Positions 1 through 64,000 of a stretch of 64,000 nucleotides of DNA are shown in pieces. The stretch covers positions 1,890,001-1,954,000 of the forward strand of contig NZ_CP045404.1 in assembly GCF_009363715.1 (NCBI RefSeq), read 5' to 3'. Position 1 is the first letter of the stretch. Each line of letters begins with the position of its first letter. This stretch comes from Roseovarius sp. THAF9. Its GTDB lineage: Bacteria; Pseudomonadota; Alphaproteobacteria; Rhodobacterales; Rhodobacteraceae. Below the pieces are notes generated by a model. The model was given only the letters and a program-made list of their open reading frames with translations. It ran no database searches and was not told the origin of the DNA. The translations under genes and the position numbers were made by a program.

Positions 1-2442
1 GATTTTTCCATGTCTTTACCGCTACTTGACGGTCAAGGCAACTTCGGCTCCATGGACGGCGACAACCCCGCTGCCATGCGCTATACCGAGGTCCGCATGG
101 ACAAACCCGCCGGCGCGTTGTTGGCGGATATCGAGAAGGAAACCGTCGACTTTCAGGACAACTACGACGGCAAGGACCGCGAGCCGACTGTCCTGCCGGC
201 GCGGTTTCCCAACATGCTGGTCAACGGCGCAGGCGGCATCGCGGTGGGCATGGCCACCAACATCCCCCCCCACAATCTGGGCGAGGTCATCGACGCCACG
301 CTGGCCCTGATCGAGAACCCTGACCTGAGTTCCGAACAGCTGATCGAATATATACCAGGCCCGGACTTTCCCACGGGCGGCATCATGCTGGGCCGCTCAG
401 GCGCGCGGAAGGCTTACATCGAGGGGCGCGGCAGCGTGATCGTTCGGGCGAAGACCCGGATCGAGGAGGTCAGGAAAGACCGCTATGCGATTGTTATCGA
501 AGAGATTCCCTATCAGGTGAACAAGTCGGCAATGATCGAGAAAATCGCCGAGACCGTGCGCGAGAAACGCATCGAGGGCATCACCCACGTGCAGGACGAA
601 TCCGACCGGCACGGCGTGCGCGTGGTGGTCGAGCTCAAACGCGACGCCACCGCCGAAGTGGTGCTGAACCAACTGTTCCGCTTTACCCCGATGCAGACGC
701 ATTTCGGCTGCAACATGCTGGCGCTGAACGGCGGACGGCCCGAGCAACTGACGCTTTACGGCTTCCTGAGCGCCTTCATTTCGTTCCGCGAGGACGTGGT
801 GGCGCGGCGCACCGCCTATGACCTGCGCAAGGCGCGCGAGCGCAGCCACGTCCTGTGCGGCCTGGCCGTCGCGGTCAGCAATGTCGACGAGGTCGTGGCG
901 ACCATCCGCGCCTCCGCCGACGCCGCCGAGGCGCGTGAAAAGCTGATGACCCGGCGCTGGCCGGCTGGCGATATCCTCGAATATATCGCGTTGATAGACG
1001 ACCCGACGCACAAGGCCAACGAAGACGGCACCTACAACCTGTCCGAAACGCAGGCCCGGGCGATCCTGGAGCTGCGCCTGCAAAGGCTGACGCAACTGGG
1101 CGTCAAGGAAGTCACGGACGAGCTGCAGGACCTGGCCGGCAAGATCAAGGAATACCTCGCCATCCTCGCCAGCCGCGAGAGAATCATGCAGATCATTTCG
1201 GACGAACTGACCGAGGTGAGAGAGCAGTTCGCCGTCCCCCGCCGAACCGAGATCGTCGACTGGTCCGGCGACATGGAAGACGAGGATCTGATCGAGCGCG
1301 AAGACATGGTCGTGACGGTCACGTCCGGCGGCTATATCAAGCGCACGGCGCTTGCCGATTTCCGCGCGCAGAAACGCGGCGGCAAGGGCCTTTCGGGGAT
1401 GCAGACGAAGGAAGAGGACGTGGTGACCACGCTTTTCGTGGCCAACACGCATACGCAGCTTTTGTTCTTCACCACCGACGGGATGGTCTACAAGCTGAAA
1501 ACCTGGCGCCTGCCGCTGGGCGGACGCACGTCGAAAGGCAAGGCGATCGTCAACATCCTGCCGATTCCCACCGGCGTCAGCATCGCGGCGATCATGCCGG
1601 TGGATGTGCCGGAGCAAGAGTGGGAGAACCTTCAGATCTTCTTTGCCACCTCGGCCGGGGACGTGCGGCGCAACGCGCTGAGCGACTTCACCAACGTCAA
1701 GTCGAACGGCAAGATAGCGATGAAGCTGCCGGACGAAAACACGCGGCTGGTCAACGTGCGCATCTGCTCCGAGGACGATGACGTGATGCTGGTCACCGAC
1801 TCGGGCCGGGCGATCCGGTTCCGGACAACCGATGTACGCGTCTTCAAGGGGCGCGATTCCACCGGCGTGCGGGGCATCAGGCTGCAGAACGGAGACACGC
1901 TCGTCTCGATGTCGATCATCCGCCATTTCGAGGCCAGCCCCGACGAGCGGGCCGCCTATCTGAAGATGCGCCGCCAGATGGCCGGGGCGGATGACGAGGG
2001 CACGGGCGAGGATGAAGGCAATGCCGACGCCCCCCTGCCCCCCGAACGGTTCGAGGAGATGAAGGCGGCGGAGAACCTGATCCTGACGATCACCGAGCAG
2101 GGCGCTGGCAAGCTGAGTTCGAGCCACGATTACCCGGTGCGCGGACGCGGCGGCATGGGCGTGCAGGCGATGGACAAGGCGATGCGCGGCGGCCCGCTGG
2201 TGGCGTCCTTTCCGGTGGACCTCGAGGACCAGATCATGCTGGCCACCTCACGCGGGCAGTCGATCCGGGTGCCGGTCGAAGGCATTTCGTTCCGGTCGCG
2301 CAGCGCGGGCGGTGTAAAGGTGTTCAACACCGGCAAAGGCGAGAAGGTCGTCAGCGTCGCGTGGATCGCCGAGACCGGAGAAGAGGACCTGCTGGAGGGC
2401 GAGGCGACGGAAAACAAGGCGGAGGACCAGGACGCAACCTGA
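1..2442 (+). CDS. gyrA: DNA gyrase subunit A, 5'-truncated by the window edge
   Basis: GyrA is the breakage-reunion subunit of the A2B2 gyrase that introduces negative supercoils. The reading frame is open from base 1, so roughly the first 100 residues lie outside the window. The catalytic tyrosine sits in AAMRYTE (Tyr codon at 82-84), inside the family block [12 protein letters not shown]. The coiled-coil gate and TNIPPHNL motif follow, and the GyrA box of the DNA-wrapping C-terminal domain reads QKRGGKG at about 1369-1389. Near nucleotides 1980-2040 there is an acidic, Asp/Glu/Gly-rich insertion between C-terminal blades, and the protein ends in an acidic tail. Identity is secure; only the true start cannot be seen. 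Confidence 0.98.
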
Positions 2443-2558
2443 TTTTCAGAGTGCGCCGCGCAAAGCGCGCCATTTTGAACAAATTTCGCCGCAATTCGTC
2501 GGCAAACAAGGTTAAGGAAGCCCCGGATTTCTGCTGCCCCGGGGCGGGTATCGCCTTG

Positions 2559-3200
2559 ATGCACAGACAACAACGTTGGATCGACTATCCGGGTCTGAAC
2601 ATGATCCGCATTGTCATCGGTTCTTATTTCATGGCCATCGCGCTTGGCTTGATTTCAGGCGTGTCACCGCCTGCGTTATTCGTGTCAGTGACGGACCCGC
2701 GCACTGCCGATCTTGTCGGAACGGTTCTTCTTTTCGCGATTACGGCGGCGTTCATGTTGGGGCTGTACCTGCGGCTGACATCCCTGATGCTGGCCATTTT
2801 CGTGTTTGCCAGCAGCGCCACGCAAAACCTGGTTCTGACCGAAACTGCGCTGGTCGAGCCGTTCTGGCGCGACCTGACAATGGTTTGCGCGGTGCTGTTG
2901 AGCTACACCTGCCTGAAGCGGTCCGAGATCAGTCGTGCAGCGCTTGTGATGCGGCGGGGGGGCACGCCCCGAATGAAGATCGACCAAACCGTTGTGCCAC
3001 GCCGCGTCACCGCAGGGGCCTCGGCGTCGGAACGCGTACAGCCGCAATCGCGTCTGACCCATTCGATGAAGCCTCTCATGCAGTCCCGCGCGGCCGTTGC
3101 GGAGAAAGTGTTGGTCGAGGCACGGACTCCAAAGGCGGCCCCGCGGCGGCATGAGGCGGAAGCGGATATCGACGTCGACAACATCTTCGTCGCGATGTGA
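2559..3200 (+). CDS. Small multi-pass membrane protein of unknown function
   Basis: The product is about 213 residues. Its first half carries about four hydrophobic segments (around residues 15-35, 47-65, 68-90 and 105-120), resembling the size and shape of DoxX-like membrane proteins, but I see no diagnostic motif. The second half is hydrophilic, Arg/Ala/Pro-rich and probably disordered in the cytoplasm. I chose the ATG at 2559 (MHRQQRW) because a longer in-frame start at 2361 would lie inside gyrA and add a non-natural Arg/Gly-rich leader; a G-rich possible ribosome site lies about 10 bases upstream. No function is assigned. Confidence 0.6.
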   Translation: MHRQQRWIDYPGLNMIRIVIGSYFMAIALGLISGVSPPALFVSVTDPRTADLVGTVLLFAITAAFMLGLYLRLTSLMLAIFVFASSATQNLVLTETALVEPFWRDLTMVCAVLLSYTCLKRSEISRAALVMRRGGTPRMKIDQTVVPRRVTAGASASERVQPQSRLTHSMKPLMQSRAAVAEKVLVEARTPKAAPRRHEAEADIDVDNIFVAM

Positions 3201-3283
3201 TCTTTGCCATCGTGTCTGGCGGAAACCAATTGGCAAGGTTTTCGTGCCACGATACGCGCAAGCCCATAGGGAAACCGCGTGTC

Positions 3284-3634
3284 ATGAACGTCTATACGTG
3301 CCAGATCGACCTCAAGAAGGACGCCCAAGCGATGCTGTTTGCTGCGGCGCTGGAAAACTGGATGACCCATTTGCAGGCTGCCGGCGTGGTGGGCGAGTGG
3401 TCACTGCTGCGCCGCAAGCTGAACCTGGCGTCGGACGCCTATCGCGATTTCCTGCTTCAGATCGAAGTGTCGGACATGGCGCAACTGGACCAGGCGTTTC
3501 GCTGGGTGGGCCAGCAGGGCGACGCGGCCGAGACGCTTTATGCCCGGATGCATGACATGATCGACCGCGCCGATTTCGCCCTTTATCGCCCTTTCCCCGA
3601 CCCGGAGCGTGCCGAACGGTTGGCCATCATCTGA
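3284..3634 (+). CDS. Conserved hypothetical protein, DUF6614-like
   Basis: This 116-residue soluble protein starts MNVYTCQIDLK and contains KLNLASDAYRDF and a C-terminal FALYRPFPDPERAERL block. From memory these match a short family of marine Rhodobacteraceae (DUF6614), whose function is not known. The start at 3284 is preferred over 3197, which would overlap the preceding gene and add unconserved-looking sequence. It ends 15 bases before the convergent stop of the polysaccharide export gene. The domain name is from recall, not from a search. Confidence 0.65.
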   Translation: MNVYTCQIDLKKDAQAMLFAAALENWMTHLQAAGVVGEWSLLRRKLNLASDAYRDFLLQIEVSDMAQLDQAFRWVGQQGDAAETLYARMHDMIDRADFALYRPFPDPERAERLAII

Positions 3635-3649
3635 ACGGTGCGTGCCCGA

Positions 3650-4768
3650 TCAGTTCGTCACGTTGTTGACCGAACTGGTGACGCCGATGATCGTACCGAA
3701 CAGGCCGATTATGGTGCGGGCCGAGTTTATCGGCGACTCAGTGGCGTATAGAGTGTCGTCGGGCTGCATGTAGAACTGACGCGCGGCGAAAAGACCGTCG
3801 GCAGAGGTTAGATCAAAACTGAACACGACCTGCTGCTTGTTCGGTCCGACAAGGCCGGGCTTGAGATCCCGGGGCTGGTAGTCGCGCAGGATCAAGACAC
3901 CTTTTGGGTTCGCGGTGCCGGCATTGAGACCGCTGGTCGACGACAGCGCCTCCATCACGGTCATGCGTTCCTTTTCGAAATATATGATCTTCTGGCTGCC
4001 CGTTGCCCCGAGGGAGGTGAAGCTGCGGTCGTCTTCGACCACGACGATCTGATCGCCGCCGACTACGCGGATGTTGCGGTTCGCGTTCTCAAGCACCGAC
4101 GAGACGCGTGTCTCATAGGTACGACCACCGCGTTGCAAGCGGACCAAGGGGTTGCGCAGCGAGGAATTGACGCCGCCCGCCTGGGCGATGACGCTCAGCA
4201 GCCGCGTATTCCGGCTTTCCAGCGGCAGGCGGCCCGGCGCCCCGACACCGCCGACCATATCGACCGAGTTGTTGCGCCCCGGCACAACCGAAAGCTGGAC
4301 CTGTGCCGATGGCTGGATCTGCTCGAACTGCGCTTGCAGGCGGACCCGTGCGGAGGACGGCGTGAGCCCGCGCACCGAGACCTCGCCGACATAGGGCAGA
4401 AACACGCGGCCGGTGGCCGAGACCATCTGCGGCGGAATCTCTGCGGCGTTGCCGTCGAGGCCGGTCAGAAGCGAATTCTCCTCGCTGTCCCACACGACGA
4501 TATTAACGGTGTCGCCGGTCTGGATTGTCGAAGAATCCGGCCCGTGATCGGCTCCGAACCAGTGATAATGTCCGTGCGTTCCGCTGTGCGGCCACTTGGC
4601 TAGCAGGGGGGTCAGTTCACGCGTGACTTCGACCAACTGGAACGAGGGATTCTCGGATTTCTGTTCCTTAAGAACCTCGGATTGCACGGCGGCCCCGCGC
4701 GGCAGGGCACAGCCGGACAACGCCACGACGCATACGGCCATGAGAATGAACCGAAGATTCTTTTTCAC
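3650..4768 (-). CDS. Wza-like polysaccharide export outer-membrane lipoprotein
   Basis: The protein belongs to the polysaccharide biosynthesis/export family that forms the outer-membrane exit channel for capsule or exopolysaccharide. The GTG start at 4768 gives VKKNLRF followed by a hydrophobic stretch and the lipobox LSGC, so the mature protein should be lipid-anchored. The family domain is seen as TGDTVNIVVWDSEE and GRVFLPYVGEVSVRGLTP; SLBB-type segments follow (MVGGVGAPGRLPLES, and a second near the C-terminus). Length (372 residues) fits the family. A TTG six codons upstream is the alternative start. It is divergent from the epimerase/glycosyltransferase genes, and no co-polymerase (Wzc) gene is adjacent. 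Confidence 0.85.
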   Translation of the reverse strand: MKKNLRFILMAVCVVALSGCALPRGAAVQSEVLKEQKSENPSFQLVEVTRELTPLLAKWPHSGTHGHYHWFGADHGPDSSTIQTGDTVNIVVWDSEENSLLTGLDGNAAEIPPQMVSATGRVFLPYVGEVSVRGLTPSSARVRLQAQFEQIQPSAQVQLSVVPGRNNSVDMVGGVGAPGRLPLESRNTRLLSVIAQAGGVNSSLRNPLVRLQRGGRTYETRVSSVLENANRNIRVVGGDQIVVVEDDRSFTSLGATGSQKIIYFEKERMTVMEALSSTSGLNAGTANPKGVLILRDYQPRDLKPGLVGPNKQQVVFSFDLTSADGLFAARQFYMQPDDTLYATESPINSARTIIGLFGTIIGVTSSVNNVTN

Positions 4769-4887
4769 TGTACCTGTCCCCCCCAAGGGATTGCTTCGGT
4801 TTCCTATCGCATGGACGTGATGATAGACAATGGGGTAATGGAAAAAGTCGGCGAAGTCGCAGAATTTCCCCCAAATGGACGGCCATC

Positions 4888-5703
4888 ATGCGGATACTGA
4901 TCACGGGCTCGGGCGAGCGGCTTGGCCGATTGCTCTACGCAGCGAGAGAGCGGGATGACGCGCCCGGTGCCGAGATCCAGTCCCGCAACGCGGGCCGAGA
5001 CGTGCAATGGCAGCCCGGCGCCACCGCAGCGCGGCTGCCGGACTGCGATGCGCTGGTGGCGCTGTGGGGCGCCACCAGCGGCAGTGCCGAAGAACTCGCG
5101 GTAAACGCCAGACTGGTCGCGCTGTCGCGGCAGGTGGCGCAGGGATGCGGGGCGCGGGTGGTTTTTCACCTGTCTTCGGCCGCGGTTTATGGTCCCGGCG
5201 CGCGCCTGGCCGAAACCGCGAGAATTGCGCCGCGCACTCGCTATGGCGCGGCGAAAGTGGAAATGGAGCGACGGGTGCGAGAGGGACGCGCCAGCGCGCG
5301 GGAATGCGTGCTGCGACTGGCAAACGTGGTGGGGGCGGACAGCCTGGCCGGGGCGCTGACCTCGGACGGGACTGTCACGCTGGACAGGTTTGATGGCGGT
5401 CGCGGGCCGGTGCGCAGCTATATCGGGGCGACGGATCTGTTGCGGGTGCTGAGAGCGCTCGCCGAGGCGGAGGCCGACAACCTGCACTTTGCTTTGAATA
5501 TCGCGGCACCGGCACCGGTGGCGATGGACGATCTGGCCCGCGCTGCGGGAAAGCGCGTGGCGTGGCGGACGGCGCCGGCGGAGGCCGTGCAGGAGGTGTC
5601 GCTGGACACGGGCCTTTTGCAGTCCGTGCTACCCACCCTGCGGCTTACGTCGGATGCCGATGAACTGATTGCCGGTTTGACCGCGCTGGAGCGCGTCGCA
5701 TGA
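4888..5703 (+). CDS. NAD-dependent epimerase/dehydratase family protein
   Basis: This 271-residue protein is an extended short-chain dehydrogenase/reductase that probably modifies a nucleotide sugar. The N-terminal Rossmann motif is a variant, RILITGSGERLG, instead of the usual GxxGxxG. The active-site Ser/Tyr/Lys elements are visible as HLSSAAVYGPG and RYGAAKVEME (YxxxK). A YIGATDLLRVL segment matches the region before the substrate-binding domain. It overlaps the sugar transferase by 4 bases (ATGA), so the two are translationally coupled and likely act on one glycan. The exact substrate cannot be told. Confidence 0.8.
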   Translation: MRILITGSGERLGRLLYAARERDDAPGAEIQSRNAGRDVQWQPGATAARLPDCDALVALWGATSGSAEELAVNARLVALSRQVAQGCGARVVFHLSSAAVYGPGARLAETARIAPRTRYGAAKVEMERRVREGRASARECVLRLANVVGADSLAGALTSDGTVTLDRFDGGRGPVRSYIGATDLLRVLRALAEAEADNLHFALNIAAPAPVAMDDLARAAGKRVAWRTAPAEAVQEVSLDTGLLQSVLPTLRLTSDADELIAGLTALERVA

Positions 5704-6314
5704 CCCCTGGCAAGCGATTGATGGATATCGTTCTGGCGTTGGTCCTTGCCGGCGTGCTCTTCATTCCCACCGCAATCGTGGCTCTGATCGTGCTGCTGAG
5801 GGACGGCCGACCGATCCTGTATCCGTCGAAACGGATGAAGGCGCCGGGCCAGAGCTTTACCTTGTGGAAGTTTCGCACGATGGCGACTGCGGATCGGGAC
5901 GCCTCGGTTTCGGGCGCGTACAAGCAGAGCCGGATCACGGCCACGGGACGTGTCCTGCGGCGCACGCGCCTGGACGAACTTCCGCAGCTTTGGAACATCC
6001 TGCGCGGCGATATGAGCTTTGTCGGCCCGCGCCCGCCCCTGCCCCGCTTTGTGCGGCTGTGTCCCGAGACTTACGCCGAAGTGCTGAAAAACCGGCCCGG
6101 CGTCACCGGTCTGGCCACGCTGGTCTTTCACAAGCGGGAAGAACGGTTGCTGGCGCAGTGTCATAGCCAGAGCGAGACTGACGCAGTCTATCTAAGACGC
6201 TGCGTGCCGGCCAAGGCCAAGATCGACCTCATTTGGGCGCGCAACCGAACAGTGTGCTTTGATCTAATCCTTATCCTCGCCACGGTTCGGCGGGTTTTCG
6301 CCTTTCGGGGATAA
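5700..6314 (+). CDS. Sugar transferase (monotopic phosphoglycosyl transferase)
   Basis: The 204-residue product is a polyprenyl-phosphate phosphoglycosyl transferase that moves a sugar-1-phosphate onto the lipid carrier, the first committed step of glycan assembly at the inner membrane. An N-terminal re-entrant hydrophobic helix (residues about 8-32) is followed by the family motifs LWKFRTM, RRTRLDELPQLWNILRGD and MSFVGPRPP. It is the short catalytic-core form, without the extra four-helix N-terminal domain of WbaP or WcaJ. Start overlaps the epimerase stop by 4 bases. Confidence 0.9.
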   Translation: MTPGKRLMDIVLALVLAGVLFIPTAIVALIVLLRDGRPILYPSKRMKAPGQSFTLWKFRTMATADRDASVSGAYKQSRITATGRVLRRTRLDELPQLWNILRGDMSFVGPRPPLPRFVRLCPETYAEVLKNRPGVTGLATLVFHKREERLLAQCHSQSETDAVYLRRCVPAKAKIDLIWARNRTVCFDLILILATVRRVFAFRG

Positions 6315-6358
6315 GGCGACAAAACCTTTACTTTCAGGGTTTAGCGTGTCGCAAAGGA

Positions 6359-6377
6359 GCGTATGCTTTGCATACGC
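6359..6377. promoter_or_regulatory. Perfect 8-bp inverted repeat with 3-base loop
   Basis: GCGTATGC is followed by TTT and its exact complement GCATACGC. The element lies 45 bases after the sugar transferase stop. No T-run follows on the + strand, so a Rho-independent terminator is not well supported; an operator or an RNA-stabilising hairpin are alternatives. Confidence 0.4.
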
Positions 6378-6452
6378 AGCAGAATATTGCTTGAGGGTTC
6401 TGGACCAATCGACCTATCAGTGTAGAAGTGGTTCTGCTCAAGGTTAATGTGT

Positions 6453-6491
6453 GTTGGATGAGGTTTGTAATTTGAAGTGTTTACATCCAAC
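6453..6491. promoter_or_regulatory. Inverted repeat in the leader of the CapD-like gene
   Basis: GTTGGATG (6453-6460) is mirrored by CATCCAAC (6484-6491), separated by a 23-base AT-rich spacer. The repeat ends 21 bases before the ATG at 6513, so it could be a leader stem-loop or a bipartite operator. The surrounding 6315-6512 stretch is AT-rich compared with its flanks and holds no gene that I can support. Confidence 0.35.
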
Positions 6492-6512
6492 GATTATGAG
6501 AGGCGGGGCTTG

Positions 6513-8393
6513 ATGCTTTACAAGTTGGCGATTTCGCTTTCCCGTCATCAAAAACAAAAAATCCTTCTGGCTATTGACAGCATACTGATCGTCCTGTCGC
6601 ACGTCGTTGCCGGCGTCCTGCTTCTGGGAACTGACGCGATTGGCGCGAACATTCACGCTTTCCTGCTGAGCATTGCCTTGGTGACGTGCACCGGTGTGGC
6701 GCTGATCCTTCTGAAAGGGCTGCACAAGATCAAGCTGAACGCCTATCAGATGCAGGGCGTAGTGGAATCGGCGCTGGTGGCTTGCGTCGTGATCGGCACG
6801 GGCGTGTTCGCATCTTACGTCTTTCTGAACATGGTCTTCCCGGCGCCGCTTTATGTGGTCATGGGAATGTTGTTCCTCATCCTGTCGATCTCTTCCAGGT
6901 TGGTCCTGCGGCAGGTGCTTCTGTCGGTCTACCGGCGCGGCAACGCGCGGCTGCCGATCATCATATACGGGGCGGGCCAGACCGGTCAGCAACTGGCGAC
7001 CGCGCTGACGGTCGACGATGCGGTGGCGCCCGTGGCCTTCGTGGATGACGATCTGCGTCTTCAGGGAATCACGATTGCGGGACTGCGCACATATTCGCCC
7101 GGCGATCTGGAGAACCTGATCCAGCGTTACCAGGTCAAGCGTGTGGTGCTGGCCATGCCAAGTGCCAACCGCGCGGTGCAGTCGAGCATTATCAAGCGCC
7201 TGGCCAACACCTCTTGCGAGGTCCATGCGATGCCGTCCTTCGCGGACCTTGTCGCCACCTCGGGATCCAGTCTTGCGGAAACGAAACCGGTGGATGTGAA
7301 CACCCTTCTGGGGCGTGCGGGGTTCGACGATGACCTGCCGGGCGTATACGACACCTATCGCAACCGCAATGTCCTGGTCACCGGCGCCGGTGGCTCCATC
7401 GGGTCGGAACTGTCGCGCCAGCTTCTGACGTGCCAGCCCACCAAGCTGGTGCTGCTGGACCATAGTGAACTGGCACTGTTCGACACGCACCGCGAGCTTT
7501 GCGCGATCATGCCCGAGGCAACGGTGATTCCGATCTTGGGCAGCGTGACCGAGGAAAACCACATGGCCGATGTCATGCGGTCCCACAAAATCGACATCGT
7601 GTTGCATGCAGCAGCCTACAAGCATGTGCCGATGGTAGAACAGAACGCGCTGGAAGGCATCCGCAACAACGTCTTCGGGACGCGAATCGTCGCCAACGTG
7701 GCAATGCGCCTTGGCGTGGAACGGTTCATCCTTGTGTCGACGGACAAGGCGGTACGCCCGTCTTCGATCATGGGGGCGTCCAAACGCTTCGCCGAACTGG
7801 CGGTCCAGGATCTGGCGACACGTTCGACCAAGACGCGGTTTTCCATGGTGCGGTTCGGCAACGTGCTGGGCTCTTCCGGGTCGGTCATCCCGCTGTTCCA
7901 AGAGCAGATCGCACGCGGCGGCCCGGTGACACTGACCCACCAGGACGTGACGCGGTATTTCATGACCATCCCAGAGGCAGTGCGGCTGGTCCTGCTGACA
8001 GGATCCTTTGCACGGGGCGGTGACGTCTTCGTGCTGGACATGGGCAAGCCGGTGCCGATTTACGAGCTGGCCCGGCGGATGATCGAGAACGCCGGCCACA
8101 CGGTGCGCGATGCGGAAAACCCCGGCGGCGATATCGAGATCGAGGTGACCGGCCTGCGCCCGGGCGAGAAGCTGCACGAGGAATTGCTGATCGGTTCCGA
8201 CATGCTGACCACGCCGCACCCTAAAATCCTACGGGCCCAGGAAAAGCACTTGTCCGAGATCGAGATGGCCAATGCGCTGCAATCGCTGCGGCAGGCCATC
8301 GACAGCCGCAATGCGGAACAGATGGAAGCCACGTTGCAGCAATGGATGGAAAAGAGCGACATGAAGGTTGGCGGGAAATCCGTCAACGAGTGA
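6513..8393 (+). CDS. CapD/FlaA1-like nucleoside-diphosphate-sugar 4,6-dehydratase
   Basis: The product (about 626 residues) is the long, membrane-anchored type of UDP-GlcNAc 4,6-dehydratase or epimerase used in capsule, O-antigen or protein glycosylation. Four N-terminal membrane helices occupy about residues 15-135. A first Rossmann-like domain starts IIYGAGQTGQQ, and the catalytic SDR domain starts VLVTGAGGSIGSEL with AAAYKHVPMVE and STDKAVRPSSIMGASKR, where Met replaces the usual catalytic Tyr, as is known for this family. GLRPGEKLHEELL near the end is also typical. ATG 6513 is chosen because a purine-rich site (GAGGCGGGG) precedes it; a GTG at 6477 is an alternative. It converges on uup with a 7-base gap. 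Confidence 0.88.
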   Translation: MLYKLAISLSRHQKQKILLAIDSILIVLSHVVAGVLLLGTDAIGANIHAFLLSIALVTCTGVALILLKGLHKIKLNAYQMQGVVESALVACVVIGTGVFASYVFLNMVFPAPLYVVMGMLFLILSISSRLVLRQVLLSVYRRGNARLPIIIYGAGQTGQQLATALTVDDAVAPVAFVDDDLRLQGITIAGLRTYSPGDLENLIQRYQVKRVVLAMPSANRAVQSSIIKRLANTSCEVHAMPSFADLVATSGSSLAETKPVDVNTLLGRAGFDDDLPGVYDTYRNRNVLVTGAGGSIGSELSRQLLTCQPTKLVLLDHSELALFDTHRELCAIMPEATVIPILGSVTEENHMADVMRSHKIDIVLHAAAYKHVPMVEQNALEGIRNNVFGTRIVANVAMRLGVERFILVSTDKAVRPSSIMGASKRFAELAVQDLATRSTKTRFSMVRFGNVLGSSGSVIPLFQEQIARGGPVTLTHQDVTRYFMTIPEAVRLVLLTGSFARGGDVFVLDMGKPVPIYELARRMIENAGHTVRDAENPGGDIEIEVTGLRPGEKLHEELLIGSDMLTTPHPKILRAQEKHLSEIEMANALQSLRQAIDSRNAEQMEATLQQWMEKSDMKVGGKSVNE

Positions 8394-8400
8394 GCCACGC

Positions 8401-10233
8401 TCAGCCTGCGTCCTCGGCCTTTTCTGCCAGTATGAGCCATTCTTCCTCCGCTTCTTCCAGCGCGGTCTGGCGCGAGCTGAGTCCCTCGGTTGCCTTGGCG
8501 AATTTGACCGGCTCGCGGGTGAAAAGATCAGGATCGGACAACAGTTCTTCCAACTTGGCGATCTCGGCTTCGAGTCGCGCGATCTCATTCGGCAGCGTGT
8601 CGAGCCGGTGCTGATCCTTGAAGCTGAGTTTGGGTTTGCGGGACTTGGCAGGTTCCGCCGTTTTTGACGGTGCGGGCGCGGCCGGCGCCGGTTTGGCGGG
8701 CTTTCTCTCCGTTGGGGCGTCAGGCGGAACGCGCTGCGCCATGTAATCGGTCCAGCCGCCGGCGTAGACGGTCTGCCGGCCGCGCCCTTCCATGGCGACC
8801 GTGGTGGTGGCCACGCGGTCGAGGAAATCCCGGTCGTGGCTAACCAGAAGGACGGTGCCATCGTAGTCATCGAGCAGTTCCTGAAGCAGGTCCAGCGTTT
8901 CGATGTCCAGATCGTTGGTCGGCTCGTCCAGCACCAGAAGGTTGCTGTCCCGAGCCATCAGCTTGGCCAGCAGGAGGCGGGCTTTCTCGCCTCCAGACAG
9001 CGAGCGGACCGGGGCACGAACCTGGCGTTCATCAAAGAGAAAATCCTTGAGATATCCCACCACATGGCGCGGTGTGCCGCGCACCATGACCTGGTCGGCC
9101 TGCCCCGAGACGCGCATGTCGGGATCGCCGGTCAGGTTGTCCCAGAGGGTCATGTCCGGGTCGAGCTGGGCGCGGGCCTGGTCAAAGACGACAGGCACGA
9201 GATTGGTGCCGTGGCGCACCTCGCCCATGTCGGGCTCGAGCGATTTCATCAGGAGGTTCAGCAGCGTCGTCTTGCCGACGCCGTTGGGACCTATGAAGGC
9301 AACACGGTCCTTGCGCTGGATGGTAAGGGAGAAGTCGCGCACGATTGGCGCGCCCTCGAAGCTCTTAGAGACGTCAAGCGCCTCGATCACCTTGCGGCCC
9401 GATTGCGGGCCGCTGGACAGCGCCATGGCGGCCGTGCCCTGCCGCTTGATCTGCGAGGCGCGCTCGGCCCGGAGGGCCTGGAGGTTGCGCACGCGGCCCT
9501 GGTTGCGCTTGCGCCGGGCCGAGATGCCCTCGACCGCCCAACGGGCCTCTTCGGCGATCTTGCGGTTGAGCTTGTGTCGGGCCTGGTCTTCTTCCTCCCA
9601 GACCTTGTCGCGCCAGGATTCGAAATCTTCGAATCCCTTCTCCTGGCGCCGCGTGGCGCCGCGGTCGATCCAGAGCGTTGCGCGGGTGAGCGCGCGCAGG
9701 AAGGCGCGGTCGTGGGAGATGAGGATATAGCCTGCGCGGGTTTCGCGCAGTTGTTGTTCGAGCCAAGCTATAGCTTCGATGTCGAGGTGGTTGGTCGGCT
9801 CGTCCAGAAGCATGAGATCAGGCGCCTGTGCCATCAGCTTGGCCAGCGCAGCGCGGCGCCGCTCGCCACCCGAGGCGGTGGCGACGGGGCGGTCTGGATC
9901 GAACTTGAGGCCCTCGGCGGCCATTTCGATCCGGAAGTGTTCGGCCACGTCCAGCCCGTCGGCGGCGAAGGCCCCGAGCGTGTCGAAGCCGGTCATGTCC
10001 GGCTCCTGCTCCATGTAGCCTACGGAGGTGTCGGGATGCAGCACACGGGTGCCGCGATCAGGTTCAACGAGGCCGGCGATAACTTTCATCAAGGTCGACT
10101 TGCCTGAGCCGTTGCGGCCCACCAGTGCCACGCGGTCGCCGGGTTGGACGACCAGCGACAGGTCGTCAAAGATCGGCGCTCCGCCGAAGGTCAGGGAGAT
10201 GTCGGAGAGTTGAAGAAGGGGTGCACGCGCCAT
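8401..10233 (-). CDS. uup: ABC-F family ATP-binding protein, Uup-like
   Basis: The 610-residue protein has two ABC ATPase cassettes and no membrane domain, as in ABC-F factors that act on the ribosome or on nucleic acids (Uup). Cassette 1 has Walker A GRNGSGKST, an atypical signature TASGGERRR and Walker B LMLLDEPTNHLD; cassette 2 has GPNGVGKTT, SLSGGEKARLL and LLVLDEPTNDLD. The interdomain linker (about residues 215-285) is Arg/Lys-rich and helical. After cassette 2 come an Ala/Pro/Lys tether and a C-terminal coiled coil, the DNA-binding tail typical of Uup. It is the last gene of the leftward bamE-olsB-uup group. Confidence 0.9.
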   Translation of the reverse strand: MARAPLLQLSDISLTFGGAPIFDDLSLVVQPGDRVALVGRNGSGKSTLMKVIAGLVEPDRGTRVLHPDTSVGYMEQEPDMTGFDTLGAFAADGLDVAEHFRIEMAAEGLKFDPDRPVATASGGERRRAALAKLMAQAPDLMLLDEPTNHLDIEAIAWLEQQLRETRAGYILISHDRAFLRALTRATLWIDRGATRRQEKGFEDFESWRDKVWEEEDQARHKLNRKIAEEARWAVEGISARRKRNQGRVRNLQALRAERASQIKRQGTAAMALSSGPQSGRKVIEALDVSKSFEGAPIVRDFSLTIQRKDRVAFIGPNGVGKTTLLNLLMKSLEPDMGEVRHGTNLVPVVFDQARAQLDPDMTLWDNLTGDPDMRVSGQADQVMVRGTPRHVVGYLKDFLFDERQVRAPVRSLSGGEKARLLLAKLMARDSNLLVLDEPTNDLDIETLDLLQELLDDYDGTVLLVSHDRDFLDRVATTTVAMEGRGRQTVYAGGWTDYMAQRVPPDAPTERKPAKPAPAAPAPSKTAEPAKSRKPKLSFKDQHRLDTLPNEIARLEAEIAKLEELLSDPDLFTREPVKFAKATEGLSSRQTALEEAEEEWLILAEKAEDAG

Positions 10234-10279
10234 GGCGCAGCGCTATCCCGCGCAAGGTATGGCGTCAAGCGACGACGGG

Positions 10280-11017
10280 CTAGCCCGCAACGGCCCGCAG
10301 CAGGCGCTTGCGTGCGGCTGGGATGGCGTTGATCTCGAGCCCGGTGAAAACGTGCAAAGTATTCATCTGCCGGTCCACAACCGCGTGATCGCTGACCCAG
10401 CCCCCCATCACCAGGTAAGTGCGCAAGAGCGGCGGCATCCGCAGCATCGCCTGTTTGGTGTCGGGCTTGCGCAAGCGCAGGGCCTGGGCGAAGCGAAAGA
10501 CCGAAGGCGCCTTGACCCGCGGCAGCCAGCGTCGCGGCGCAAGGTGGTGGTCTTTGAGCATGGCGAACGCGTCTAGATAAGTGTCGGCGTCGGTGCCCTT
10601 GAAAGAAGAGCAGCCGAAGAGCAGCTCGACCTCGTTTTCATCGACATAACGGGTCATTGCGGCCCAGGCCACGCGCAGGATATCGGGGTCGCGCGCCTCG
10701 GGATGGATGCAGAATCGGCCCATCTCGACCATGCGTCCAGGGAAGGCGCGCAGCGCGGACAGCTCGTAGAACTGGGCGGAATAGCTGCGCTCGATCTCGT
10801 CACCGCCATTGAGGGGCAGCATCCTGAAACTGCAGATCAGGCGATTGTCCGTCGTGTCCTCGACGAGGATATGCGTGCAGATGTCGTCAAAGCTATCCTG
10901 GTCGAGCGCCCCGGTCGCCTCGGTGCCCTTGAAGGCCAGTTGCCGCAGGCGTTGCGCCGCTTCGATATCGGCCGCGCTTTCGGCCGTTCGCGTCCGGTAG
11001 CGTCCCTTGCTCAACAT
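10280..11017 (-). CDS. olsB: L-ornithine N-alpha-acyltransferase (OlsB)
   Basis: OlsB transfers a 3-hydroxyacyl chain from acyl carrier protein to ornithine, giving the lyso-ornithine lipid, a phosphorus-free membrane lipid common in marine Rhodobacteraceae. The 245-residue length and GNAT-like blocks RLRQLAFKG, VEMGRFCIHPEARDPD, LLFGCSSFKGTD and LLRTYLVMGGWVSDHAVVD are those of the OlsB family. The partner O-acyltransferase gene olsA is not adjacent. The 88-base gap upstream to bamE may hold its own promoter. Confidence 0.85.
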   Translation of the reverse strand: MLSKGRYRTRTAESAADIEAAQRLRQLAFKGTEATGALDQDSFDDICTHILVEDTTDNRLICSFRMLPLNGGDEIERSYSAQFYELSALRAFPGRMVEMGRFCIHPEARDPDILRVAWAAMTRYVDENEVELLFGCSSFKGTDADTYLDAFAMLKDHHLAPRRWLPRVKAPSVFRFAQALRLRKPDTKQAMLRMPPLLRTYLVMGGWVSDHAVVDRQMNTLHVFTGLEINAIPAARKRLLRAVAG

Positions 11018-11105
11018 GTCAGCCTCATCTGTGACGGTCGCCTAGACGATATATATGTGCGAACCGCTTAGCATGAAGCATGTGACAGGCGAATGACGCC
11101 GGGTA

Positions 11106-11552
11106 TCAGAAAAACTCGCCCGGATCGACATTGCCGAAGTTGCCCAGAAGCTGACGCAGGAAGCCGTTGCTGACCACCGAGGAATCGGTCACGCGGCGGG
11201 TCAGCGGCACGATATTGCCGTCGGCCAGCGAGAAGGTCTCGATATTGGCGATGGTGTCGTTCGGGGCGAAGCTGATAGCCAGGACCTGACGCTCGATCAC
11301 CTCGGGGCGGTACATGCCGACCTCTTTTACCCGGCTGCGAACATAGTAGTAATCGCCGCCGCTGAGCATGCCGGCCGAGGACGGCGGGCCGACCACGTCG
11401 TCAACGGTTTCGCGGGTGTCCACACCCACCTGAAGGTTGTTCAAATCTTCCTGAAGCGGAATATACCCGTGGTTGCGATAGGTCGGCGTACAGGCCGCGA
11501 GCGCCACGGACAGGCACATCATGACCCCCATCTTGGCAAACCAGATTCTCAT
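11106..11552 (-). CDS. bamE: BamE-like outer-membrane assembly lipoprotein
   Basis: The protein (148 residues) has a signal peptide with lipobox VALAAC, then the SmpA/OmlA fold: LQVGVDTRETVDDVVGPPSS followed by a Tyr-rich strand (GDYYYVRSRVKEVG) and RQVLAISFAPNDTI. BamE is the accessory lipoprotein of the BAM complex that inserts beta-barrel proteins. A GAGGGG site stands just upstream of the ATG at 11552. It is divergent from the DUF177 gene over 97 bases, which should contain both promoters. Confidence 0.88.
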   Translation of the reverse strand: MRIWFAKMGVMMCLSVALAACTPTYRNHGYIPLQEDLNNLQVGVDTRETVDDVVGPPSSAGMLSGGDYYYVRSRVKEVGMYRPEVIERQVLAISFAPNDTIANIETFSLADGNIVPLTRRVTDSSVVSNGFLRQLLGNFGNVDPGEFF

Positions 11553-11649
11553 GCCACCCCTCTTCGCCTCTTGAACGGGTCCCCATTGCCCTTTTATTCC
11601 GATACAACAAGGTAGCGGTAAGGTTCAAGAAAGGATAGGTCATACGCCC

Positions 11650-12204
11650 ATGACCGGAAAGACAGAAAATACGACCGTGCTGCATCTGACACAGATGTCG
11701 ATGAACCGACCGCATCCGTTTCGGATCGAGCCCGATCCCGCCACAATGGCGCGGATGGCCGAAGGTCTTGGGATATTGTCGCTGAAAAAGGCCGTGTTCG
11801 AGGGCGCGATGCATCCCGACGACGGCGAGAACTGGCGGCTGGAAGCGCGGTTGGGCGCAACGGTGGTGCAGTCTTGCGTCGTGACATTGGACCCGGTCAC
11901 CAGTCGCATCGAAGAACCGGTCACCCGCAAGTTCCGCAAGGACTGGCCCGGGGTCGACACGGATCAGGAAGAGGTCGAAATGCCCGAGGACGAGACAATC
12001 GACCCTCTGACCGATCATATCGACCTGTCGGCCTTAATGCAGGAGGCCATCGCGCTGGCCCTGCCCGCATACCCGCGCAGCACCGGGCAGGAGCTGGGAA
12101 CCGCTCGGTATGCGCCCCCTGGCGTGACCCCGCTGACGGACGCGGATGCCAAGCCGTTCGCAGCGTTGGCAAAGCTCAAGGAACAGTTGAAAGACAACGA
12201 CTGA
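11650..12204 (+). CDS. DUF177 (YceD) family protein
   Basis: This 184-residue acidic protein has the DUF177 core: VVQSCVVTLDPVTSRIEEPVTR, with the conserved Cys followed by the LxPV pattern, and a C-terminal DLSALMQEAIALALPAYPR segment. YceD proteins are encoded just before rpmF and the fatty-acid genes in many bacteria, as here, and have been linked to 23S rRNA accumulation and large-subunit biogenesis. The first ATG at 11650 fits the divergent promoter region. Confidence 0.85.
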   Translation: MTGKTENTTVLHLTQMSMNRPHPFRIEPDPATMARMAEGLGILSLKKAVFEGAMHPDDGENWRLEARLGATVVQSCVVTLDPVTSRIEEPVTRKFRKDWPGVDTDQEEVEMPEDETIDPLTDHIDLSALMQEAIALALPAYPRSTGQELGTARYAPPGVTPLTDADAKPFAALAKLKEQLKDND

Positions 12205-12281
12205 GAGCCCGAAAGAATCGCTGGACAGCAAGCGATTTCCTTGTATTTTCGCGCTCTCACCGGATTTAGGGTTGCACGCTT

Positions 12282-12335
12282 GGCTCTTCAGGGATTAAGA
12301 GCCGCGTCAACGTATGAAACCGGGCCGAAAGGCCC
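12282..12335 (+). promoter_or_regulatory. Two stem-loops in the rpmF leader
   Basis: Stem 1 pairs GGCTCTT (12282-12288) with AAGAGCC (12297-12303) around an 8-base loop. Stem 2 pairs GGGCC (12322-12326) with GGCCC (12331-12335) around a GAAA tetraloop. Stem 2 ends 20 bases before the rpmF ATG. They could stabilise the mRNA or mediate leader control of ribosomal protein synthesis; no named ribosomal-protein leader motif was recognised. Confidence 0.35.
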
Positions 12336-12355
12336 ACAAGATTTGAGGTTGTGAC

Positions 12356-12562
12356 ATGGCCGTCCAACAGAACAAAGTATCGAAATCGCGCCGCAACAAT
12401 CGCCGGGCGCATGACTCGCTGGAGGGTGCGAACCCGAACGAGTGTCCGAACTGCGGTGAACTGAAGCGCCCGCATCACGTGTGCGTCGCCTGTGGTCACT
12501 ACGCGGATCGCGAAGTCATCGCTTTGGATGACGAGGTCGACCTGGACGAAGACGCAGCCTGA
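12356..12562 (+). CDS. rpmF: 50S ribosomal protein L32
   Basis: The 68-residue basic protein begins [20 protein letters not shown], the L32 hallmark, followed by a zinc-ribbon: [14 protein letters not shown] with a second C-x2-C-type pair (VCVACGHY), and an acidic C-terminal extension (DDEVDLDED) often present in alphaproteobacterial L32. It precedes plsX by 25 bases, the classical rpmF-plsX-fabH order that couples ribosome and fatty-acid synthesis genes. Confidence 0.97.
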
Positions 12563-12587
12563 ACGGCGGCATCAAGGGACGCGTCCA

Positions 12588-13688
12588 ATGACGGCATCGG
12601 CCGACAGCAAGACAAGCGGGCGCATCCTTATTTCCGTAGACGCCATGGGTGGCGATCTTGGCCCGGCAACCGTCGTTGCCGGGATTTCCTTGTCCGCAAA
12701 GAAAAACGACCGGATCGGGTTCATCCTGCACGGACCCGAGGATGTGCTGAAACCGCTGGTGGCCAAGCGCAAGCACCTGGCCGGGCGCTGCGAGATTCGC
12801 AACGCGGGCGACGTGGTCGAGATGGAGGACAAGCCGAGCCAGGCGCTGCGCCAGGGCAAGGACACCTCGATGTGGTCGGCGCTGGAATCCGTGCGCAACG
12901 GCGAGGCGAGCGTTTGCGTGTCGTGCGGCAATACCGGCGCGCTGATGCTGATGTCGGTCATTCGCCTGCGCAAGCTTCCGGGGATCTACCGCCCTGCCAT
13001 CGCGGTGCTGTGGCCGTCGCAGAACCCGCAGCGGCACAACATCATGCTGGACGGCGGCGCCGATATCCGGGCCGATGCCAAGGACCTGATGCAATACGCG
13101 CTGATGGGCACGTCCTATGCCCGCAACGGCTTTGGCCTTGAGCGGCCGCGCGTCGGGCTCTTGAATGTGGGCACCGAAGAGCACAAGGGCCGCGCGGAAC
13201 TGCGCGAGGCCTATGACCTGATCGAAGGCAACGCGCGGAACGGCGATTTCGAGTTCGTTGGCTTCGTCGAGGGGCGCGATCTGCCCGGCACTGTCTGCGA
13301 CGTGATCGTGACCGACGGGTTCACGGGCAACGTGGCGCTGAAGACCGGCGAAGGCACGGCAAAGCTTATTCGCGAGTTGCTCAAGGAAGCCTTTGCGCAC
13401 ACGCCGCTGTCGCGGCTCGCCTCGATCCTTGCGCTGACCTCGCTTCGGCGGATGGGCAAGCGGATCGACCCCAGCCGGGCCAATGGCGGCGTCTTTCTGG
13501 GCCTCAACGGAACTGTCGTAAAGTCGCACGGATCCGCCGATGCGACGGGGATTTCCGCCGCCGTCAAGCTGGCATTCGAGCTGGCCGATACCGGCTTCAC
13601 CGAAAAACTGGCGGCACGGGTTGCATCTGCAACGATGCTTGAACAGGATGCCGATAACGAACCCGACATTAGCGGTGAACAGGCATGA
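12588..13688 (+). CDS. plsX: Phosphate acyltransferase PlsX
   Basis: PlsX converts acyl-ACP to acyl-phosphate for the PlsY step of phospholipid synthesis. Residues near the N-terminus read ISVDAMGGDLGPATVV, and SCGNTGALMLMSV, MLDGGADI, LLNVGTEEHKG and VTDGFTGNVALKTGEG are family blocks. The ATG at 12588 has AAGGGA upstream and gives 366 residues, the usual length; an in-frame start at 12492 would run through rpmF. The stop overlaps the fabH ATG by 4 bases. Confidence 0.97.
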   Translation: MTASADSKTSGRILISVDAMGGDLGPATVVAGISLSAKKNDRIGFILHGPEDVLKPLVAKRKHLAGRCEIRNAGDVVEMEDKPSQALRQGKDTSMWSALESVRNGEASVCVSCGNTGALMLMSVIRLRKLPGIYRPAIAVLWPSQNPQRHNIMLDGGADIRADAKDLMQYALMGTSYARNGFGLERPRVGLLNVGTEEHKGRAELREAYDLIEGNARNGDFEFVGFVEGRDLPGTVCDVIVTDGFTGNVALKTGEGTAKLIRELLKEAFAHTPLSRLASILALTSLRRMGKRIDPSRANGGVFLGLNGTVVKSHGSADATGISAAVKLAFELADTGFTEKLAARVASATMLEQDADNEPDISGEQA

Positions 13689-14659
13689 CGATTCGCGCCG
13701 TTGTAGACGGTGTCGGTCACTACCTTCCTGAGCGAGTGGTGCCGAATTCGCATTTCGAGACGTTTCTCGAAACGTCCGATGAATGGATCCGGAGTCGGTC
13801 GGGAATAGAACGCCGCCATTTCGCCGCCGAGGACCAGACCACATCTGACCTTGGCGCTCGCGCCGCGCTTGCTGCGATGGCGGACGCAGGGGTTGGGCCG
13901 GACGATATCGACGGCATTCTCGTTGCCACCTCGACCCCGGACCTGACCTTTCCCTCGGTTGCCACCATGATCCAAAAAGAATTGGGTATGACACGCGGCT
14001 TCGGCTTTGACGTTCAGGCTGTCTGTGCCGGGTTCATCTATGCGCTGGCAAATGCCAACGCGCTGATCGTGTCGGGCCAGGCCAAGCGCTTGCTGGTCAT
14101 CGGGGCCGAAACGTTCAGCCGGATCATGGACTGGACCGACCGCTCCACCTGCGTTCTTTTCGGTGACGGCGCTGGCGCAGTGGTACTGAGTGCCTCCGAG
14201 GCCGACGGCACATCACAAGACCGTGGCATCCTGTCGACCGACCTCAATTCGGACGGGCGCTACCTCGACATGCTGTATGTGGACGGGGGCGTGTCGTCGA
14301 CCGGCACCTCGGGCAAGCTGAAGATGCAGGGCAACCTGCTGTTCAGGCAGGCCGTGGAAAAGCTGACCACCACCGCCGAAGCCGCCCTTGAGAAGGCCGC
14401 GCTGAGCGATGACGATGTCGACTGGATCGTGCCGCACCAGGCCAACATCCGGATCATCCAGGGTACCGCGAAGAAACTTGAGGTCCCCATGGACCGGGTC
14501 GTCGTGACGGTGCAGGATCACGGCAACACATCGGCCGCATCGATCCCGCTGGCGCTTTCGGTGGGCGTGGCAGAGGGCAAGATCAAACGTGGCGACGTGA
14601 TAGTTTCAGAGGCGATCGGTGGCGGCTTGGCCTGGGGTGCTGTGGTTCTGCGCTGGTGA
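13685..14659 (+). CDS. fabH: Beta-ketoacyl-ACP synthase III
   Basis: FabH condenses acetyl-CoA with malonyl-ACP to start fatty-acid chains. The Cys-His-Asn triad is visible: the Cys in [12 protein letters not shown], His in [10 protein letters not shown] and Asn in [23 protein letters not shown] sequence near residue 38 and the terminal [13 protein letters not shown] are also standard. Length 324 residues. It is translationally coupled to plsX. Confidence 0.97.
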
Positions 14660-14715
14660 ATGCCGGAACAAAGCGCGATTTTTCCGCTTAAACTCTACCT
14701 TCCAAGTCATTGACA

Positions 14716-14745
14716 TTGACTCGGAAAATTCTTCCCCCCTAAAGT
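14716..14745 (+). promoter_or_regulatory. Candidate sigma-70 promoter for ihfA
   Basis: TTGACT (14716-14721) and TAAAGT (14740-14745) are separated by 18 bases, 26 bases before the ihfA ATG. A TTGACA directly upstream (14710-14715) could be an alternative -35. This would let ihfA be expressed independently of fabH. Confidence 0.4.
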
Positions 14746-14771
14746 TCTTCGCAAACGACAAAGGGGATGTG

Positions 14772-15074
14772 ATGACAAACGATACTGTGACACGGATGGA
14801 CCTGAGCGAAGCAGTGTTTCGCGAAGTGGGTCTGTCACGCAACGATTCCGCCCAACTGGTCGAAAGCGTTTTGGAGCATATGTCGGACGCTTTGGTGCGC
14901 GGCGAGCAGGTCAAGATCTCGTCCTTCGGTACCTTTTCTGTTCGCGACAAGTCTGCCCGCGTGGGGCGCAACCCGAAGACCGGGGAAGAAGTCCCGATCA
15001 ACCCACGGCGTGTTCTGACATTCCGCCCGTCGCACCTGATGAAGGACCGGGTGGCGGCAGGCAACAAGGCCTGA
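14772..15074 (+). CDS. ihfA: Integration host factor subunit alpha
   Basis: IHF-alpha is a DNA-bending nucleoid protein. The 100-residue product starts [18 protein letters not shown] and has the HU/IHF signature [20 protein letters not shown] and [17 protein letters not shown], with the Pro and Arg of the DNA-intercalating arm. It is 10 bases ahead of a MerR-type gene, a pairing common in alphaproteobacteria. GGGGATGTG upstream supplies the ribosome site. Confidence 0.96.
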
Positions 15075-15084
15075 GGGCTCGCCG

Positions 15085-16074
15085 ATGGGCAAATCCGCCG
15101 ACGCGTTCCGGACCATAAGTGAGGTCGCCGACTGGCTTGAAACTCCGGCGCACGTGCTTCGATTCTGGGAAAGCAAGTTCAGCCAGGTGAAGCCGGTGAA
15201 GCGCGCCGGTGGTCGGCGGTACTACCGTCCCGCCGACATGAAGCTTCTGGGCGGCATCAAGAAACTGCTGCATGACGATGGCATGACCATCAAGGGCGTG
15301 CAGAAGATGCTGCGTGAACAGGGCGTTGGCCATGTTTCGGAGTTTTCCCAACCGCTGGGCGATGCGGCGGATGACGTCGTCATAGATCATGTCGAGGATG
15401 CGCCCGCAGCAGAGACGCCTGATCCCGTGGCGGACACCACCTCGCCTGAAGCTCTGCCGGAAGCGACGGACGCGGTGGCGCGCCCTGCCCCGCCCGCGTC
15501 TGTGCCTAGGTCGGACGCACCCCCGCAACAGAAATCGCCGGGCTCCGTGCCCGACCCCGCACCTCTTACGCCAAGTGCCGCGCCCGAGCCCGCGCCGGTC
15601 GCCTCAAGCCTACCGCCGCGGCCCGATCCTCCGGTGGCAGGGGCCGAGACACCACCGTCCGTGACACCCAAGAGCGCAAGCGACGAAAACCCGTTGACCT
15701 TCAGCCGGAACAAGGCCGAAGCCGAGCCCGAACCGGAGAAGGAACCGAAAACAGAGGCAGAGTCGCCGCAAGAAGACGCCCCGCCTCTGCCAAGCTTTCT
15801 GCAACGGCGGAATGCCTCGACTGAAGCCTCGGCGGCGTCCGGCACCGTGGACGGCCCTGCCGCCGAACCGGAGCCTGTCAGCGCCGAGCCGCCCGCGCCG
15901 CAACCGATCAAGGTAGATGTGCCCGACGACCCTGACGACGGCCTCGACTTCGATCCGGGCGTTCTGTCGATGCTGGCACGGGTACAAAGACCGCTGACGC
16001 CCGAAACGATTACCAGTCTCGAAGGCCTGCTGTCCCGGCTCCGCGCGACGACGGGTTCAACGCCCAGAGAGTAG
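15085..16074 (+). CDS. MerR-type transcriptional regulator with a long Pro/Glu-rich tail
   Basis: Residues about 8-80 form a MerR winged helix-turn-helix: [30 protein letters not shown] and [18 protein letters not shown]. The remaining ~230 residues are low-complexity, rich in Pro, Ala, Glu and Ser, and end with a short ordered-looking segment ([20 protein letters not shown]). No Cys ligand for a metal effector is visible, so this is not a metal-sensing MerR. The position directly after ihfA is conserved in relatives, but its target genes are not known to me. Confidence 0.85.
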
Positions 16075-16136
16075 CGCGTGAATCTGGAATTTCCCCCTTG
16101 TCCTTGGCGCGAAAACCAGTATGTACGGCCAGACGT

Positions 16137-16213
16137 CGGGCTATGGCGCAGCCTGGTAGCGCGTCCGTCTGGGGGACGGAAGGTCGCAGGTTCGAGTCCT
16201 GCTAGCCCGACCA
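16137..16213 (+). tRNA. tRNA-Pro, anticodon GGG
   Basis: The 77-base cloverleaf closes fully: acceptor CGGGCTA with TAGCCCG, D-arm GCGCAGCCTGGTAGCGC, anticodon stem TCCGT/ACGGA with loop CTGGGGG (anticodon GGG), T-arm GCAGGTTCGAGTCCTGC, and an encoded CCA end. It decodes CCC and CCU proline codons. A weak upstream pair TTGTCC (16098) and TATGTA (16120) may be its promoter. Confidence 0.97.
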
Positions 16214-16292
16214 ATTCTTCGCGTACCACAGGCCTTTTTTCCGCGCATCGGAGCAAGACATGCGCTGCGATGACGCGTGGGAGGAGGATTGC

Positions 16293-17369
16293 ATGACCGG
16301 CGTTCTGGCCAGCCAGCAACTGAAGGCGATGATCCTGGACGGCCGTCTTTCGGCACAGCCGGCGATCACGGACGAACAAGTGCAGCCCGCATCCTTGGAT
16401 TTGCGGCTTGGCAAAACGGCGTACCGGGTCAGGGCGTCGTTCCTTGCCGGGTCCGGTGCGAAGGTCGAGGACCGGCTGAAGGAATTCGAGATGCACCGGA
16501 TCGACCTGTCGGACGGCGCGGTGCTTGAAAAGGGCTGTGTGTATGTCGTGCCGCTGATGGAGCGGCTGGACCTGCCTTCTGATATCCATGCGGTAGCGAA
16601 TGCCAAATCCTCGACCGGGCGGCTGGACCTTCTGACGCGCACGATTACCGATGGCGGCGAAGAGTTCGACCGTGTTCCAGCCGGTTATACCGGGCCGCTT
16701 TATGCCGAGATCTGCCCGCGGTCCTTTTCGGTGCTGGTGCGGCCCGGCATGCGCCTGAATCAGATCAGGTTCCGGTCCGGCCAGGCGGTTTTGAACGATG
16801 CCGCTCTGAGCGCGCTGCATGCCGAAAGCCCGCTGGTGGACGCGGCGCCGGTGATAAGCGACGGGCTGGGATTTTCAGTTGATCTGAAGCCCGAGGACGG
16901 TACGCTGGTGGGCTATCGCGCCAAGCCTCACACGGGCGTGATCGACCTGGACAATATCGCAGGCTATGACGCCGCTGATTACTGGGAAGAAGTGCATAGC
17001 GACACGGGCCGCATCATTCTTGACCCGGGAGCGTTTTACATCCTGGTAAGCCGGGAGGCGGTGCATATTCCGCCTGCCTATGCCGCCGAGATGGCGCCCT
17101 ACCTGGCGATGGTGGGTGAATTCCGGGTGCATTACGCGGGATTCTTCGACCCCGGGTTCGGCCATGACGCGGCCGGCGGTGCAGGATCGCGCGGGGTGCT
17201 GGAGGTGCGCTGTCACGAGGCCCCGTTCGTGCTGGAACACGGGCAGACCGTCGGGCGGCTGGTGTACGAGCAGATGGACGAAGTGCCCGAGCAGCTCTAC
17301 GGCGCGGGCATTGCGTCAAATTATCAGGGCCAGGGGCTCAAGCTGTCAAAGCATTTCCGGGCGGCCTAG
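16293..17369 (+). CDS. dcd: 2'-deoxycytidine 5'-triphosphate deaminase, double-domain type
   Basis: The enzyme deaminates dCTP to dUTP, feeding thymidylate synthesis. It is 358 residues, about twice the length of E. coli Dcd, as in the alphaproteobacterial long form. The N-terminal half carries QVQPASLDLRLGK and VANAKSSTGRLDLLTRTITDGG; the C-terminal half repeats the fold (KPHTGVIDLDNI, HYAGFFDPGFGHDA). ATG 16293 follows a strong GAGGAGG site at 7 bases. Its TAG stop shares the CTAG palindrome with the convergent gene at 17366. Confidence 0.9.
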   Translation: MTGVLASQQLKAMILDGRLSAQPAITDEQVQPASLDLRLGKTAYRVRASFLAGSGAKVEDRLKEFEMHRIDLSDGAVLEKGCVYVVPLMERLDLPSDIHAVANAKSSTGRLDLLTRTITDGGEEFDRVPAGYTGPLYAEICPRSFSVLVRPGMRLNQIRFRSGQAVLNDAALSALHAESPLVDAAPVISDGLGFSVDLKPEDGTLVGYRAKPHTGVIDLDNIAGYDAADYWEEVHSDTGRIILDPGAFYILVSREAVHIPPAYAAEMAPYLAMVGEFRVHYAGFFDPGFGHDAAGGAGSRGVLEVRCHEAPFVLEHGQTVGRLVYEQMDEVPEQLYGAGIASNYQGQGLKLSKHFRAA

Positions 17370-17584
17370 AACTTTCCGACCTTGCGCGCGACACGCATCG
17401 ACTGGCGCATACGCTTCTGCGTCTCTGCCGTTTGATGCTTTTGCTGCGGATCCGCGGCGCCCTGACCGTCAGGGGGGGTCTTGCCGCGCTGCGAGAACTT
17501 GTCGATGCCGGCATTCACGCCCGAGCGGATCAGACGATTCATGACCATGCGAATGACCATGTTGATGATACGGTTGGCGTTCAT
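17366..17584 (-). CDS. Short hypothetical protein
   Basis: This 72-residue protein starts MNANRIINMVIRMVMNRL, an amphipathic or membrane-associated helix, followed by a polar Gln/Lys-rich part and a basic C-terminus (RMRQSMRVARKVGKF). The ATG at 17584 has GAGGAGAAC just upstream, a strong ribosome site, which is the main argument that the gene is real. Its stop overlaps the dcd stop in opposite orientation. The family is not recognised. Confidence 0.6.
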   Translation of the reverse strand: MNANRIINMVIRMVMNRLIRSGVNAGIDKFSQRGKTPPDGQGAADPQQKHQTAETQKRMRQSMRVARKVGKF

Positions 17585-17668
17585 TGCGTTCTCCTCGTCC
17601 TGTGCGTTTTCCATGATGTAGCACGGAAAGGTGAAATTTTCAGGGCGCTTTGACCGAAATACCGCGTC

Positions 17669-18340
17669 TCAATCCTCGAATAGCTCGGTTTGGCCCTCTT
17701 CAGTTTCTTCGTTCAGGTCTTCATCGCCTTCCCCCATCTGCGGCATGTCTCCGGGTGGAGGACGATTTTCCAGCAGGCCGGCTGCGCGCAATTCCTTGAG
17801 TCCCGGCAGGTCGCGGGCGTTTTCCAGGCCGAAGTGGTCAAGGAAATGCGGTGTAACCACGAAGGTCACGGGCCGTCCCGGCGTCATTTTGCGGCGTCCG
17901 AAGCGAATCCACTCCATTTCCAGAAGCTGATCCACCGTGCCGCGGCTGACGCTGACGCCACGGATTTCCTCGATCTCGGCGCGGGTGACGGGCTGGTGAT
18001 ACGCGATGATGGCCAGCGTTTCGATAGCGGCGCGGCTGAGCTTGCGGGTCTCGACCGTTTCTTTTTGCATAAGGAAGCCGAGGTCGGGTGCCGTGCGCAT
18101 GGCCCAGGCGTCGCCAACCTTGACCAGATTCACTCCCCGCCCTTCGTAGCGTTTGCGCAGGTGCACCAACGCCTCGGCAGCGTCGCAGCCATGCGGCATG
18201 CGAGCCTCGATTTCCTTGGCGGAAATCGGTTCCGCTGTGGCAAAGAGGATCGCCTCGCACATGCGCTCCTGCTCGGCCATTGGCGGGGCCTCGAACAGGC
18301 TTTCTTCCTCCGGTGCGTGTTGTTCGGTTTCGTCCGACAT
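17669..18340 (-). CDS. scpB: Segregation and condensation protein B
   Basis: ScpB is the winged-helix kite subunit of the SMC-ScpA-ScpB condensin that organises the chromosome. The 223-residue protein shows CEAILFATAEPISAKEIE, LSRAAIETLAIIAYHQPVTR and IRGVSVSRGTVDQLLE, then GRPVTFVVTPHFLDHFGL, all family blocks. N- and C-terminal ends are acidic and likely disordered. It follows scpA with a 7-base gap. Confidence 0.95.
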   Translation of the reverse strand: MSDETEQHAPEEESLFEAPPMAEQERMCEAILFATAEPISAKEIEARMPHGCDAAEALVHLRKRYEGRGVNLVKVGDAWAMRTAPDLGFLMQKETVETRKLSRAAIETLAIIAYHQPVTRAEIEEIRGVSVSRGTVDQLLEMEWIRFGRRKMTPGRPVTFVVTPHFLDHFGLENARDLPGLKELRAAGLLENRPPPGDMPQMGEGDEDLNEETEEGQTELFED

Positions 18341-18347
18341 GGGCCTC

Positions 18348-19136
18348 TTATCCTTTACGCCGCAATTCCAGCGGCGCGAAAACCTCGGACTGGCGCAGTT
18401 CGACCTTGCCCTCCTTTGTCAGTTCAAGCGCGGCGGCAAAGGTCGAGGCAGTCGCCGAGCGGCGGCGCGCCGGATCGGCGGTGAAGCCATCGGGCAGATA
18501 GGATGCGATATCAGTCCATGTGCCGGCAAAGCCGATCAGGCCGCGCATTCTTTCCAGCGCCTGTTCCAAGGTGAAAAGCGCCTCGCGGTCAAACGCGTAT
18601 GGGCGAAACTCATCCCTTGTGCGAATGCGCGCGTAGCCCTGCATCAGGTCGAGCAGCGTGGCGGTGTATTGCACGCGGCGAATGCGCGTGACGTCCTCGG
18701 GTAGGCCACGGGCAAAGAAATCGCGGCCAAGCTGGTCACGGCCCATCAGCCGAGCGGAGGCCTCGCGCATGGCTTGCAAACGCTCCAGCTGGAAGGCGAG
18801 GTGTGCGGCAAGCTCCTCGCCCGAGGGTCCCTCTTCGGTGGGGTCAGGCGGCAGCAGGAGGCGGGATTTGAGAAAGGCCAGCCAGGCAGCCATCACAAGG
18901 TAATCGGCCGCCAGTTCTAACCGTAGCGCCTTGGCGCGTTCGACAAAGGCGAGGTATTGTTCGGCCAGCTGAAGCACGGAAATCTTGCGCAGATCGACCT
19001 TCTGCGTGCGGCTCAGTGTCAGCAGCAGGTCAAGTGGCCCCTCGTAGCCATCCACGTCGACGATCAGAGCCTCGGCCGCCATGCGGTCGCTCACGCTTTC
19101 GACTTGCCCCATTTCTTCGAATGTATCTTCAGACAT
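18348..19136 (-). CDS. scpA: Segregation and condensation protein A
   Basis: ScpA is the kleisin that bridges the SMC heads. The N-terminal domain has DGYEGPLDLLLTLSRTQKVD and ADYLVMAAWLAFLKSRLLLP; the C-terminal winged helix has ASTFAAALELTKEGKVELRQ. The start ATG at 19136 (MSEDTFEEMG) overlaps the nagZ stop by 8 bases; a start 18 codons further up would lie deeper in nagZ. Length 262 residues fits the family. Confidence 0.95.
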   Translation of the reverse strand: MSEDTFEEMGQVESVSDRMAAEALIVDVDGYEGPLDLLLTLSRTQKVDLRKISVLQLAEQYLAFVERAKALRLELAADYLVMAAWLAFLKSRLLLPPDPTEEGPSGEELAAHLAFQLERLQAMREASARLMGRDQLGRDFFARGLPEDVTRIRRVQYTATLLDLMQGYARIRTRDEFRPYAFDREALFTLEQALERMRGLIGFAGTWTDIASYLPDGFTADPARRRSATASTFAAALELTKEGKVELRQSEVFAPLELRRKG

Positions 19137-20136
19137 TGCCCTGGCCGTGTAGCAGTTCGGCAAGCTTTGCCTCAAGCGCAGGAATGTCAACCGTTGTTGG
19201 GGTTTTCCGCGCCGCTAGGGCAGTTTCGGCCCGCCGCAGGGCGGCGGCGGCCAGCGTGCCGGTAGCGTCAGTGACCGCCTTCATCTCGTCGAATGTGCCG
19301 TTGCAATGCAGGATCACGTCGCAGCCCGCTTCGATCGACTGCCGCGACAGCGTGGCAAGATCGCCCTTGAGCGCTTTCATCGATATGTCGTCTGTCATGA
19401 TCAGGCCGTCAAAACCGATCCGGTCGCGGATCAGTTGCATCATTCGGTGCGAGGTCGTCGCGGGCGCTGCATCGCAGGCCTCATAGACAAGATGCGCGGT
19501 CATACCCATCGGCAGATCGTTGAGAGCGGCGAAGGGACGAAAATCGATCTCGGCGAGGGTGTCAATATCGGTGTCGACGACAGGCAGGTCGAAATGGCTG
19601 TCCACGACGGCGCGGCCGTGGCCGGGGATGTGTTTTACCACTGGCAATACGCCGCCGTCCAGATGCGCGTTGGCCACGGCGCGGCCAACCTTCGCCACCG
19701 TATCGGGATCAGTTCCATAGCAGCGGTTCTTCAGGAACGGGTGCGTTTGGTGCCCGGCGACGTCGACCAACGGCGCGCAATTGGCGTCTATGCCCAGTTC
19801 GATCAGTTCGTGCGCGATGATGCGGTAGCGCGCATACATAGCCTGTTCGGCGTGGTTTCCGGCCAGTTCGACCTGTTCCAGCGGCGGCAGCCACTCGCGC
19901 CAGATCGGGCCGCGCAGTCGTTGGACGCGCCCGCCCTCCTGGTCGATCAAGATGGGGGCGTTGTGATCCGCCGCCTCGCGCAAGCTGTCACAGAGCGCCC
20001 GCACCTGGTCCGGGTTGTCGATATTACGGGAAAAGAGAATGAAGCCGAAAGGACGGCTCGCGCGGATGAGCGCGGTCTCATCCAGCGTCAGTTCCGTGCC
20101 GGCCACGCCAAGGATCGTGGCGCCAAGCGTGCTCAC
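19129..20136 (-). CDS. nagZ: Beta-N-acetylhexosaminidase NagZ (GH3)
   Basis: NagZ removes N-acetylglucosamine from anhydro-muropeptides in the cytoplasm during peptidoglycan recycling. The GH3 signature KHIPGHGRAVVDSHFDLP and the nucleophile Asp in LIMTDDISMKAL are present, as are LIDQEGGRVQRL and RCYGTDP. The GTG at 20136 overlaps the TGA of the upstream SPOR gene (GTGA); a TTG seven codons earlier is the alternative start. It sits between a peptidoglycan-binding SPOR protein and scpA. Confidence 0.93.
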   Translation of the reverse strand: MSTLGATILGVAGTELTLDETALIRASRPFGFILFSRNIDNPDQVRALCDSLREAADHNAPILIDQEGGRVQRLRGPIWREWLPPLEQVELAGNHAEQAMYARYRIIAHELIELGIDANCAPLVDVAGHQTHPFLKNRCYGTDPDTVAKVGRAVANAHLDGGVLPVVKHIPGHGRAVVDSHFDLPVVDTDIDTLAEIDFRPFAALNDLPMGMTAHLVYEACDAAPATTSHRMMQLIRDRIGFDGLIMTDDISMKALKGDLATLSRQSIEAGCDVILHCNGTFDEMKAVTDATGTLAAAALRRAETALAARKTPTTVDIPALEAKLAELLHGQGNV

Positions 20137-21185
20137 CTTGTCACCACCGGGATGCAATCGGCCTTCTCGGCGACGAGGGCCGAGCAGAAGCGACGCGCAT
20201 CGCTGAGGTCGCCGAAGCCCATGGCCCGCAAGCGATAGAAGGTACGGCCACCGCTTTGCGCTTTCTGGATCACCCGCTGCTTATCGTCGAGATATTCCGC
20301 GAACTTGTCCGACAGCTTGCCCCATTGCTGTTCTGCAATGGCGGCGCTTTCAAAGGCGCCGAGCTGGGCCATGCGTGTGCCGGCGGGGATGGTGTCGGGG
20401 TTGATCTCGGGCGCGGCCTGCGCGGCGACGCTTGCGGCGACAGCATCCTCAACAGTGCTGACCTGCGCGGGGCGCGCCCTGGGCCGCAATGAGCGTCCAA
20501 GACCTTCAGTCACCTGTGTGGCAGTGGATTCTTCAGGCTCTGCCGCAGTCTCTTCTTCGGCGTCAGGCGCCGGGTCGGGGGCGGCGTTGTCAGTGCTGTC
20601 TTCCGTTGCAGGGGCAACCGGAGTCAGGGGGGCGACACCATCGGACAATTCGTCGGCCAAGGTGTTGAGAGCGGCCAGAGTGGCTGCGTCTTCGTCGGTT
20701 TCAACGGCATCCTCGGACTCGGCGATTGGAGCCACTTCTTCTGTTGCATCCTCGGCCCCTGTTGCCGGAGCGGCAACCGGAATGTCTGCCTGAGGCGTGT
20801 CCTCCAGGCTGAGTGTCAGCGGTTCCGGTGCCAGAACGAGCCGGTCCGCCGGCTGTGCCGCAGAGCCGTCGGCGGCCACGTCATTGACCGCAAGCCCCTG
20901 GTTTTCAGCCGTGGAGCCACCGGGGTTCTCGGGCTGAATACGCATCGGGCCTTCGGCGACGCGCACCACCGGCACGCCGCTGACATCGCGCGCGAGGATC
21001 TTGTAACCCCAGACTCCGATCCCGATCACGAGGGCCAGCGATATCGCCGCGCCTGCCATATTGGTGAATTTCTGAACTGATATCTGCCGAACTGTCCCCG
21101 TTTCATCGGAGACACCATGCATCTGTGCCATCGCTCGCCTCGCTACCTCCGGCGATACTTGGCCGCCGGGTTGGATTACTGCCAC
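20133..21185 (-). CDS. SPOR-domain membrane protein
   Basis: The protein has one membrane helix (ISLALVIGIGVWGYKI) after a short cytoplasmic part, a long Ala/Glu/Pro/Thr-rich periplasmic linker, and a C-terminal SPOR domain (MAQLGAFESAAIAEQQW, then GRTFYRLRAMGFGDLSDARR), which binds denuded glycan strands at division sites. The GTG at 21185 is 24 bases after the argS stop; an ATG at 21131 with a GAGGCG site is an equally reasonable start. The longer open frame upstream overlaps argS and is rejected. The linkage to argS and nagZ is typical of Rhodobacteraceae. Confidence 0.85.
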   Translation of the reverse strand: MAVIQPGGQVSPEVARRAMAQMHGVSDETGTVRQISVQKFTNMAGAAISLALVIGIGVWGYKILARDVSGVPVVRVAEGPMRIQPENPGGSTAENQGLAVNDVAADGSAAQPADRLVLAPEPLTLSLEDTPQADIPVAAPATGAEDATEEVAPIAESEDAVETDEDAATLAALNTLADELSDGVAPLTPVAPATEDSTDNAAPDPAPDAEEETAAEPEESTATQVTEGLGRSLRPRARPAQVSTVEDAVAASVAAQAAPEINPDTIPAGTRMAQLGAFESAAIAEQQWGKLSDKFAEYLDDKQRVIQKAQSGGRTFYRLRAMGFGDLSDARRFCSALVAEKADCIPVVTR

Positions 21186-21208
21186 GTCCCCGGCGCTGGC
21201 ACGGTTTC

Positions 21209-22954
21209 TTACCGCATCTCTTCGGCCGGAGTTACGCCCAAGATACCAAGACCGGCGGAAATAACAACGGTTACGGCCCGCGCAAGCGCAATTTTCGCCT
21301 GCGAACCGGCGATATCGGTCTCGTCGAGGAAGCGAAGCGCCGGCAGGTCGTTGCCCCGGTTCCAAAGGCTGTGCAGGTCACTGGCGAGGTCGTAGAGATA
21401 GAAGGCGACGCGATGCGGCTCGTTCGTGCGGCCCGCGATCTCGACCATGCGGGGCCATTCGGCGATTTTTTTGGCGACGGCCAGCTGCGCACTGTCCTGA
21501 AGCAGAGTGAGATCAGCTTCGGCCAGGGTGGTATCATCGACATCAATCCCGGCCTCACGCGCCTTGCGCATGACGGAGGACACTCGCGCATGAGCGTATT
21601 GCACGTAAAAGACGGGGTTTTCCTTGGATTGCTCCAGAACCTTGTCGAAGTCGAAATCGAGCGGCGCGTCGTTCTTGCGGGTCAGCATGACGAAACGGGT
21701 CACGTCCGGACCGACCTGGTCGACAACGTCACGCAGGGTGACGAAGGTCCCTGCCCGCTTGGACATCTTGAACGGCTCGCCGTCCTTGTAGAGCTTGACC
21801 AGCTGAGTAAGTTTGATGTCGAGCGGCACGCGGCCATCGGTGAGCGCGCTGACAGCCGCCTTCATCCTTTTGACGTAGCCGCCATGGTCGGCGCCGAAGA
21901 CATCGATCAGCGCGTCGAAGCCACGCTCGACCTTATCGTAGTGATAGGCGATGTCGGGCGCGAAGTAGGTCCAGCTGCCGTCGGATTTCTTGACCGGTCG
22001 ATCGACATCGTCGCCATGTTCGGTGGATTTGAAGAGCGTCTGTTCGCGCGGCTCCCAATCTTCGGGCTTCTTGCCTTTGGGCGGCTCGAGCACGCCTTCG
22101 TAGATCAGACCCTTGGCCTCCAGCGCGTCAAGCGCCTGCTCGATCCGGCCCGTGCCATAGAGGGACTTCTCGCTGTAGAAGACGTCCATCTGGACACCGA
22201 GAGCACGCAGGTCTTCGCGGATCAGATCCATCATCGCGTCGGTGGCAAAGTCGCGGACGTCTTCCAGCCAGACGGCCTCCGTCTGGCCGACATATGCGTC
22301 GCCCACCTTGGCCTTGAGCGCTTCACCGACCGCGATCAGGTAGTCGCCCGGATAGGTGCCGTCTTCGAAGGCGATTTCCTGGCCATGCGCCTCTAGATAC
22401 CGCAGGTAGACGGAGCGCGCGAGCACGTCGACCTGCGCGCCGCCGTCGTTGATGTAGTATTCGCGGGTGACATCGTAGCCCACGTAATCCAGCAGGCTGG
22501 CCAGCGCATCGCCGAAGACTGCGCCGCGGGTGTGACCCACATGCAGAGGGCCGGTCGGGTTGGCCGAGACGTATTCGACATTGACCTTTTTGCCCCTGCC
22601 CAGCTCGGACCGGCCATAGGCCTCGCCGCGCTCAAGCGTGGCGCGCAGGACGTCCTGCCAGAGCGTGTCGGACAGGCGCAGGTTCAGAAAGCCCGGTCCC
22701 GCCACTTCGGCGCTCTCGATCCGGTCATCGGCGGCCAAGAGACCGGCCAGCGTGTCGGCGATATCGCGGGGTTTTTGGCCAGAGGGCTTGGCCAGAACCA
22801 TCGCCGCGTTGGTGGCCATGTCGCCATGCGCGGGATCGCGGGGCGGCTCGACCGTGACGTTCGACATCTCAAGGCCGGCGGGCAGTTGCCCCTGACCCTG
22901 CATGGTATCGAGAGCGGCAAGCACACAGGCGCGGATTTCGGTAAACAGGTTCAT
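21209..22954 (-). CDS. argS: Arginyl-tRNA synthetase
   Basis: ArgRS charges tRNA-Arg. The class I HIGH motif appears as [15 protein letters not shown], preceded by VEYVSANPT; the KMSKS element is [13 protein letters not shown]. The N-terminal additional domain and the C-terminal DALR anticodon domain ([13 protein letters not shown] and following) are present. Length 581 residues is normal. It heads the leftward chain argS-SPOR-nagZ-scpA-scpB. Confidence 0.97.
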
Positions 22955-23002
22955 CGGACAATCCTTCGTTTCGGCGCCGGTTTATCACCCGGGCCGGTCG
23001 CG

Positions 23003-24850
23003 TCAATCCGCGCTGTCCGTCTCGGCGGACGCCTCGGGTGTCTTGTCCTCGCGCGGCGGGCCGAGCCAAAGAAGCTTGAACTCGCCGCCGGTCTCGACTT
23101 TCGAGGTTTCGGACAGGAACCGCAGACCGGTGGTCGGGCTGTGCGTGGCGAGGGGGATGCCTTCTTCGTTCTGGGCTGACCAGTCCTCCATCGTGAAGTC
23201 GTCGGTCATGTTGGTGGCGCGGACCTGCCAGTCTTGGACCATCCTGCTCGCCAAATCGGTATAGCCATAGCCCTGCGCCACGACGCGCCCGCCCAGCGAG
23301 GCGGGAAGCGCGTGACGCTTGCTGTCCTGCTTGGCGCGGCCAAGCTGGTAGACGTTCTCGCGCCCGAACTCCGGCGCGAGGTCGGTGGCGACCAGCGTGT
23401 TGTAGGCATCGTTGTCACTGAGCGCGAGAACGACGCCGTATTTCATGATCTCGGCGCTGTGCTCGGCGGCCTCGGACAGCACGTCGCCGAAGAAGGTCGG
23501 CAACCCGGCTTCGCGTGCGCTGCGCAGGCGCGCGCGGTTGGTGTCGGTGATCAGGATCGGCACCTCGAGGTCCTGAAGTGTTTTGGCGAAGGAGGTGGCG
23601 AATTGCGATCCCCCCGACAGCAGAACGCCCGGCTGCCCCTTGCCCGCCAGTCCCATGGCGCGGGCCAGCGGAGCCAGCGTGAAGCCGTGCAGAACCACCG
23701 TCGCGGCGACCAGCGCAAAAGCGAAAGGGGTGAGAAAGGCTGCGTCCTCGACCCCTTCGGCCACAAGCCGCTCGCCAAAAAGACCCGCGACCGCGACCAG
23801 CACGACGCCGCGCGGCCCGGTCAGCCCGACAAGCAGTCGCTCGCGGAAGGGAATGTTGGTGAAGGCCAGCGAGAACAGCACAGTCAGCGGGCGCACCAGC
23901 AAGATCACGACCGCCACCATTGCGGCCGCGTTCCAGTTGATCCTTTTGAGTGTTGCGACATCCATGCTGGCAGCCAAGAGGATAAACACGCCCGAGACCA
24001 ACAGGATCGTCGCGTGCTCTTTGAAGCGGCGCAGCTCGGTATAGCTGGGCAGGTTGGCGTTGGCCATGACTACGCCCATGACGGTGACCGCCAGAAGGCC
24101 ACTTTCGTGAAGCATGTAATCGGTGACCGCGAAGATTCCGAGCAGGATGGCGAAGAGCACAGGCACCTTCATGTATTCCGGCACGTACGCCCGGCGGAAA
24201 GCCTCGCTGAGAACCCAACCTCCGGCCCAGCCAAGCGCGCCCGCGACGACGATACCACGGATGATCTGCCAAGCCGCGAGGCCGAGGCTGCTCTCGCTGG
24301 CCGTGAGGACGACAACCTCGAACGCCAGCACGGCGGCAAGCGCGCCGATGGGATCGTTGACGATGGCTTCCCATTGCAACAGCTGCGCGGGGCGACGATT
24401 GAGACGCGCCTGGCGCAAAAGCGGTGCGATGACGGTGGGACCTGTGACGATCATGATGCCGCCGAAGACTGCGGAACTTTCCCAGCTGAGACCGCCCACA
24501 TAATGCAACGCCAGAGCGCTGCCGATCCAGCCCACGGGCGCGCCCAGAAGGACCAGGCGCTTGACCCCTTGCTCGGCCCCGCGAAGGGAGTGGAAGTCAA
24601 GCGTCAGGCCGCCCTCAAAAAGAATGATTGCAACGGCGATGGAAATCATAGGTCCCATGAGCGTGCCGATGTCGCGCGCGGGATCAAAAATGCCGAGGAT
24701 CGGCCCCGCGATGAGGCCCGCAGCCAGCATCAGCACGATCGCCGGCATCCGCAGTCGCCACGCCACCCATTGGGCTCCGACGCCGAGTGCCCCCACCAGC
24801 GCGACCGCCATGACCGGGTCGATCGCACCCTCCGTACCGCCAGTTGCCAT
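23003..24850 (-). CDS. Cation/proton antiporter (CPA1, NhaP type) with TrkA-N domain
   Basis: The 615-residue protein has about 12-13 membrane helices over residues 10-400, with the CPA1 Asn-Asp motif in EAIVNDPIGAL and the ILFEGGLTLDF block of NhaP-type Na+(K+)/H+ antiporters. A cytosolic Rossmann (TrkA-N) domain follows (ILITDTNRARLRSAREAG, then FFGDVLSEAAEHSAEI), a regulatory nucleotide-binding unit. The C-terminal 80 residues are soluble. It lies 3 bases after dgt in the same direction. Ion preference cannot be told. Confidence 0.88.
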   Translation of the reverse strand: MATGGTEGAIDPVMAVALVGALGVGAQWVAWRLRMPAIVLMLAAGLIAGPILGIFDPARDIGTLMGPMISIAVAIILFEGGLTLDFHSLRGAEQGVKRLVLLGAPVGWIGSALALHYVGGLSWESSAVFGGIMIVTGPTVIAPLLRQARLNRRPAQLLQWEAIVNDPIGALAAVLAFEVVVLTASESSLGLAAWQIIRGIVVAGALGWAGGWVLSEAFRRAYVPEYMKVPVLFAILLGIFAVTDYMLHESGLLAVTVMGVVMANANLPSYTELRRFKEHATILLVSGVFILLAASMDVATLKRINWNAAAMVAVVILLVRPLTVLFSLAFTNIPFRERLLVGLTGPRGVVLVAVAGLFGERLVAEGVEDAAFLTPFAFALVAATVVLHGFTLAPLARAMGLAGKGQPGVLLSGGSQFATSFAKTLQDLEVPILITDTNRARLRSAREAGLPTFFGDVLSEAAEHSAEIMKYGVVLALSDNDAYNTLVATDLAPEFGRENVYQLGRAKQDSKRHALPASLGGRVVAQGYGYTDLASRMVQDWQVRATNMTDDFTMEDWSAQNEEGIPLATHSPTTGLRFLSETSKVETGGEFKLLWLGPPREDKTPEASAETDSAD

Positions 24851-24853
24851 CGG

Positions 24854-26023
24854 CTATATTCCCTTTCTCTCGCTCACGTCGGCGTCGCCGCCCAGCAGCC
24901 GCGCATGAGCCTCGAGCGCGAACCGGTCCGTCATCCCCGCGATATAGTCGGCGACCAAACGCGCCAGCGCCGTTTCATCGGGGGCGCGGGCCACGTCGTG
25001 GCGCCACCGCCGCGGAAGAAAGTCGGGGTGTGACATGTAGAACGGAAACAGGTCCTCGACTACATTCGTGACACGCCTGCGCATCTCAACCACTTTAGGA
25101 GCACGGTACATACGCTTGAAAAGAAATGACCTTATTTGCTGAAGATCAGACCACATCGGTTCAGAAAAGCGGATCACGGGACGGCCAAGGTCGCGTACTG
25201 CCTGAGCGTTGGCCGGCGCGGCGCGCTGAAGAAGCGCGTGCGAGGTTTCGATCACGTCCGTGACCATGACGCCAAAGACCCGGCGCAGCGCCTCGTGCCG
25301 TCGGCGATAGGGATCGAGGCCAGGATACTTCGTATCCACTTCGCTGTAGCACGCGCCGACGACGGGAAGCTCGGCAATGTCGTCTTCGCTGAAAAGTTTT
25401 GCGCGCAGGCCGTCATGCAGGTCGTGATTATTATAGGCTACGTCATCGGCAAGTGCGGCCACTTGCGCCTCGGCACTGGCATATGTGTCGAGTTCAAGGT
25501 CGTGGCGGGCATCATAGTCGGCCAGCGCATAGGGCAGATCACCCGTGACAGGACCGTTATGCTTGGCGATGCCTTCTAGCGTGTCCCATGTTAGGTTCAG
25601 GCCGTCGAACTCAGCATAATGCCGCTCCAGCGAGGTGACGATGCGAATGGCCTGCGCGTTATGATCAAACCCGCCATACTGCGCCATCAGCGTGTCGAGC
25701 GCGTCTTCGCCCGTGTGGCCGAAAGGTGTGTGGCCCAAATCATGCGCCAACGCCACGGCCTCGGTCAGTTCGACATTCAGGCCAAGCGCCCCGGCGATCG
25801 TCCGGGCCACTTGCGCCACCTCGATCGAGTGTGTGAGGCGGGTGCGGAAATAATCGCCCTCGTGCTCGACGAAAACTTGCGTCTTGTGCTTGAGACGGCG
25901 AAACGCGCTGGAATGGATGATCCGGTCGCGATCCCTTTGATAACAAGACCGAAATGCGCTTTCTTCCTCGGCGTATAGACGTGCGCGCGCCGTTGCCGGA
26001 TCCGAAGCATAAGGGGTATGCAT
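24854..26023 (-). CDS. dgt: dGTP triphosphohydrolase-like HD protein
   Basis: The enzyme cleaves dGTP (or dNTPs) to nucleoside and triphosphate. HD-domain metal ligands are visible in FRTRLTHSIEVAQVAR and AVALAHDLGHTPFGHTGED, with a later conserved DDVAYNNHDLHDG. The N-terminal block FRSCYQRDRDRIIHSSAFRR is also typical. Length 389 residues matches the alphaproteobacterial type 2 group, which I recall as broad dNTPase-like. Divergent from the Fe-S protein gene. Confidence 0.93.
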   Translation of the reverse strand: MHTPYASDPATARARLYAEEESAFRSCYQRDRDRIIHSSAFRRLKHKTQVFVEHEGDYFRTRLTHSIEVAQVARTIAGALGLNVELTEAVALAHDLGHTPFGHTGEDALDTLMAQYGGFDHNAQAIRIVTSLERHYAEFDGLNLTWDTLEGIAKHNGPVTGDLPYALADYDARHDLELDTYASAEAQVAALADDVAYNNHDLHDGLRAKLFSEDDIAELPVVGACYSEVDTKYPGLDPYRRRHEALRRVFGVMVTDVIETSHALLQRAAPANAQAVRDLGRPVIRFSEPMWSDLQQIRSFLFKRMYRAPKVVEMRRRVTNVVEDLFPFYMSHPDFLPRRWRHDVARAPDETALARLVADYIAGMTDRFALEAHARLLGGDADVSERKGI

Positions 26024-26100
26024 CGCCTGTTTCCTTGTCGTCCTGTCCCAGCGTTCGTATATTCCATGATGAACGGCAAAGAAACCTTGAGGATCGCCAG

Positions 26101-26427
26101 ATGCAAATGCCCCCCAAAGTGACGCAACGCGCTTATGAACGCCTTGCTGAAATCGGTGCCGGCGAACAGGGTCAGGCCCTGCGCGTCGCCGTCGAAGGCG
26201 GCGGGTGTTCGGGCTTTCAGTACGACATCAAGCTGGACGCACCCACGGGTGATGACCTTGTTCTGGAAAGCGGCGATGGTCAGAAAGTCATCGTCGACAG
26301 CGTGTCCCTGCCCTTTTTGGCCGGGGCGACGATCGACTTCACCGAGGAACTGATCGGCGCCCGGTTCACCATCGACAACCCGAACGTGACCAGCGCCTGT
26401 GGCTGCGGGACGTCTTTTTCAATGTGA
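26101..26427 (+). CDS. A-type iron-sulfur carrier (ErpA/IscA-like)
   Basis: The 108-residue protein has the three conserved cysteines of A-type carriers: EGGGCSGFQYDIKLD, and SACGCGTSFSM at the C-terminus. Such proteins pass Fe-S clusters to apo-targets. It lies alone, divergent from dgt and convergent, with a 1-base gap, with the EamA gene. ATG 26101 is chosen; ATG 26107 would also work. Whether it is ErpA, IscA or SufA cannot be decided from sequence alone. Confidence 0.93.
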   Translation: MQMPPKVTQRAYERLAEIGAGEQGQALRVAVEGGGCSGFQYDIKLDAPTGDDLVLESGDGQKVIVDSVSLPFLAGATIDFTEELIGARFTIDNPNVTSACGCGTSFSM

Positions 26428-26428
26428 T

Positions 26429-27331
26429 CTATTCGGCAGGAACGGCTGTTTTCGGCGCGTGGATACGGACCTGGTCCCAGACCAGCCATGCGCCGGCTGC
26501 GATCATTAGGGCTGCGCCAAGAAACACCCCTGCCCCGGTCCGCTCGCCGAACGCGACCGATCCGATAGCGACCATCCAGAGAAACTGCAGGTTCATTAAG
26601 GGCGTGACCACGTAAGCCGGTAGCAGTTTGAGCGCGGCCACGAGAACCCAGCGCGCGGCAAACAGCAGCGCGGCGTAATAGCCGACCCACAGCACATCCA
26701 ACCAACCCATCGGCACGAATACGAAGGGCAAGGCAGCGCTCATAACGACCATCAGCGCGAGGTTCGGATAGAAAACCTGTGACAGAAGTCCACCCGGGTC
26801 TCGCTGGCCGATATAACGCGAGGCGACCATGGAAACCGCCCCCATCGCAACGGCAAGAAATGCAACAAAATGGCCTGCCCCGAAACTGTCCACGCCGTCT
26901 TGAAACAGCGCGGCCATCCCAAGGACGCCCAGGATCATCGCGCCCCAGACCTGCCCGCCCGCGCTTTCTTTCAGCATCACCCGCGACAGAAGCGCGGCGA
27001 GGACCGGGATGATGGCGATAAACAGGAACACCTCGGCGAAGGGCAGCAGCTTGAACGCATAGAAGAAGGCGCAAGTGCCGATGACGGTGGCGGCGGCGCG
27101 CAGGGCCATGATGCGTGGGCAACGGGTGGCAAGTACGCGTGTGGCGGCGGATTTGTGGCCCGCTGCAAGACAAAAAAGTGCGACCAGACCGCCGGAGAGC
27201 GCGAACATCTGGGGGGCGGCAAAATTGGTTGAAAAAAGCTTGGTGATGGCATCAGCGCCTGTGATCAGCAACGTGTAGATCACTGCCAGGGACACCCCCA
27301 AAAAGACCGCCTCGCGGCCACGGGCGATCAT
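26429..27331 (-). CDS. EamA/DMT-family transporter, last gene of the repeat-peptide unit
   Basis: This 300-residue protein has ten predicted helices in two EamA halves (MFALSGGLVALFCLAAG; VASRYIGQRDPGGLLSQVF; the C-terminal half ends GVFLGAALMIAAGAWLVWDQ). DMT proteins export metabolites, amino acids or small peptides. The start overlaps the TGA of the 358-residue protein by 4 bases (ATGA), so the two are co-translated. This linkage suggests that it exports a product of that system, but the substrate is unknown. Confidence 0.85.
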   Translation of the reverse strand: MIARGREAVFLGVSLAVIYTLLITGADAITKLFSTNFAAPQMFALSGGLVALFCLAAGHKSAATRVLATRCPRIMALRAAATVIGTCAFFYAFKLLPFAEVFLFIAIIPVLAALLSRVMLKESAGGQVWGAMILGVLGMAALFQDGVDSFGAGHFVAFLAVAMGAVSMVASRYIGQRDPGGLLSQVFYPNLALMVVMSAALPFVFVPMGWLDVLWVGYYAALLFAARWVLVAALKLLPAYVVTPLMNLQFLWMVAIGSVAFGERTGAGVFLGAALMIAAGAWLVWDQVRIHAPKTAVPAE

Positions 27332-28404
27332 GCTGGTATTCCTTGAGAGGCAGCGGCACGGGAAAAGCCGTGGAAGAAGGCGTCGAAATCGACGGCCTTC
27401 TCAGCGGCCTCGACCACCTCGCGAGCCTCGGAGGTCAGGAGCGGGTCGATGCGGGCGCGCATCAGAGACCAGTCGGCGACGCGGTCGCCTTCGAGACGAT
27501 ACATGCATTCAGACAACTCGCGCAGCGGGGCCACGGGCGGTCTTGGCGCGGTGATGCGAAGACCGCCTTCGGGCAGCATCGCGCCGAACCCGCCAAGTCC
27601 GGCAGTGGATAGGAACCATTGAACCATCAGGTAGGGATGGTAGTCGTCCGACATCCAACCCGTAGCGTCGGCCTCGATCACGAAATGCCGCGCCTGCGCT
27701 GCCAGCCAGTTTTCCCATGTGTCGGGCGGGGTTTGCCCGGCAAAGCGCAGCGCGATGCAGATTTCGGCAAGAAGGTCGATGTTCATCTCGAGAAAGGCGA
27801 CCGTGCCTGCAAACCGGAGGCTGTCGAGGAACGCGTCGGGCAGGTCTGGATGATTCCTTCCGTACTCTGAAAGGTAGAAGGCGATATGGGTAAGCTCGTA
27901 GGCGGCCTTCTTGTTCGGCAGCGTAAAGGTCGCGCTGCGGCAACCAAAGCTGCGCAGGCGATCGTCGAGCCCGGTATCATGCGAGATCGGATCGATCCCA
28001 CGGCGCAGGCAGAGGCGCCGCGCCTCGGCCCGCTGAAGGTCGGACAATTCGGTGGCGACAAGCCGTTCGGCGGCTACCCACTCGACTGCTCGCGCACCAG
28101 TCTCACCCTCCATGCCGAGATCTTCAAGATCGAGGCAAAGCGACAGCAGGAAACGGTAATATTGTGGGAAGAACCCCAAGCGTCGGTCGAGCGTGCGGTA
28201 ATGCGTGTCAAAAGGGTCAAAAGCAAATCGCGGGAGAGCCGCGCTTGTGCTGGACAGGATGTTTAGAACTTCGGCGTTTTCCTTGAGCCAAAAAACATCG
28301 GTGTCCGAACGACGCTCGACGGCGAAGCGGTGCAATAACGCGGTTTGGCGCGCTTCCCGCGTGGTCTGGCGGAACGGAAGATCAAGTGTGACGACGGATC
28401 CCAT
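27328..28404 (-). CDS. Uncharacterised, probably all-helical protein
   Basis: The 358-residue soluble protein starts MGSVVTLDLPF; the ATG at 28404 is preceded by AAGGAT at 8 bases. An ORF extension upstream would run through the repeat-peptide gene and is rejected. No signal peptide or membrane helix is seen. Notable blocks are FPQYYRFLLSLCLDLEDLG (residues 79-97), AYELTHIAFYLSEYG (168-182) and DDYHPYLMVQWFL (253-265). Aromatic and acidic residues plus His173 and His256 could build a binding or catalytic pocket, but I do not recognise a metal-site signature. It lies 43 bases after the repeat peptide and overlaps the transporter. Function unknown; a partner or modifier of the repeat peptide is inference. 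Confidence 0.7.
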   Translation of the reverse strand: MGSVVTLDLPFRQTTREARQTALLHRFAVERRSDTDVFWLKENAEVLNILSSTSAALPRFAFDPFDTHYRTLDRRLGFFPQYYRFLLSLCLDLEDLGMEGETGARAVEWVAAERLVATELSDLQRAEARRLCLRRGIDPISHDTGLDDRLRSFGCRSATFTLPNKKAAYELTHIAFYLSEYGRNHPDLPDAFLDSLRFAGTVAFLEMNIDLLAEICIALRFAGQTPPDTWENWLAAQARHFVIEADATGWMSDDYHPYLMVQWFLSTAGLGGFGAMLPEGGLRITAPRPPVAPLRELSECMYRLEGDRVADWSLMRARIDPLLTSEAREVVEAAEKAVDFDAFFHGFSRAAASQGIPA

Positions 28405-28447
28405 GGTAGTGATATCCTTGTATCGTGTTTCCGTTCCGCCGTCGGCC

Positions 28448-28798
28448 TTACAGGCTCGACGTGAAGGCGCCGACAACGTCGCCTTCGTCTGCGCGGTCTG
28501 CCCGTGCGGGGCCAAGGCTGGACGTGAAGAGTTCGACCGCGTCTCCGGTGCCCGCATGGGACGAGACCGTGGGCGCGAGGCTGGAGGTGAAAGCCTCGAC
28601 CGCGTCACCGGTCATCCGGCTGGACTCGGCGACCGGACCCAGGCTGGAGGTGAACATCTCGGTTGCGGCGCCGTCCAGCATATCGCCGGCGGCGTGTAGG
28701 GACGAGGTGAACGCTTCGACAGCGGTGCCGTCATGAAGGCTGGCCTCGTTGGAGGCGGCGAAGTTTTCGACGTGGCGAGTTTTGCGAATTGCAACCAT
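28448..28798 (-). CDS. Repeat peptide with five FTSSL motifs
   Basis: The 116-residue peptide starts MVAIRKTRHVENF; the ATG at 28798 has AGGAG eight bases upstream. Five copies of a 12-residue unit, roughly (D/T/E)G-x-(A/V)-(V/T)-(E/G)-x-FTSSL, occupy residues 23-34, 42-53, 63-74, 84-95 and 105-116, with start-to-start spacing 19, 21, 21 and 21. The last copy is the exact C-terminus. A degenerate copy may sit at residues 10-17 (VENFAASN). Spacers vary freely while FTSSL is invariant. No signal peptide or Cys. The pattern resembles multi-core peptide precursors or tandem docking motifs; the function is unknown. Confidence 0.72.
   Translation of the reverse strand: MVAIRKTRHVENFAASNEASLHDGTAVEAFTSSLHAAGDMLDGAATEMFTSSLGPVAESSRMTGDAVEAFTSSLAPTVSSHAGTGDAVELFTSSLGPARADRADEGDVVGAFTSSL
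28451..28732 (-). repeat. Five coding repeats (FTSSL units)
   Basis: The DNA encoding the five motif copies forms an imperfect tandem array with a period of 57-63 bases. The conserved heart of each copy on the + strand reads like AGGCTGGAGGTGAA. Third-codon positions differ between copies while the amino acids are kept, so selection acts on the protein rather than on the DNA. Confidence 0.75.
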
Positions 28799-28876
28799 TG
28801 GTGGTCTCCTAATTTGGTCAACACCAAAAACGGTTGCACGCAAAACGGGATTTTCAAACTACTTTTCACCGTTAGC

Positions 28877-29001
28877 GAGTTATCCACAGGTCACTATTTT
28901 GGGCGACGAAATTTAAGCGCCCTTGCCAGCTTTTGCGTGCGCTGCTCTGCAGCGCACGCAAAAAATTGTTTTCCACAAGGCAACAAAACTGTGGATAACT
29001 C
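28877..29001. promoter_or_regulatory. Nested dyad with DnaA boxes between divergent genes
   Basis: The 13-mer GAGTTATCCACAG occurs at 28877-28889 and, in inverted orientation, at 28989-29001. Each holds a perfect DnaA box TTATCCACA (28880-28888 on +, 28990-28998 on -). A near-match TTTTCCACA lies at 28969-28977. Between them is a 15-bp perfect hairpin. The wider 28799-29121 stretch has no supported gene and separates the leftward peptide unit from rightward xthA. It may be a DnaA-controlled promoter, a DnaA-titration site or a replication origin; the sequence does not decide. Confidence 0.5.
28931..28963. promoter_or_regulatory. 15-bp perfect hairpin inside the DnaA-box dyad
   Basis: TTTTGCGTGCGCTGC (28931-28945) pairs exactly with GCAGCGCACGCAAAA (28949-28963) around a TCT loop. 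On either strand the stem ends in A/T runs, as in a bidirectional terminator, yet no gene ends here: both neighbours start outward. A structural role in the dyad or insulation between divergent promoters are possible. Confidence 0.55.
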
Positions 29002-29121
29002 ATGGATTGTTTCCAAATCAGGCCGAATCACCCTACCTGGAAATCCTTAATGAAATGCTGTTGGCGGCTTGCCTCCGTCGCCGTGCTGGGCGATAGATCG
29101 TCCATGACCGGGAGGCCGCGG

Positions 29122-29904
29122 ATGAAGATCGCCAGTTTCAACATCAACGGGATCAAGGCGCGTCTGAACGCCCTGACCGACTGGCTCGACGACGCGCAAC
29201 CTGACGTCGCGCTGTTGCAAGAGATCAAGACGGTCGACGAGGGTTTCCCGCGCGAGATATTCGAGGACCGCGGCTATAACGTCGAAACCCACGGTCAGAA
29301 GGGCTTCAACGGCGTCGCCATCCTATCCAAACCGCCGCTGGAGGACGTCACCCGGGGGCTGCCGGGCGACGACGAGGACGATCACGCAAGGTGGATTGAG
29401 GCGACGGTCGTGGGCGATGTTTCTTCGGTGCGATTGTGCGGCCTATATCTGCCCAACGGGAATCCGGCGCCGGGTCCGAAATACGACTACAAGCTGGCCT
29501 GGATGCAGCGTCAGAAGGCCCGTGCAACCGAGTTGCTTGCCTCCGAGGAACCTTTCCTGATGGCGGGAGATTACAACGTGATTCCGCAGGACGACGACGC
29601 CAAGCACCCGGAGGCCTGGGCCGAGGACGCGCTGGCCCTGCCGCAAAGCCGGGCGGCCTTTCGTGAACTTCTGGCAATGGGGTTTACCGAGGCCTTCCGC
29701 GCTAGGGTACACGGGCCGGGTCATTACACGTTCTGGGATTACCAGGCTGGCGCGTGGAACAGGGACGACGGCATTCGCATCGACCATTTTCTGCTAAGCC
29801 CGCAGGCGGCAGATCACCTGGTGGACGTGGGTATCGACAAGGATATCCGCGGACGGGAGAAGCCCTCGGACCATGTTCCGGTTTGGGTCGAACTGGATAT
29901 TTGA
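29122..29904 (+). CDS. xthA: Exodeoxyribonuclease III
   Basis: ExoIII is an AP endonuclease and 3'-exonuclease in base-excision repair. The ATG at 29122 (MKIASFNINGIKARL) follows GGGAGG. Catalytic blocks of the EEP fold are visible: VALLQEIKT, LYLPNGNP, LMAGDYNVIPQDDD, and near the end DGIRIDHFLLSP and KPSDHVPVWVELD. Length 260 residues is standard. A strong terminator follows the gene. Confidence 0.96.
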   Translation: MKIASFNINGIKARLNALTDWLDDAQPDVALLQEIKTVDEGFPREIFEDRGYNVETHGQKGFNGVAILSKPPLEDVTRGLPGDDEDDHARWIEATVVGDVSSVRLCGLYLPNGNPAPGPKYDYKLAWMQRQKARATELLASEEPFLMAGDYNVIPQDDDAKHPEAWAEDALALPQSRAAFRELLAMGFTEAFRARVHGPGHYTFWDYQAGAWNRDDGIRIDHFLLSPQAADHLVDVGIDKDIRGREKPSDHVPVWVELDI

Positions 29905-29915
29905 TCCGCGAGAAA

Positions 29916-29956
29916 GCCAGAGGCATGCATATCATGCATGCCTCTGGCAGCTTTTT
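29916..29956 (+). terminator. Rho-independent terminator after xthA
   Basis: A perfect 15-bp stem, GCCAGAGGCATGCAT (29916-29930) with ATGCATGCCTCTGGC (29934-29948), is followed by AGCTTTTT. It stands between the convergent ends of xthA and the porin gene, and its partly T-rich opposite flank could also serve the leftward gene. Confidence 0.85.
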
Positions 29957-29970
29957 GAAACGCTCCGCGT

Positions 29971-30885
29971 TCAGAACGCCGCGTCAAGCCCGGTCGATAC
30001 TGCATTGTGGCGCGGCGACATGACAGAGCGCGAAACGCTGTTGAGCGGAGGTTCGGCGTTGGCACCGACAAGAGGAACTGTGACCCCAAGGCGCACGGTG
30101 TCCACATCTGCGCTTCCTGCGCCCAAGGACACGTCGGTCCGCGCCAGTTCGAGCGACAGCATTGCCGAGGTACTCATGACCTGATCAAGGCTGTAGCCTG
30201 CACCGATGCCATACGTCGTAGCGTCCGCGTTCACGTTGCTGATGTCCAGATGGTTCACCCCGGCAAAACCGCTCAAGCCATTCGCAAAGGAGTAGCTGGC
30301 GCCAAGGCCCCACGCGGCAATGTCGACGCTGCCACCACCGCCGGAAAGCTCGGAGTTGATGTAGTGGCCGCCCACTCGAAATTGTTCCGACGCCGCATAA
30401 CGAATATTTACGCCGTAATCTGTCCAGTCTGCGCCAGCAGGCAAGCTCGGCGAGGTTTCAGATTCCCCAAGGAAAAGCTCGATACCGAACTGATTGGTCA
30501 CATATCCACCACTCAAGCCGTAAGAGGTGACATCGAGACTTCCGGCACCGGTCGGGTCCAACGAAGCGTGGTCGAGATAACCGCCAACCACGGCACCGTT
30601 GTTGAACTGGTAATTGAGTGTCAGACCGAGATCCATTGTATCCAGATCACCAGCTCCGTCGGGGTCGATTTTTGCAATCGTTCCATCAAAGCCGAGATGG
30701 ACACCGCTATCGAAGCTGACGGAGCCTGCACCGTCCAAGGTGAATGAGGAAATGTCGCCACCGCCATTGGAAACGGACGAGTGGGCGTAGCCCAAAGTTC
30801 CCACGCCACGAAATTCCTGCGCCAGCAAGCCAGCCGGCAAGCAAACCACCACAGCCCCCACAAGGGTACCATACGAATAAGTCAT
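29971..30885 (-). CDS. Porin-like outer-membrane beta-barrel protein
   Basis: A signal peptide (MTYSYGTLVGAVVVCLPAGLLA, split after LLA) leads into a Gly/Ser/Asp-rich protein of about 280 mature residues built from alternating amphipathic strands, such as FTLDGAGSVSFDSG, YGLSGGYVTNQFGIELFLG and YGIGAGYSLD. This is the general look of Rhodobacteraceae small porins. The final segment ends in DAAF, with a C-terminal Phe as is usual for BAM substrates. ATG 30885 is chosen because GAGGAAA precedes it; ATG 30900 is an alternative. Confidence 0.75.
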   Translation of the reverse strand: MTYSYGTLVGAVVVCLPAGLLAQEFRGVGTLGYAHSSVSNGGGDISSFTLDGAGSVSFDSGVHLGFDGTIAKIDPDGAGDLDTMDLGLTLNYQFNNGAVVGGYLDHASLDPTGAGSLDVTSYGLSGGYVTNQFGIELFLGESETSPSLPAGADWTDYGVNIRYAASEQFRVGGHYINSELSGGGGSVDIAAWGLGASYSFANGLSGFAGVNHLDISNVNADATTYGIGAGYSLDQVMSTSAMLSLELARTDVSLGAGSADVDTVRLGVTVPLVGANAEPPLNSVSRSVMSPRHNAVSTGLDAAF

Positions 30886-30958
30886 TGCTTTCCTCACCAT
30901 TACTGCTCGTAAAACAACGCTAATTCTAAGGGCGGGTGAGGTTAACGCAGCAGCTCAA

Positions 30959-30980
30959 CGCAAGGTTGACAAGCCTTGCG
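30959..30980 (-). terminator. Hairpin downstream of the flavin monooxygenase gene
   Basis: CGCAAGG (30959-30965) and CCTTGCG (30974-30980) form a 7-bp stem with an 8-base loop, just after the stop of the leftward gene at 30988. There is no T-run, so termination would have to be Rho-aided or weak. Confidence 0.35.
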
Positions 30981-30987
30981 GCGTGAC

Positions 30988-32163
30988 TCATTTGCCACAA
31001 TCTGTAGCCGTAACATCATAGCCATAGATCCAGTCGAATTGCCCCACCAGGCGGCCAGGCATCAACGTCCCGCCGACCCGCAGCGCCGCGTGGGCGGCAC
31101 GGCGCAGCGGTGGGAAGGCGAGATGGTATTTCCATGCATTTCGGCCGGCCACGGCGACGACCCGCCGCACCCGATCGGACCGCATGTCTTGATAGGCCGC
31201 GAACGCGCTGCCCAGATCAGCGCATTGGTCCAGGCAGGTGCCAAGCGCGTAGGCATCCTCGAGCGCCATATTGGCCCCCTGAGCCATGAAAGGCAGCGTC
31301 GGGTGGGCTGCGTCGCCGGCCAGCACAACGCCACCCAAGTGCCATTTTGTGGCCACTGGATGGCGGAAAAGCCCCCACCGATGCACTTTTTCCACACGTT
31401 CGAGCAAATCCTTCGCGTCGCGCCCGAAATCGTCGAAGACGCCGCGCAGCGTGTCCGGATCATCCTCGGCGGTCCAGCTTTCCTCGTGCCACTGGGCCCG
31501 TTCCTGTACAGCGACGAGGTTGCGCATACGCCCGCCGCGCAGGGGATAGGTGACAAGATGCCGGTGCGGGCCCATGAAAACTTGCGCCTGTGGGTCGGCG
31601 CCGGTTTCGAAGATCACGGCGCGCCAGGCAACCTGCCGGGTGAAGAAAGGCGCGGACGTGCCGTTGAGCGCCTGCCGCGCGACCGAATGGAGCCCGTCCG
31701 CGCCGACAAGCAGGTCGCATGTCAGCGGCGTGCCATCGCGCAGCGACACCTTGGGCGCGGGATCCGGGCTCACGGACGCCACCCCATGATCCAGACATAT
31801 CTCAACCCCGGCCGCGCGGGCCGCGTGCTCCAGGATATGGATCAGGTCGGCGCGGTGCACGAAATGGTAGTCTCCGCAAGGGAGCCGTGCGAGATCAAGC
31901 CGCACGACCTCGGCCCCCTTGTAGTCGCGCAGAAGTACCGACTGCCCGCGCACGGATGTGGCCCTCAGTGCACTGCCCAAGCCCAGCTTCTCGAGTACGA
32001 CGAACCCGTTGGGACTGATCTGCAGCCCTGAACCCACTTCCGTGATCCGAGGGGCTTGTTCGAGAACACGCACGGCGGCGCCCGCGCGGCGCAGCATGAT
32101 CGCCGTAGTCAGCCCACCGATGCCTCCGCCGAGAACGATGCAGTTGAGAGACGCGATATCCAT
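30988..32163 (-). CDS. FAD-dependent monooxygenase (salicylate hydroxylase-like)
   Basis: The 391-residue protein has the group A flavoprotein hydroxylase motifs: N-terminal FAD site IVLGGGIGGLTTAIMLRRAG, the central LLVGADGLHSVAR and the second FAD site VVLAGDAAHPTLPFMAQGAN. Related proteins hydroxylate aromatic acids, quinone precursors or urate. ATG 32163 has AAGGA upstream; an 11-codon longer start is less likely. There are no neighbouring catabolic genes, so the substrate is open. Confidence 0.85.
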   Translation of the reverse strand: MDIASLNCIVLGGGIGGLTTAIMLRRAGAAVRVLEQAPRITEVGSGLQISPNGFVVLEKLGLGSALRATSVRGQSVLLRDYKGAEVVRLDLARLPCGDYHFVHRADLIHILEHAARAAGVEICLDHGVASVSPDPAPKVSLRDGTPLTCDLLVGADGLHSVARQALNGTSAPFFTRQVAWRAVIFETGADPQAQVFMGPHRHLVTYPLRGGRMRNLVAVQERAQWHEESWTAEDDPDTLRGVFDDFGRDAKDLLERVEKVHRWGLFRHPVATKWHLGGVVLAGDAAHPTLPFMAQGANMALEDAYALGTCLDQCADLGSAFAAYQDMRSDRVRRVVAVAGRNAWKYHLAFPPLRRAAHAALRVGGTLMPGRLVGQFDWIYGYDVTATDCGK

Positions 32164-32180
32164 GACGGTCCTTTGAATGC

Positions 32181-32208
32181 GAAAACGCCGAAGCAAAAGC
32201 CTCGGCGT
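32181..32208 (-). terminator. Rho-independent terminator after dksA
   Basis: Read leftward, ACGCCGAGGC, loop TTTT and GCTTCGGCGT form a 10-bp stem with one G-T pair, followed by TTTC. It lies 27 bases after the dksA stop and separates dksA from the flavin monooxygenase gene. Confidence 0.7.
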
Positions 32209-32235
32209 CTCGATCTCGCTTAGGTTCCCCGGCGG

Positions 32236-32658
32236 TCAGTCGTCGCGGTGAACCTTTTCGCGCCGTTCGTGGCGCTCTTGCGCCTCGAGGCTCATCGTCG
32301 CGATCGGGCGCGCATCCAGACGCTTGAGGCTGATCGGCTCGCCGGTCACTTCGCAATAGCCGTATTCGCCCTCGTCAATCCGGCGCAGCGCAGCGTCGAT
32401 CTTGGCGACCAGTTTGCGCTGGCGGTCGCGTGTGCGCAGTTCCAGCGCCCGGTCGGTTTCCTCGCTGGCGCGGTCGGCCACGTCGGGGATGGCACGCGTG
32501 CCGTCCTGAAGGCCTTCGATGGTGTCGCGGCTGTCCTCGAGCAATTCGCTTTTCCAGGTCAGCAGCTTGCGACGAAAATACTCCACTTGCCGTTCGTTCA
32601 TGAACGGCTCGTCTTCAGCCGGAGTGTAATCCTCCGACAGAACCACGTCCTGTTTCAT
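32236..32658 (-). CDS. dksA: RNA polymerase-binding factor DksA, single-cysteine finger
   Basis: DksA binds the RNA polymerase secondary channel and, with ppGpp, adjusts rRNA and amino-acid gene transcription. The 140-residue protein has the coiled coil (FMNERQVEYFRRKLLTWKSE and on) with acidic tip residues DVADRASEETDRALELR. In the globular part, the four zinc cysteines are reduced to one: YCEVTGEPISLKRLDARP is followed by ATMSLEAQE. A one-Cys DksA is known from Rhodobacter sphaeroides and is functional. ATG 32658 follows GGAGGGAG; a terminator follows the gene. Confidence 0.94.
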   Translation of the reverse strand: MKQDVVLSEDYTPAEDEPFMNERQVEYFRRKLLTWKSELLEDSRDTIEGLQDGTRAIPDVADRASEETDRALELRTRDRQRKLVAKIDAALRRIDEGEYGYCEVTGEPISLKRLDARPIATMSLEAQERHERREKVHRDD

Positions 32659-32822
32659 TTCCACTCCCTCCTGCAGGTCCCCGTCGGTCACCCAACTTCC
32701 CCTTTAGAAATCCACCTTGTGGCGTGCAATTACACGCGCCTCGACAGATTGTCACTACACAAATGCCCGCCATTGATGTGAATTCCCCATGACACTAGGG
32801 TGCAGCAAAAATTCCATGCCAC

Positions 32823-32842
32823 CCGCCACTTGCGCGTGGCGG
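32823..32842 (+). promoter_or_regulatory. Hairpin in the leader of the MoxR-like gene
   Basis: CCGCCAC (32823-32829) pairs with GTGGCGG (32836-32842) around TTGCGC, ending 19 bases before the ATG. The 203-base divergent region with dksA should contain both promoters; no clear -35/-10 pair was picked. Confidence 0.35.
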
Positions 32843-32861
32843 TACCAAAAAAGGGACGCTC

Positions 32862-33701
32862 ATGAAATTCGAAGGCACCGACGCCTATATCGCCACCGAC
32901 GACCTGACCGTTGCGGTAAATGCTGCCGTGACGCTCGAGCGCCCCCTTCTGGTTAAGGGCGAGCCGGGCACCGGAAAGACCGAGTTGGCCCGGCAAGTTG
33001 CCAACGGGCTGGGCCTGCCGATGCTGGAGTGGAACATCAAGTCCACTACCAAGGCGCAGCAGGGTCTTTACGAATACGACGCGGTGTCGCGGCTGCGCGA
33101 CAGCCAGTTGGGCGAGGAACGCGTGCACGACGTGCGCAACTACATCCGCAAGGGCAAGCTTTGGCAAGCGTTCGAGGCCGAGCAAAAGATCGTGTTATTG
33201 ATCGACGAAATCGACAAGGCCGATATCGAGTTTCCCAACGACCTGTTGCAGGAACTGGACCGGATGGAGTTTCACGTCTACGAGACCGGCGAGACCATCC
33301 GCGCGGTCGAACGTCCGATCGTGATCATCACCTCGAACAACGAAAAGGAACTGCCCGACGCCTTTCTGCGGCGGTGTTTCTTTCACTACATCCGCTTTCC
33401 GGACCCCGACACGATGAAACAGATCGTCGAAGTTCACCATCCGGGCATCAAGGAACGGCTGCTGACCGAGGCGTTGACCCAATTTTACGACATCCGAGAG
33501 CAATCGGGACTGAAGAAAAAGCCATCGACCTCCGAAGTGCTGGACTGGCTGAAGCTTATCTTGGCCGAAGACCTGACAGCCGAAGACCTCAAGCGCAACG
33601 GGGCCGATGCCCTGCCCAAACTGCATGGGGCGCTGCTGAAGAATGAGCAGGACGTGCATCTTTTTGAACGGTTGGCCTTTATGGCGCTTCGCCAGCGTTA
33701 G
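32862..33701 (+). CDS. MoxR-type AAA+ ATPase
   Basis: MoxR ATPases work with von Willebrand factor A proteins as chaperones that mature or insert metal cofactors into enzymes. The 279-residue protein has Walker A KGEPGTGKTELARQV, Walker B VLLIDEIDKAD, sensor 1 PIVIITSNNEKELPDAFLRR and the lid domain. The matching VWA gene lies at 35621, separated by a DUF2927 lipoprotein and a small membrane protein. The client enzyme is not identified in the window. Confidence 0.9.
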   Translation: MKFEGTDAYIATDDLTVAVNAAVTLERPLLVKGEPGTGKTELARQVANGLGLPMLEWNIKSTTKAQQGLYEYDAVSRLRDSQLGEERVHDVRNYIRKGKLWQAFEAEQKIVLLIDEIDKADIEFPNDLLQELDRMEFHVYETGETIRAVERPIVIITSNNEKELPDAFLRRCFFHYIRFPDPDTMKQIVEVHHPGIKERLLTEALTQFYDIREQSGLKKKPSTSEVLDWLKLILAEDLTAEDLKRNGADALPKLHGALLKNEQDVHLFERLAFMALRQR

Positions 33702-34071
33702 TCGCCAGCGTTAAAAGGTTTTTACCTGCAGATTTGACACCGGCGCGCAAACGCGTGCCGAAGCGGCACCAAAACCAGTCCAGAACGGAGATTGGAAATC
33801 GCATCGTCCCAGAGTTCGCGGGGCATTTCGCACACGTCTCGAATCACGATTCGCACTACTGGCGAATCGGCCACAGTTTTGTCTTTTTTGCTCCTTACTG
33901 GGAACGAAGTAAGAGGCGAACAACACAGCTGTCCGGTAGGCTCAGTGGGCAGCGGGTCGAATTGCGTGCGATCAAGGACGCGCAGAACGATCTGGCGGCG
34001 ATTGCGCCGGATGGCAGTGTGGATCACGACGGCCGCCTGCCACTTGAGGTTATACAGGTATCGGGGAGCTC
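33702..34071. other. 370-base spacer with a GANTC cluster and an uncertain ORF remnant
   Basis: Three GANTC sites (the CcrM methylation sequence) lie within 28 bases: 33841-33845, 33848-33852 and 33864-33868, the first two forming CGAATCACGATTCG. A + strand frame open from 33734 into the next gene has coding-like third positions only in its second half (about 33929-34071), which may be an old gene fragment. No confident gene, terminator or promoter was seen. Confidence 0.4.
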
Positions 34072-35427
34072 ATGCGCCGCGTCATTCTTCCATTGTTCCT
34101 TATGCTGGGCGCGTGCGTTCCTGGTCCTTCGAGTGAAATGCCGACCCGTGCGGCAACACCGTCCGCCAGTTCCCTTCCCGCGTTGAAGTCCTTCTCTGCG
34201 CCGCGCCCTGTGCCGCCGTCACGCTCCAACCGCGAAATCGCTCGCGATTTCCTGGAACTGTCCTTCCAGCTTGAGTCGGGACGCAAGTTGCAGCACTTCT
34301 CGCGGTTCGAGGGACCGATTTCAATCCGGGTCACGGGTAATCCTCCGTCGACGCTGATACCCGACCTTAACCGGCTGGTGCACCGACTGCGCACCGAAGC
34401 GAAGATCGACATCGCGCGCGTCCGGTCTGACGTCGCCAACATCACGATCGAGGCCGTGCCGCGGGCAAAGATCCGTAGGCATCTGCCCAAGGCGGCCTGT
34501 TTCGTGGTCCCCAATATCAGCCGCCTGTCAGAGTACCGCGCTGCGCGCAACAAGCGGCAGACGAACTGGAGCACCCTGATAGAGCGCAAGAAGATCGCGA
34601 TCTTCCTGCCAAATGATGCCTCGCCGCAAGAGGTGCGCGACTGCCTGCACGAGGAAGTCGCGCAGTCACTTGGTCCGCTCAACGATTTGTACCGACTGCC
34701 CGACAGCGTGTTCAACGACGACAACGTTCACACAATTCTTACCGGCTTCGACATGCTGATACTGCGGGCCTACTACTCGCCGGACTTGCGCTCTGGTATG
34801 ACAAGAGGCCAGGTCGCGGCGCGCCTGCCGTCGATCCTGTCGCGCCTCAATCCCGGCGGTGATTCCATCGCACCGCGTGCCCTGTCGTCGACGCCGCGCG
34901 CGTGGATCAAAGCCGTACAGACCGCGCTTGGGCCCGGCGCAGGCCATTCGCAAAGACTGGTCGCGGCCAGTGAGGCGCTTCGGATTGCAGACGCTATGAA
35001 CTGGCACGATCACCGGCGGGCATTCTCGCATTTTGCCATGGGACGCCTGACCCAGGCCGCGCAGCCCGATACGGCGTTCAAACATTTTCGCCTGGCCGAA
35101 CGGTTCTACAGTCAGACCCCCGGCACCGAGCTGCACCGCGCCTACTCCGCCTCGCAGTTGGCCGCGTTCGCCATTGCCGAGGGCAATGGCCAATTGGCCC
35201 TGACCATACTGGCGCCGCATCTTGCGATCGCGGAACGCCATGAAAATGCGGCGCTTCTGTCTACGCTGATGTTGCTGAGGGCCGAGGCGCTGGACCTGAC
35301 GGGCCGCGTCGCTGAGGCGCAGTCGGTGCGGCTGGACAGTATCGGCTGGGCACGGTACGGGTTCGGCGCGGACTGGGCGGTGCGCGCGAAACTGCGGGAA
35401 ATCTCGTCGCTCAGCCCCCTGAAGTGA
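34072..35427 (+). CDS. DUF2927 lipoprotein
   Basis: A short signal peptide with lipobox MLGAC predicts a lipid-anchored protein of 451 residues. The N-terminal half fits DUF2927, including NREIARDFLELSFQLESGR and LHEEVAQSLGPLNDLYRLPD, the latter resembling a metzincin-like HExx helix in which the His-Glu-Glu is followed by a Leu-rich turn; catalysis is not established. The C-terminal half looks like helical repeats (YSASQLAAFAIAEGNGQLAL, then ENAALLSTLMLLRAEALDL), TPR-like. GGGGAG precedes the ATG. It sits between the MoxR and VWA genes. Confidence 0.8.
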   Translation: MRRVILPLFLMLGACVPGPSSEMPTRAATPSASSLPALKSFSAPRPVPPSRSNREIARDFLELSFQLESGRKLQHFSRFEGPISIRVTGNPPSTLIPDLNRLVHRLRTEAKIDIARVRSDVANITIEAVPRAKIRRHLPKAACFVVPNISRLSEYRAARNKRQTNWSTLIERKKIAIFLPNDASPQEVRDCLHEEVAQSLGPLNDLYRLPDSVFNDDNVHTILTGFDMLILRAYYSPDLRSGMTRGQVAARLPSILSRLNPGGDSIAPRALSSTPRAWIKAVQTALGPGAGHSQRLVAASEALRIADAMNWHDHRRAFSHFAMGRLTQAAQPDTAFKHFRLAERFYSQTPGTELHRAYSASQLAAFAIAEGNGQLALTILAPHLAIAERHENAALLSTLMLLRAEALDLTGRVAEAQSVRLDSIGWARYGFGADWAVRAKLREISSLSPLK

Positions 35428-35444
35428 CCTGACGGGAAGACACG

Positions 35445-35612
35445 ATGATCGTAGTATTCGGCGCGATCCTGGGCGCGAGCCTGGGCGCATTCACCGCGTG
35501 GCGGCGCAAAGGGCGAACTGCCGACATTCTTCTTTACGCGGCGGTCTATTGCCTGATCTTCACCCTGCTGGGGCTTTTCGCTACGCTGATTATCCACCGC
35601 ATGTCGATCTGA
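35445..35612 (+). CDS. Small two-helix membrane protein
   Basis: This 55-residue ORF (MIVVFGAILGASLGAF at the start, HRMSI at the end) has two hydrophobic helices flanking a basic loop AWRRKGRTAD, predicting a hairpin in the inner membrane. It starts 17 bases after the DUF2927 stop, with a GGGAAGA site, and ends 8 bases before the VWA gene, so all are probably one transcript. No named family is recognised. Confidence 0.65.
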   Translation: MIVVFGAILGASLGAFTAWRRKGRTADILLYAAVYCLIFTLLGLFATLIIHRMSI

Positions 35613-35620
35613 GGTAAGCG

Positions 35621-36805
35621 ATGTTCCTGCCCTTCTTCGAGAATCTCAGGAAGGCGGGCCTGCCGGTCTCGCTGCGCGAGTACCTGACCTTTCTGGAAGC
35701 GATGGGCGCGGGCCTCGTGACCTATGACTTGGAGGGGTTCTACTATCTCGCCCGCACCGCGATGGTGAAGGACGAGCGGATGATCGACCGCTTCGACCGC
35801 GCCTTCGCCGCCAGTTTCGAGGGTCTGGAAGCCATCAGTTCGAACGACGTGATCGAGGCGGTCGATATCCCACAGGAGTGGCTGGAAAAGCTGGCAGAAA
35901 AGCACCTGAGCGAGGAGGAACGGGCCGAGATCGAGGCGCTTGGCGGCTTCGACAAGCTGATGGAGACCCTGAAGGAGCGGCTGAAAGAACAGCAGGACCG
36001 CCATCAAGGTGGGAACAAGTGGATCGGCACGGCAGGCACCTCACCCTTCGGCGCCTATGGTTACAACCCTGAAGGCGTGCGCATCGGCCAGAAGGAAAGC
36101 CGCCACCAGCGGGCCGTCAAGGTCTGGGACAAGCGTGAGTTCCGCAATCTCGACGATACGATCGAGTTGGGGACACGCAACATCAAAGTGGCGCTGAAGC
36201 GGCTGCGGCGATGGGCGCGGGACGGCGCCGAGGAGGAACTGGACCTCGACGGTACGATCCGAGCGACGGCCGAGCACGGTTATCTCGACGTCAAGACGCG
36301 CCCCGAGAAGCGCAACGCAGTGAAGGTGCTGTTGTTTCTGGACGTCGGTGGGTCAATGGACCCACATATCAAGATGGTCGAGGAACTGTTTTCTGCCGCG
36401 CGGACCGAATTTAAGCACTTGGAATACTACTATTTCCACAATTGCCTCTACGAAGGCGTCTGGCGCGACAACCGCCGCCGCTGGGACGCGCAGACTCCCA
36501 CCGACGAGGTGCTGCGCACCTATGGGCCGGATTACAAGTGCATCTTCGTCGGTGACGCCTCAATGTCGCCTTACGAGATTGCCTATCCGGGTGGCGCAAA
36601 CGAGCACTGGAACGCCGAGGCCGGACAGGTATGGCTTCAGCGGGCTCGGGCGCAATGGCCCGAGCACTTGTGGATCAACCCCGTGCCCGAGGCCTATTGG
36701 GGCTATACCCACTCGATCGGAATGGTGCGCGAGATTTTCGAGGATCGAATGGTGCCGATGACCCTAGACGGGATCGAACGCGGAATGAAGGAGTTGGGTC
36801 GCTGA
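35621..36805 (+). CDS. VWA-domain protein (CoxE-like), MoxR partner
   Basis: The 394-residue protein is the VWA partner of the MoxR ATPase at 32862. N-terminal half is helical (PFFENLRKAGLPVSLREYL) and contains YNPEGVRIGQKESRHQRAVK; the C-terminal half is the VWA domain. Its MIDAS motif is LFLDVGGSMD, with Gly where DxSxS has the middle Ser, so metal binding may be altered; this DVGGSM form is, from memory, usual for this subfamily. Downstream are YKCIFVGDASMSPYEI and AQWPEHLWINPVP. Confidence 0.88.
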   Translation: MFLPFFENLRKAGLPVSLREYLTFLEAMGAGLVTYDLEGFYYLARTAMVKDERMIDRFDRAFAASFEGLEAISSNDVIEAVDIPQEWLEKLAEKHLSEEERAEIEALGGFDKLMETLKERLKEQQDRHQGGNKWIGTAGTSPFGAYGYNPEGVRIGQKESRHQRAVKVWDKREFRNLDDTIELGTRNIKVALKRLRRWARDGAEEELDLDGTIRATAEHGYLDVKTRPEKRNAVKVLLFLDVGGSMDPHIKMVEELFSAARTEFKHLEYYYFHNCLYEGVWRDNRRRWDAQTPTDEVLRTYGPDYKCIFVGDASMSPYEIAYPGGANEHWNAEAGQVWLQRARAQWPEHLWINPVPEAYWGYTHSIGMVREIFEDRMVPMTLDGIERGMKELGR

Positions 36806-36921
36806 TCCGCCTGAGGTGCCGCACCACGCAAGACCGATTTGGGTAGACAGCCTGAAGCTCTGATCCAATCCGGGATAACGCCCCTGGCCCGGAGTATTTC
36901 CGCCAAGACAAAACATGCGCA

Positions 36922-36940
36922 GTGGACAAGCAATGTCCAC
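36922..36940. promoter_or_regulatory. Palindrome upstream of the nucleoside hydrolase gene
   Basis: GTGGACA (36922-36928), spacer AGCAA and TGTCCAC (36934-36940) form a perfect 7-bp dyad that ends 17 bases before the ATG at 36958, just ahead of the AGGGGA ribosome site. Operator or RNA hairpin controlling the hydrolase-acetyltransferase pair are both possible. Confidence 0.4.
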
Positions 36941-36957
36941 CGTGACAGGGGATTTGC

Positions 36958-37899
36958 ATGAGCGCGCGCAAGATCATCATCGACACCGACCCCGGGCAGG
37001 ACGACGCCGTCGCGATCCTTCTGGCGCTGGGGTGTCCGGACGAGATCGACGTTCTGGGAATTACCTGCGTGGCCGGCAACGTGCCGCTCGACCTGACCAC
37101 CCGCAATGCACGGATGGTGTGCGAGCTTGCCGAACGACGTGACATCAAGGTTTACGCCGGATGCGACCGCCCGCTCAACCGTGCTCTTGTGACGGCAGAG
37201 CATGTGCACGGCAAGACTGGCCTTGATGGTCCCGACCTTCCAGAACCGACGATGCCGGTCGAGGATATGCATGCCGTCGATTTCATCATCGAGACACTGC
37301 GGCAGGAGCCCGCGGGCAGTGTCACGGTAGTGCCGATTGGGCCGCTGACCAATATCGCCACCGCGCTCCACAAGGCGCCCGAGATCGTTCGGAAGGTGCG
37401 GGAGATCGTCCTGATGGGCGGCGCCTACTTCGAAGTCGGTAACATCACGCCCGCGGCCGAGTTCAACATCCACGTTGATCCTCAGGCGGCCGATGTCGTC
37501 TTCAGTGCCGGCGCGCCGATCGTCGTCATGCCGCTTGATGTCACGCACAAGGCGCTGGTGACACGCGCGCGCAACGACGCCTTTCGCAGCATTGGCAACC
37601 GGGTCGGCACGGCTGTCGCAGAGATGACCGACTTTTTCGAGCGCTATGATCGCGAGAAATACGGCTCGGAGGGGGCGCCGCTGCATGATCCCTGCACCGT
37701 CGCCTACCTGATCCGGCCAAAGCTGTTCTCGGGCCGACATATCAATGTCGAAATCGAAACCCAGTCGGAATTGACCATGGGAATGACCGTGGCGGACTGG
37801 TGGGGCGTGACAGACCGGACGCCCAACGCGCTGTTCATAGGCGACCTGGATGCCGACGGATTTTTCGACCTACTGACCGAAAGGCTGGCCCGGTTATGA
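36958..37899 (+). CDS. Nucleoside hydrolase (IUNH family)
   Basis: The enzyme hydrolyses the N-glycosidic bond of ribonucleosides for purine/pyrimidine salvage. The calcium-binding DTDPGQDDAVA motif near residue 9 is intact; GPLTNIATALHKAPEI, IVLMGGAY, AEFNIHVDPQAADVVF and PLHDPCTVAYLI (the second Asp ligand) are also conserved. Length 313 residues is standard. It overlaps the downstream acetyltransferase by 4 bases. Confidence 0.93.
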   Translation: MSARKIIIDTDPGQDDAVAILLALGCPDEIDVLGITCVAGNVPLDLTTRNARMVCELAERRDIKVYAGCDRPLNRALVTAEHVHGKTGLDGPDLPEPTMPVEDMHAVDFIIETLRQEPAGSVTVVPIGPLTNIATALHKAPEIVRKVREIVLMGGAYFEVGNITPAAEFNIHVDPQAADVVFSAGAPIVVMPLDVTHKALVTRARNDAFRSIGNRVGTAVAEMTDFFERYDREKYGSEGAPLHDPCTVAYLIRPKLFSGRHINVEIETQSELTMGMTVADWWGVTDRTPNALFIGDLDADGFFDLLTERLARL

Positions 37900-38342
37900 C
37901 GAAACTGACCCTTGCCGCAACCGAAGACTTGGAGCGCCTTGTGCCGCTGGTGGCGGCGTTCCACCAAGAAGAAGGCATCGTGCAGGACGATGTAACCCGA
38001 CGTGACGCCCTGGCGCCGCTGCTGGAAGGGTCGCCGTACGGATGCGTCTACCTAGCCGGACCGAGACGTGCGCCGATCGGCTATGTCACCATCACGTTTG
38101 GTTGGTCGGTCGAATTTGGCGGGCTGGATGGGTTCGTCGACGAAATCTTCATCCGCCCCGGGGTGAGAGGCCGCGGCATAGGGTCGGAAATCCTTCTGAC
38201 CTTGCCCAAGACGCTGGCGTCGGCCGGCATGAAGGCAATTCACCTGGAGGTCGGCCGCGACAACGCAAAAGCGCGGCGCATCTACGAGAAGCTGCGCTTC
38301 GAGCCACGCGAGAATTACATCCTGATGTCACGCAAGCTCTAG
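37896..38342 (+). CDS. GNAT family N-acetyltransferase
   Basis: The 148-residue protein has the GNAT fold with acetyl-CoA loop RPGVRGRGIGSEIL, preceded by the strand GFVDEIFI and followed by KAIHLEVGRDNAKARRIYEK. ATG 37896 shares ATGA with the upstream stop, so it is coupled to the nucleoside hydrolase. The acetyl acceptor is unknown. Confidence 0.87.
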   Translation: MTKLTLAATEDLERLVPLVAAFHQEEGIVQDDVTRRDALAPLLEGSPYGCVYLAGPRRAPIGYVTITFGWSVEFGGLDGFVDEIFIRPGVRGRGIGSEILLTLPKTLASAGMKAIHLEVGRDNAKARRIYEKLRFEPRENYILMSRKL

Positions 38343-38374
38343 CGTTCGCGGGATATGCGACTATGTTTTGGGCT

Positions 38375-39793
38375 ATGAGCCTGCAAATCCCCTTCGATAA
38401 TTCCTATGCCCGCCTGCCCGACCGCTTTTACACCCGGCAACCTCCCGCGCCTGTCAAATCTCCGCAGTTGATCGCATTCAACGATGCGCTGGCACGTGAC
38501 CTCGGGATCACAACGGGCTCCGAGGACGAAATGGCACGCGTGTTTGCCGGCAACGCGATTCCAACCGGCGCTGACCCGCTGGCACAGGTCTATGCGGGGC
38601 ACCAGTTCGGCGGCTTTTCACCACAATTGGGTGACGGCCGGGCCAACCTGTTGGGAGAAGTCACGTCGAACGGGACGCGGTTCGATATCCAACTCAAAGG
38701 CTCCGGGCCGACGCCCTATTCGCGGATGGGCGATGGACGCGCCTGGCTGGGGCCGGTGCTACGGGAATACGTGGTGAGCGAGGCGATGCACGCGCTTGGC
38801 ATCCCCACCAGCCGGGCGCTGGCGGCGACGCTGACCGGCGAGGCGGTGTTCCGCGATACGGGCGCCCTGCCCGGTGCCGTTCTGACCCGTGTGGCGCAAA
38901 GCCATATCCGCGTCGGCACGTTCCAGTTCTTTGCAGCAAGGCGCGACCTTCCCGCGCTACAGGCACTCTACGAACATGTGGTGGAACGTCACTATCCCGA
39001 TGTGCAGTCCCCGACGGAGTTGCTGGACGCGGTGATCGCGCGACAGGCGCAGCTGGTGGCGCAGTGGATGTCTGTCGGCTTCATTCATGGCGTGATGAAC
39101 ACTGACAACACCACGCTGTCGGGCGAAACCATCGACTATGGCCCCTGCGCTTTCATGGACGCCTATCATCCCGAAACGGTGTTTTCGTCCATCGACATGC
39201 ACGGGCGCTACGCCTTTGCAAACCAGCCCAACGTCATTGCATGGAACATGGCTCAACTGGCCACGGCGCTGGTGCCCTTGATGCCCGATCAGGACAAGGC
39301 GGTCGAGGATTTTACCAAGGCCATTCACGCCATGCCTGGTCAGGTACACGACGCCTGGCGCGAGCTTTTCGGGCGCAAAATCGGCTTGGCCGATGCGACG
39401 GTGGAGGACGAGCCACTGATCGTATCGCTTCTGGATGCGATGGCCGCCAATCGCGCCGACTTTACCAACACTTTCCGGGCGCTGAGGGACGGCACGCCAC
39501 GGGACGAGTTTCTTGAGCCGGCAGCCTTTGATGCGTGGGAAAAGAAATGGCGTAAGCGGCTGGAGAATGAAGATGCGCCGGACGACATCATGCGGGTCGC
39601 GAACCCGGCTTATATCCCTCGCAATCACCGCGTCGAGCAGATGATCACCGCGGCGGTGGCCGGGGACATGGCGCCGTTTCACCGGCTTTGCGAGGTGCTG
39701 GCCGAGCCATACCGCTCCCGGAGCGATGCTGCGGACCTCGCCCGACCACCAGAGCCGTCCGAAGCGGTTCAGCAGACCTTCTGCGGAACGTGA
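38375..39793 (+). CDS. selO: SelO/YdiU-family protein adenylyltransferase
   Basis: SelO is a pseudokinase-fold enzyme that AMPylates proteins, linked to oxidative stress. Blocks seen: QVYAGHQFGGFSPQLGDGRA, FDIQLKGSGPTPYSRMGDGR, FIHGVMNTDNTTLSGETIDY and IAWNMAQLATAL, and the C-terminal TFCGT, whose Cys occupies the position of the selenocysteine of animal SelO. Length about 472 residues. ATG 38363 (MFWAMSLQ) is an alternative start four codons up. Confidence 0.93.
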   Translation: MSLQIPFDNSYARLPDRFYTRQPPAPVKSPQLIAFNDALARDLGITTGSEDEMARVFAGNAIPTGADPLAQVYAGHQFGGFSPQLGDGRANLLGEVTSNGTRFDIQLKGSGPTPYSRMGDGRAWLGPVLREYVVSEAMHALGIPTSRALAATLTGEAVFRDTGALPGAVLTRVAQSHIRVGTFQFFAARRDLPALQALYEHVVERHYPDVQSPTELLDAVIARQAQLVAQWMSVGFIHGVMNTDNTTLSGETIDYGPCAFMDAYHPETVFSSIDMHGRYAFANQPNVIAWNMAQLATALVPLMPDQDKAVEDFTKAIHAMPGQVHDAWRELFGRKIGLADATVEDEPLIVSLLDAMAANRADFTNTFRALRDGTPRDEFLEPAAFDAWEKKWRKRLENEDAPDDIMRVANPAYIPRNHRVEQMITAAVAGDMAPFHRLCEVLAEPYRSRSDAADLARPPEPSEAVQQTFCGT

Positions 39794-39795
39794 GG

Positions 39796-40446
39796 CTACT
39801 CTTGTCTGTCGCGACGCCGGCGCAGTCTGCGGAATAGACGCGGGTTACGCCGCACAAACTCGTCGATAAAGGCTCCGATACCAACATGCCGCCCCTTGAG
39901 ATAGCCATAGCCGGTCGCCGCGCCTACCAAGGCACCGACCGCGTTTATGATGAGGTCACCCATCGTATCCTGAAGTCCGGATTTCTGCATGTTGAACCCG
40001 AAGGTCTGGTCCATGCCGAACTCAAAGATTTCCCACACGGTGCCGATCGTCATGGCGAAACAGAAAGCGAGAAAGCTCAGTTGCAGGTGCGGCGCGGCGA
40101 AACGGTCGCCCTGGAACATCATGAAAACGAAAACAAAGCCGATCAGTCCGAAGGCGACAGCGGAGGTTCCGTGCATGGCAATGTCCCACCACCAGAACCG
40201 TTCGTAGAAGTCGAAGACCTCGCCCAGAAACAGTGTCGCCGCCACGAAGATCACGACGACCGCAATGAAGGTCGGCGGCACATGCACCTGCGCCCAGTTC
40301 GCCACCACGACCGGGGCGAGAGACAGGCCCAGCGTCGCCAGCGCCACGAAAGCCAACTCGAGCCGCAGTACGGCAAGCGCCCAAACGGCCGCCCCCGCAA
40401 GTGCCATCCAGATGATCCGCGCCAGCCAGGTCTGATCTGCGAACAT
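39796..40446 (-). CDS. Membrane protein, DUF2238/YjdF-like
   Basis: About 216 residues with six hydrophobic segments. Conserved-looking polar residues within the membrane region include DFYERFWWWDIAMHGTSAV and AMTIGTVWEIFEFGMDQ, then LQDTMGDLIINAVGALVG, a pattern I recall from DUF2238 (YjdF). The C-terminus is very basic (RNPRLFRRLRRRRDRQE). ATG 40446 is chosen because AAAGGA lies nine bases upstream. Convergent with selO, 2 bases apart. No known function. Confidence 0.75.
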   Translation of the reverse strand: MFADQTWLARIIWMALAGAAVWALAVLRLELAFVALATLGLSLAPVVVANWAQVHVPPTFIAVVVIFVAATLFLGEVFDFYERFWWWDIAMHGTSAVAFGLIGFVFVFMMFQGDRFAAPHLQLSFLAFCFAMTIGTVWEIFEFGMDQTFGFNMQKSGLQDTMGDLIINAVGALVGAATGYGYLKGRHVGIGAFIDEFVRRNPRLFRRLRRRRDRQE

Positions 40447-40484
40447 GAGCAGCATTCCTTTCTTCGTCGTGCAGGTGTCGTAGC

Positions 40485-41186
40485 ATGAACGAACCTTGGC
40501 TGAGAATTGCAACTTACAACCTGCAAAAATGTGTGGGCCTGGACATGCGCCGGCGACCGGATCGCAGCCTTCAGGTGATCAACGCCCTGAACGCCGATAT
40601 TGTGGTTTTGCAGGAAGTCGACAAGCGCTTGCCGCCCCGACCCGCAGCCCTGCCTCATAACCTCGTGGAGCGTGACGGCTGGCACATCCTGCCATTCGGC
40701 GCGCCGGGTGGATCGCTGGGCTGGCACGGCAATGCGATGCTGGCGCGGCGCACCCTGTCGGCGCGGCAGACACGGCATGTCGAACTTCCGGGGCTGGAGC
40801 CGCGCGGTGCGGTCATGGCCGAATTCGAAACCTGTCTTGGTTCCCTCCGGGTCGTCGGCGTGCATCTGGGGCTGGTGCGACGGTACCGACTGCTGCAGAT
40901 GAAGGCGGTGATGAGAGCGGTTGCCCGGTGCGAGACGATGCCGCTCGTGCTGGCGGGCGATTTCAATGAGTGGCGTCCCGCCGCCGCGCTGCGAGGTGTG
41001 GCAGGCGGCGTGGAGTTCGTGCCTACCCCGGCCAGTTACCCCGCGATACGCCCTGTGGGTCGGCTGGATCGGATCGCCCATTCTCCCGAGTTTGAAGTCG
41101 CAGCAACCGGCGTTCACTCTGACAAGCCGGCGCATATCGCCTCGGACCATCTGCCCATCTGGGCGGACCTGACACGGCAGCGTTAG
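40485..41186 (+). CDS. Endonuclease/exonuclease/phosphatase-family protein
   Basis: The 233-residue protein has the EEP fold: RIATYNLQKCVGLD, DIVVLQEVDKRLP, LVLAGDFNEWRP, GRLDRIAH and the final SDHLPIWADL. Catalytic Glu, Asp, Asn and His positions are in place. EEP proteins include nucleases, phospholipases and phosphatases. There is no signal peptide. It is divergent from the DUF2238 gene with only 38 bases between starts. Substrate unknown. Confidence 0.87.
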   Translation: MNEPWLRIATYNLQKCVGLDMRRRPDRSLQVINALNADIVVLQEVDKRLPPRPAALPHNLVERDGWHILPFGAPGGSLGWHGNAMLARRTLSARQTRHVELPGLEPRGAVMAEFETCLGSLRVVGVHLGLVRRYRLLQMKAVMRAVARCETMPLVLAGDFNEWRPAAALRGVAGGVEFVPTPASYPAIRPVGRLDRIAHSPEFEVAATGVHSDKPAHIASDHLPIWADLTRQR

Positions 41187-41258
41187 TGGGTAGCAAAAAG
41201 CTGGATTTCCGATACCACACCCGTTATTCAACGCTGCGAAAACGCGAAGAAGGCCGGA

Positions 41259-41672
41259 ATGACAGACACCATCATCGACCGTTGTGAGGCGAAGGGCTTG
41301 AGGATGACCGACCAGCGGCGCACCATCGCGGCCGTGCTGGAATCCTCGGACGATCATCCCGACGTGGAGGAACTGTATTCCCGCGCCAGCGGTCGTGATC
41401 CGAAGATTTCTATCGCTACCGTCTATCGCACAGTTAAGCTGTTCGAAGAGGCCGGGATCATCGACAAGCTGGAATTTGGAGACGGTCGCGCACGCTACGA
41501 AGACGCCGAGCGTGACCACCACGATCACCTGATAGACATGCATTCCGGCGAGGTGATCGAGTTTGTCGATCCGGACATCGAGAAGTTGCAGGAAAAAATC
41601 GCCGCCAAGCTTGGCTACAAGCTGAAGGGTCACAAGCTGGAACTTTACGGCGTGCCGATCCGAAAGGACTGA
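41259..41672 (+). CDS. Fur-family metal regulator, probably Mur
   Basis: The 137-residue repressor has the Fur DNA-binding helix (GLRMTDQRRTIAAVLE and SIATVYRTVKLFEEAGIID) and the His-rich metal site DHHDHLIDMHSGEVIEFVD. The CxxC pair for structural zinc in E. coli-type Fur is missing. In Rhodobacteraceae such proteins respond to manganese (Mur). A ribosome site (GAAGGCCGGA) touches the ATG. I saw no clear Fur box in the 72-base upstream gap. Confidence 0.9.
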   Translation: MTDTIIDRCEAKGLRMTDQRRTIAAVLESSDDHPDVEELYSRASGRDPKISIATVYRTVKLFEEAGIIDKLEFGDGRARYEDAERDHHDHLIDMHSGEVIEFVDPDIEKLQEKIAAKLGYKLKGHKLELYGVPIRKD

Positions 41673-41756
41673 CCCGGCTCCGGTCTGCCGACAGACTTGT
41701 ATCGCCCCCAAAAGCCGCCTATCGCGGCAGGGAAACTCTCAAGCGGTACGGCGATC

Positions 41757-42635
41757 ATGGACAATCTTCGCGGAATAGTACTGGTCATCCTGTCCATGGC
41801 GGCCTTCACCGTCGAGGACATGTTCATCAAGAAAATGTCGGCGGATATTTCCGTTGGCCAGATCCTGATCTTCCTCGGGATTGGCAGCGCGTCGATCTTT
41901 GCGGTCGTGTCACGCCTGGGCGGGCACCGTATTTTCGCGAAGGAAGCGTGGCGCAGACCGTTCCTGCTGCGTGCAGGATGCGAGGCCGGTGCGGCGCTGG
42001 CCTTTACCACCGCGCTGTCCCTAGTCGATATCTCGGTCGTGGCCTCGGTGTTCCAGGCGACGCCGCTGTTCATCACCATGGGCGCAGCGCTTTTTCTTGG
42101 CGAGGACGTGGGCTGGCGCCGGTGGAGCGCGATTCTGATCGGGTTCTGCGGTGTGCTGCTGATCATCCGCCCTGGCCTTGCCGGTTTCGACCCTTCGGCG
42201 CTGCTCGTTCTTGTGTCCGTAGCCTGCGTGGCCGCGCGTGACCTTATCACCCGGCGCATCGATGTCGCCGTGTCCTCAGCTGTGGTGTCGTTCCAGGGCT
42301 TTGCCGCTGTGGTACCGGCCGGGATTCTGCTGATCCTGCTTGGTCCACAGACGCTGTCGCCGTTGACGCCGCAGCTGTGGGCGATGATCGGGGGCGGTAT
42401 GGTGTTCGGGGCTTTGGGGTACTACGGCATCGTTGCGGCCATGCGCATGGGCGATGCGGCGGTGGTCACACCGTTCCGGTATACCCGTTTGTTGTTTTCG
42501 CTGATCGTCGGTGTAGTTGTCTTTGCCGAACGGCCCGACAGCCTGACGTTGTTGGGGGCGACGCTGATCATAACGACTGGGTTATATACCTATCTGCGCG
42601 AGCGGCGGGTGGCTCGATGTGTTCGCCCCGCCTGA
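41757..42635 (+). CDS. EamA/DMT-family transporter
   Basis: The 292-residue protein has ten helices in two EamA repeats, with FIKKMSADISVGQILIFLG near the N-terminus and AAMRMGDAAVVTPFRYTRLL in the second half. The N-terminal acidic residues in TVEDMF are unusual within helix 1. ATG 41757 is 84 bases after Mur/Fur, so it might be read through from it. The exported metabolite is unknown. Confidence 0.85.
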   Translation: MDNLRGIVLVILSMAAFTVEDMFIKKMSADISVGQILIFLGIGSASIFAVVSRLGGHRIFAKEAWRRPFLLRAGCEAGAALAFTTALSLVDISVVASVFQATPLFITMGAALFLGEDVGWRRWSAILIGFCGVLLIIRPGLAGFDPSALLVLVSVACVAARDLITRRIDVAVSSAVVSFQGFAAVVPAGILLILLGPQTLSPLTPQLWAMIGGGMVFGALGYYGIVAAMRMGDAAVVTPFRYTRLLFSLIVGVVVFAERPDSLTLLGATLIITTGLYTYLRERRVARCVRPA

Positions 42636-42684
42636 GCAGGTGAAAGATTACTGCGGCCCAGCCTTGCGTCGCAGTTCCCATTGA

Positions 42685-44013
<1,329 letters not shown>

Positions 44014-44014
44014 C

Positions 44015-44434
44015 TTGACCGCCGACGAAATCATTGCCGCGCTCGATTTGTCGCCGCATCCCGAGGGCGGGTTCTTTAGCGAAACATGGCGCGCGTCCAA
44101 CGCCGGGCGCGCTCATGGCACGTCGATTTACTTCCTGCTGCGGGATGAGGACAAAAACCAGTGGCACAAGGTGGACGCAGTCGAGATCTGGCATTTCTAC
44201 GCCGGGGCGCCGCTGGTTCTGTCGATCTCGGAAAGCGAGGCCGGACCCGCGCGGGACGCGGTGCTTGGCCCGGACCTAAGCCAAGGTCAGCTACCGCAAG
44301 TGATCGTGCCGCCCGACGCCTGGCAAATGGCGCGGTCGACCGGGGACTACACGCTTGTCGGCTGTACAGTGTCCCCCGGATTCGAGTTCGAGCAGTTCAC
44401 GCTTGCGCCTGAGGGGTTCGACATTCCGCGCTAG
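44015..44434 (+). CDS. Cupin protein, DUF985 family
   Basis: The 139-residue protein starts at a TTG one base after the eno stop, giving [20 protein letters not shown]. Cupin blocks are [21 protein letters not shown], shown in part as [17 protein letters not shown], and the terminal [16 protein letters not shown]. This resembles the YML079-like DUF985 family, function unknown. The only in-frame ATG upstream lies inside eno. Its TAG stop shares the CTAG palindrome with the convergent pgi. Confidence 0.8.
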
Positions 44435-46026
44435 CCACGGATGGCTTTTAGAAAGGCCAGAAGGTTTTGGGTCGAGCTGTCCTTGTCGTCGAGCGCAGCC
44501 TCACCCGCCACCAGCGGCTCCATCTCCTTGGCCAGTTCCTTGCCCAGCTCGACTCCCCATTGATCGAAGGAGTTGATGCCGAGGATCACCCCCTCTACGA
44601 AAACCCGGTGTTCATAAAGCGCGATGATCTGCCCAAGCCGGTAGGGCGTCAGCCTGTCATAGACCAGCGTGGTCGAAGGGCGGTTGCCTGGAAAGACCCG
44701 GTGCGCGGCCTGCCGTTCCAGCTCGGCGCCTTCAAAGCCCGCCTTGCGCATCATGTCGCGTGCGGTGTCGATGTCGCGGCCCCGCATCAACGCTTCGGAC
44801 TGGGCAAGGCAATTGGCGATCAGCAACCGATGATGGTTGTCCATCCCTGGCTCGCCCCCCCAGGCCGCGACCATGAATTCGCAGGGCACGACCTGGGTGC
44901 CCTGATGAATCAGCTGGTAGAACGCGTGCTGCCCATTTGTGCCCGGCTCGCCCCAGACAATGGGCCCCGATCCGCCTTCAACGGGGTCGCCCTGCTTTGT
45001 CACGCCCTTGCCATTGCTTTCCATCTCAAGCTGCTGAAAATAGGCGGGCAATCGCAACAGGCGTTGATCGTAGGGCAAGACGGCGCGCGTGGGATAGCCG
45101 CAGGCGTGACTGTGCCACAGTCCTGTCAGCGCCAGCATCACCGGCATGTTTCGCTCAAGCGGCGTAGTCCTGAAATGGGCGTCCATCGAGGCACCGCCGG
45201 CAAGAAACGCGTCGAATTCCTCCGATCCGACGGCCAGCATCAGCGACAGCCCGATCGGCCCCCAAATGGAATAGCGCCCGCCGACCCAGTCGGCAAAGCC
45301 AAACACGCGCTCGGGCGCGATACCGAAAGCCTCGGTCTTGTCGTGCGCCGTCGACACAGCCGAGAACTGAGCCTTCAGATCCCCGCCGCCAAGCTGAACC
45401 CAGGCCTTGGCGGTCTCGGCGTTGGTCATCGTCTCGATGGTTGTAAAGGTCTTGGAGGCGACAATGAAAAGCGTCGTCTTCGGCTCCAGCCCGTCGAGAC
45501 AATCTGCAATATCCGCGCCATCCACATTCGACACGAAATGACAGCGCGGTCCCTCATGATACGGGCGCAGGGCCAGCGTGCACATTTCGGGGCCGAGATG
45601 CGAACCGCCGATGCCGATATTCACCACGTCGGTGATCGGACCGCCCGCGCCCATGTGCCGCCCCGAGCGTACATCGTCGGCAAAGGCGCGCATCCGGGAC
45701 AACACGTCGCGGACGCCGGGCATCACATCCTGCCCATCGACCTTTATCACCGCGTCGGCCCCTGCCCGAAGCGCCACGTGCAGAACAGACCGACCCTCGG
45801 TCTCGTTGATCGGCTCGCCCGTGAACATCGCATCCCGCCGCTCGGCAACGCCGCGGTCGGCGGCCAGTTGCAAAAGCGCCTCACGGGCCGTTTCGGTCAT
45901 CGAGGTCTTGGCGTAGTCGAACAGCATCCCATCGGCCTGGACCTGGAACCGGGCCGCGCGATTGGACGATTGCATGAGATCAACTATCGTCGCTCCGGTC
46001 TCAGATTTCAGCGCCGCCCAGGTCAT
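44431..46026 (-). CDS. pgi: Glucose-6-phosphate isomerase
   Basis: Pgi interconverts glucose-6-phosphate and fructose-6-phosphate. The 531-residue enzyme carries [66 protein letters not shown] and [14 protein letters not shown], all family signatures. GGAGGAGG precedes ATG 46026, and the upstream pgl is 43 bases away in the same direction. With zwf and pgl it forms a leftward set for entry of hexose into the oxidative pentose and Entner-Doudoroff routes. Confidence 0.97.
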
Positions 46027-46069
46027 GCGGCCTCCTCCTTTTTTTGTCTCGATCCGACTGTCCGGCATG

Positions 46070-46741
46070 CTAGGGCGCCCAGTGCACATCGGTTTCGTCA
46101 AGGATCGCGGCCACAGGGGCCTGTTCAGGCCGGCAGGTGCGGGCGCGCTCGACAGCCTTGCGCTTGTCCTCGCCGGTGATCACCAGATGCTTGGCCACCG
46201 CCGCGTTCAACACCCGCGCCGACAGGCTGATCCGCACATCCTCGACCTTGCCAGGCCGCAGAGGAACCAGCACCGGCGCGTCATTTGCCAGCGCTGCGTC
46301 CAACCCGTCAGTGCCCGGAAAGAGCGAGGCGGTATGCATGTCCGCGCCCATGCCAAGAAGTAGAACGGCGATTGGCAGGCGCGGCTGGATGACGGCCTCC
46401 AATTCAGCAAGCACCGCCTCGGGCGCCTCCGCGCGGGCGTATAGCGGAAGATAGCCGGCCTTAGCGGCACGGCCCACCAAAAGCCGCTCGCGCAGCATCC
46501 GGGTGTTGGAGCGGATGTGCACCTCGGGAACCCAACGTTCGTCGCTGAGGCAGATGTCGATCCGCGACCAGTCGAGGTCGGCGTCGCATAGCACGTCGAA
46601 GACCGGACCCGGCGTACTGCCCCCCGGCACCACGAACAGCGCGCGGTCGTCATGTTCCAGCGCGGTGTTGAGATCCCCGGCGAGCTGGTTGGCGAGATTG
46701 ATCGCCATCATCTCTTCGTCAGCGTATTCGATAAGCCTCAT
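46070..46741 (-). CDS. pgl: 6-phosphogluconolactonase
   Basis: Pgl hydrolyses 6-phosphogluconolactone. The 223-residue protein has [33 protein letters not shown] and [17 protein letters not shown], as in DevB-type lactonases. Its ATG overlaps the zwf TGA by 4 bases. Final residues DVHWAP are as usual for the family. Confidence 0.95.
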
Positions 46742-48192
46742 GCTCGTATCTCCCGCCAGCGGCGCCCGTCGCGGTGCATTAGCATCAGCGCGTCATCGGG
46801 TCCCGAACTTCCCGTGGCGTATGTATGCGGCGCGCGGCCGGAGTCTTCCCAAAGCGCAATGATAGGGTCGATCCAGGCCCAGGCGGCCTCAACCTCGTCG
46901 CCGCGCATGAACAGCGTCTGGTTGCCGCGGATCACGTCCATGATCAGACGCTCGTAGGCATCGGGGAAATCAGCCTCTTCGGGCCCCAGTGCCTCGGCGA
47001 AGGTCATGTCGAGCGGCACGTCCACCAATCGCATACCGCCCGGCCCCGGCTCCTTGATGGTCACGCCCAGCTCGATCCCCTCGTTGGGTTGCAGCTTGAT
47101 CGTCAGGATGTTGCGGTGTCGTCCCGCGTCGGCGCCGAAGATGGAGTGCGGCGCGTCCTTGAAGACCACGGCGATCTCGCTGGCTCTTTCGCGCAGGCGC
47201 TTGCCCGTGCGCAGGTAAAACGGCGTACCGGCCCAACGCCAATTGCTGATCGTGGCGCGCAGGGCCACGAAGCTTTCGGTCATGCTGTCGCGGTTGCCGA
47301 CCTCGTTGCGATAGCTGCCGGATTGGCCGCTGCCTTCGTACTGGCCCCGCACGGCGTCCTCGGGCGCAACGGGATCCAGCGCGCGGATCACTTTGAGCTT
47401 TTCATCGCGCACCGAGTCTGGGTCAAACTTGGCCGGCGGCTCCATTGCGATCAGGCACAACAACTGCATGATATGGTTCTGCATCATGTCCCGCATCGCG
47501 CCAGAGCGGTCGTAGTAATCTCCGCGCCCGCCTACGCCCACGTCCTCGGCCACGGTAATTTGTATGTGATCGACATACTGGCTGTTCCACAGCGGCTCGA
47601 ACAGAGTGTTGCCAAAGCGTATCGCCATGAGATTCTGCACCGTTTCCTTGCCGAGGTAGTGATCGATCCGGTAGATCTGATGCTCGTCAAAATACTCAGC
47701 GATGGTTGCGTTCAGCGCCTTGGCCGTTTCGAGGTCGCGGCCGAAGGGTTTTTCCACCACGATCCGGCAGTTCGGGCAGTCCATGCCGTATTCGTGCAGC
47801 CTGTCGGCAAGATCCCCGAACAGGCTGGGCGCGACGGAAAAGTAAAAGGCGCGAATCTGGTCATCGCGCAGCATGGAAGTCAGCTCGGACCAACCGGCTT
47901 CGCCGCGGGCATCGATCGTCACATAGTCGAGCTGTTGCAGGAAGCTGTCGAGATGCTCGCTGTCTTTCGCGGCCTCTGGCTCGAACTCCATCACGGCTTC
48001 GCGGGCGAACTCTCGATAAGCGGCAGCGTCCATGTCGCTGCGCGCTGCACCGATCACGCGGGCATTGTCGCCCATCTGGCCCGCCCGGAACCGGCGGAAC
48101 AGGCCGGGCAGGATCTTGCGCTGCGCCAAATCCCCCGTGCCCCCGAAGATCACGAGGTCAAAGGGATCGACCGGAATGACGCGAGATACCAT
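46738..48192 (-). CDS. zwf: Glucose-6-phosphate 1-dehydrogenase
   Basis: Zwf oxidises glucose-6-phosphate to the lactone using NAD(P)+. The coenzyme site is VIFGGTGDLAQRKILPGL, the active-site peptide RIDHYLGKETVQN, with VEKPFGRDLETAKALN before it. Length 484 residues is standard. ATG 48192 follows AGGAG; the 8-codon longer start is less likely. It heads the zwf-pgl-pgi unit. No edd/eda genes are in the window. Confidence 0.97.
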   Translation of the reverse strand: MVSRVIPVDPFDLVIFGGTGDLAQRKILPGLFRRFRAGQMGDNARVIGAARSDMDAAAYREFAREAVMEFEPEAAKDSEHLDSFLQQLDYVTIDARGEAGWSELTSMLRDDQIRAFYFSVAPSLFGDLADRLHEYGMDCPNCRIVVEKPFGRDLETAKALNATIAEYFDEHQIYRIDHYLGKETVQNLMAIRFGNTLFEPLWNSQYVDHIQITVAEDVGVGGRGDYYDRSGAMRDMMQNHIMQLLCLIAMEPPAKFDPDSVRDEKLKVIRALDPVAPEDAVRGQYEGSGQSGSYRNEVGNRDSMTESFVALRATISNWRWAGTPFYLRTGKRLRERASEIAVVFKDAPHSIFGADAGRHRNILTIKLQPNEGIELGVTIKEPGPGGMRLVDVPLDMTFAEALGPEEADFPDAYERLIMDVIRGNQTLFMRGDEVEAAWAWIDPIIALWEDSGRAPHTYATGSSGPDDALMLMHRDGRRWREIRA

Positions 48193-48320
48193 GTTTTTCT
48201 CCTGAACTCGCTGCAAGTCTAGGTGGCGATCACGAAGGTGTCACCTGCCCGAACTCGACTTTCAAGGGAAGAAAGGACAGGTTATGGCCGAAACGCAAAT
48301 GAAATTCGGAAGATAGTAAG

Positions 48321-49274
48321 ATGAAAGATGTGGCAGCGCCCCGTGCGAACGGTGGAAAATTCATCGACCCCAAGGTCACCGCAGATGGTGAACCGAGGGC
48401 GCATGTCGCGCTGAGCAACCCGCAGACGCTTTGGTTCAATACCGGGACGCTGTGCAACATCACCTGCGCGAATTGTTATATCGAAAGCTCTCCGGAGAAC
48501 GACAGCCTAGTCTATATCACCACGGCCGAGGTAGAAGACTTTCTCAATCAGCTGGACACGCGTGCGTGGCCCGTCAGCGAGATCGGATTTACCGGCGGCG
48601 AACCCTTCATGAACCCACAGATGGTCGAGATGACCCGCGCCTGCCTGTCGCGCGGCTACGACGTTCTGATTCTGACGAATGCGATGCGCCCGATGATGCG
48701 CAAGCGCGTTCAGGATGGTCTGCGGGCGCTGCACGAAGAGTTTGGTGAAAAGCTGACCCTGCGCATCTCGGTCGATCACCACTCCGAGGTGCTGCACGAC
48801 GAGGAGCGCGGCAAGGGCAGCTTCGCCCGGACGCTCGAGGGTATGCACTGGCTTCGTAAAACCGGGATCCGCATGGCTGTCGCAGGCCGGAGCCTTTGGA
48901 GCGACAGCGAGGCCGAGTCCCGCGCGGGCTATCAGGCGTTTTTCGACGCGCATGGGTTCGACATCGACGCACACGACCCTGCAATGACGGTTCTGTTCCC
49001 GGAAATGGACGAGAGCGTCGAGGTCCCCGAAATCACCACCGGCTGTTGGAATATCCTCGGCAAATCCCCGGACAGCTTGATGTGCGCGTCTTCGAGGATG
49101 GTGGTCAAGCGCAAGGGCGCGGAACGTCCCGCCGTGCTGGCCTGCACTCTTCTGCCTTATGACGCGGAGTTCGAATTGGGTGAAACACTGGCGGAGGCCG
49201 AGGGCGACGTGGCGCTGAACCATCCTCACTGCGCCAAGTTCTGCGTGCTGGGTGGCGCCAGTTGCTCGGGCTGA
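48321..49274 (+). CDS. Radical SAM protein with a cysteine-rich C-terminus
   Basis: The 317-residue enzyme has the radical SAM cluster site C45-x3-C49-x2-C52 (GTLCNITCANCYIESS), then the GGEP motif EIGFTGGEPFMNP, which binds SAM. A second set of Cys occurs near residues 240-275 (TTGCWNIL, LMCASS, LACTLL) and at C304-x3-C308-x6-C315 at the end, suggesting an auxiliary Fe-S cluster. Such SPASM-like arrangements are found in peptide- or carbohydrate-modifying enzymes. It is alone, divergent from zwf. Substrate unknown. Confidence 0.85.
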   Translation: MKDVAAPRANGGKFIDPKVTADGEPRAHVALSNPQTLWFNTGTLCNITCANCYIESSPENDSLVYITTAEVEDFLNQLDTRAWPVSEIGFTGGEPFMNPQMVEMTRACLSRGYDVLILTNAMRPMMRKRVQDGLRALHEEFGEKLTLRISVDHHSEVLHDEERGKGSFARTLEGMHWLRKTGIRMAVAGRSLWSDSEAESRAGYQAFFDAHGFDIDAHDPAMTVLFPEMDESVEVPEITTGCWNILGKSPDSLMCASSRMVVKRKGAERPAVLACTLLPYDAEFELGETLAEAEGDVALNHPHCAKFCVLGGASCSG

Positions 49275-49389
49275 CCCTGGGTTCGGGTCGCCTGTCGTTT
49301 TACAAATGTCCAAGGTTGCGCGGTCATTCTGGATCTCAGGCGGCGATGCGTCGCTTGCCCTGCCCAGCGACAGGGCCCATATCTACTAA

Positions 49390-50091
49390 ATGATCAAGTT
49401 CACCCCGATCCTCCTGGCGATCCTCTATGCTGTGGTTATGTACCGCTTCTCAGTCTGGCGCACCAAGCGAGAACTGGACGCGCGGTCGACCGAGTTGGTT
49501 GATCCTGCTTTGACGCCGTTCTTCACGCGGCTTGCCAAGGCGCTCGATCTGCCGCGGATCAAGGTACACATCTATGAGATCGACCCGGTCAACGGGTTGG
49601 CCGCACCAGATGGGCGGATCTTCATCACGCGAGGCTTTTACCGCAAGTTTCTTTCCGGGGAGGTCTCGGCAGAAGAGATGACTAGCGTCATAGCGCACGA
49701 GCTGGGCCACGTGGCGCTTGGTCATTCGCGACGCCGGATGATCGATTTTTCGGGTCAGAACGCACTGCGTACTGCGCTGGCGATGGTGCTGTCGCGGTTT
49801 TTGCCCGGTATTGGCGTCTGGATCGCCAATGGCATGGCTTCACTGCTTGCGGCGCGGCTCTCGCGGGGCGACGAGTACGAAGCCGATGAATACGCCGCCG
49901 CTTTGCTGACAAAGGCGGGGATCGGCACCGCGCCGCAGAAGTCCCTGTTTGAAAAGCTGGAGGCGCTGACCCAGTCGCGCGGGGGCGCGATGCCGGCCTG
50001 GCTGATGAGTCATCCCAAGACGACCGAGCGGATTGCCGCTATCGAAAAGCTTGAAATGCGCTGGAACGGCTTGCCCGAGACGCAGGACTAG
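49390..50091 (+). CDS. M48-family metallopeptidase
   Basis: The 233-residue protein starts with a membrane helix (ILLAILYAVVMYRFS) and carries the zinc site VIAHELGHVALGHSRR, with the third ligand Glu in the downstream SRGDEYEADEYAAAL. This is the HtpX/Ste24-like M48 arrangement, in a shorter form. The C-terminal half includes PAWLMSHPKTTERIAAIEKL, typical for the family. Probably a membrane-anchored quality-control or housekeeping protease. Confidence 0.9.
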   Translation: MIKFTPILLAILYAVVMYRFSVWRTKRELDARSTELVDPALTPFFTRLAKALDLPRIKVHIYEIDPVNGLAAPDGRIFITRGFYRKFLSGEVSAEEMTSVIAHELGHVALGHSRRRMIDFSGQNALRTALAMVLSRFLPGIGVWIANGMASLLAARLSRGDEYEADEYAAALLTKAGIGTAPQKSLFEKLEALTQSRGGAMPAWLMSHPKTTERIAAIEKLEMRWNGLPETQD

Positions 50092-50112
50092 GGATTGGCG
50101 ACGTGGTGGGAG

Positions 50113-50658
50113 TCAGGCAAAGGCCAAGGCCTTACCCAAGCGCGGCAACCGCGCTTTCTTCATCAGGTCTCTGATGTCCCAGTCTCCGCCGCTGAGCCGC
50201 CGTGCGTCGGCCAGCACCGCCGCGCCGACGTCCTGCATCACGTCCGGCGTTGCCTCGAAAACGCCGAGGAGGAAGGTATCGGGATCAGCCCGGCTCACGC
50301 CTTCCTCGGCCAGGATGTTGCGCGGGAAATCCTTGGCGTTGACCGTCAGGATCAGGTCGGCCGAGCCGGCGATGGCAGCCGCCAGCACATGGATATCCGC
50401 AGGGTCGGGCAGCCATAGCCGCGATTCCAGCGACGGCGGCCAGGACACCTCCGCGTCGGGCCACTCGACAGCCAGCATCGCCGCCTCGGCCTGGGCCTGT
50501 GCGATGCCATCCGGGCCCAGCTTGACAACCGAGCGCTGCCACTCCTCGATGATGCGGGCAGACCAGAGCGGTTTGAAAACGCCCCGTTTCGCTGCGCCAA
50601 GCAGCATCTGGCGCATCACGGTGGGATAGATCACGCAGGTGTCGAGAACCGCCCTCAT
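50113..50658 (-). CDS. PIN-domain protein
   Basis: The 181-residue protein has PIN-fold acidic residues: Asp in MRAVLDTCVIYP, Glu in SARIIEEWQR and Asp in PDPADIHVLAAAIA, followed by LILTVNAKDFP. PIN domains are usually ribonucleases, many being VapC toxins. There is no small antitoxin gene next to it; instead its ATG overlaps the stop of the RlmI-like methyltransferase (ATGA), so a stand-alone RNA-processing role is possible. ATG 50658 is chosen for this overlap. Confidence 0.82.
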   Translation of the reverse strand: MRAVLDTCVIYPTVMRQMLLGAAKRGVFKPLWSARIIEEWQRSVVKLGPDGIAQAQAEAAMLAVEWPDAEVSWPPSLESRLWLPDPADIHVLAAAIAGSADLILTVNAKDFPRNILAEEGVSRADPDTFLLGVFEATPDVMQDVGAAVLADARRLSGGDWDIRDLMKKARLPRLGKALAFA

Positions 50659-51851
50659 AGCCTGAAGAAGAGGGACTTGAGATACCCGCTTTCGGCCAGT
50701 TGCGGATGCAGGGGATGGTCCGGACCGGCAAAACCGGTATGGATAAGCGCACCCTCGCGCCCGGCCCGGCCGATGCCCCGTGTGCAAGCCGTGCGAAACT
50801 TGTCGAGTGTCGCGGCATGGGAACAGGAGCAGAGCCCCAGATACCCGCCTGCCGCCACCAATGGGGCCGCCAGCCGCGCGACCCGCTCATAGGCGCGCAA
50901 GCCCTTTTCCAGCGCTTGCTTGTTAGGAGCAAAGGCCGGTGGGTCACAGATGACAACGTCAAACCGTTCGCCCTGTTCGGCGAGTGCCGTCATAACCTCG
51001 AAGGCGTCGCCGCGTTGTGTGGTGAAGCTTTCCCAAAGCCCCATACGCGCGGCCCCGTCGCGGGCCAGATCAAGTGCCGGTTGGGAGCCATCGACTGCAA
51101 GCGCCTCGGACGCGCCGGCTGCCAGCGCAGCGAGGGAAAAGCCGCCCACGTGGCTGAAAACGTCGAGCACACGACTGCCCTGTGCGAGCGTCCCGGCAAA
51201 GGCGTGATTGGGACGCTGGTCGTAGAACAGCCCCGTCTTCTGCCCACCGGTGACGTCGGCCATGTAGGTTGCGCCGTTCATATGCACCGGCAAAGGGCTG
51301 TCGGGCAAGTCGCCCACGAGAGCTAGCGTAGCATCGTCAAGTCCTTCCAGCGCCCTCGCCCGGCCCGACGCGTTCTTGATAACGCATGTAACGCCAGTGA
51401 CGTCCACCAGCGCCGCGGCGATCTGCGGTAGCAGCGCTTCGGCCCACGCCGCATTGGGCTGGATGACGGCGACAGAGTCGAAGCGATCTATGATCACACC
51501 GGGCAGACCGTCCGCCTCGGCATGCACCAATCGATAGAAAGGGGCGTTGAACAACCGGTCGCGCATTTCGAGGGCGAGGCGCAGTCTGATTTCGAGCCAG
51601 GATTGATCAATCCGCGCGTTCGGGTCACGGTCCAGCACCCGTGCCATAATGCGGGACTTGGGATTGACCGCGACCGTGGCCAGCGGTTTTCGCTCGGCGT
51701 CTTCCAGGACCGCCACAGTGCCGGGCGGCAGCGCTTTGGTCCGGCGGTCGGTCACGAGCTCATTGTCGAAGACCCAAGGAAACCCGTGCCGGATGGCGCG
51801 GGCCTGCACTTTGGGTTTTAAACGTATGGAAGGCAAAGAGGACGGCGTCAT
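50655..51851 (-). CDS. RlmI-like rRNA (cytosine-C5) methyltransferase
   Basis: The 398-residue protein has an N-terminal PUA-like region (IRHGFPWVFDNELV), then a class I SAM methyltransferase domain: HAEADGLPGVIIDRF, GLFYDQRPNHAF, VLDVFSHVGGFSLAALAAG and VICDPPAFAPNKQALEKG, with CSCSHAATLDKF as the catalytic Cys region. This is the RlmI/RlmK-type family; E. coli RlmI makes 5-methylcytosine 1962 in 23S rRNA. It is coupled to the PIN gene. Confidence 0.9.
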   Translation of the reverse strand: MTPSSLPSIRLKPKVQARAIRHGFPWVFDNELVTDRRTKALPPGTVAVLEDAERKPLATVAVNPKSRIMARVLDRDPNARIDQSWLEIRLRLALEMRDRLFNAPFYRLVHAEADGLPGVIIDRFDSVAVIQPNAAWAEALLPQIAAALVDVTGVTCVIKNASGRARALEGLDDATLALVGDLPDSPLPVHMNGATYMADVTGGQKTGLFYDQRPNHAFAGTLAQGSRVLDVFSHVGGFSLAALAAGASEALAVDGSQPALDLARDGAARMGLWESFTTQRGDAFEVMTALAEQGERFDVVICDPPAFAPNKQALEKGLRAYERVARLAAPLVAAGGYLGLCSCSHAATLDKFRTACTRGIGRAGREGALIHTGFAGPDHPLHPQLAESGYLKSLFFRL

Positions 51852-51870
51852 GCCGTCCCCTTAAGCCGTT

Positions 51871-52524
51871 TCAGTTTTTGTTGGAAGCGCCGAGTTGATT
51901 AAGCGCCCCCATCAGGCCCAAGTTTGCCGCCTGATACCCCTCTGGGCTAGTCAGCTGGCGCTGGATTACCGCGGCCAAGTGGTTGGTGATGCGGTATTTC
52001 TGGGTCATGCCTTGCTGCTCGGCCTTGATCGCCGCCTGCCCGCCAAGCGCCTTGAAGTCGGCCTTCACGAATTGCGGCTCGCCATAAGCCATGCCGGTTG
52101 CGGGGTTGCGCAGTTGCATGTGGAACTGAAGCGAATGAACGCCGCCGACGGTATAGCGCGCCTTTTCCGTCAGCGCATGGAACCGCGTCACCTGGATGTC
52201 CAATATGGCGGGCACGTGACCGCTTTGCATCGCGTTTACGCCCTGCATCATCGCCGTCTCGAAGATCGCCTTTACTTGCGCGTGGCGGTCACCTGCCGGA
52301 TCCTCGCGCCAGACGATGTCGCCGCCCGGATAATAGCGGTTGGCTTCGGACACCTTCAGGGTCTTGGGAACGCTGACGCGGACCTCCTGAATGGCATAGG
52401 CCGGTGCCGCCACCGTCGCTGTGGGGGTATCGAGCGGGGCGTTGCGCGTGGCGGTTTCGGGCGCAGAACACCCGGCAACGGTCAGGCCCATGATCAGGGC
52501 TGCAATGGCGTTACGGGTCAGCAT
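51871..52524 (-). CDS. Lipoprotein of unknown function (DUF6778-like)
   Basis: The 217-residue protein has a signal peptide with lipobox TVAGC and is probably outer- or inner-membrane-anchored. Blocks NRYYPGGDIVWREDPAGDRH and VTRFHALTEKARYTVGGVHS look conserved; I recall similar Rhodobacteraceae proteins as DUF6778, without a known role. ATG 52524 has GGAGGAAG upstream. The upstream gap to the next gene is 128 bases, with the promoter likely inside. Confidence 0.72.
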   Translation of the reverse strand: MLTRNAIAALIMGLTVAGCSAPETATRNAPLDTPTATVAAPAYAIQEVRVSVPKTLKVSEANRYYPGGDIVWREDPAGDRHAQVKAIFETAMMQGVNAMQSGHVPAILDIQVTRFHALTEKARYTVGGVHSLQFHMQLRNPATGMAYGEPQFVKADFKALGGQAAIKAEQQGMTQKYRITNHLAAVIQRQLTSPEGYQAANLGLMGALNQLGASNKN

Positions 52525-52652
52525 GACTTCCTCCTTTGCGCACTTCAGGCGCGGTGGTCGAAGACGTTGTGACCGCAAATTAAGGCGAGTTTTCGGCGAA
52601 TTCGGTACTTAACCAAGAAAACATGGCGAAACCATCAAGCGACGGCTTCGGC

Positions 52653-52916
52653 TCAGCGCACTCGTCCACGAGACCCGCCGCGGCGCTTAGGCGACCCTGC
52701 GGCCTTCAGCCCTTCGTGCAAGACGGCGGTCATTGGGTGATCCGGATTGACAACGCCGTAACGCTCGATCAAACGCTCGATTTGCACCCGTGTATCACCG
52801 TCACCATCCACCGACAGCGCCCAGTCCAGAAATATCGACCGGCATTCGGCGGGCGTTATTCCCTCAATCCTGTACGATTCGCGGATCAGCCCCTTGGGAT
52901 CCATCGCGTCAGCCAT
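52653..52916 (-). CDS. Short hypothetical protein coupled to glnE
   Basis: The 87-residue protein (MADAMDPKGLIRESYRIEG at the start) contains GITPAECRSIFLDWAL and HPMTAVLHEGLKAAG and ends in an Arg/Gly-rich basic tail, which may bind nucleic acid or be disordered. Its ATG overlaps the glnE stop by 8 bases, supporting translation coupling. I do not recognise a named family. Confidence 0.7.
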   Translation of the reverse strand: MADAMDPKGLIRESYRIEGITPAECRSIFLDWALSVDGDGDTRVQIERLIERYGVVNPDHPMTAVLHEGLKAAGSPKRRGGSRGRVR

Positions 52917-55695
52917 CTTCGGTTCCTCGCGTCAATGCCGCATCAATCACCACGGCCGCGTTCGCCGTGCGTCGTTCCAGTTCTTCCAGCAGGTCCGCCA
53001 TACGTTCATGCCCGGTCTGCCGCAGGACAAACGCCTTGGCTCCGTCGCCCAAGGCGTCCTCGTCCAACGGTTTGTCGCCCAACAGACGCGCGGCCTGCGT
53101 CACTTGCCAGCAAAGCGCGTAAGCGACACCGAGCGCTGCCTCTTCGGCGTCATCCAACCAACCGGCAGCGACACCGGCGGCCAGCCCTGCCTCGACGCTG
53201 CGCTCGGGCCGCCCAGCGAGCAGACACCCCGCCTGCGCGATCAGCTCGATATCCTGCATCCGGCCATCGCCCAGTTTGGTCTCCCACAGCCCGCCCGAGC
53301 TCTTGGCGGCCTTGATGCGCGCACGCATTTGTTCGACTTCCTTCAGAACGGTTTCACGGTCGCCTTTGCGCGGTAGCAAATCGCAACGAAAGGTTTCGAC
53401 ATCCGTGGCCAGCGCATCCGGGCCGGCCACAACGCAGGCGCGGGTAAGCGCCAGGTGCTCCCACACCCAAGCCTCATTTTCCTGATAGGTCTGGAACGAG
53501 CCCCAACTGGTGGCGACCGGGCCCTGGTTGCCCGAAGGCCGCAGGCGCATGTCCACCTCATAGAGCCGGCCTTCGGACATCGGCGCCGTCAAGGCAGTGA
53601 TCAGCGCCTGCGTCAGACGCGCGTAATAGGGCCGTGTCGCCAGCGGTCGGCGACCGTCGGATCCTTCGACCCCTTCGGCGTCGTAGATCACGATCAGGTC
53701 CAGATCCGAACCTGCATTGAGTTTGCCCGCACCAAGCGACCCCATGCCCAGCACCACTGCCCCGCGACCGGGCGGCGGACCGTGTTTTTCAGCGAACTGG
53801 GCGCAGACCACGCCCCAGAGCTCGGCGAGGATCACGTGGGCCAGATCGGCATATTGTGCGCCCGCCTTATCGGCGTCGATCAGGCCGCGCAGCAGGTGCA
53901 CACCGGTGCGAAAATGCCATTCCTTCAACCAGCGGCGGGCCGCGTCCAGCTTTCGTTCATAGTCGTCCTCGCGGTCCAGCCGCGCCGCCAGTTCACCGCG
54001 CAGATGCCCCCTGTCCGGCCAGGGCGCGAAGAAATCCCCGGCAATCACCGCGTCGAATACGCCGGCGTGGCGCGACAGGTAGCTAGACAGCGCGGGCGAC
54101 ACGCCCGCGATATCCACCATAAGGTCGATCAGCTGCGGATTGGCCTCGAACAGCGCGAAAACCTGAACACCCGCAGGCAGGCCGGACAGGAAGCCGTCGA
54201 AGGCCAGAAGCGCCTCGTGCGGGGTCGAGGACCGGCTAAGGCGCTCGAGGATTTCGGGCTTCAGCCGGTCGAAGATCGTATTGGCCCGTTCGCTGCGCAG
54301 GGCCGGGTAGCTGCGCCAACGGGCGATGATTTCATCGTCCAGCCCCTCGAAGCTTTCAGGCTTCTCGGCGCTGGTGTCGGGGGCGAAGAACCCCTCGATC
54401 AGGTCGTGCACCTGTTGCAGCCGGTCTGTCAGCTCGTCACGGAACGCGGACACGTCGCGATCACACAGCGCGGCCAGCCGCGCCCAGCCATCGGCATTTT
54501 CGGGCAGGACCTGGGTCTGCGCATCGCGCAGCATCTGAAGCCGGTGTTCAATTTCGCGATGCGCGCGGTAATGCCCGGCCAGTGTATCTGCCGCGTCCGA
54601 AGGCACCCAGCTCTTGAACGCAAGGCGCGCCAGCCCGTCGATTGTGCCACGCACTCGCAGATCGGGGTCGCGACCGCCGGAGATCAACTGCCGGGTCTGG
54701 GTAAAAAACTCGATCTCTCGGATTCCGCCCCGGCCCAGTTTCATGTTGTGACCGTCAAGCCGGATGGGACCGTGAAGCCCCTTATGCTCGCGGATGCGCA
54801 ATCGCATGTTGTGGGCATCCTCGATGGCAGCGAAATCCAGGTGCTTGCGCCAGACGAAAGGGCGCAAGGTGTCAAGAAACCGCTTGCCCGCTGCAATGTC
54901 GCCCGCGGCAGGACGCGCCTTGATATACGCCGCGCGTTCCCACGTTCGACCCAGGCTTTCGTAATAGGTCTCCGCCGCTCCCATCGCCATGCACACAGGC
55001 GTGACGTTGGGATCGGGGCGCAGACGCAGATCAGTGCGAAACACATAGCCGTCCGCCGTGCGGTCGTTCAGCGTGGCCGCCATCCGGCGCGTCGCGCGTA
55101 CAAAGCCGGCCCGCGCCTCGTGATAGCTGTCGCCATCGAACCGCTCTTCGTCGAACAGGCAGATAAGGTCAATGTCAGAACTGTAATTGAGTTCGTACGC
55201 GCCCATCTTGCCCATGGCCAGAACGACCATCCCGGCGGCATCTTCCAGCGCATCCTCGTCCTGTCCGGGTATCTTACCGCGCCGCAACTCGGGCAACAGG
55301 GCCGCGCGCAGCGCGTGCGTCACCGCAAGATCGGCAAACCGCGTGAGGGCGCTGGTTATGTCCTCGAGCGCCCAGACCCCGGAAAGATCGGCCAGTGCCG
55401 TCAAAAGCGCCACCCTGCTCTTGGCCCGGCGAAAGCGCGGGCCCGTTTCGTCCAGAGGGATCGCGGACACCTCGTCCATCAGCGCGTCAAATGCCGCCTC
55501 GGGGCTGTCGAAAACTTCGGGCAACCAGTCGCGCTCCTTTAGACAGAGGGCTTGCAGGAACGGGCTGGATCCCGCCGTGCCTGCGACAAGTGCGGCTGTG
55601 TCAGGGGAAAGACCCGGCACTGCTTCGCGGGCCTCCTGCCCCGGGGTGGTCTCGAAGGGGCGCGGACAACGGGTCATGCGATCGGAAAAACTCAT
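52909..55695 (-). CDS. glnE: Bifunctional glutamine synthetase adenylyltransferase/removase
   Basis: GlnE adds or removes AMP on glutamine synthetase according to PII state. Both nucleotidyltransferase sites are present: removase YELNYSSDIDLICLFD in the N-terminal half and adenylyltransferase AGKLNAGSDLDLIVIYD in the C-terminal half, each with the GlnD/GlnE-type Asp-x-Asp. LGRGGIREIEFFTQTRQL is also typical. Length 928 residues is at the normal lower end. The 174-base divergent region with the DUF2852 gene should contain its promoter. Confidence 0.95.
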   Translation of the reverse strand: MSFSDRMTRCPRPFETTPGQEAREAVPGLSPDTAALVAGTAGSSPFLQALCLKERDWLPEVFDSPEAAFDALMDEVSAIPLDETGPRFRRAKSRVALLTALADLSGVWALEDITSALTRFADLAVTHALRAALLPELRRGKIPGQDEDALEDAAGMVVLAMGKMGAYELNYSSDIDLICLFDEERFDGDSYHEARAGFVRATRRMAATLNDRTADGYVFRTDLRLRPDPNVTPVCMAMGAAETYYESLGRTWERAAYIKARPAAGDIAAGKRFLDTLRPFVWRKHLDFAAIEDAHNMRLRIREHKGLHGPIRLDGHNMKLGRGGIREIEFFTQTRQLISGGRDPDLRVRGTIDGLARLAFKSWVPSDAADTLAGHYRAHREIEHRLQMLRDAQTQVLPENADGWARLAALCDRDVSAFRDELTDRLQQVHDLIEGFFAPDTSAEKPESFEGLDDEIIARWRSYPALRSERANTIFDRLKPEILERLSRSSTPHEALLAFDGFLSGLPAGVQVFALFEANPQLIDLMVDIAGVSPALSSYLSRHAGVFDAVIAGDFFAPWPDRGHLRGELAARLDREDDYERKLDAARRWLKEWHFRTGVHLLRGLIDADKAGAQYADLAHVILAELWGVVCAQFAEKHGPPPGRGAVVLGMGSLGAGKLNAGSDLDLIVIYDAEGVEGSDGRRPLATRPYYARLTQALITALTAPMSEGRLYEVDMRLRPSGNQGPVATSWGSFQTYQENEAWVWEHLALTRACVVAGPDALATDVETFRCDLLPRKGDRETVLKEVEQMRARIKAAKSSGGLWETKLGDGRMQDIELIAQAGCLLAGRPERSVEAGLAAGVAAGWLDDAEEAALGVAYALCWQVTQAARLLGDKPLDEDALGDGAKAFVLRQTGHERMADLLEELERRTANAAVVIDAALTRGTEDG

Positions 55696-55816
55696 GGGTG
55701 CAGTGATACACCCCCTGCAGATCCGGTCAACGGCCTGTGAGACAGGGTTTCAAGCCGAATGTGAAATTCTTTAACATACCCCCTTGCAACGCAAGCGACC
55801 ACGTCCCATCTCTTGA

Positions 55817-55835
55817 ATGTAAATATGCTTTACAT
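55817..55835. promoter_or_regulatory. Palindrome upstream of the DUF2852 gene
   Basis: ATGTAAA (55817-55823), TATGC and TTTACAT (55829-55835) form a perfect 7-bp dyad in AT-rich sequence, 34 bases before the ATG at 55870. Its outer TGT and ACA are 11 bases apart, one short of the TGT-N12-ACA operator of PpsR/CrtJ. It could be a repressor site overlapping the promoter. Confidence 0.4.
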
Positions 55836-55869
55836 ACCAACCTCAGACCCTTCCCGAAAGGACACCTTG

Positions 55870-56328
55870 ATGACGACATATACCTACAATTCGCCTGCCA
55901 CCGACGTCTCTGGCTGGTTTGCGCGGACCGAAGCCTGGCTTGACGACAAGGGCAAACCCGCCTGGATTGCGGCGCTTGTTGTCTCGATGATCGTGTTCTG
56001 GCCCGTCGGCCTTATGCTGCTGGCCTATATGATCTGGCGCAACAAACTATCCTGCCCGTCCGGGCGCGTGGCACGTCGCCAACAGATGCGCCCGATGAAC
56101 GGCTCTTCCGGCAACAGCGCATTCGACGCTTACCGCGACGAAACCCTGCGCCGGCTTGAAGAAGAACAGCAGAACTTCGAGGCTTTCCTGGAGCGTCTGC
56201 GTGCGGCGCGCGACAAGGCGGAGTTCGACCAGTTCATGGACGAGCGCGCCCGTAAGGCTGACGCCGATGCCGCCGAGGATACCGATGGCGACGCGCAAGA
56301 CGACCGTGGCCCTGCACGCGCCAACTGA
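55870..56328 (+). CDS. DUF2852 membrane protein
   Basis: The 152-residue protein has one or two membrane helices (WIAALVVSMIVFWPVGLMLL, residues about 31-55) followed by a cytosolic helical region with heptad-like charge (DETLRRLEEEQQNFEAFLER), then an acidic disordered end. The NNGF/FWPVGL pattern is DUF2852, found across alphaproteobacteria, function unknown. GAAAGGA lies nine bases before ATG 55870. Confidence 0.82.
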   Translation: MTTYTYNSPATDVSGWFARTEAWLDDKGKPAWIAALVVSMIVFWPVGLMLLAYMIWRNKLSCPSGRVARRQQMRPMNGSSGNSAFDAYRDETLRRLEEEQQNFEAFLERLRAARDKAEFDQFMDERARKADADAAEDTDGDAQDDRGPARAN

Positions 56329-56397
56329 ATCGCGAGCATCCAAGCGCTCCCCGTGCCGCCACCTTTCACGGCGCGGGAGCAAACCTATATACTGTAA

Positions 56398-56847
56398 ATG
56401 ACCGATACGATCTGGCACATACCCGACCCCGAAACGCAACCCGACTTCTACGCGGATGTCCCGCTAAAGCGCTTCCTGGCATGGCTGGTCGATAGCGTTC
56501 TGGTGCTGGTACTTTGCGTGCTCGTGCTGCCTTTCACAGCTTTCACCGGCTTGTTCTTCCTGCCGTTCCTGTTTCTTGCCCTAGGCTTGGTCTATCGTAC
56601 CGCGACCATCGCGCATAGATCCGCAACATGGGGCATGCGCCTATTTGCGCTGGAGTTTCGAACCGCCATGGGGCAGCGTTTGGACACCGCAATGGCATTT
56701 TGGCATTCGATGGGTTTCACCTTTTCCTGCGCCGTGCCGCTGGTGCAACTGACGTCAATCCTGCTGATGCTGACAGGAGCGCGGCGGCAGGGCCTGACGG
56801 ACCTCGCCCTTGGAACCGTTGCCATAAATCGCCGCGCGGCGAACTGA
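56398..56847 (+). CDS. RDD-family membrane protein
   Basis: The 149-residue protein carries three hydrophobic helices and the RDD pattern in modified form: [18 protein letters not shown] (Arg then Asp), then [13 protein letters not shown] and [15 protein letters not shown] proteins are small membrane proteins of unclear, possibly transport-related, function. It precedes bpt by 85 bases in the same direction. Confidence 0.82.
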
Positions 56848-56932
56848 CAGAGGCTACGCTGCCGAGGATTTGACCTCTTGGCGCAGCGTCACATCGTTGT
56901 TATCGTCGGTACCGAAAGTTACGAAACCTGCC

Positions 56933-57763
56933 ATGCGTCACACCCTTCCCATAGCGCCCCAATTTTACGTGACGGCGCCCCAACCCTGCCCCTATCTGGA
57001 AGGCCGGATGGAGCGGAAGCTGTTCACGGCCCTTCAAGGCGACGGGGCGCAACGCCTGAACGACACACTTTCGAAACAGGGGTTTCGTCGGTCGCAAAAT
57101 GTGCTCTACCGCCCGTCTTGCGCGGATTGCGCCGCTTGCCTGTCGGCCCGCGTGAACGTCGAAAACTTTGCAGCCTCGCGCAGTCAGCGCCGCACGTTAA
57201 GGCGCAACCGGCATCTTGACCGGCGCGCCACATCACCTTGGGCCACCGAGGAACAATACGCGCTCTTTCGCGAATATCTCGAGGACCGGCACGCCAACGG
57301 CGGCATGGCCGACATGGATACGTTCGAATTCGCCGCGATGATCGAGGAAACGCCCATTCGCACGCGCGTGGTTGAATACACCGACAGAGAAAGTGGCGAG
57401 CTGGTCGCGGTTTGCCTTACAGACGTGTTCGACGACGGCGTCAGCATGGTTTACTCGTTTTACGACCCCGACAGACCACGCGACAGTCTGGGGACTTTTA
57501 TTATTCTCGATCACATCGAAATCGCGCGCGAGGCTGGCCTGCCGTACGTTTACCTGGGATACTGGGTGCCGGGGAGTGCCAAGATGGGCTACAAAGCCGC
57601 GTTCTCGGGGCTAGAGGTCTACTCGGGCGGGGAATGGCAGCCAATGCGCGATCCGGCCGATTTCGAGGCGCACCGCCATCCGCTTTCCAATGATCCGATT
57701 GCCGAGCAGGTGGCGAATATCGCGCTTCCCGACGGCAAGCCTTTGCGCAACAGGAAATATTGA
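56933..57763 (+). CDS. bpt: Aspartate/glutamate leucyltransferase (Bpt)
   Basis: Bpt adds leucine to proteins with N-terminal Asp or Glu, so that ClpAPS degrades them (bacterial N-end rule). The 276-residue protein has [35 protein letters not shown] with its Cys cluster, and later [19 protein letters not shown] 56933 is preferred over the in-frame start at 56870, since the [15 protein letters not shown]-terminus matches the family. Confidence 0.93.
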
Positions 57764-57903
57764 CGCGCTTGGCAGTTTGCCAGCAGCGCCTAGTATGAGC
57801 TTCAGAACACTTTCCCGTGTGTATCGGCGATTCATTGAACCTCACTATAGCCGTTCCCAACGACCGTGATACTTCGTGAACGACAAGCAGCGAGCGAGGT
57901 TTC

Positions 57904-58914
57904 ATGTCTCATTTCCACCGTCGTACTGTTCTTGCTGGCGCTACTGCACTCGCCGCCTGGCCAGCCGGGGCACAGCCTGCCGCGTGGCGCGCCGTGGCCG
58001 ATGCCGCAGGAGCGCTGGACCAATGCCACGCCGTTGTTATTCACCAGCACGGTGCCGAGATGTTCGTCGAGGCGTTTCGCGGGCCGGACATCGGAACACC
58101 CGTGCCGATCAAGTCGGTGTCGAAAACCCTTGTCGCCGCCTTGACCGGCGCGGCGCTCGATCGTGGTGAGATACCGACGATGCAGGCCACCATTGGGCAG
58201 CTTGCCCCTGATCTGATCCCGCAGGATGCCGATCCGGGCGTCTCGGAGATCACCGTCGAGAATCTTGTCACGATGCAGGCCGGGCTGGAACGCACATCCG
58301 GGCCCAATTACGGCGAATGGGTCAGCAGCGTCAACTGGGTCGCAAACGCCTTGTCACGTCCCTTCGAGACGAAGCCCGGAGCACGTATGCTTTATTCCAC
58401 GGGTTCGTTCCACGTATTGGGCGCGATCCTTTCTGAAGTCACCGGGCGAAGCCTGCTGGAGCAGGCGCGTGACCGGCTTGGCGACCCGCTTGGCATCAGT
58501 ATCCCGCCTTGGACAACTGATCCGCAGGGGCGCTATCTTGGCGGCAACGAGATGTCGCTTAGCCTGCCCGCGATGATCCATTGCGGCGAAATGTACCGGC
58601 GCGGCGGCATGTGGGCTGAGACGCGCGTGCTGAGCGAGGACTGGGTCAACCGGTCCTTTGTGCCGGTAACGCGGTCGCCCTGGTCCGGGCTGCGCTATGG
58701 CTATGGCTGGTTCCTTGGAGAAGCGCAGGGCGACAAATTCGCTCTGGCCCGAGGATACGGCGGACAGCTGATCTGCGTCGTGCCCGGGCTGGGTTTGACG
58801 CTTGCAATCACCTCGGACTCAACCCGCCCGGCCCGCAGCATCGGATATTTCGGAGATCTGATGAATTTGATCGAGGGTACGATCTTGCCACTGGCCCGGC
58901 GCGATACGACCTAA
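57904..58914 (+). CDS. Exported serine hydrolase (class C beta-lactamase fold)
   Basis: The 336-residue protein has a twin-arginine-like signal (FHRRTVLAGATALAA) with cleavage near AGAQPA. The nucleophile motif is PIKSVSKTLVAALTG (SxxK), and YSTGSFHVLGAILSEVTGRS holds the second-motif Tyr. The usual KTG/HxG third box is replaced by RGYGGQLICV. Such enzymes are esterases, D-aminopeptidases or penicillin-binding-like proteins; resistance is not implied. The 140-base upstream gap shows no clear promoter. Confidence 0.85.
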   Translation: MSHFHRRTVLAGATALAAWPAGAQPAAWRAVADAAGALDQCHAVVIHQHGAEMFVEAFRGPDIGTPVPIKSVSKTLVAALTGAALDRGEIPTMQATIGQLAPDLIPQDADPGVSEITVENLVTMQAGLERTSGPNYGEWVSSVNWVANALSRPFETKPGARMLYSTGSFHVLGAILSEVTGRSLLEQARDRLGDPLGISIPPWTTDPQGRYLGGNEMSLSLPAMIHCGEMYRRGGMWAETRVLSEDWVNRSFVPVTRSPWSGLRYGYGWFLGEAQGDKFALARGYGGQLICVVPGLGLTLAITSDSTRPARSIGYFGDLMNLIEGTILPLARRDTT

Positions 58915-59034
58915 GAGTAACGAGACCGCATCTTACGCCCGTTTTCAGGGCACGCGGCTGCACGACTCCGGACCACACGCGGATGTGACTGCAAGCCGCT
59001 TGCCCTAGCAAGTGATGCCGGGAAGGATCGAAGG

Positions 59035-59751
59035 ATGCGTATTCTGGCCTGCCTCATCTGCCTGCTTGCCGGTCCCGTCCTCGCCGAAACCCGGCAGGAG
59101 GTCGGGCTTGAGTTGGTCCTGCTTGCGGATGCTTCCGGGTCAATCGACGACATTGAACTGTCCTTCCAGCGTCAGGGCTATGCCAGCGCCATCATTGACC
59201 CGGAAGTTCTGAACGCCATCCAGGATTCACTCTATGGCAACGTCGCTGTGACTTACGTCGAGTGGGCCACCAACACCGCGGTTGTCGTGCCTTGGACGGT
59301 GATCGACGGCGAAGCTTCGGCACAAGCCTTTGCCAACGCGCTCACCGGGCCGCCGCGCCAAGCCTATGGCAGCAACGCAATCGGGGGCGCCTTGCTGGAC
59401 GCGAAACGCCTGATCGAGACGAATGAGATCATCGCGCCCCGTGCGGTGATCGATTTTTCGGGCGATAGCATCCGCAACTCGTCTGGGCCCGCCATTGCCG
59501 CAGCACGGGCCGAGGTTTTGGCAGCGGGGATCGTCATCAATGCCTTGCCAATCCTGCGCGCAGAGGATGGACGGCGCGCTGGTGCCAATCTTGAGGAAGA
59601 ATACGCAGAGAGGATCATCGGCGGGCCCGGCGCCTTCATGGTGACGGCCGAGGGTCGCGAAAGTTTTGCCCGCACGGTGCGCCGAAAGCTGGTGCTGGAA
59701 ATCTCAGGCCGGACGCCGGCCCCGCGCAACGGGCGCATCGCCGCGCGCTAG
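59035..59751 (+). CDS. DUF1194 (VWA-like) exported protein
   Basis: A signal peptide (MRILACLICLLAGPVLA) leads into a VWA-type fold: ELVLLADASGSIDDIEL has an intact DxSxS metal site; TAVVVPWTVIDGEASAQ and SNAIGGALLDAKRLI follow. Length 238 residues. DUF1194 proteins of alphaproteobacteria are periplasmic with unknown role. GGGAAGGATCGAAGG immediately before the ATG offers the ribosome site. Confidence 0.87.
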   Translation: MRILACLICLLAGPVLAETRQEVGLELVLLADASGSIDDIELSFQRQGYASAIIDPEVLNAIQDSLYGNVAVTYVEWATNTAVVVPWTVIDGEASAQAFANALTGPPRQAYGSNAIGGALLDAKRLIETNEIIAPRAVIDFSGDSIRNSSGPAIAAARAEVLAAGIVINALPILRAEDGRRAGANLEEEYAERIIGGPGAFMVTAEGRESFARTVRRKLVLEISGRTPAPRNGRIAAR

Positions 59752-59835
59752 GCACCGCGCGATTCAGCCCATACGGTTCAGAACGAAAGCAACCCGCTCG
59801 GCGACCGCGGCCTCCGGCAGGATCACCAGCGTGTA

Positions 59836-60219
59836 TCAAAGCCGGTCATAGGCCCGGCACGAGCGGTGATACTCGTCGATCGCGGCAACGAAGCCGTGAC
59901 GCCGGTCGTCGTCGTTTCGGTACGATTCAGGCCAAGCCGGCGTCATGAAGACCTCCTGGTGAAATCGCGCGGAACCGGCCAAGGTCTCTATCAGGCCACG
60001 GTTGAAGAAGATACAGCCAAGCGCGTCCCGGACACCAGCCCTGTCCTGCATCGCCATGTCCACGGCGCGACAGGCGAACGCGGCAGAATCGTCCCATGGG
60101 AGCGCGAGGCCGCGACCGGCCGACTCTTCCGCGACGATGCGTCGGCCGGGTTCGGTCACGGTTTGAAGCCCGGCAAGGCCGAAAGCCGCCAGAAGCGTGG
60201 ACTTTTTTCGCCGGAACAT
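59836..60219 (-). CDS. Hypothetical protein downstream of the TRAP operon
   Basis: The 127-residue frame starts MFRRKKSTLLAAFGLAGLQ and has a helical, aromatic/acidic second half (GCIFFNRGLIETLAGSARF, YRNDDDRRHGFVAAIDEY). The N-terminus could be a weak membrane or signal segment. The ribosome site is poor, and a longer open frame overlaps dctM, so coding status is uncertain. It follows the TRAP terminator-like hairpin, in the same direction. Function unknown. Confidence 0.45.
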   Translation of the reverse strand: MFRRKKSTLLAAFGLAGLQTVTEPGRRIVAEESAGRGLALPWDDSAAFACRAVDMAMQDRAGVRDALGCIFFNRGLIETLAGSARFHQEVFMTPAWPESYRNDDDRRHGFVAAIDEYHRSCRAYDRL

Positions 60220-60290
60220 CCCGAAAGGATGACATGCCGAATACGTGCCGTGTCTGTCATGGTGTGCGCGATGCCCGACGCAAGGATTCA

Positions 60291-60312
60291 GGGCCCGGTA
60301 ATGACCGGGCCC
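60291..60312 (-). terminator. Terminator-like hairpin after dctM
   Basis: GGGCCCGGT (60291-60299) and ACCGGGCCC (60304-60312) form a perfect 9-bp GC stem with an AATG loop, 23 bases after the dctM stop. No T-run follows on the leftward strand, so this could be a transcript-end stabiliser or a Rho-dependent pause. Confidence 0.5.
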
Positions 60313-60335
60313 ATCCCAAGAGTGCAAAGTCGGGA

Positions 60336-62690
60336 TCAGCCGCCCAGCAGGTCCGGGACGATCGTGACGATATCCGGGAAAAACCACAAGATCGCCAGTC
60401 CGACCACCTGGATCAGAACGAAGGGTGCGACTCCACGATAGATGTGGCCCGTCGTCACCTCCTTGGGGGCGACACCTCTGAGATAGAACAGCGCAAAGCC
60501 GAAGGGCGGCGTCAGGAATGACGTCTGAAGGTTGACCGCGATCATGATCGTCACCCATTTCGGGTCGAACGTGCCTCCGTAAATGACAGGCCCGACAATC
60601 GGGATCACGATGTAGATGATCTCGAGAAAGTCGAGCACGAAGCCCAGGATGAACAGCACCAGCATCACGATCAGGAAAACCTTGTACTCGTTGTCGAACG
60701 AGCGCAGGAACTGCTGGATATAGTGTTCACCGCCGAACGAGATCACCACGAGGTTTAGAAGCTGCGAGCCAATCAGGATGGTGAAAACCATGCTGGTCAC
60801 CTTGGCGGTCTCGCGCACCACCGGGCTGAGCACCCCGCCGGCAAAAAGCACCCAGCAGGCGAACAGCAAGCCGAACAGCGCATAGAGATAGGCTGCTTTG
60901 GCCACGATGAACGCGATCCAGCTTTCGGCCGAGGCGCCCTCAACGTTGATCCGCAAGTCGAAGTTGATGCCCACAATAATGGCTATGACGATCGCGAAAG
61001 TGGCGAATATGATGATCTTGCCCGAACGTTCCTGGTCTTTCAGCTTGCGATAGGCAGCAAGCATGATCGCCCCGCCCGCACCCAAGGCCGCGGCCGGCGT
61101 TGGATTGGTGATCCCGCCCAAGATCGAGCCCAGAACCGCCACGATTAGCACGAGCGGCGGAAAGACCACGCGGATCAGCTCGTTCTGCGCCAGTCGTTTT
61201 GCGGCATGAGTGCAGCCATAAAGCGCCACCGCCACGGGGATTGCCATGATCGCAAAGGTAGCGGCCGAACTCCACTGAGGGCCGATCAGCAGGATATCGA
61301 TCAGCAGACCCAGCACGATCCCGATTCCCCCAACAATCAACGGCGTGGGGCTTTGCGATGGCAGAACACCGCGCGCCAGCGTCAGGACGAGCGCGAAAAT
61401 CAGCATCATGACGGCGATGCCAGTACCGATGGGCGCCGCGTTCGCGATCTTGCGCTCAAGCATCTCGGCGCGTTCTTCTTCGGTCAGACGCACGCTTTGG
61501 GTCACGCCGCCGGACTCGTTGATGGACTCCTGTTCGGACACTGCCCGGTCCCAGGCCGCCTGACCATGCAGTTCGATCATGGATTCCTTGCACTCAGCGC
61601 CCACGGCGGTGCGCAGGCTGGCGCTCTGGCCTTGCTCGCTGAAGCTGTCGATGCTCGTACTTTGGCTGCCAATCACGTTCATCTGACCAAGCACCAATAC
61701 CCCGACAACCAGCGCGACCGGAATGCCCAAAAACCAGGTGAAAGCCTCGCCGCGGGTGATCGCCTCGGCGTTGGTGGCGCCCAGTTCGACCGCCGGCGCC
61801 CTGCTCGGGTTCAGCAGGGCGTAGCCGAAAGCGTAGAGCGCATAGAGCAAGGCCAAAAGGATGCCTGGAAGCAGAGCCGCCTGAAAGAGCGTCCCGACCG
61901 AGACCACGGCCGGCTCGCCCAGGTAGGTTAGCGCATCGGTGCAGCCCGCCTCCTGCGCCCGCGCTTCCTGTGCGACCGAATAAAGATCACCGGCCAGAGT
62001 GCCCAGCAGGACGATCACGATCGAGGGTGGAATGATCTGCCCCAGTGTGCCCGAGGCCGCGATCACGCCCGTGGCAATCTCTGGGCTGTAGTTGTTGCGC
62101 AGCATTGTCGGCAGGCTGAGCAGACCCATCGTGACCACAGTTGCCCCGACAATTCCGGTGGAGGCGGCAAGAAACGCACCCACCACCACAACCGACACGG
62201 CAAGGCCGCCCGGTAGCGGGCCGAACACCCGCGCCATCGTTGTCAGCAGGTCGTTGGCAACCTTGGAGCGTTCCAGCGTGATGCCCATGAGCACGAACAT
62301 CAGCACGGCCAGCAGGGTCTCGATCGACTGCCCCGCGAAGACCCGTTCGTTCATCCTGTTGACTACGAAGCTTAAGTTCCGGTCCAGCGCCGTTTCCCAT
62401 CCCTGCGGAAAGACCGGCTCGCCCACGCGCGGCAGGTCCGGGTATCGGAATATAGACACGGACTCGGGCTTCACGCCTGATCCCACCAGGGTGCGATAGG
62501 CATCGCTGCCCCTGTCGATCGCCTGGTGGATCAGCAGGCCGGCACTGTCAAGACCTGCGATGATACCGAAAGAGATGACCCCCGCGCCACCAATGGCGAA
62601 GGCCACCGGAAAGCCGGACAAGATGCCTCCGAAGAGGCACAGGAACACGATGATCAGGCCGATCTCGACGCCATCCAGTCCAAACAACAT
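60336..62690 (-). CDS. dctM: TRAP transporter large permease (DctM), expanded form
   Basis: DctM is the membrane engine of tripartite Na+-driven uptake. The 784-residue protein is much longer than the usual ~430. Core helices are clear (GLIIVFLCLFGGILSGFPVA; ASTGIVGATVVTMGLLSLP; IVGPVIYGGTFDPKW; LQTSFLTPPFGFALFYL). Extra parts are a soluble loop at about residues 55-122 and a large insertion, roughly residues 345-415 with extra helices following. This is the mannitol/chloroaromatic-like subgroup of DctM in my reading. Start overlaps the dctQ stop (TGATG). Confidence 0.9.
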   Translation of the reverse strand: MLFGLDGVEIGLIIVFLCLFGGILSGFPVAFAIGGAGVISFGIIAGLDSAGLLIHQAIDRGSDAYRTLVGSGVKPESVSIFRYPDLPRVGEPVFPQGWETALDRNLSFVVNRMNERVFAGQSIETLLAVLMFVLMGITLERSKVANDLLTTMARVFGPLPGGLAVSVVVVGAFLAASTGIVGATVVTMGLLSLPTMLRNNYSPEIATGVIAASGTLGQIIPPSIVIVLLGTLAGDLYSVAQEARAQEAGCTDALTYLGEPAVVSVGTLFQAALLPGILLALLYALYAFGYALLNPSRAPAVELGATNAEAITRGEAFTWFLGIPVALVVGVLVLGQMNVIGSQSTSIDSFSEQGQSASLRTAVGAECKESMIELHGQAAWDRAVSEQESINESGGVTQSVRLTEEERAEMLERKIANAAPIGTGIAVMMLIFALVLTLARGVLPSQSPTPLIVGGIGIVLGLLIDILLIGPQWSSAATFAIMAIPVAVALYGCTHAAKRLAQNELIRVVFPPLVLIVAVLGSILGGITNPTPAAALGAGGAIMLAAYRKLKDQERSGKIIIFATFAIVIAIIVGINFDLRINVEGASAESWIAFIVAKAAYLYALFGLLFACWVLFAGGVLSPVVRETAKVTSMVFTILIGSQLLNLVVISFGGEHYIQQFLRSFDNEYKVFLIVMLVLFILGFVLDFLEIIYIVIPIVGPVIYGGTFDPKWVTIMIAVNLQTSFLTPPFGFALFYLRGVAPKEVTTGHIYRGVAPFVLIQVVGLAILWFFPDIVTIVPDLLGG

Positions 62691-63616
62691 CAGTGTGTCC
62701 CCTCATAGGCTTCTTCGCCTTCTCCGAGGCTGTCCTTGTCAAGGTATTTGCCGTCGCTTTCCGGGCCCTCCTTCCATTCGAGGTAGGAGCGGTAGAAGAA
62801 GGCGACGGACTGGATGAACACCATCCCCGCGAAGGCGACCATCAGGACCTTGAACAGGAAATACCCGTTAAACCCGTTCGGGCTGAAGCCGATTGTTTCT
62901 ACGTTCCAGCGGACAGCGCGGGCCTTCATCATCAGCCGTTCCAGGGATTCCGATGCCGAAGGTTTCGGCGTGATCAGGTGCCGCCACATAAAGTACCAGC
63001 CGTACATCCAGATCAGCACGGCCATGGGCGCCATGAAGACGACACAGCCGATCATGTCGATAAGGCGTTGCGTGCGAAATTTAACCGCGGCATAGACGAG
63101 GTCGACCCGCACGTGTCCCCCTTGGACAAAGGTGTAGGTACAGCACAGTGCAATCACCAGCGCGTTGTGAAATTTCAGCGCTTCGGCCCACCAGCTGATG
63201 TCGAAGGCCAGCGGAACACCGAAGCCGAACGAGATATCCGGCCGCACGAATATCCGCTGTATGAAGACGATGACGATTTGCTGGAGCACCATGATGAGGC
63301 CAGCCCAGGCAAAAAGCCGGCCGGTGATGTTGGCAAACCCCTCCATCACCCGCACACAACCCCACATGAAGCTGTTGCGCCATATCCCGATGGCTGTCAG
63401 GACCAGTACGAAGGTGAAGATGACGAAGAAAAACTCGACCGATCCGCCGTAATAGACGAACCGCATGATTGCTTCCTTGTCGGCCCAGTTCAGCCACAAC
63501 CCCGGATGCGTGATCGCGTATGCCAAGTCGTAGAACGATCCGATAATACTGCCGAAGAACCAGAGTATCGCATCCAGTATGGCGAACCCGGTGCCGGCCG
63601 CTTCAGTCTCGTCCAT
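62690..63616 (-). CDS. dctQ: TRAP transporter small permease (DctQ)
   Basis: The 308-residue protein has four main membrane helices (ILDAILWFFGSIIGSFYDLA; FFFVIFTFVLVLTAIGIW; FHNALVIALCCTYTFVQGGH; MAPMAVLIWMYGWYF) with the DctQ-type CTYTFVQGGHVRVDLVY block. It is longer than typical 170-residue DctQ and carries a longer C-terminal part. ATG 63616 follows GGGGGGAA; the stop overlaps dctM by one base. Works with the binding protein encoded upstream. Confidence 0.88.
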   Translation of the reverse strand: MDETEAAGTGFAILDAILWFFGSIIGSFYDLAYAITHPGLWLNWADKEAIMRFVYYGGSVEFFFVIFTFVLVLTAIGIWRNSFMWGCVRVMEGFANITGRLFAWAGLIMVLQQIVIVFIQRIFVRPDISFGFGVPLAFDISWWAEALKFHNALVIALCCTYTFVQGGHVRVDLVYAAVKFRTQRLIDMIGCVVFMAPMAVLIWMYGWYFMWRHLITPKPSASESLERLMMKARAVRWNVETIGFSPNGFNGYFLFKVLMVAFAGMVFIQSVAFFYRSYLEWKEGPESDGKYLDKDSLGEGEEAYEGTH

Positions 63617-63741
63617 CAACCATTCCCCCCATGTCCTGCGTATCGGATTCGCCCGGATGCCCTTGCATCAATTTGGACAGTCATGCTCCTGGACGAACTG
63701 CCGGTCGTGCAGAGGACTCACACCTTTATGCGCGAAATGCC

Positions 63742-63763
63742 CCCGCGCCGGTCACGGCGCGGG
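63742..63763 (-). promoter_or_regulatory. Intercistronic hairpin between dctP and dctQ
   Basis: CCCGCGCCG (63742-63750), loop GTCA and CGGCGCGGG (63755-63763) form a perfect 9-bp stem, 27 bases after the dctP stop within a 173-base gap. In TRAP operons such hairpins typically protect or attenuate the mRNA so that more binding protein than permease is made. Confidence 0.55.
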
Positions 63764-63789
63764 AAGCGTAAATTTCTGGCGACAAGCAA

Positions 63790-64000
63790 TCAGATGTCCA
63801 GGACCCGGTCGCGCTGCGAACGGAAGCTGCCTTCGGACCGGCTGATCCATGAGGCCGAGCTTTCCAACGACTCGCGGTAGCTGTCATAGGCTTTCTTGTA
63901 CAGTTCGTCGCCCATGTTCTGCTGCAGAACTTCCTGTGCCGCGGCGCCGAACGCATCCCAAACCTCGTCGGGGAATTCGCGCAGGGTGACGCCCGACGAT
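63790..64000 (-). CDS. dctP: TRAP substrate-binding protein (DctP), C-terminal end
   Basis: Only the last 69 residues are in the window. They read GVTLREFPDEVWDAFGAAAQ and later YKKAYDSYRESLESSASWI, with a final RVLDI, the usual C-terminal helices of the DctP family periplasmic binding protein. The gene continues past the right edge and is the first of the leftward dctP-dctQ-dctM system. The ligand cannot be predicted without the binding pocket residues. Confidence 0.88.
   Translation of the reverse strand, partial: SSGVTLREFPDEVWDAFGAAAQEVLQQNMGDELYKKAYDSYRESLESSASWISRSEGSFRSQRDRVLDI

Follow-up and report, generated by a model that had tools for sequence, protein, structure and literature searches.

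The closest described relative of the enzyme at this locus is a member of the Pfam family DUF6895, which the title of Shi et al. (ACS Catal. 2026; cited in PMC13352647) names as a lasso-peptide epimerase; going by that title, it acts on a ribosomal precursor peptide. For MslH, the epimerase of the lasso peptide MS-271, PMC10406935 describes a calcineurin-like fold with Ca(II) and two His/Asp dyads, which shift the alpha proton in a ribosomal peptide. The locus analysed here lies in a window of 64,000 nucleotides of Roseovarius sp. THAF9 (the whole stretch of DNA that was studied) and comprises a repeat-peptide gene, a DUF6902 gene and an EamA transporter gene (Table 1). Judging from sequence comparison, we lean towards reading the first two as a RiPP-type precursor with several cores and the enzyme dedicated to it, the latter most likely a peptide epimerase with a putative alpha/alpha-barrel fold. 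Multi-core RiPP precursors and multi-copy pheromone precursors also carry several copies of one core separated by variable spacers; the present system differs from them in its enzyme, in the regular spacing of 20-21 residues and in the G-[DE] before every core.

The three genes are found on the minus strand where the preliminary description had placed them, with a 43-base gap between the peptide and DUF6902 genes and an ATGA overlap between the DUF6902 and EamA genes. The five FTSSL copies that it reported are likewise present, at residues 30, 49, 70, 91 and 112 (spacing 19, 21, 21 and 21), the last one being the C-terminus. Shuffling the peptide 20,000 times never produced a 5-mer with more than 3 copies. 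Of the window's 571 stop-free frames with a length of 60 aa or more, the runner-up had 3 copies of RRRRR. The serine pair of FTSSL is coded differently between copies (TCG-TCC, TCC-AGC or TCG-AGC); thus, the repeats do not stem from a fresh DNA duplication. The peptide has no match in Pfam or NCBIfam. Searches of PHROGs and PADLOC were without result. Scattered Pfam matches on six of its relatives are weak and unrelated, and were judged to arise by chance from the repeats; those just over the cut-off are MPH2 on L026, the locus of Roseovarius nubinhibens ISM, and Palm_thioest and S1_2 on L053.

Table 1. Positions in the window of the features of the Roseovarius sp. THAF9 cassette
Feature	Position	Strand	Basis
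Multi-core repeat peptide, proposed precursor, 116 aa	28448..28798	-	sequence reading and relatives
Residues 1-23 of the peptide, before unit 1, proposed leader	28730..28798	-	function inferred
Unit 1, GTAVEAFTSSL	28697..28729	-	unit parsing
Unit 2, GAATEMFTSSL	28640..28672	-	unit parsing
Unit 3, GDAVEAFTSSL	28577..28609	-	unit parsing
Unit 4, GDAVELFTSSL	28514..28546	-	unit parsing
Unit 5, GDVVGAFTSSL, C-terminal end of the peptide	28451..28483	-	unit parsing
Ribosome-binding site AGGAG, ahead of the peptide-gene ATG	28806..28810	-	sequence reading
DUF6902 protein, 358 aa, proposed peptide-modifying enzyme, most likely epimerase	27328..28404	-	PF21843 and PF21836 matches
EamA transporter (PF00892), 300 aa, optional third gene	26429..27331	-	profile match
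Palindrome, 15-nt arms and 3-nt loop, between xthA and the divergently oriented peptide gene	28931..28963	.	palindrome also in near relatives

The second gene product matches PF21843 (DUF6902) over residues 1-350 with 467.2 bits against a cut-off of 27, and also PF21836 (DUF6895) with 63.1 bits against a cut-off of 23.8. Alignment of DUF6902 with 19 DUF6895 proteins by hhalign gave a probability of 94.5 and an E value of 7.5e-8 over residues 79-267. The reverse scan was weak, in that the DUF6902 profile reached 18.8-21.4 bits, against 27, in three of six DUF6895 proteins, with no match listed for the other three. By these profile comparisons, DUF6902 belongs to a DUF6895/DUF6902 superfamily. 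Unlike the DUF6895 lasso-peptide epimerase, however, it constitutes a Pfam family of its own, is partnered by a multi-core repeat peptide, and exceeds the cut-off in Rhodobacteraceae only (289 genomes of the host's class); no B-protein peptidase (PF13471) of the kind expected for a lasso peptide was found in the whole THAF9 genome. The closest relatives of the enzyme, among the best 80 of 341, are Roseovarius proteins with 85-90% identity. No DUF6902 gene occurs on plasmid records, and no second DUF6895-type gene in the THAF9 genome. A sequence search for solved structures returned none, and a viral fold library gave no significant match. In largely open-access literature, no paper naming DUF6902 and one naming DUF6895 were found.

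Across 86 representatives, R31, W39, K41, E42, E45, R84, D92, E94, R125, R149, N164, H173, D210, E214, D253, Y255 and H256 are invariant or nearly so. The profile alignment pairs a [TS]-H element (H173), a D..E motif (D210, E214) and a Y-H element (H256) with DUF6895, where the equivalents H208, D250 and E254 do not vary and Y312 and H313 hardly do. These shared His/Asp/Glu residues, together with the published title for the relative, tip the balance slightly towards epimerisation as the modification. H173 and H256 would act in acid/base catalysis, aided by D210, E214 and D253, within a putative alpha/alpha barrel. Such chemistry would be like that described for MslH; the fold would differ, DUF6902 being modelled as all-helical, and no homology between the two was seen.

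Six DUF6895 loci (L180, L181, L182, L185, L186 and L187) resemble the present one in that a small peptide is encoded immediately ahead of the enzyme, and the peptides of L181 and L182 contain two units. These peptides differ in a longer leader (L..SG[IL][IVL][DN]...), in cores of the W..[YF][VIL][YL] type and in the lack of an F-x-S-x-x motif. At L180-L182 (Rhizobium sp. CF122, a Pseudomonadota genome and a Rickettsiales MAG), the DUF6895 gene is accompanied by one or two small W..[YF]-core peptides, apparently an uncharacterised wider peptide family. L185 and L186, on Kitasatospora and Streptomyces plasmids, have the small peptide upstream and a gene with an IPT/TIG domain nearby. On a Streptomyces fungicidicus plasmid (L188, 1451-6688), a P450, a 62-aa ORF, a 231-aa unknown protein, two tandem DUF6895 genes and a beta-lactamase-fold protein follow in a row that looks like a RiPP cluster.

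To relate peptide and enzyme, 295 evenly sampled Rhodobacteraceae genomes were surveyed, and DUF6902 was present in 82. With G139 (L163) left out, its locus being cut by a contig end, the repeat peptide lies directly upstream of DUF6902 in 79 of the 81 judgeable genomes (L110, which was masked, is counted as positive from the peptide search). A protein search with the peptide as query returned only 4 relatives, because the repeats have few exact words in common, and the remainder were recovered from the DNA around DUF6902 genes. In the sampled genomes, a single peptide query matched 70, all of them with DUF6902, and none of the 213 DUF6902-negative ones; the Fisher value for this contrast ignores kinship. 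Hence, the co-occurrence across Rhodobacteraceae that the preliminary description had proposed to test is borne out, and no homologue of the peptide lacking the 358-residue protein, which it had regarded as contrary evidence, was found in those 213 genomes. A repeated 5-mer is also present in the directly upstream ORF at every one of the best 80 of 341 DUF6902 loci in a species-level collection, a set that overlaps with the census. In all ten DUF6902-negative genomes inspected, erpA and xthA lie side by side, with a gap of 33 to about 1350 bases and no cassette.

A few peptide matches lie away from DUF6902. Those of G027, G053 and G250 are on other contigs, and the DUF6902 contig stops in or near the peptide, so each is probably a single gene split by assembly. 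G200 has one weak match with five stops, and G127 and G088 have weak matches on the opposite strand, none of them beside DUF6902. From these comparisons, peptide and enzyme very probably form a pair; a small precursor gene that is under selection and stands beside a dedicated enzyme is, at the level of sequence, the arrangement of a RiPP system.

H173, D210, E214 and H256 are kept in all 79 DUF6902 proteins that have a peptide, and the peptide-less proteins (2 of 81) are the only ones without both H173 and D210. In G288 (L144), the ORF is open but altered, with H173R, Y177H, D210S and N164D and with H256 kept; in G039 (L161), the changes are H173Q, Y177Q, D210L, E214R and H256T. No peptide was found elsewhere in G288 or G039, and a second peptide query against these two and G139 gave a lone match, in G039 with an E value of 0.08. 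Simple counting, done post hoc and with kinship ignored, gives 1 in 3240 for this association. The peptide-less proteins, although two cases only, provide a natural experiment in which the conserved pocket is linked to the peptide.

We parsed 78 peptides, and unit statistics were computed under a strict rule on the 75 with at least two units; L157, L158 and L160 were assessed visually and do not enter these statistics. The claim that FTSSL is invariant does not carry over to the family, an outcome that, taken literally, the preliminary description had itself counted against its proposal; what replaces FTSSL is another 5-mer common to the copies of the given peptide. Among the 75 peptides there are 37 majority motifs (FSSGS in 15, FTSWS in 9, FTSGS in 4, FTSGL in 4, and others). 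Across the family, the unit is better given as G-[DE]-[AG]-[VT]-E-[MLA]-F-[TS]-S-x-x-[AG]-P, FTSSL being one among many forms of its motif; many relatives also have the N-terminus M-[ST]-A-x-x-K in common. Copy number varies from 2 to 20, as had been guessed, the spacing is 20 or 21 residues in 393 of the 429 intervals between units, and the last motif is the exact C-terminus in 45 of the 75 peptides. The spacers, which the preliminary description took for possible cleavable linkers, vary in sequence, yet their spacing is tighter than plain linkers need.

Motif copies are 97% identical within a peptide versus 50% between peptides, and all parsed copies are identical in 54 of the 75. This uniformity is somewhat overstated, because the parser demands three of five matching residues and so misses strongly divergent copies, among them the final units of L138 and L124. 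On a FastTree tree of the 75 enzymes, whose support values were not used, the motif changes at least 49 times, with 3, 27, 11, 21 and 26 changes at positions 1 to 5, respectively. Between copies of one peptide, with the comparison restricted to unit pairs with dissimilar spacers, codon pairs at positions 2, 4 and 5 are identical in 1812 cases, synonymous in 1781 and non-synonymous in 13. Because of this restriction, the spacers count as non-synonymous by design. With about half of the codons differing, the copies are evidently old and still held to a single sequence. This backs the earlier idea of a modified or recognised core.

The preliminary description took the peptide to be either the substrate or the scaffold of the 358-residue protein. 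That the two form a unit is supported by the counts above (79/81 and 0/213), and the enzyme reading is the stronger one, since DUF6902 is a named Pfam family with a link to peptide epimerases. As a scaffold, the repeats would be docking motifs that gather several DUF6902 molecules acting on another substrate. Tandem motifs at a fixed spacing of 20-21 residues fit such a role, and a docking site would likewise be selected for uniformity; nevertheless, positions 2, 4 and 5 vary between species while being the same in all copies, which suits a product or a substrate-specific enzyme better than a docking motif anchored by F and S. Moreover, the peptide-less proteins have lost conserved His/Asp residues and not surface residues alone, and gathering makes little sense for the one- or two-core peptides beside DUF6895 genes. 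We therefore regard a scaffold as improbable.

With the gene pairing, the selection on the core, the loss of H173/D210 without the peptide and the DUF6895 homology established by sequence comparison, we infer the reaction, the residue changed, cleavage, export and biological role as follows. The precursor would consist of a short N-terminal leader and five units about 20-21 residues apart, each made up of G-[DE]-x-x-x-x and a five-residue core (here FTSSL). DUF6902 would bind the conserved G-[DE]...F-x-S frame and modify every core, most likely by epimerising at least one of its residues from L to D. The product would have a single defined, species-specific sequence; a housekeeping protease might set it free, and EamA might aid its export in many species. 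Positions 197, 231 and 106 of DUF6902 track Trp at motif position 4 and are candidates for core specificity; H197 is present in 15 of 17 W-type enzymes versus 4 of 58 others (raw counts, kinship ignored).

A RiPP-type modification of some sort is likely. The same precursor and enzyme could carry out another chemistry, such as dehydration, cyclisation or other change of core Thr, Ser, Cys or Trp. We consider this possible but doubtful: hydroxyl or thiol residues are not conserved at motif positions 4 or 5, neighbour clustering found no conserved partner enzyme, kinase or cofactor-binding family beside the cassette, and the DUF6895 relative carries, by title, the name of an epimerase. Furthermore, no LanC-like Cys/His zinc site was recognised in DUF6902, and the whole THAF9 genome gave no match to the LanC family (PF05147) that would mark a lanthipeptide system.

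An EamA homologue is adjacent to the cassette in 63 of 81 genomes (62 of 82 loci under a narrower distance rule), and the remaining 18 of 81 have none adjacent, so that EamA is not a constant member. The suggestion that a processed product leaves via this transporter is weakened accordingly. EamA-type proteins export small metabolites, and to our knowledge they are not known as peptide exporters. This export of small metabolites would agree with a carrier function, in which an amino-acid-like small molecule is built on the peptide, cut off (as in pearlins) and exported by EamA, as would the exactly C-terminal cores in 45 of 75 peptides. The known pearlin-type carriers, however, are extended at the C-terminus only, while many copies here are internal; neighbour clustering found no ligase of the needed kind conserved beside the cassette, and EamA itself is not always adjacent. 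A carrier is thus very unlikely.

With the proposed cassette, a Pfam family of unknown function, present in 82 of 295 sampled genomes of a dominant marine group, acquires a function that can be tested, together with a likely substrate, likely catalytic residues and natural mutants in which such residues are lost. Should epimerisation prove right, DUF6902 would be an iterative multi-core installer of D-amino acids in a minimal cassette of two genes, useful for making peptides with D-residues in E. coli. As the core is uniform within species yet differs from one species to another, a species-specific signal comes to mind, a bold but conceivable reading. In its fullest form, which we hold to be a long shot, the cassette would be a peptide signalling system shared across the family of marine Rhodobacteraceae, with DUF6902 as a new class of iterative peptide epimerase. 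It would install a D-residue in the five-residue core, in 2 to 20 copies, and the sequence of this species-specific core would switch as a block between species, like pherotypes.

Finally, the palindrome between xthA and the peptide gene recurs at the same place in the near relatives L001, L002 and L003 (2379-2411), with compensatory changes in its arms. The perfect palindromes of these four loci have arms of 15-16 nt and loops of 1-3 nt, with an RNA fold z of -3.9; no corresponding palindrome was reported as such in L004, L005 and L009, and no Rfam match was found in 26000-30000 of the window. Since no T run follows it on either strand, it is perhaps an operator rather than a terminator. Beyond xthA, an ORF resembling FAD-dependent monooxygenases lies at 30988-32196, and 49 of 163 clustered loci have a similar ORF on that side of the cassette.
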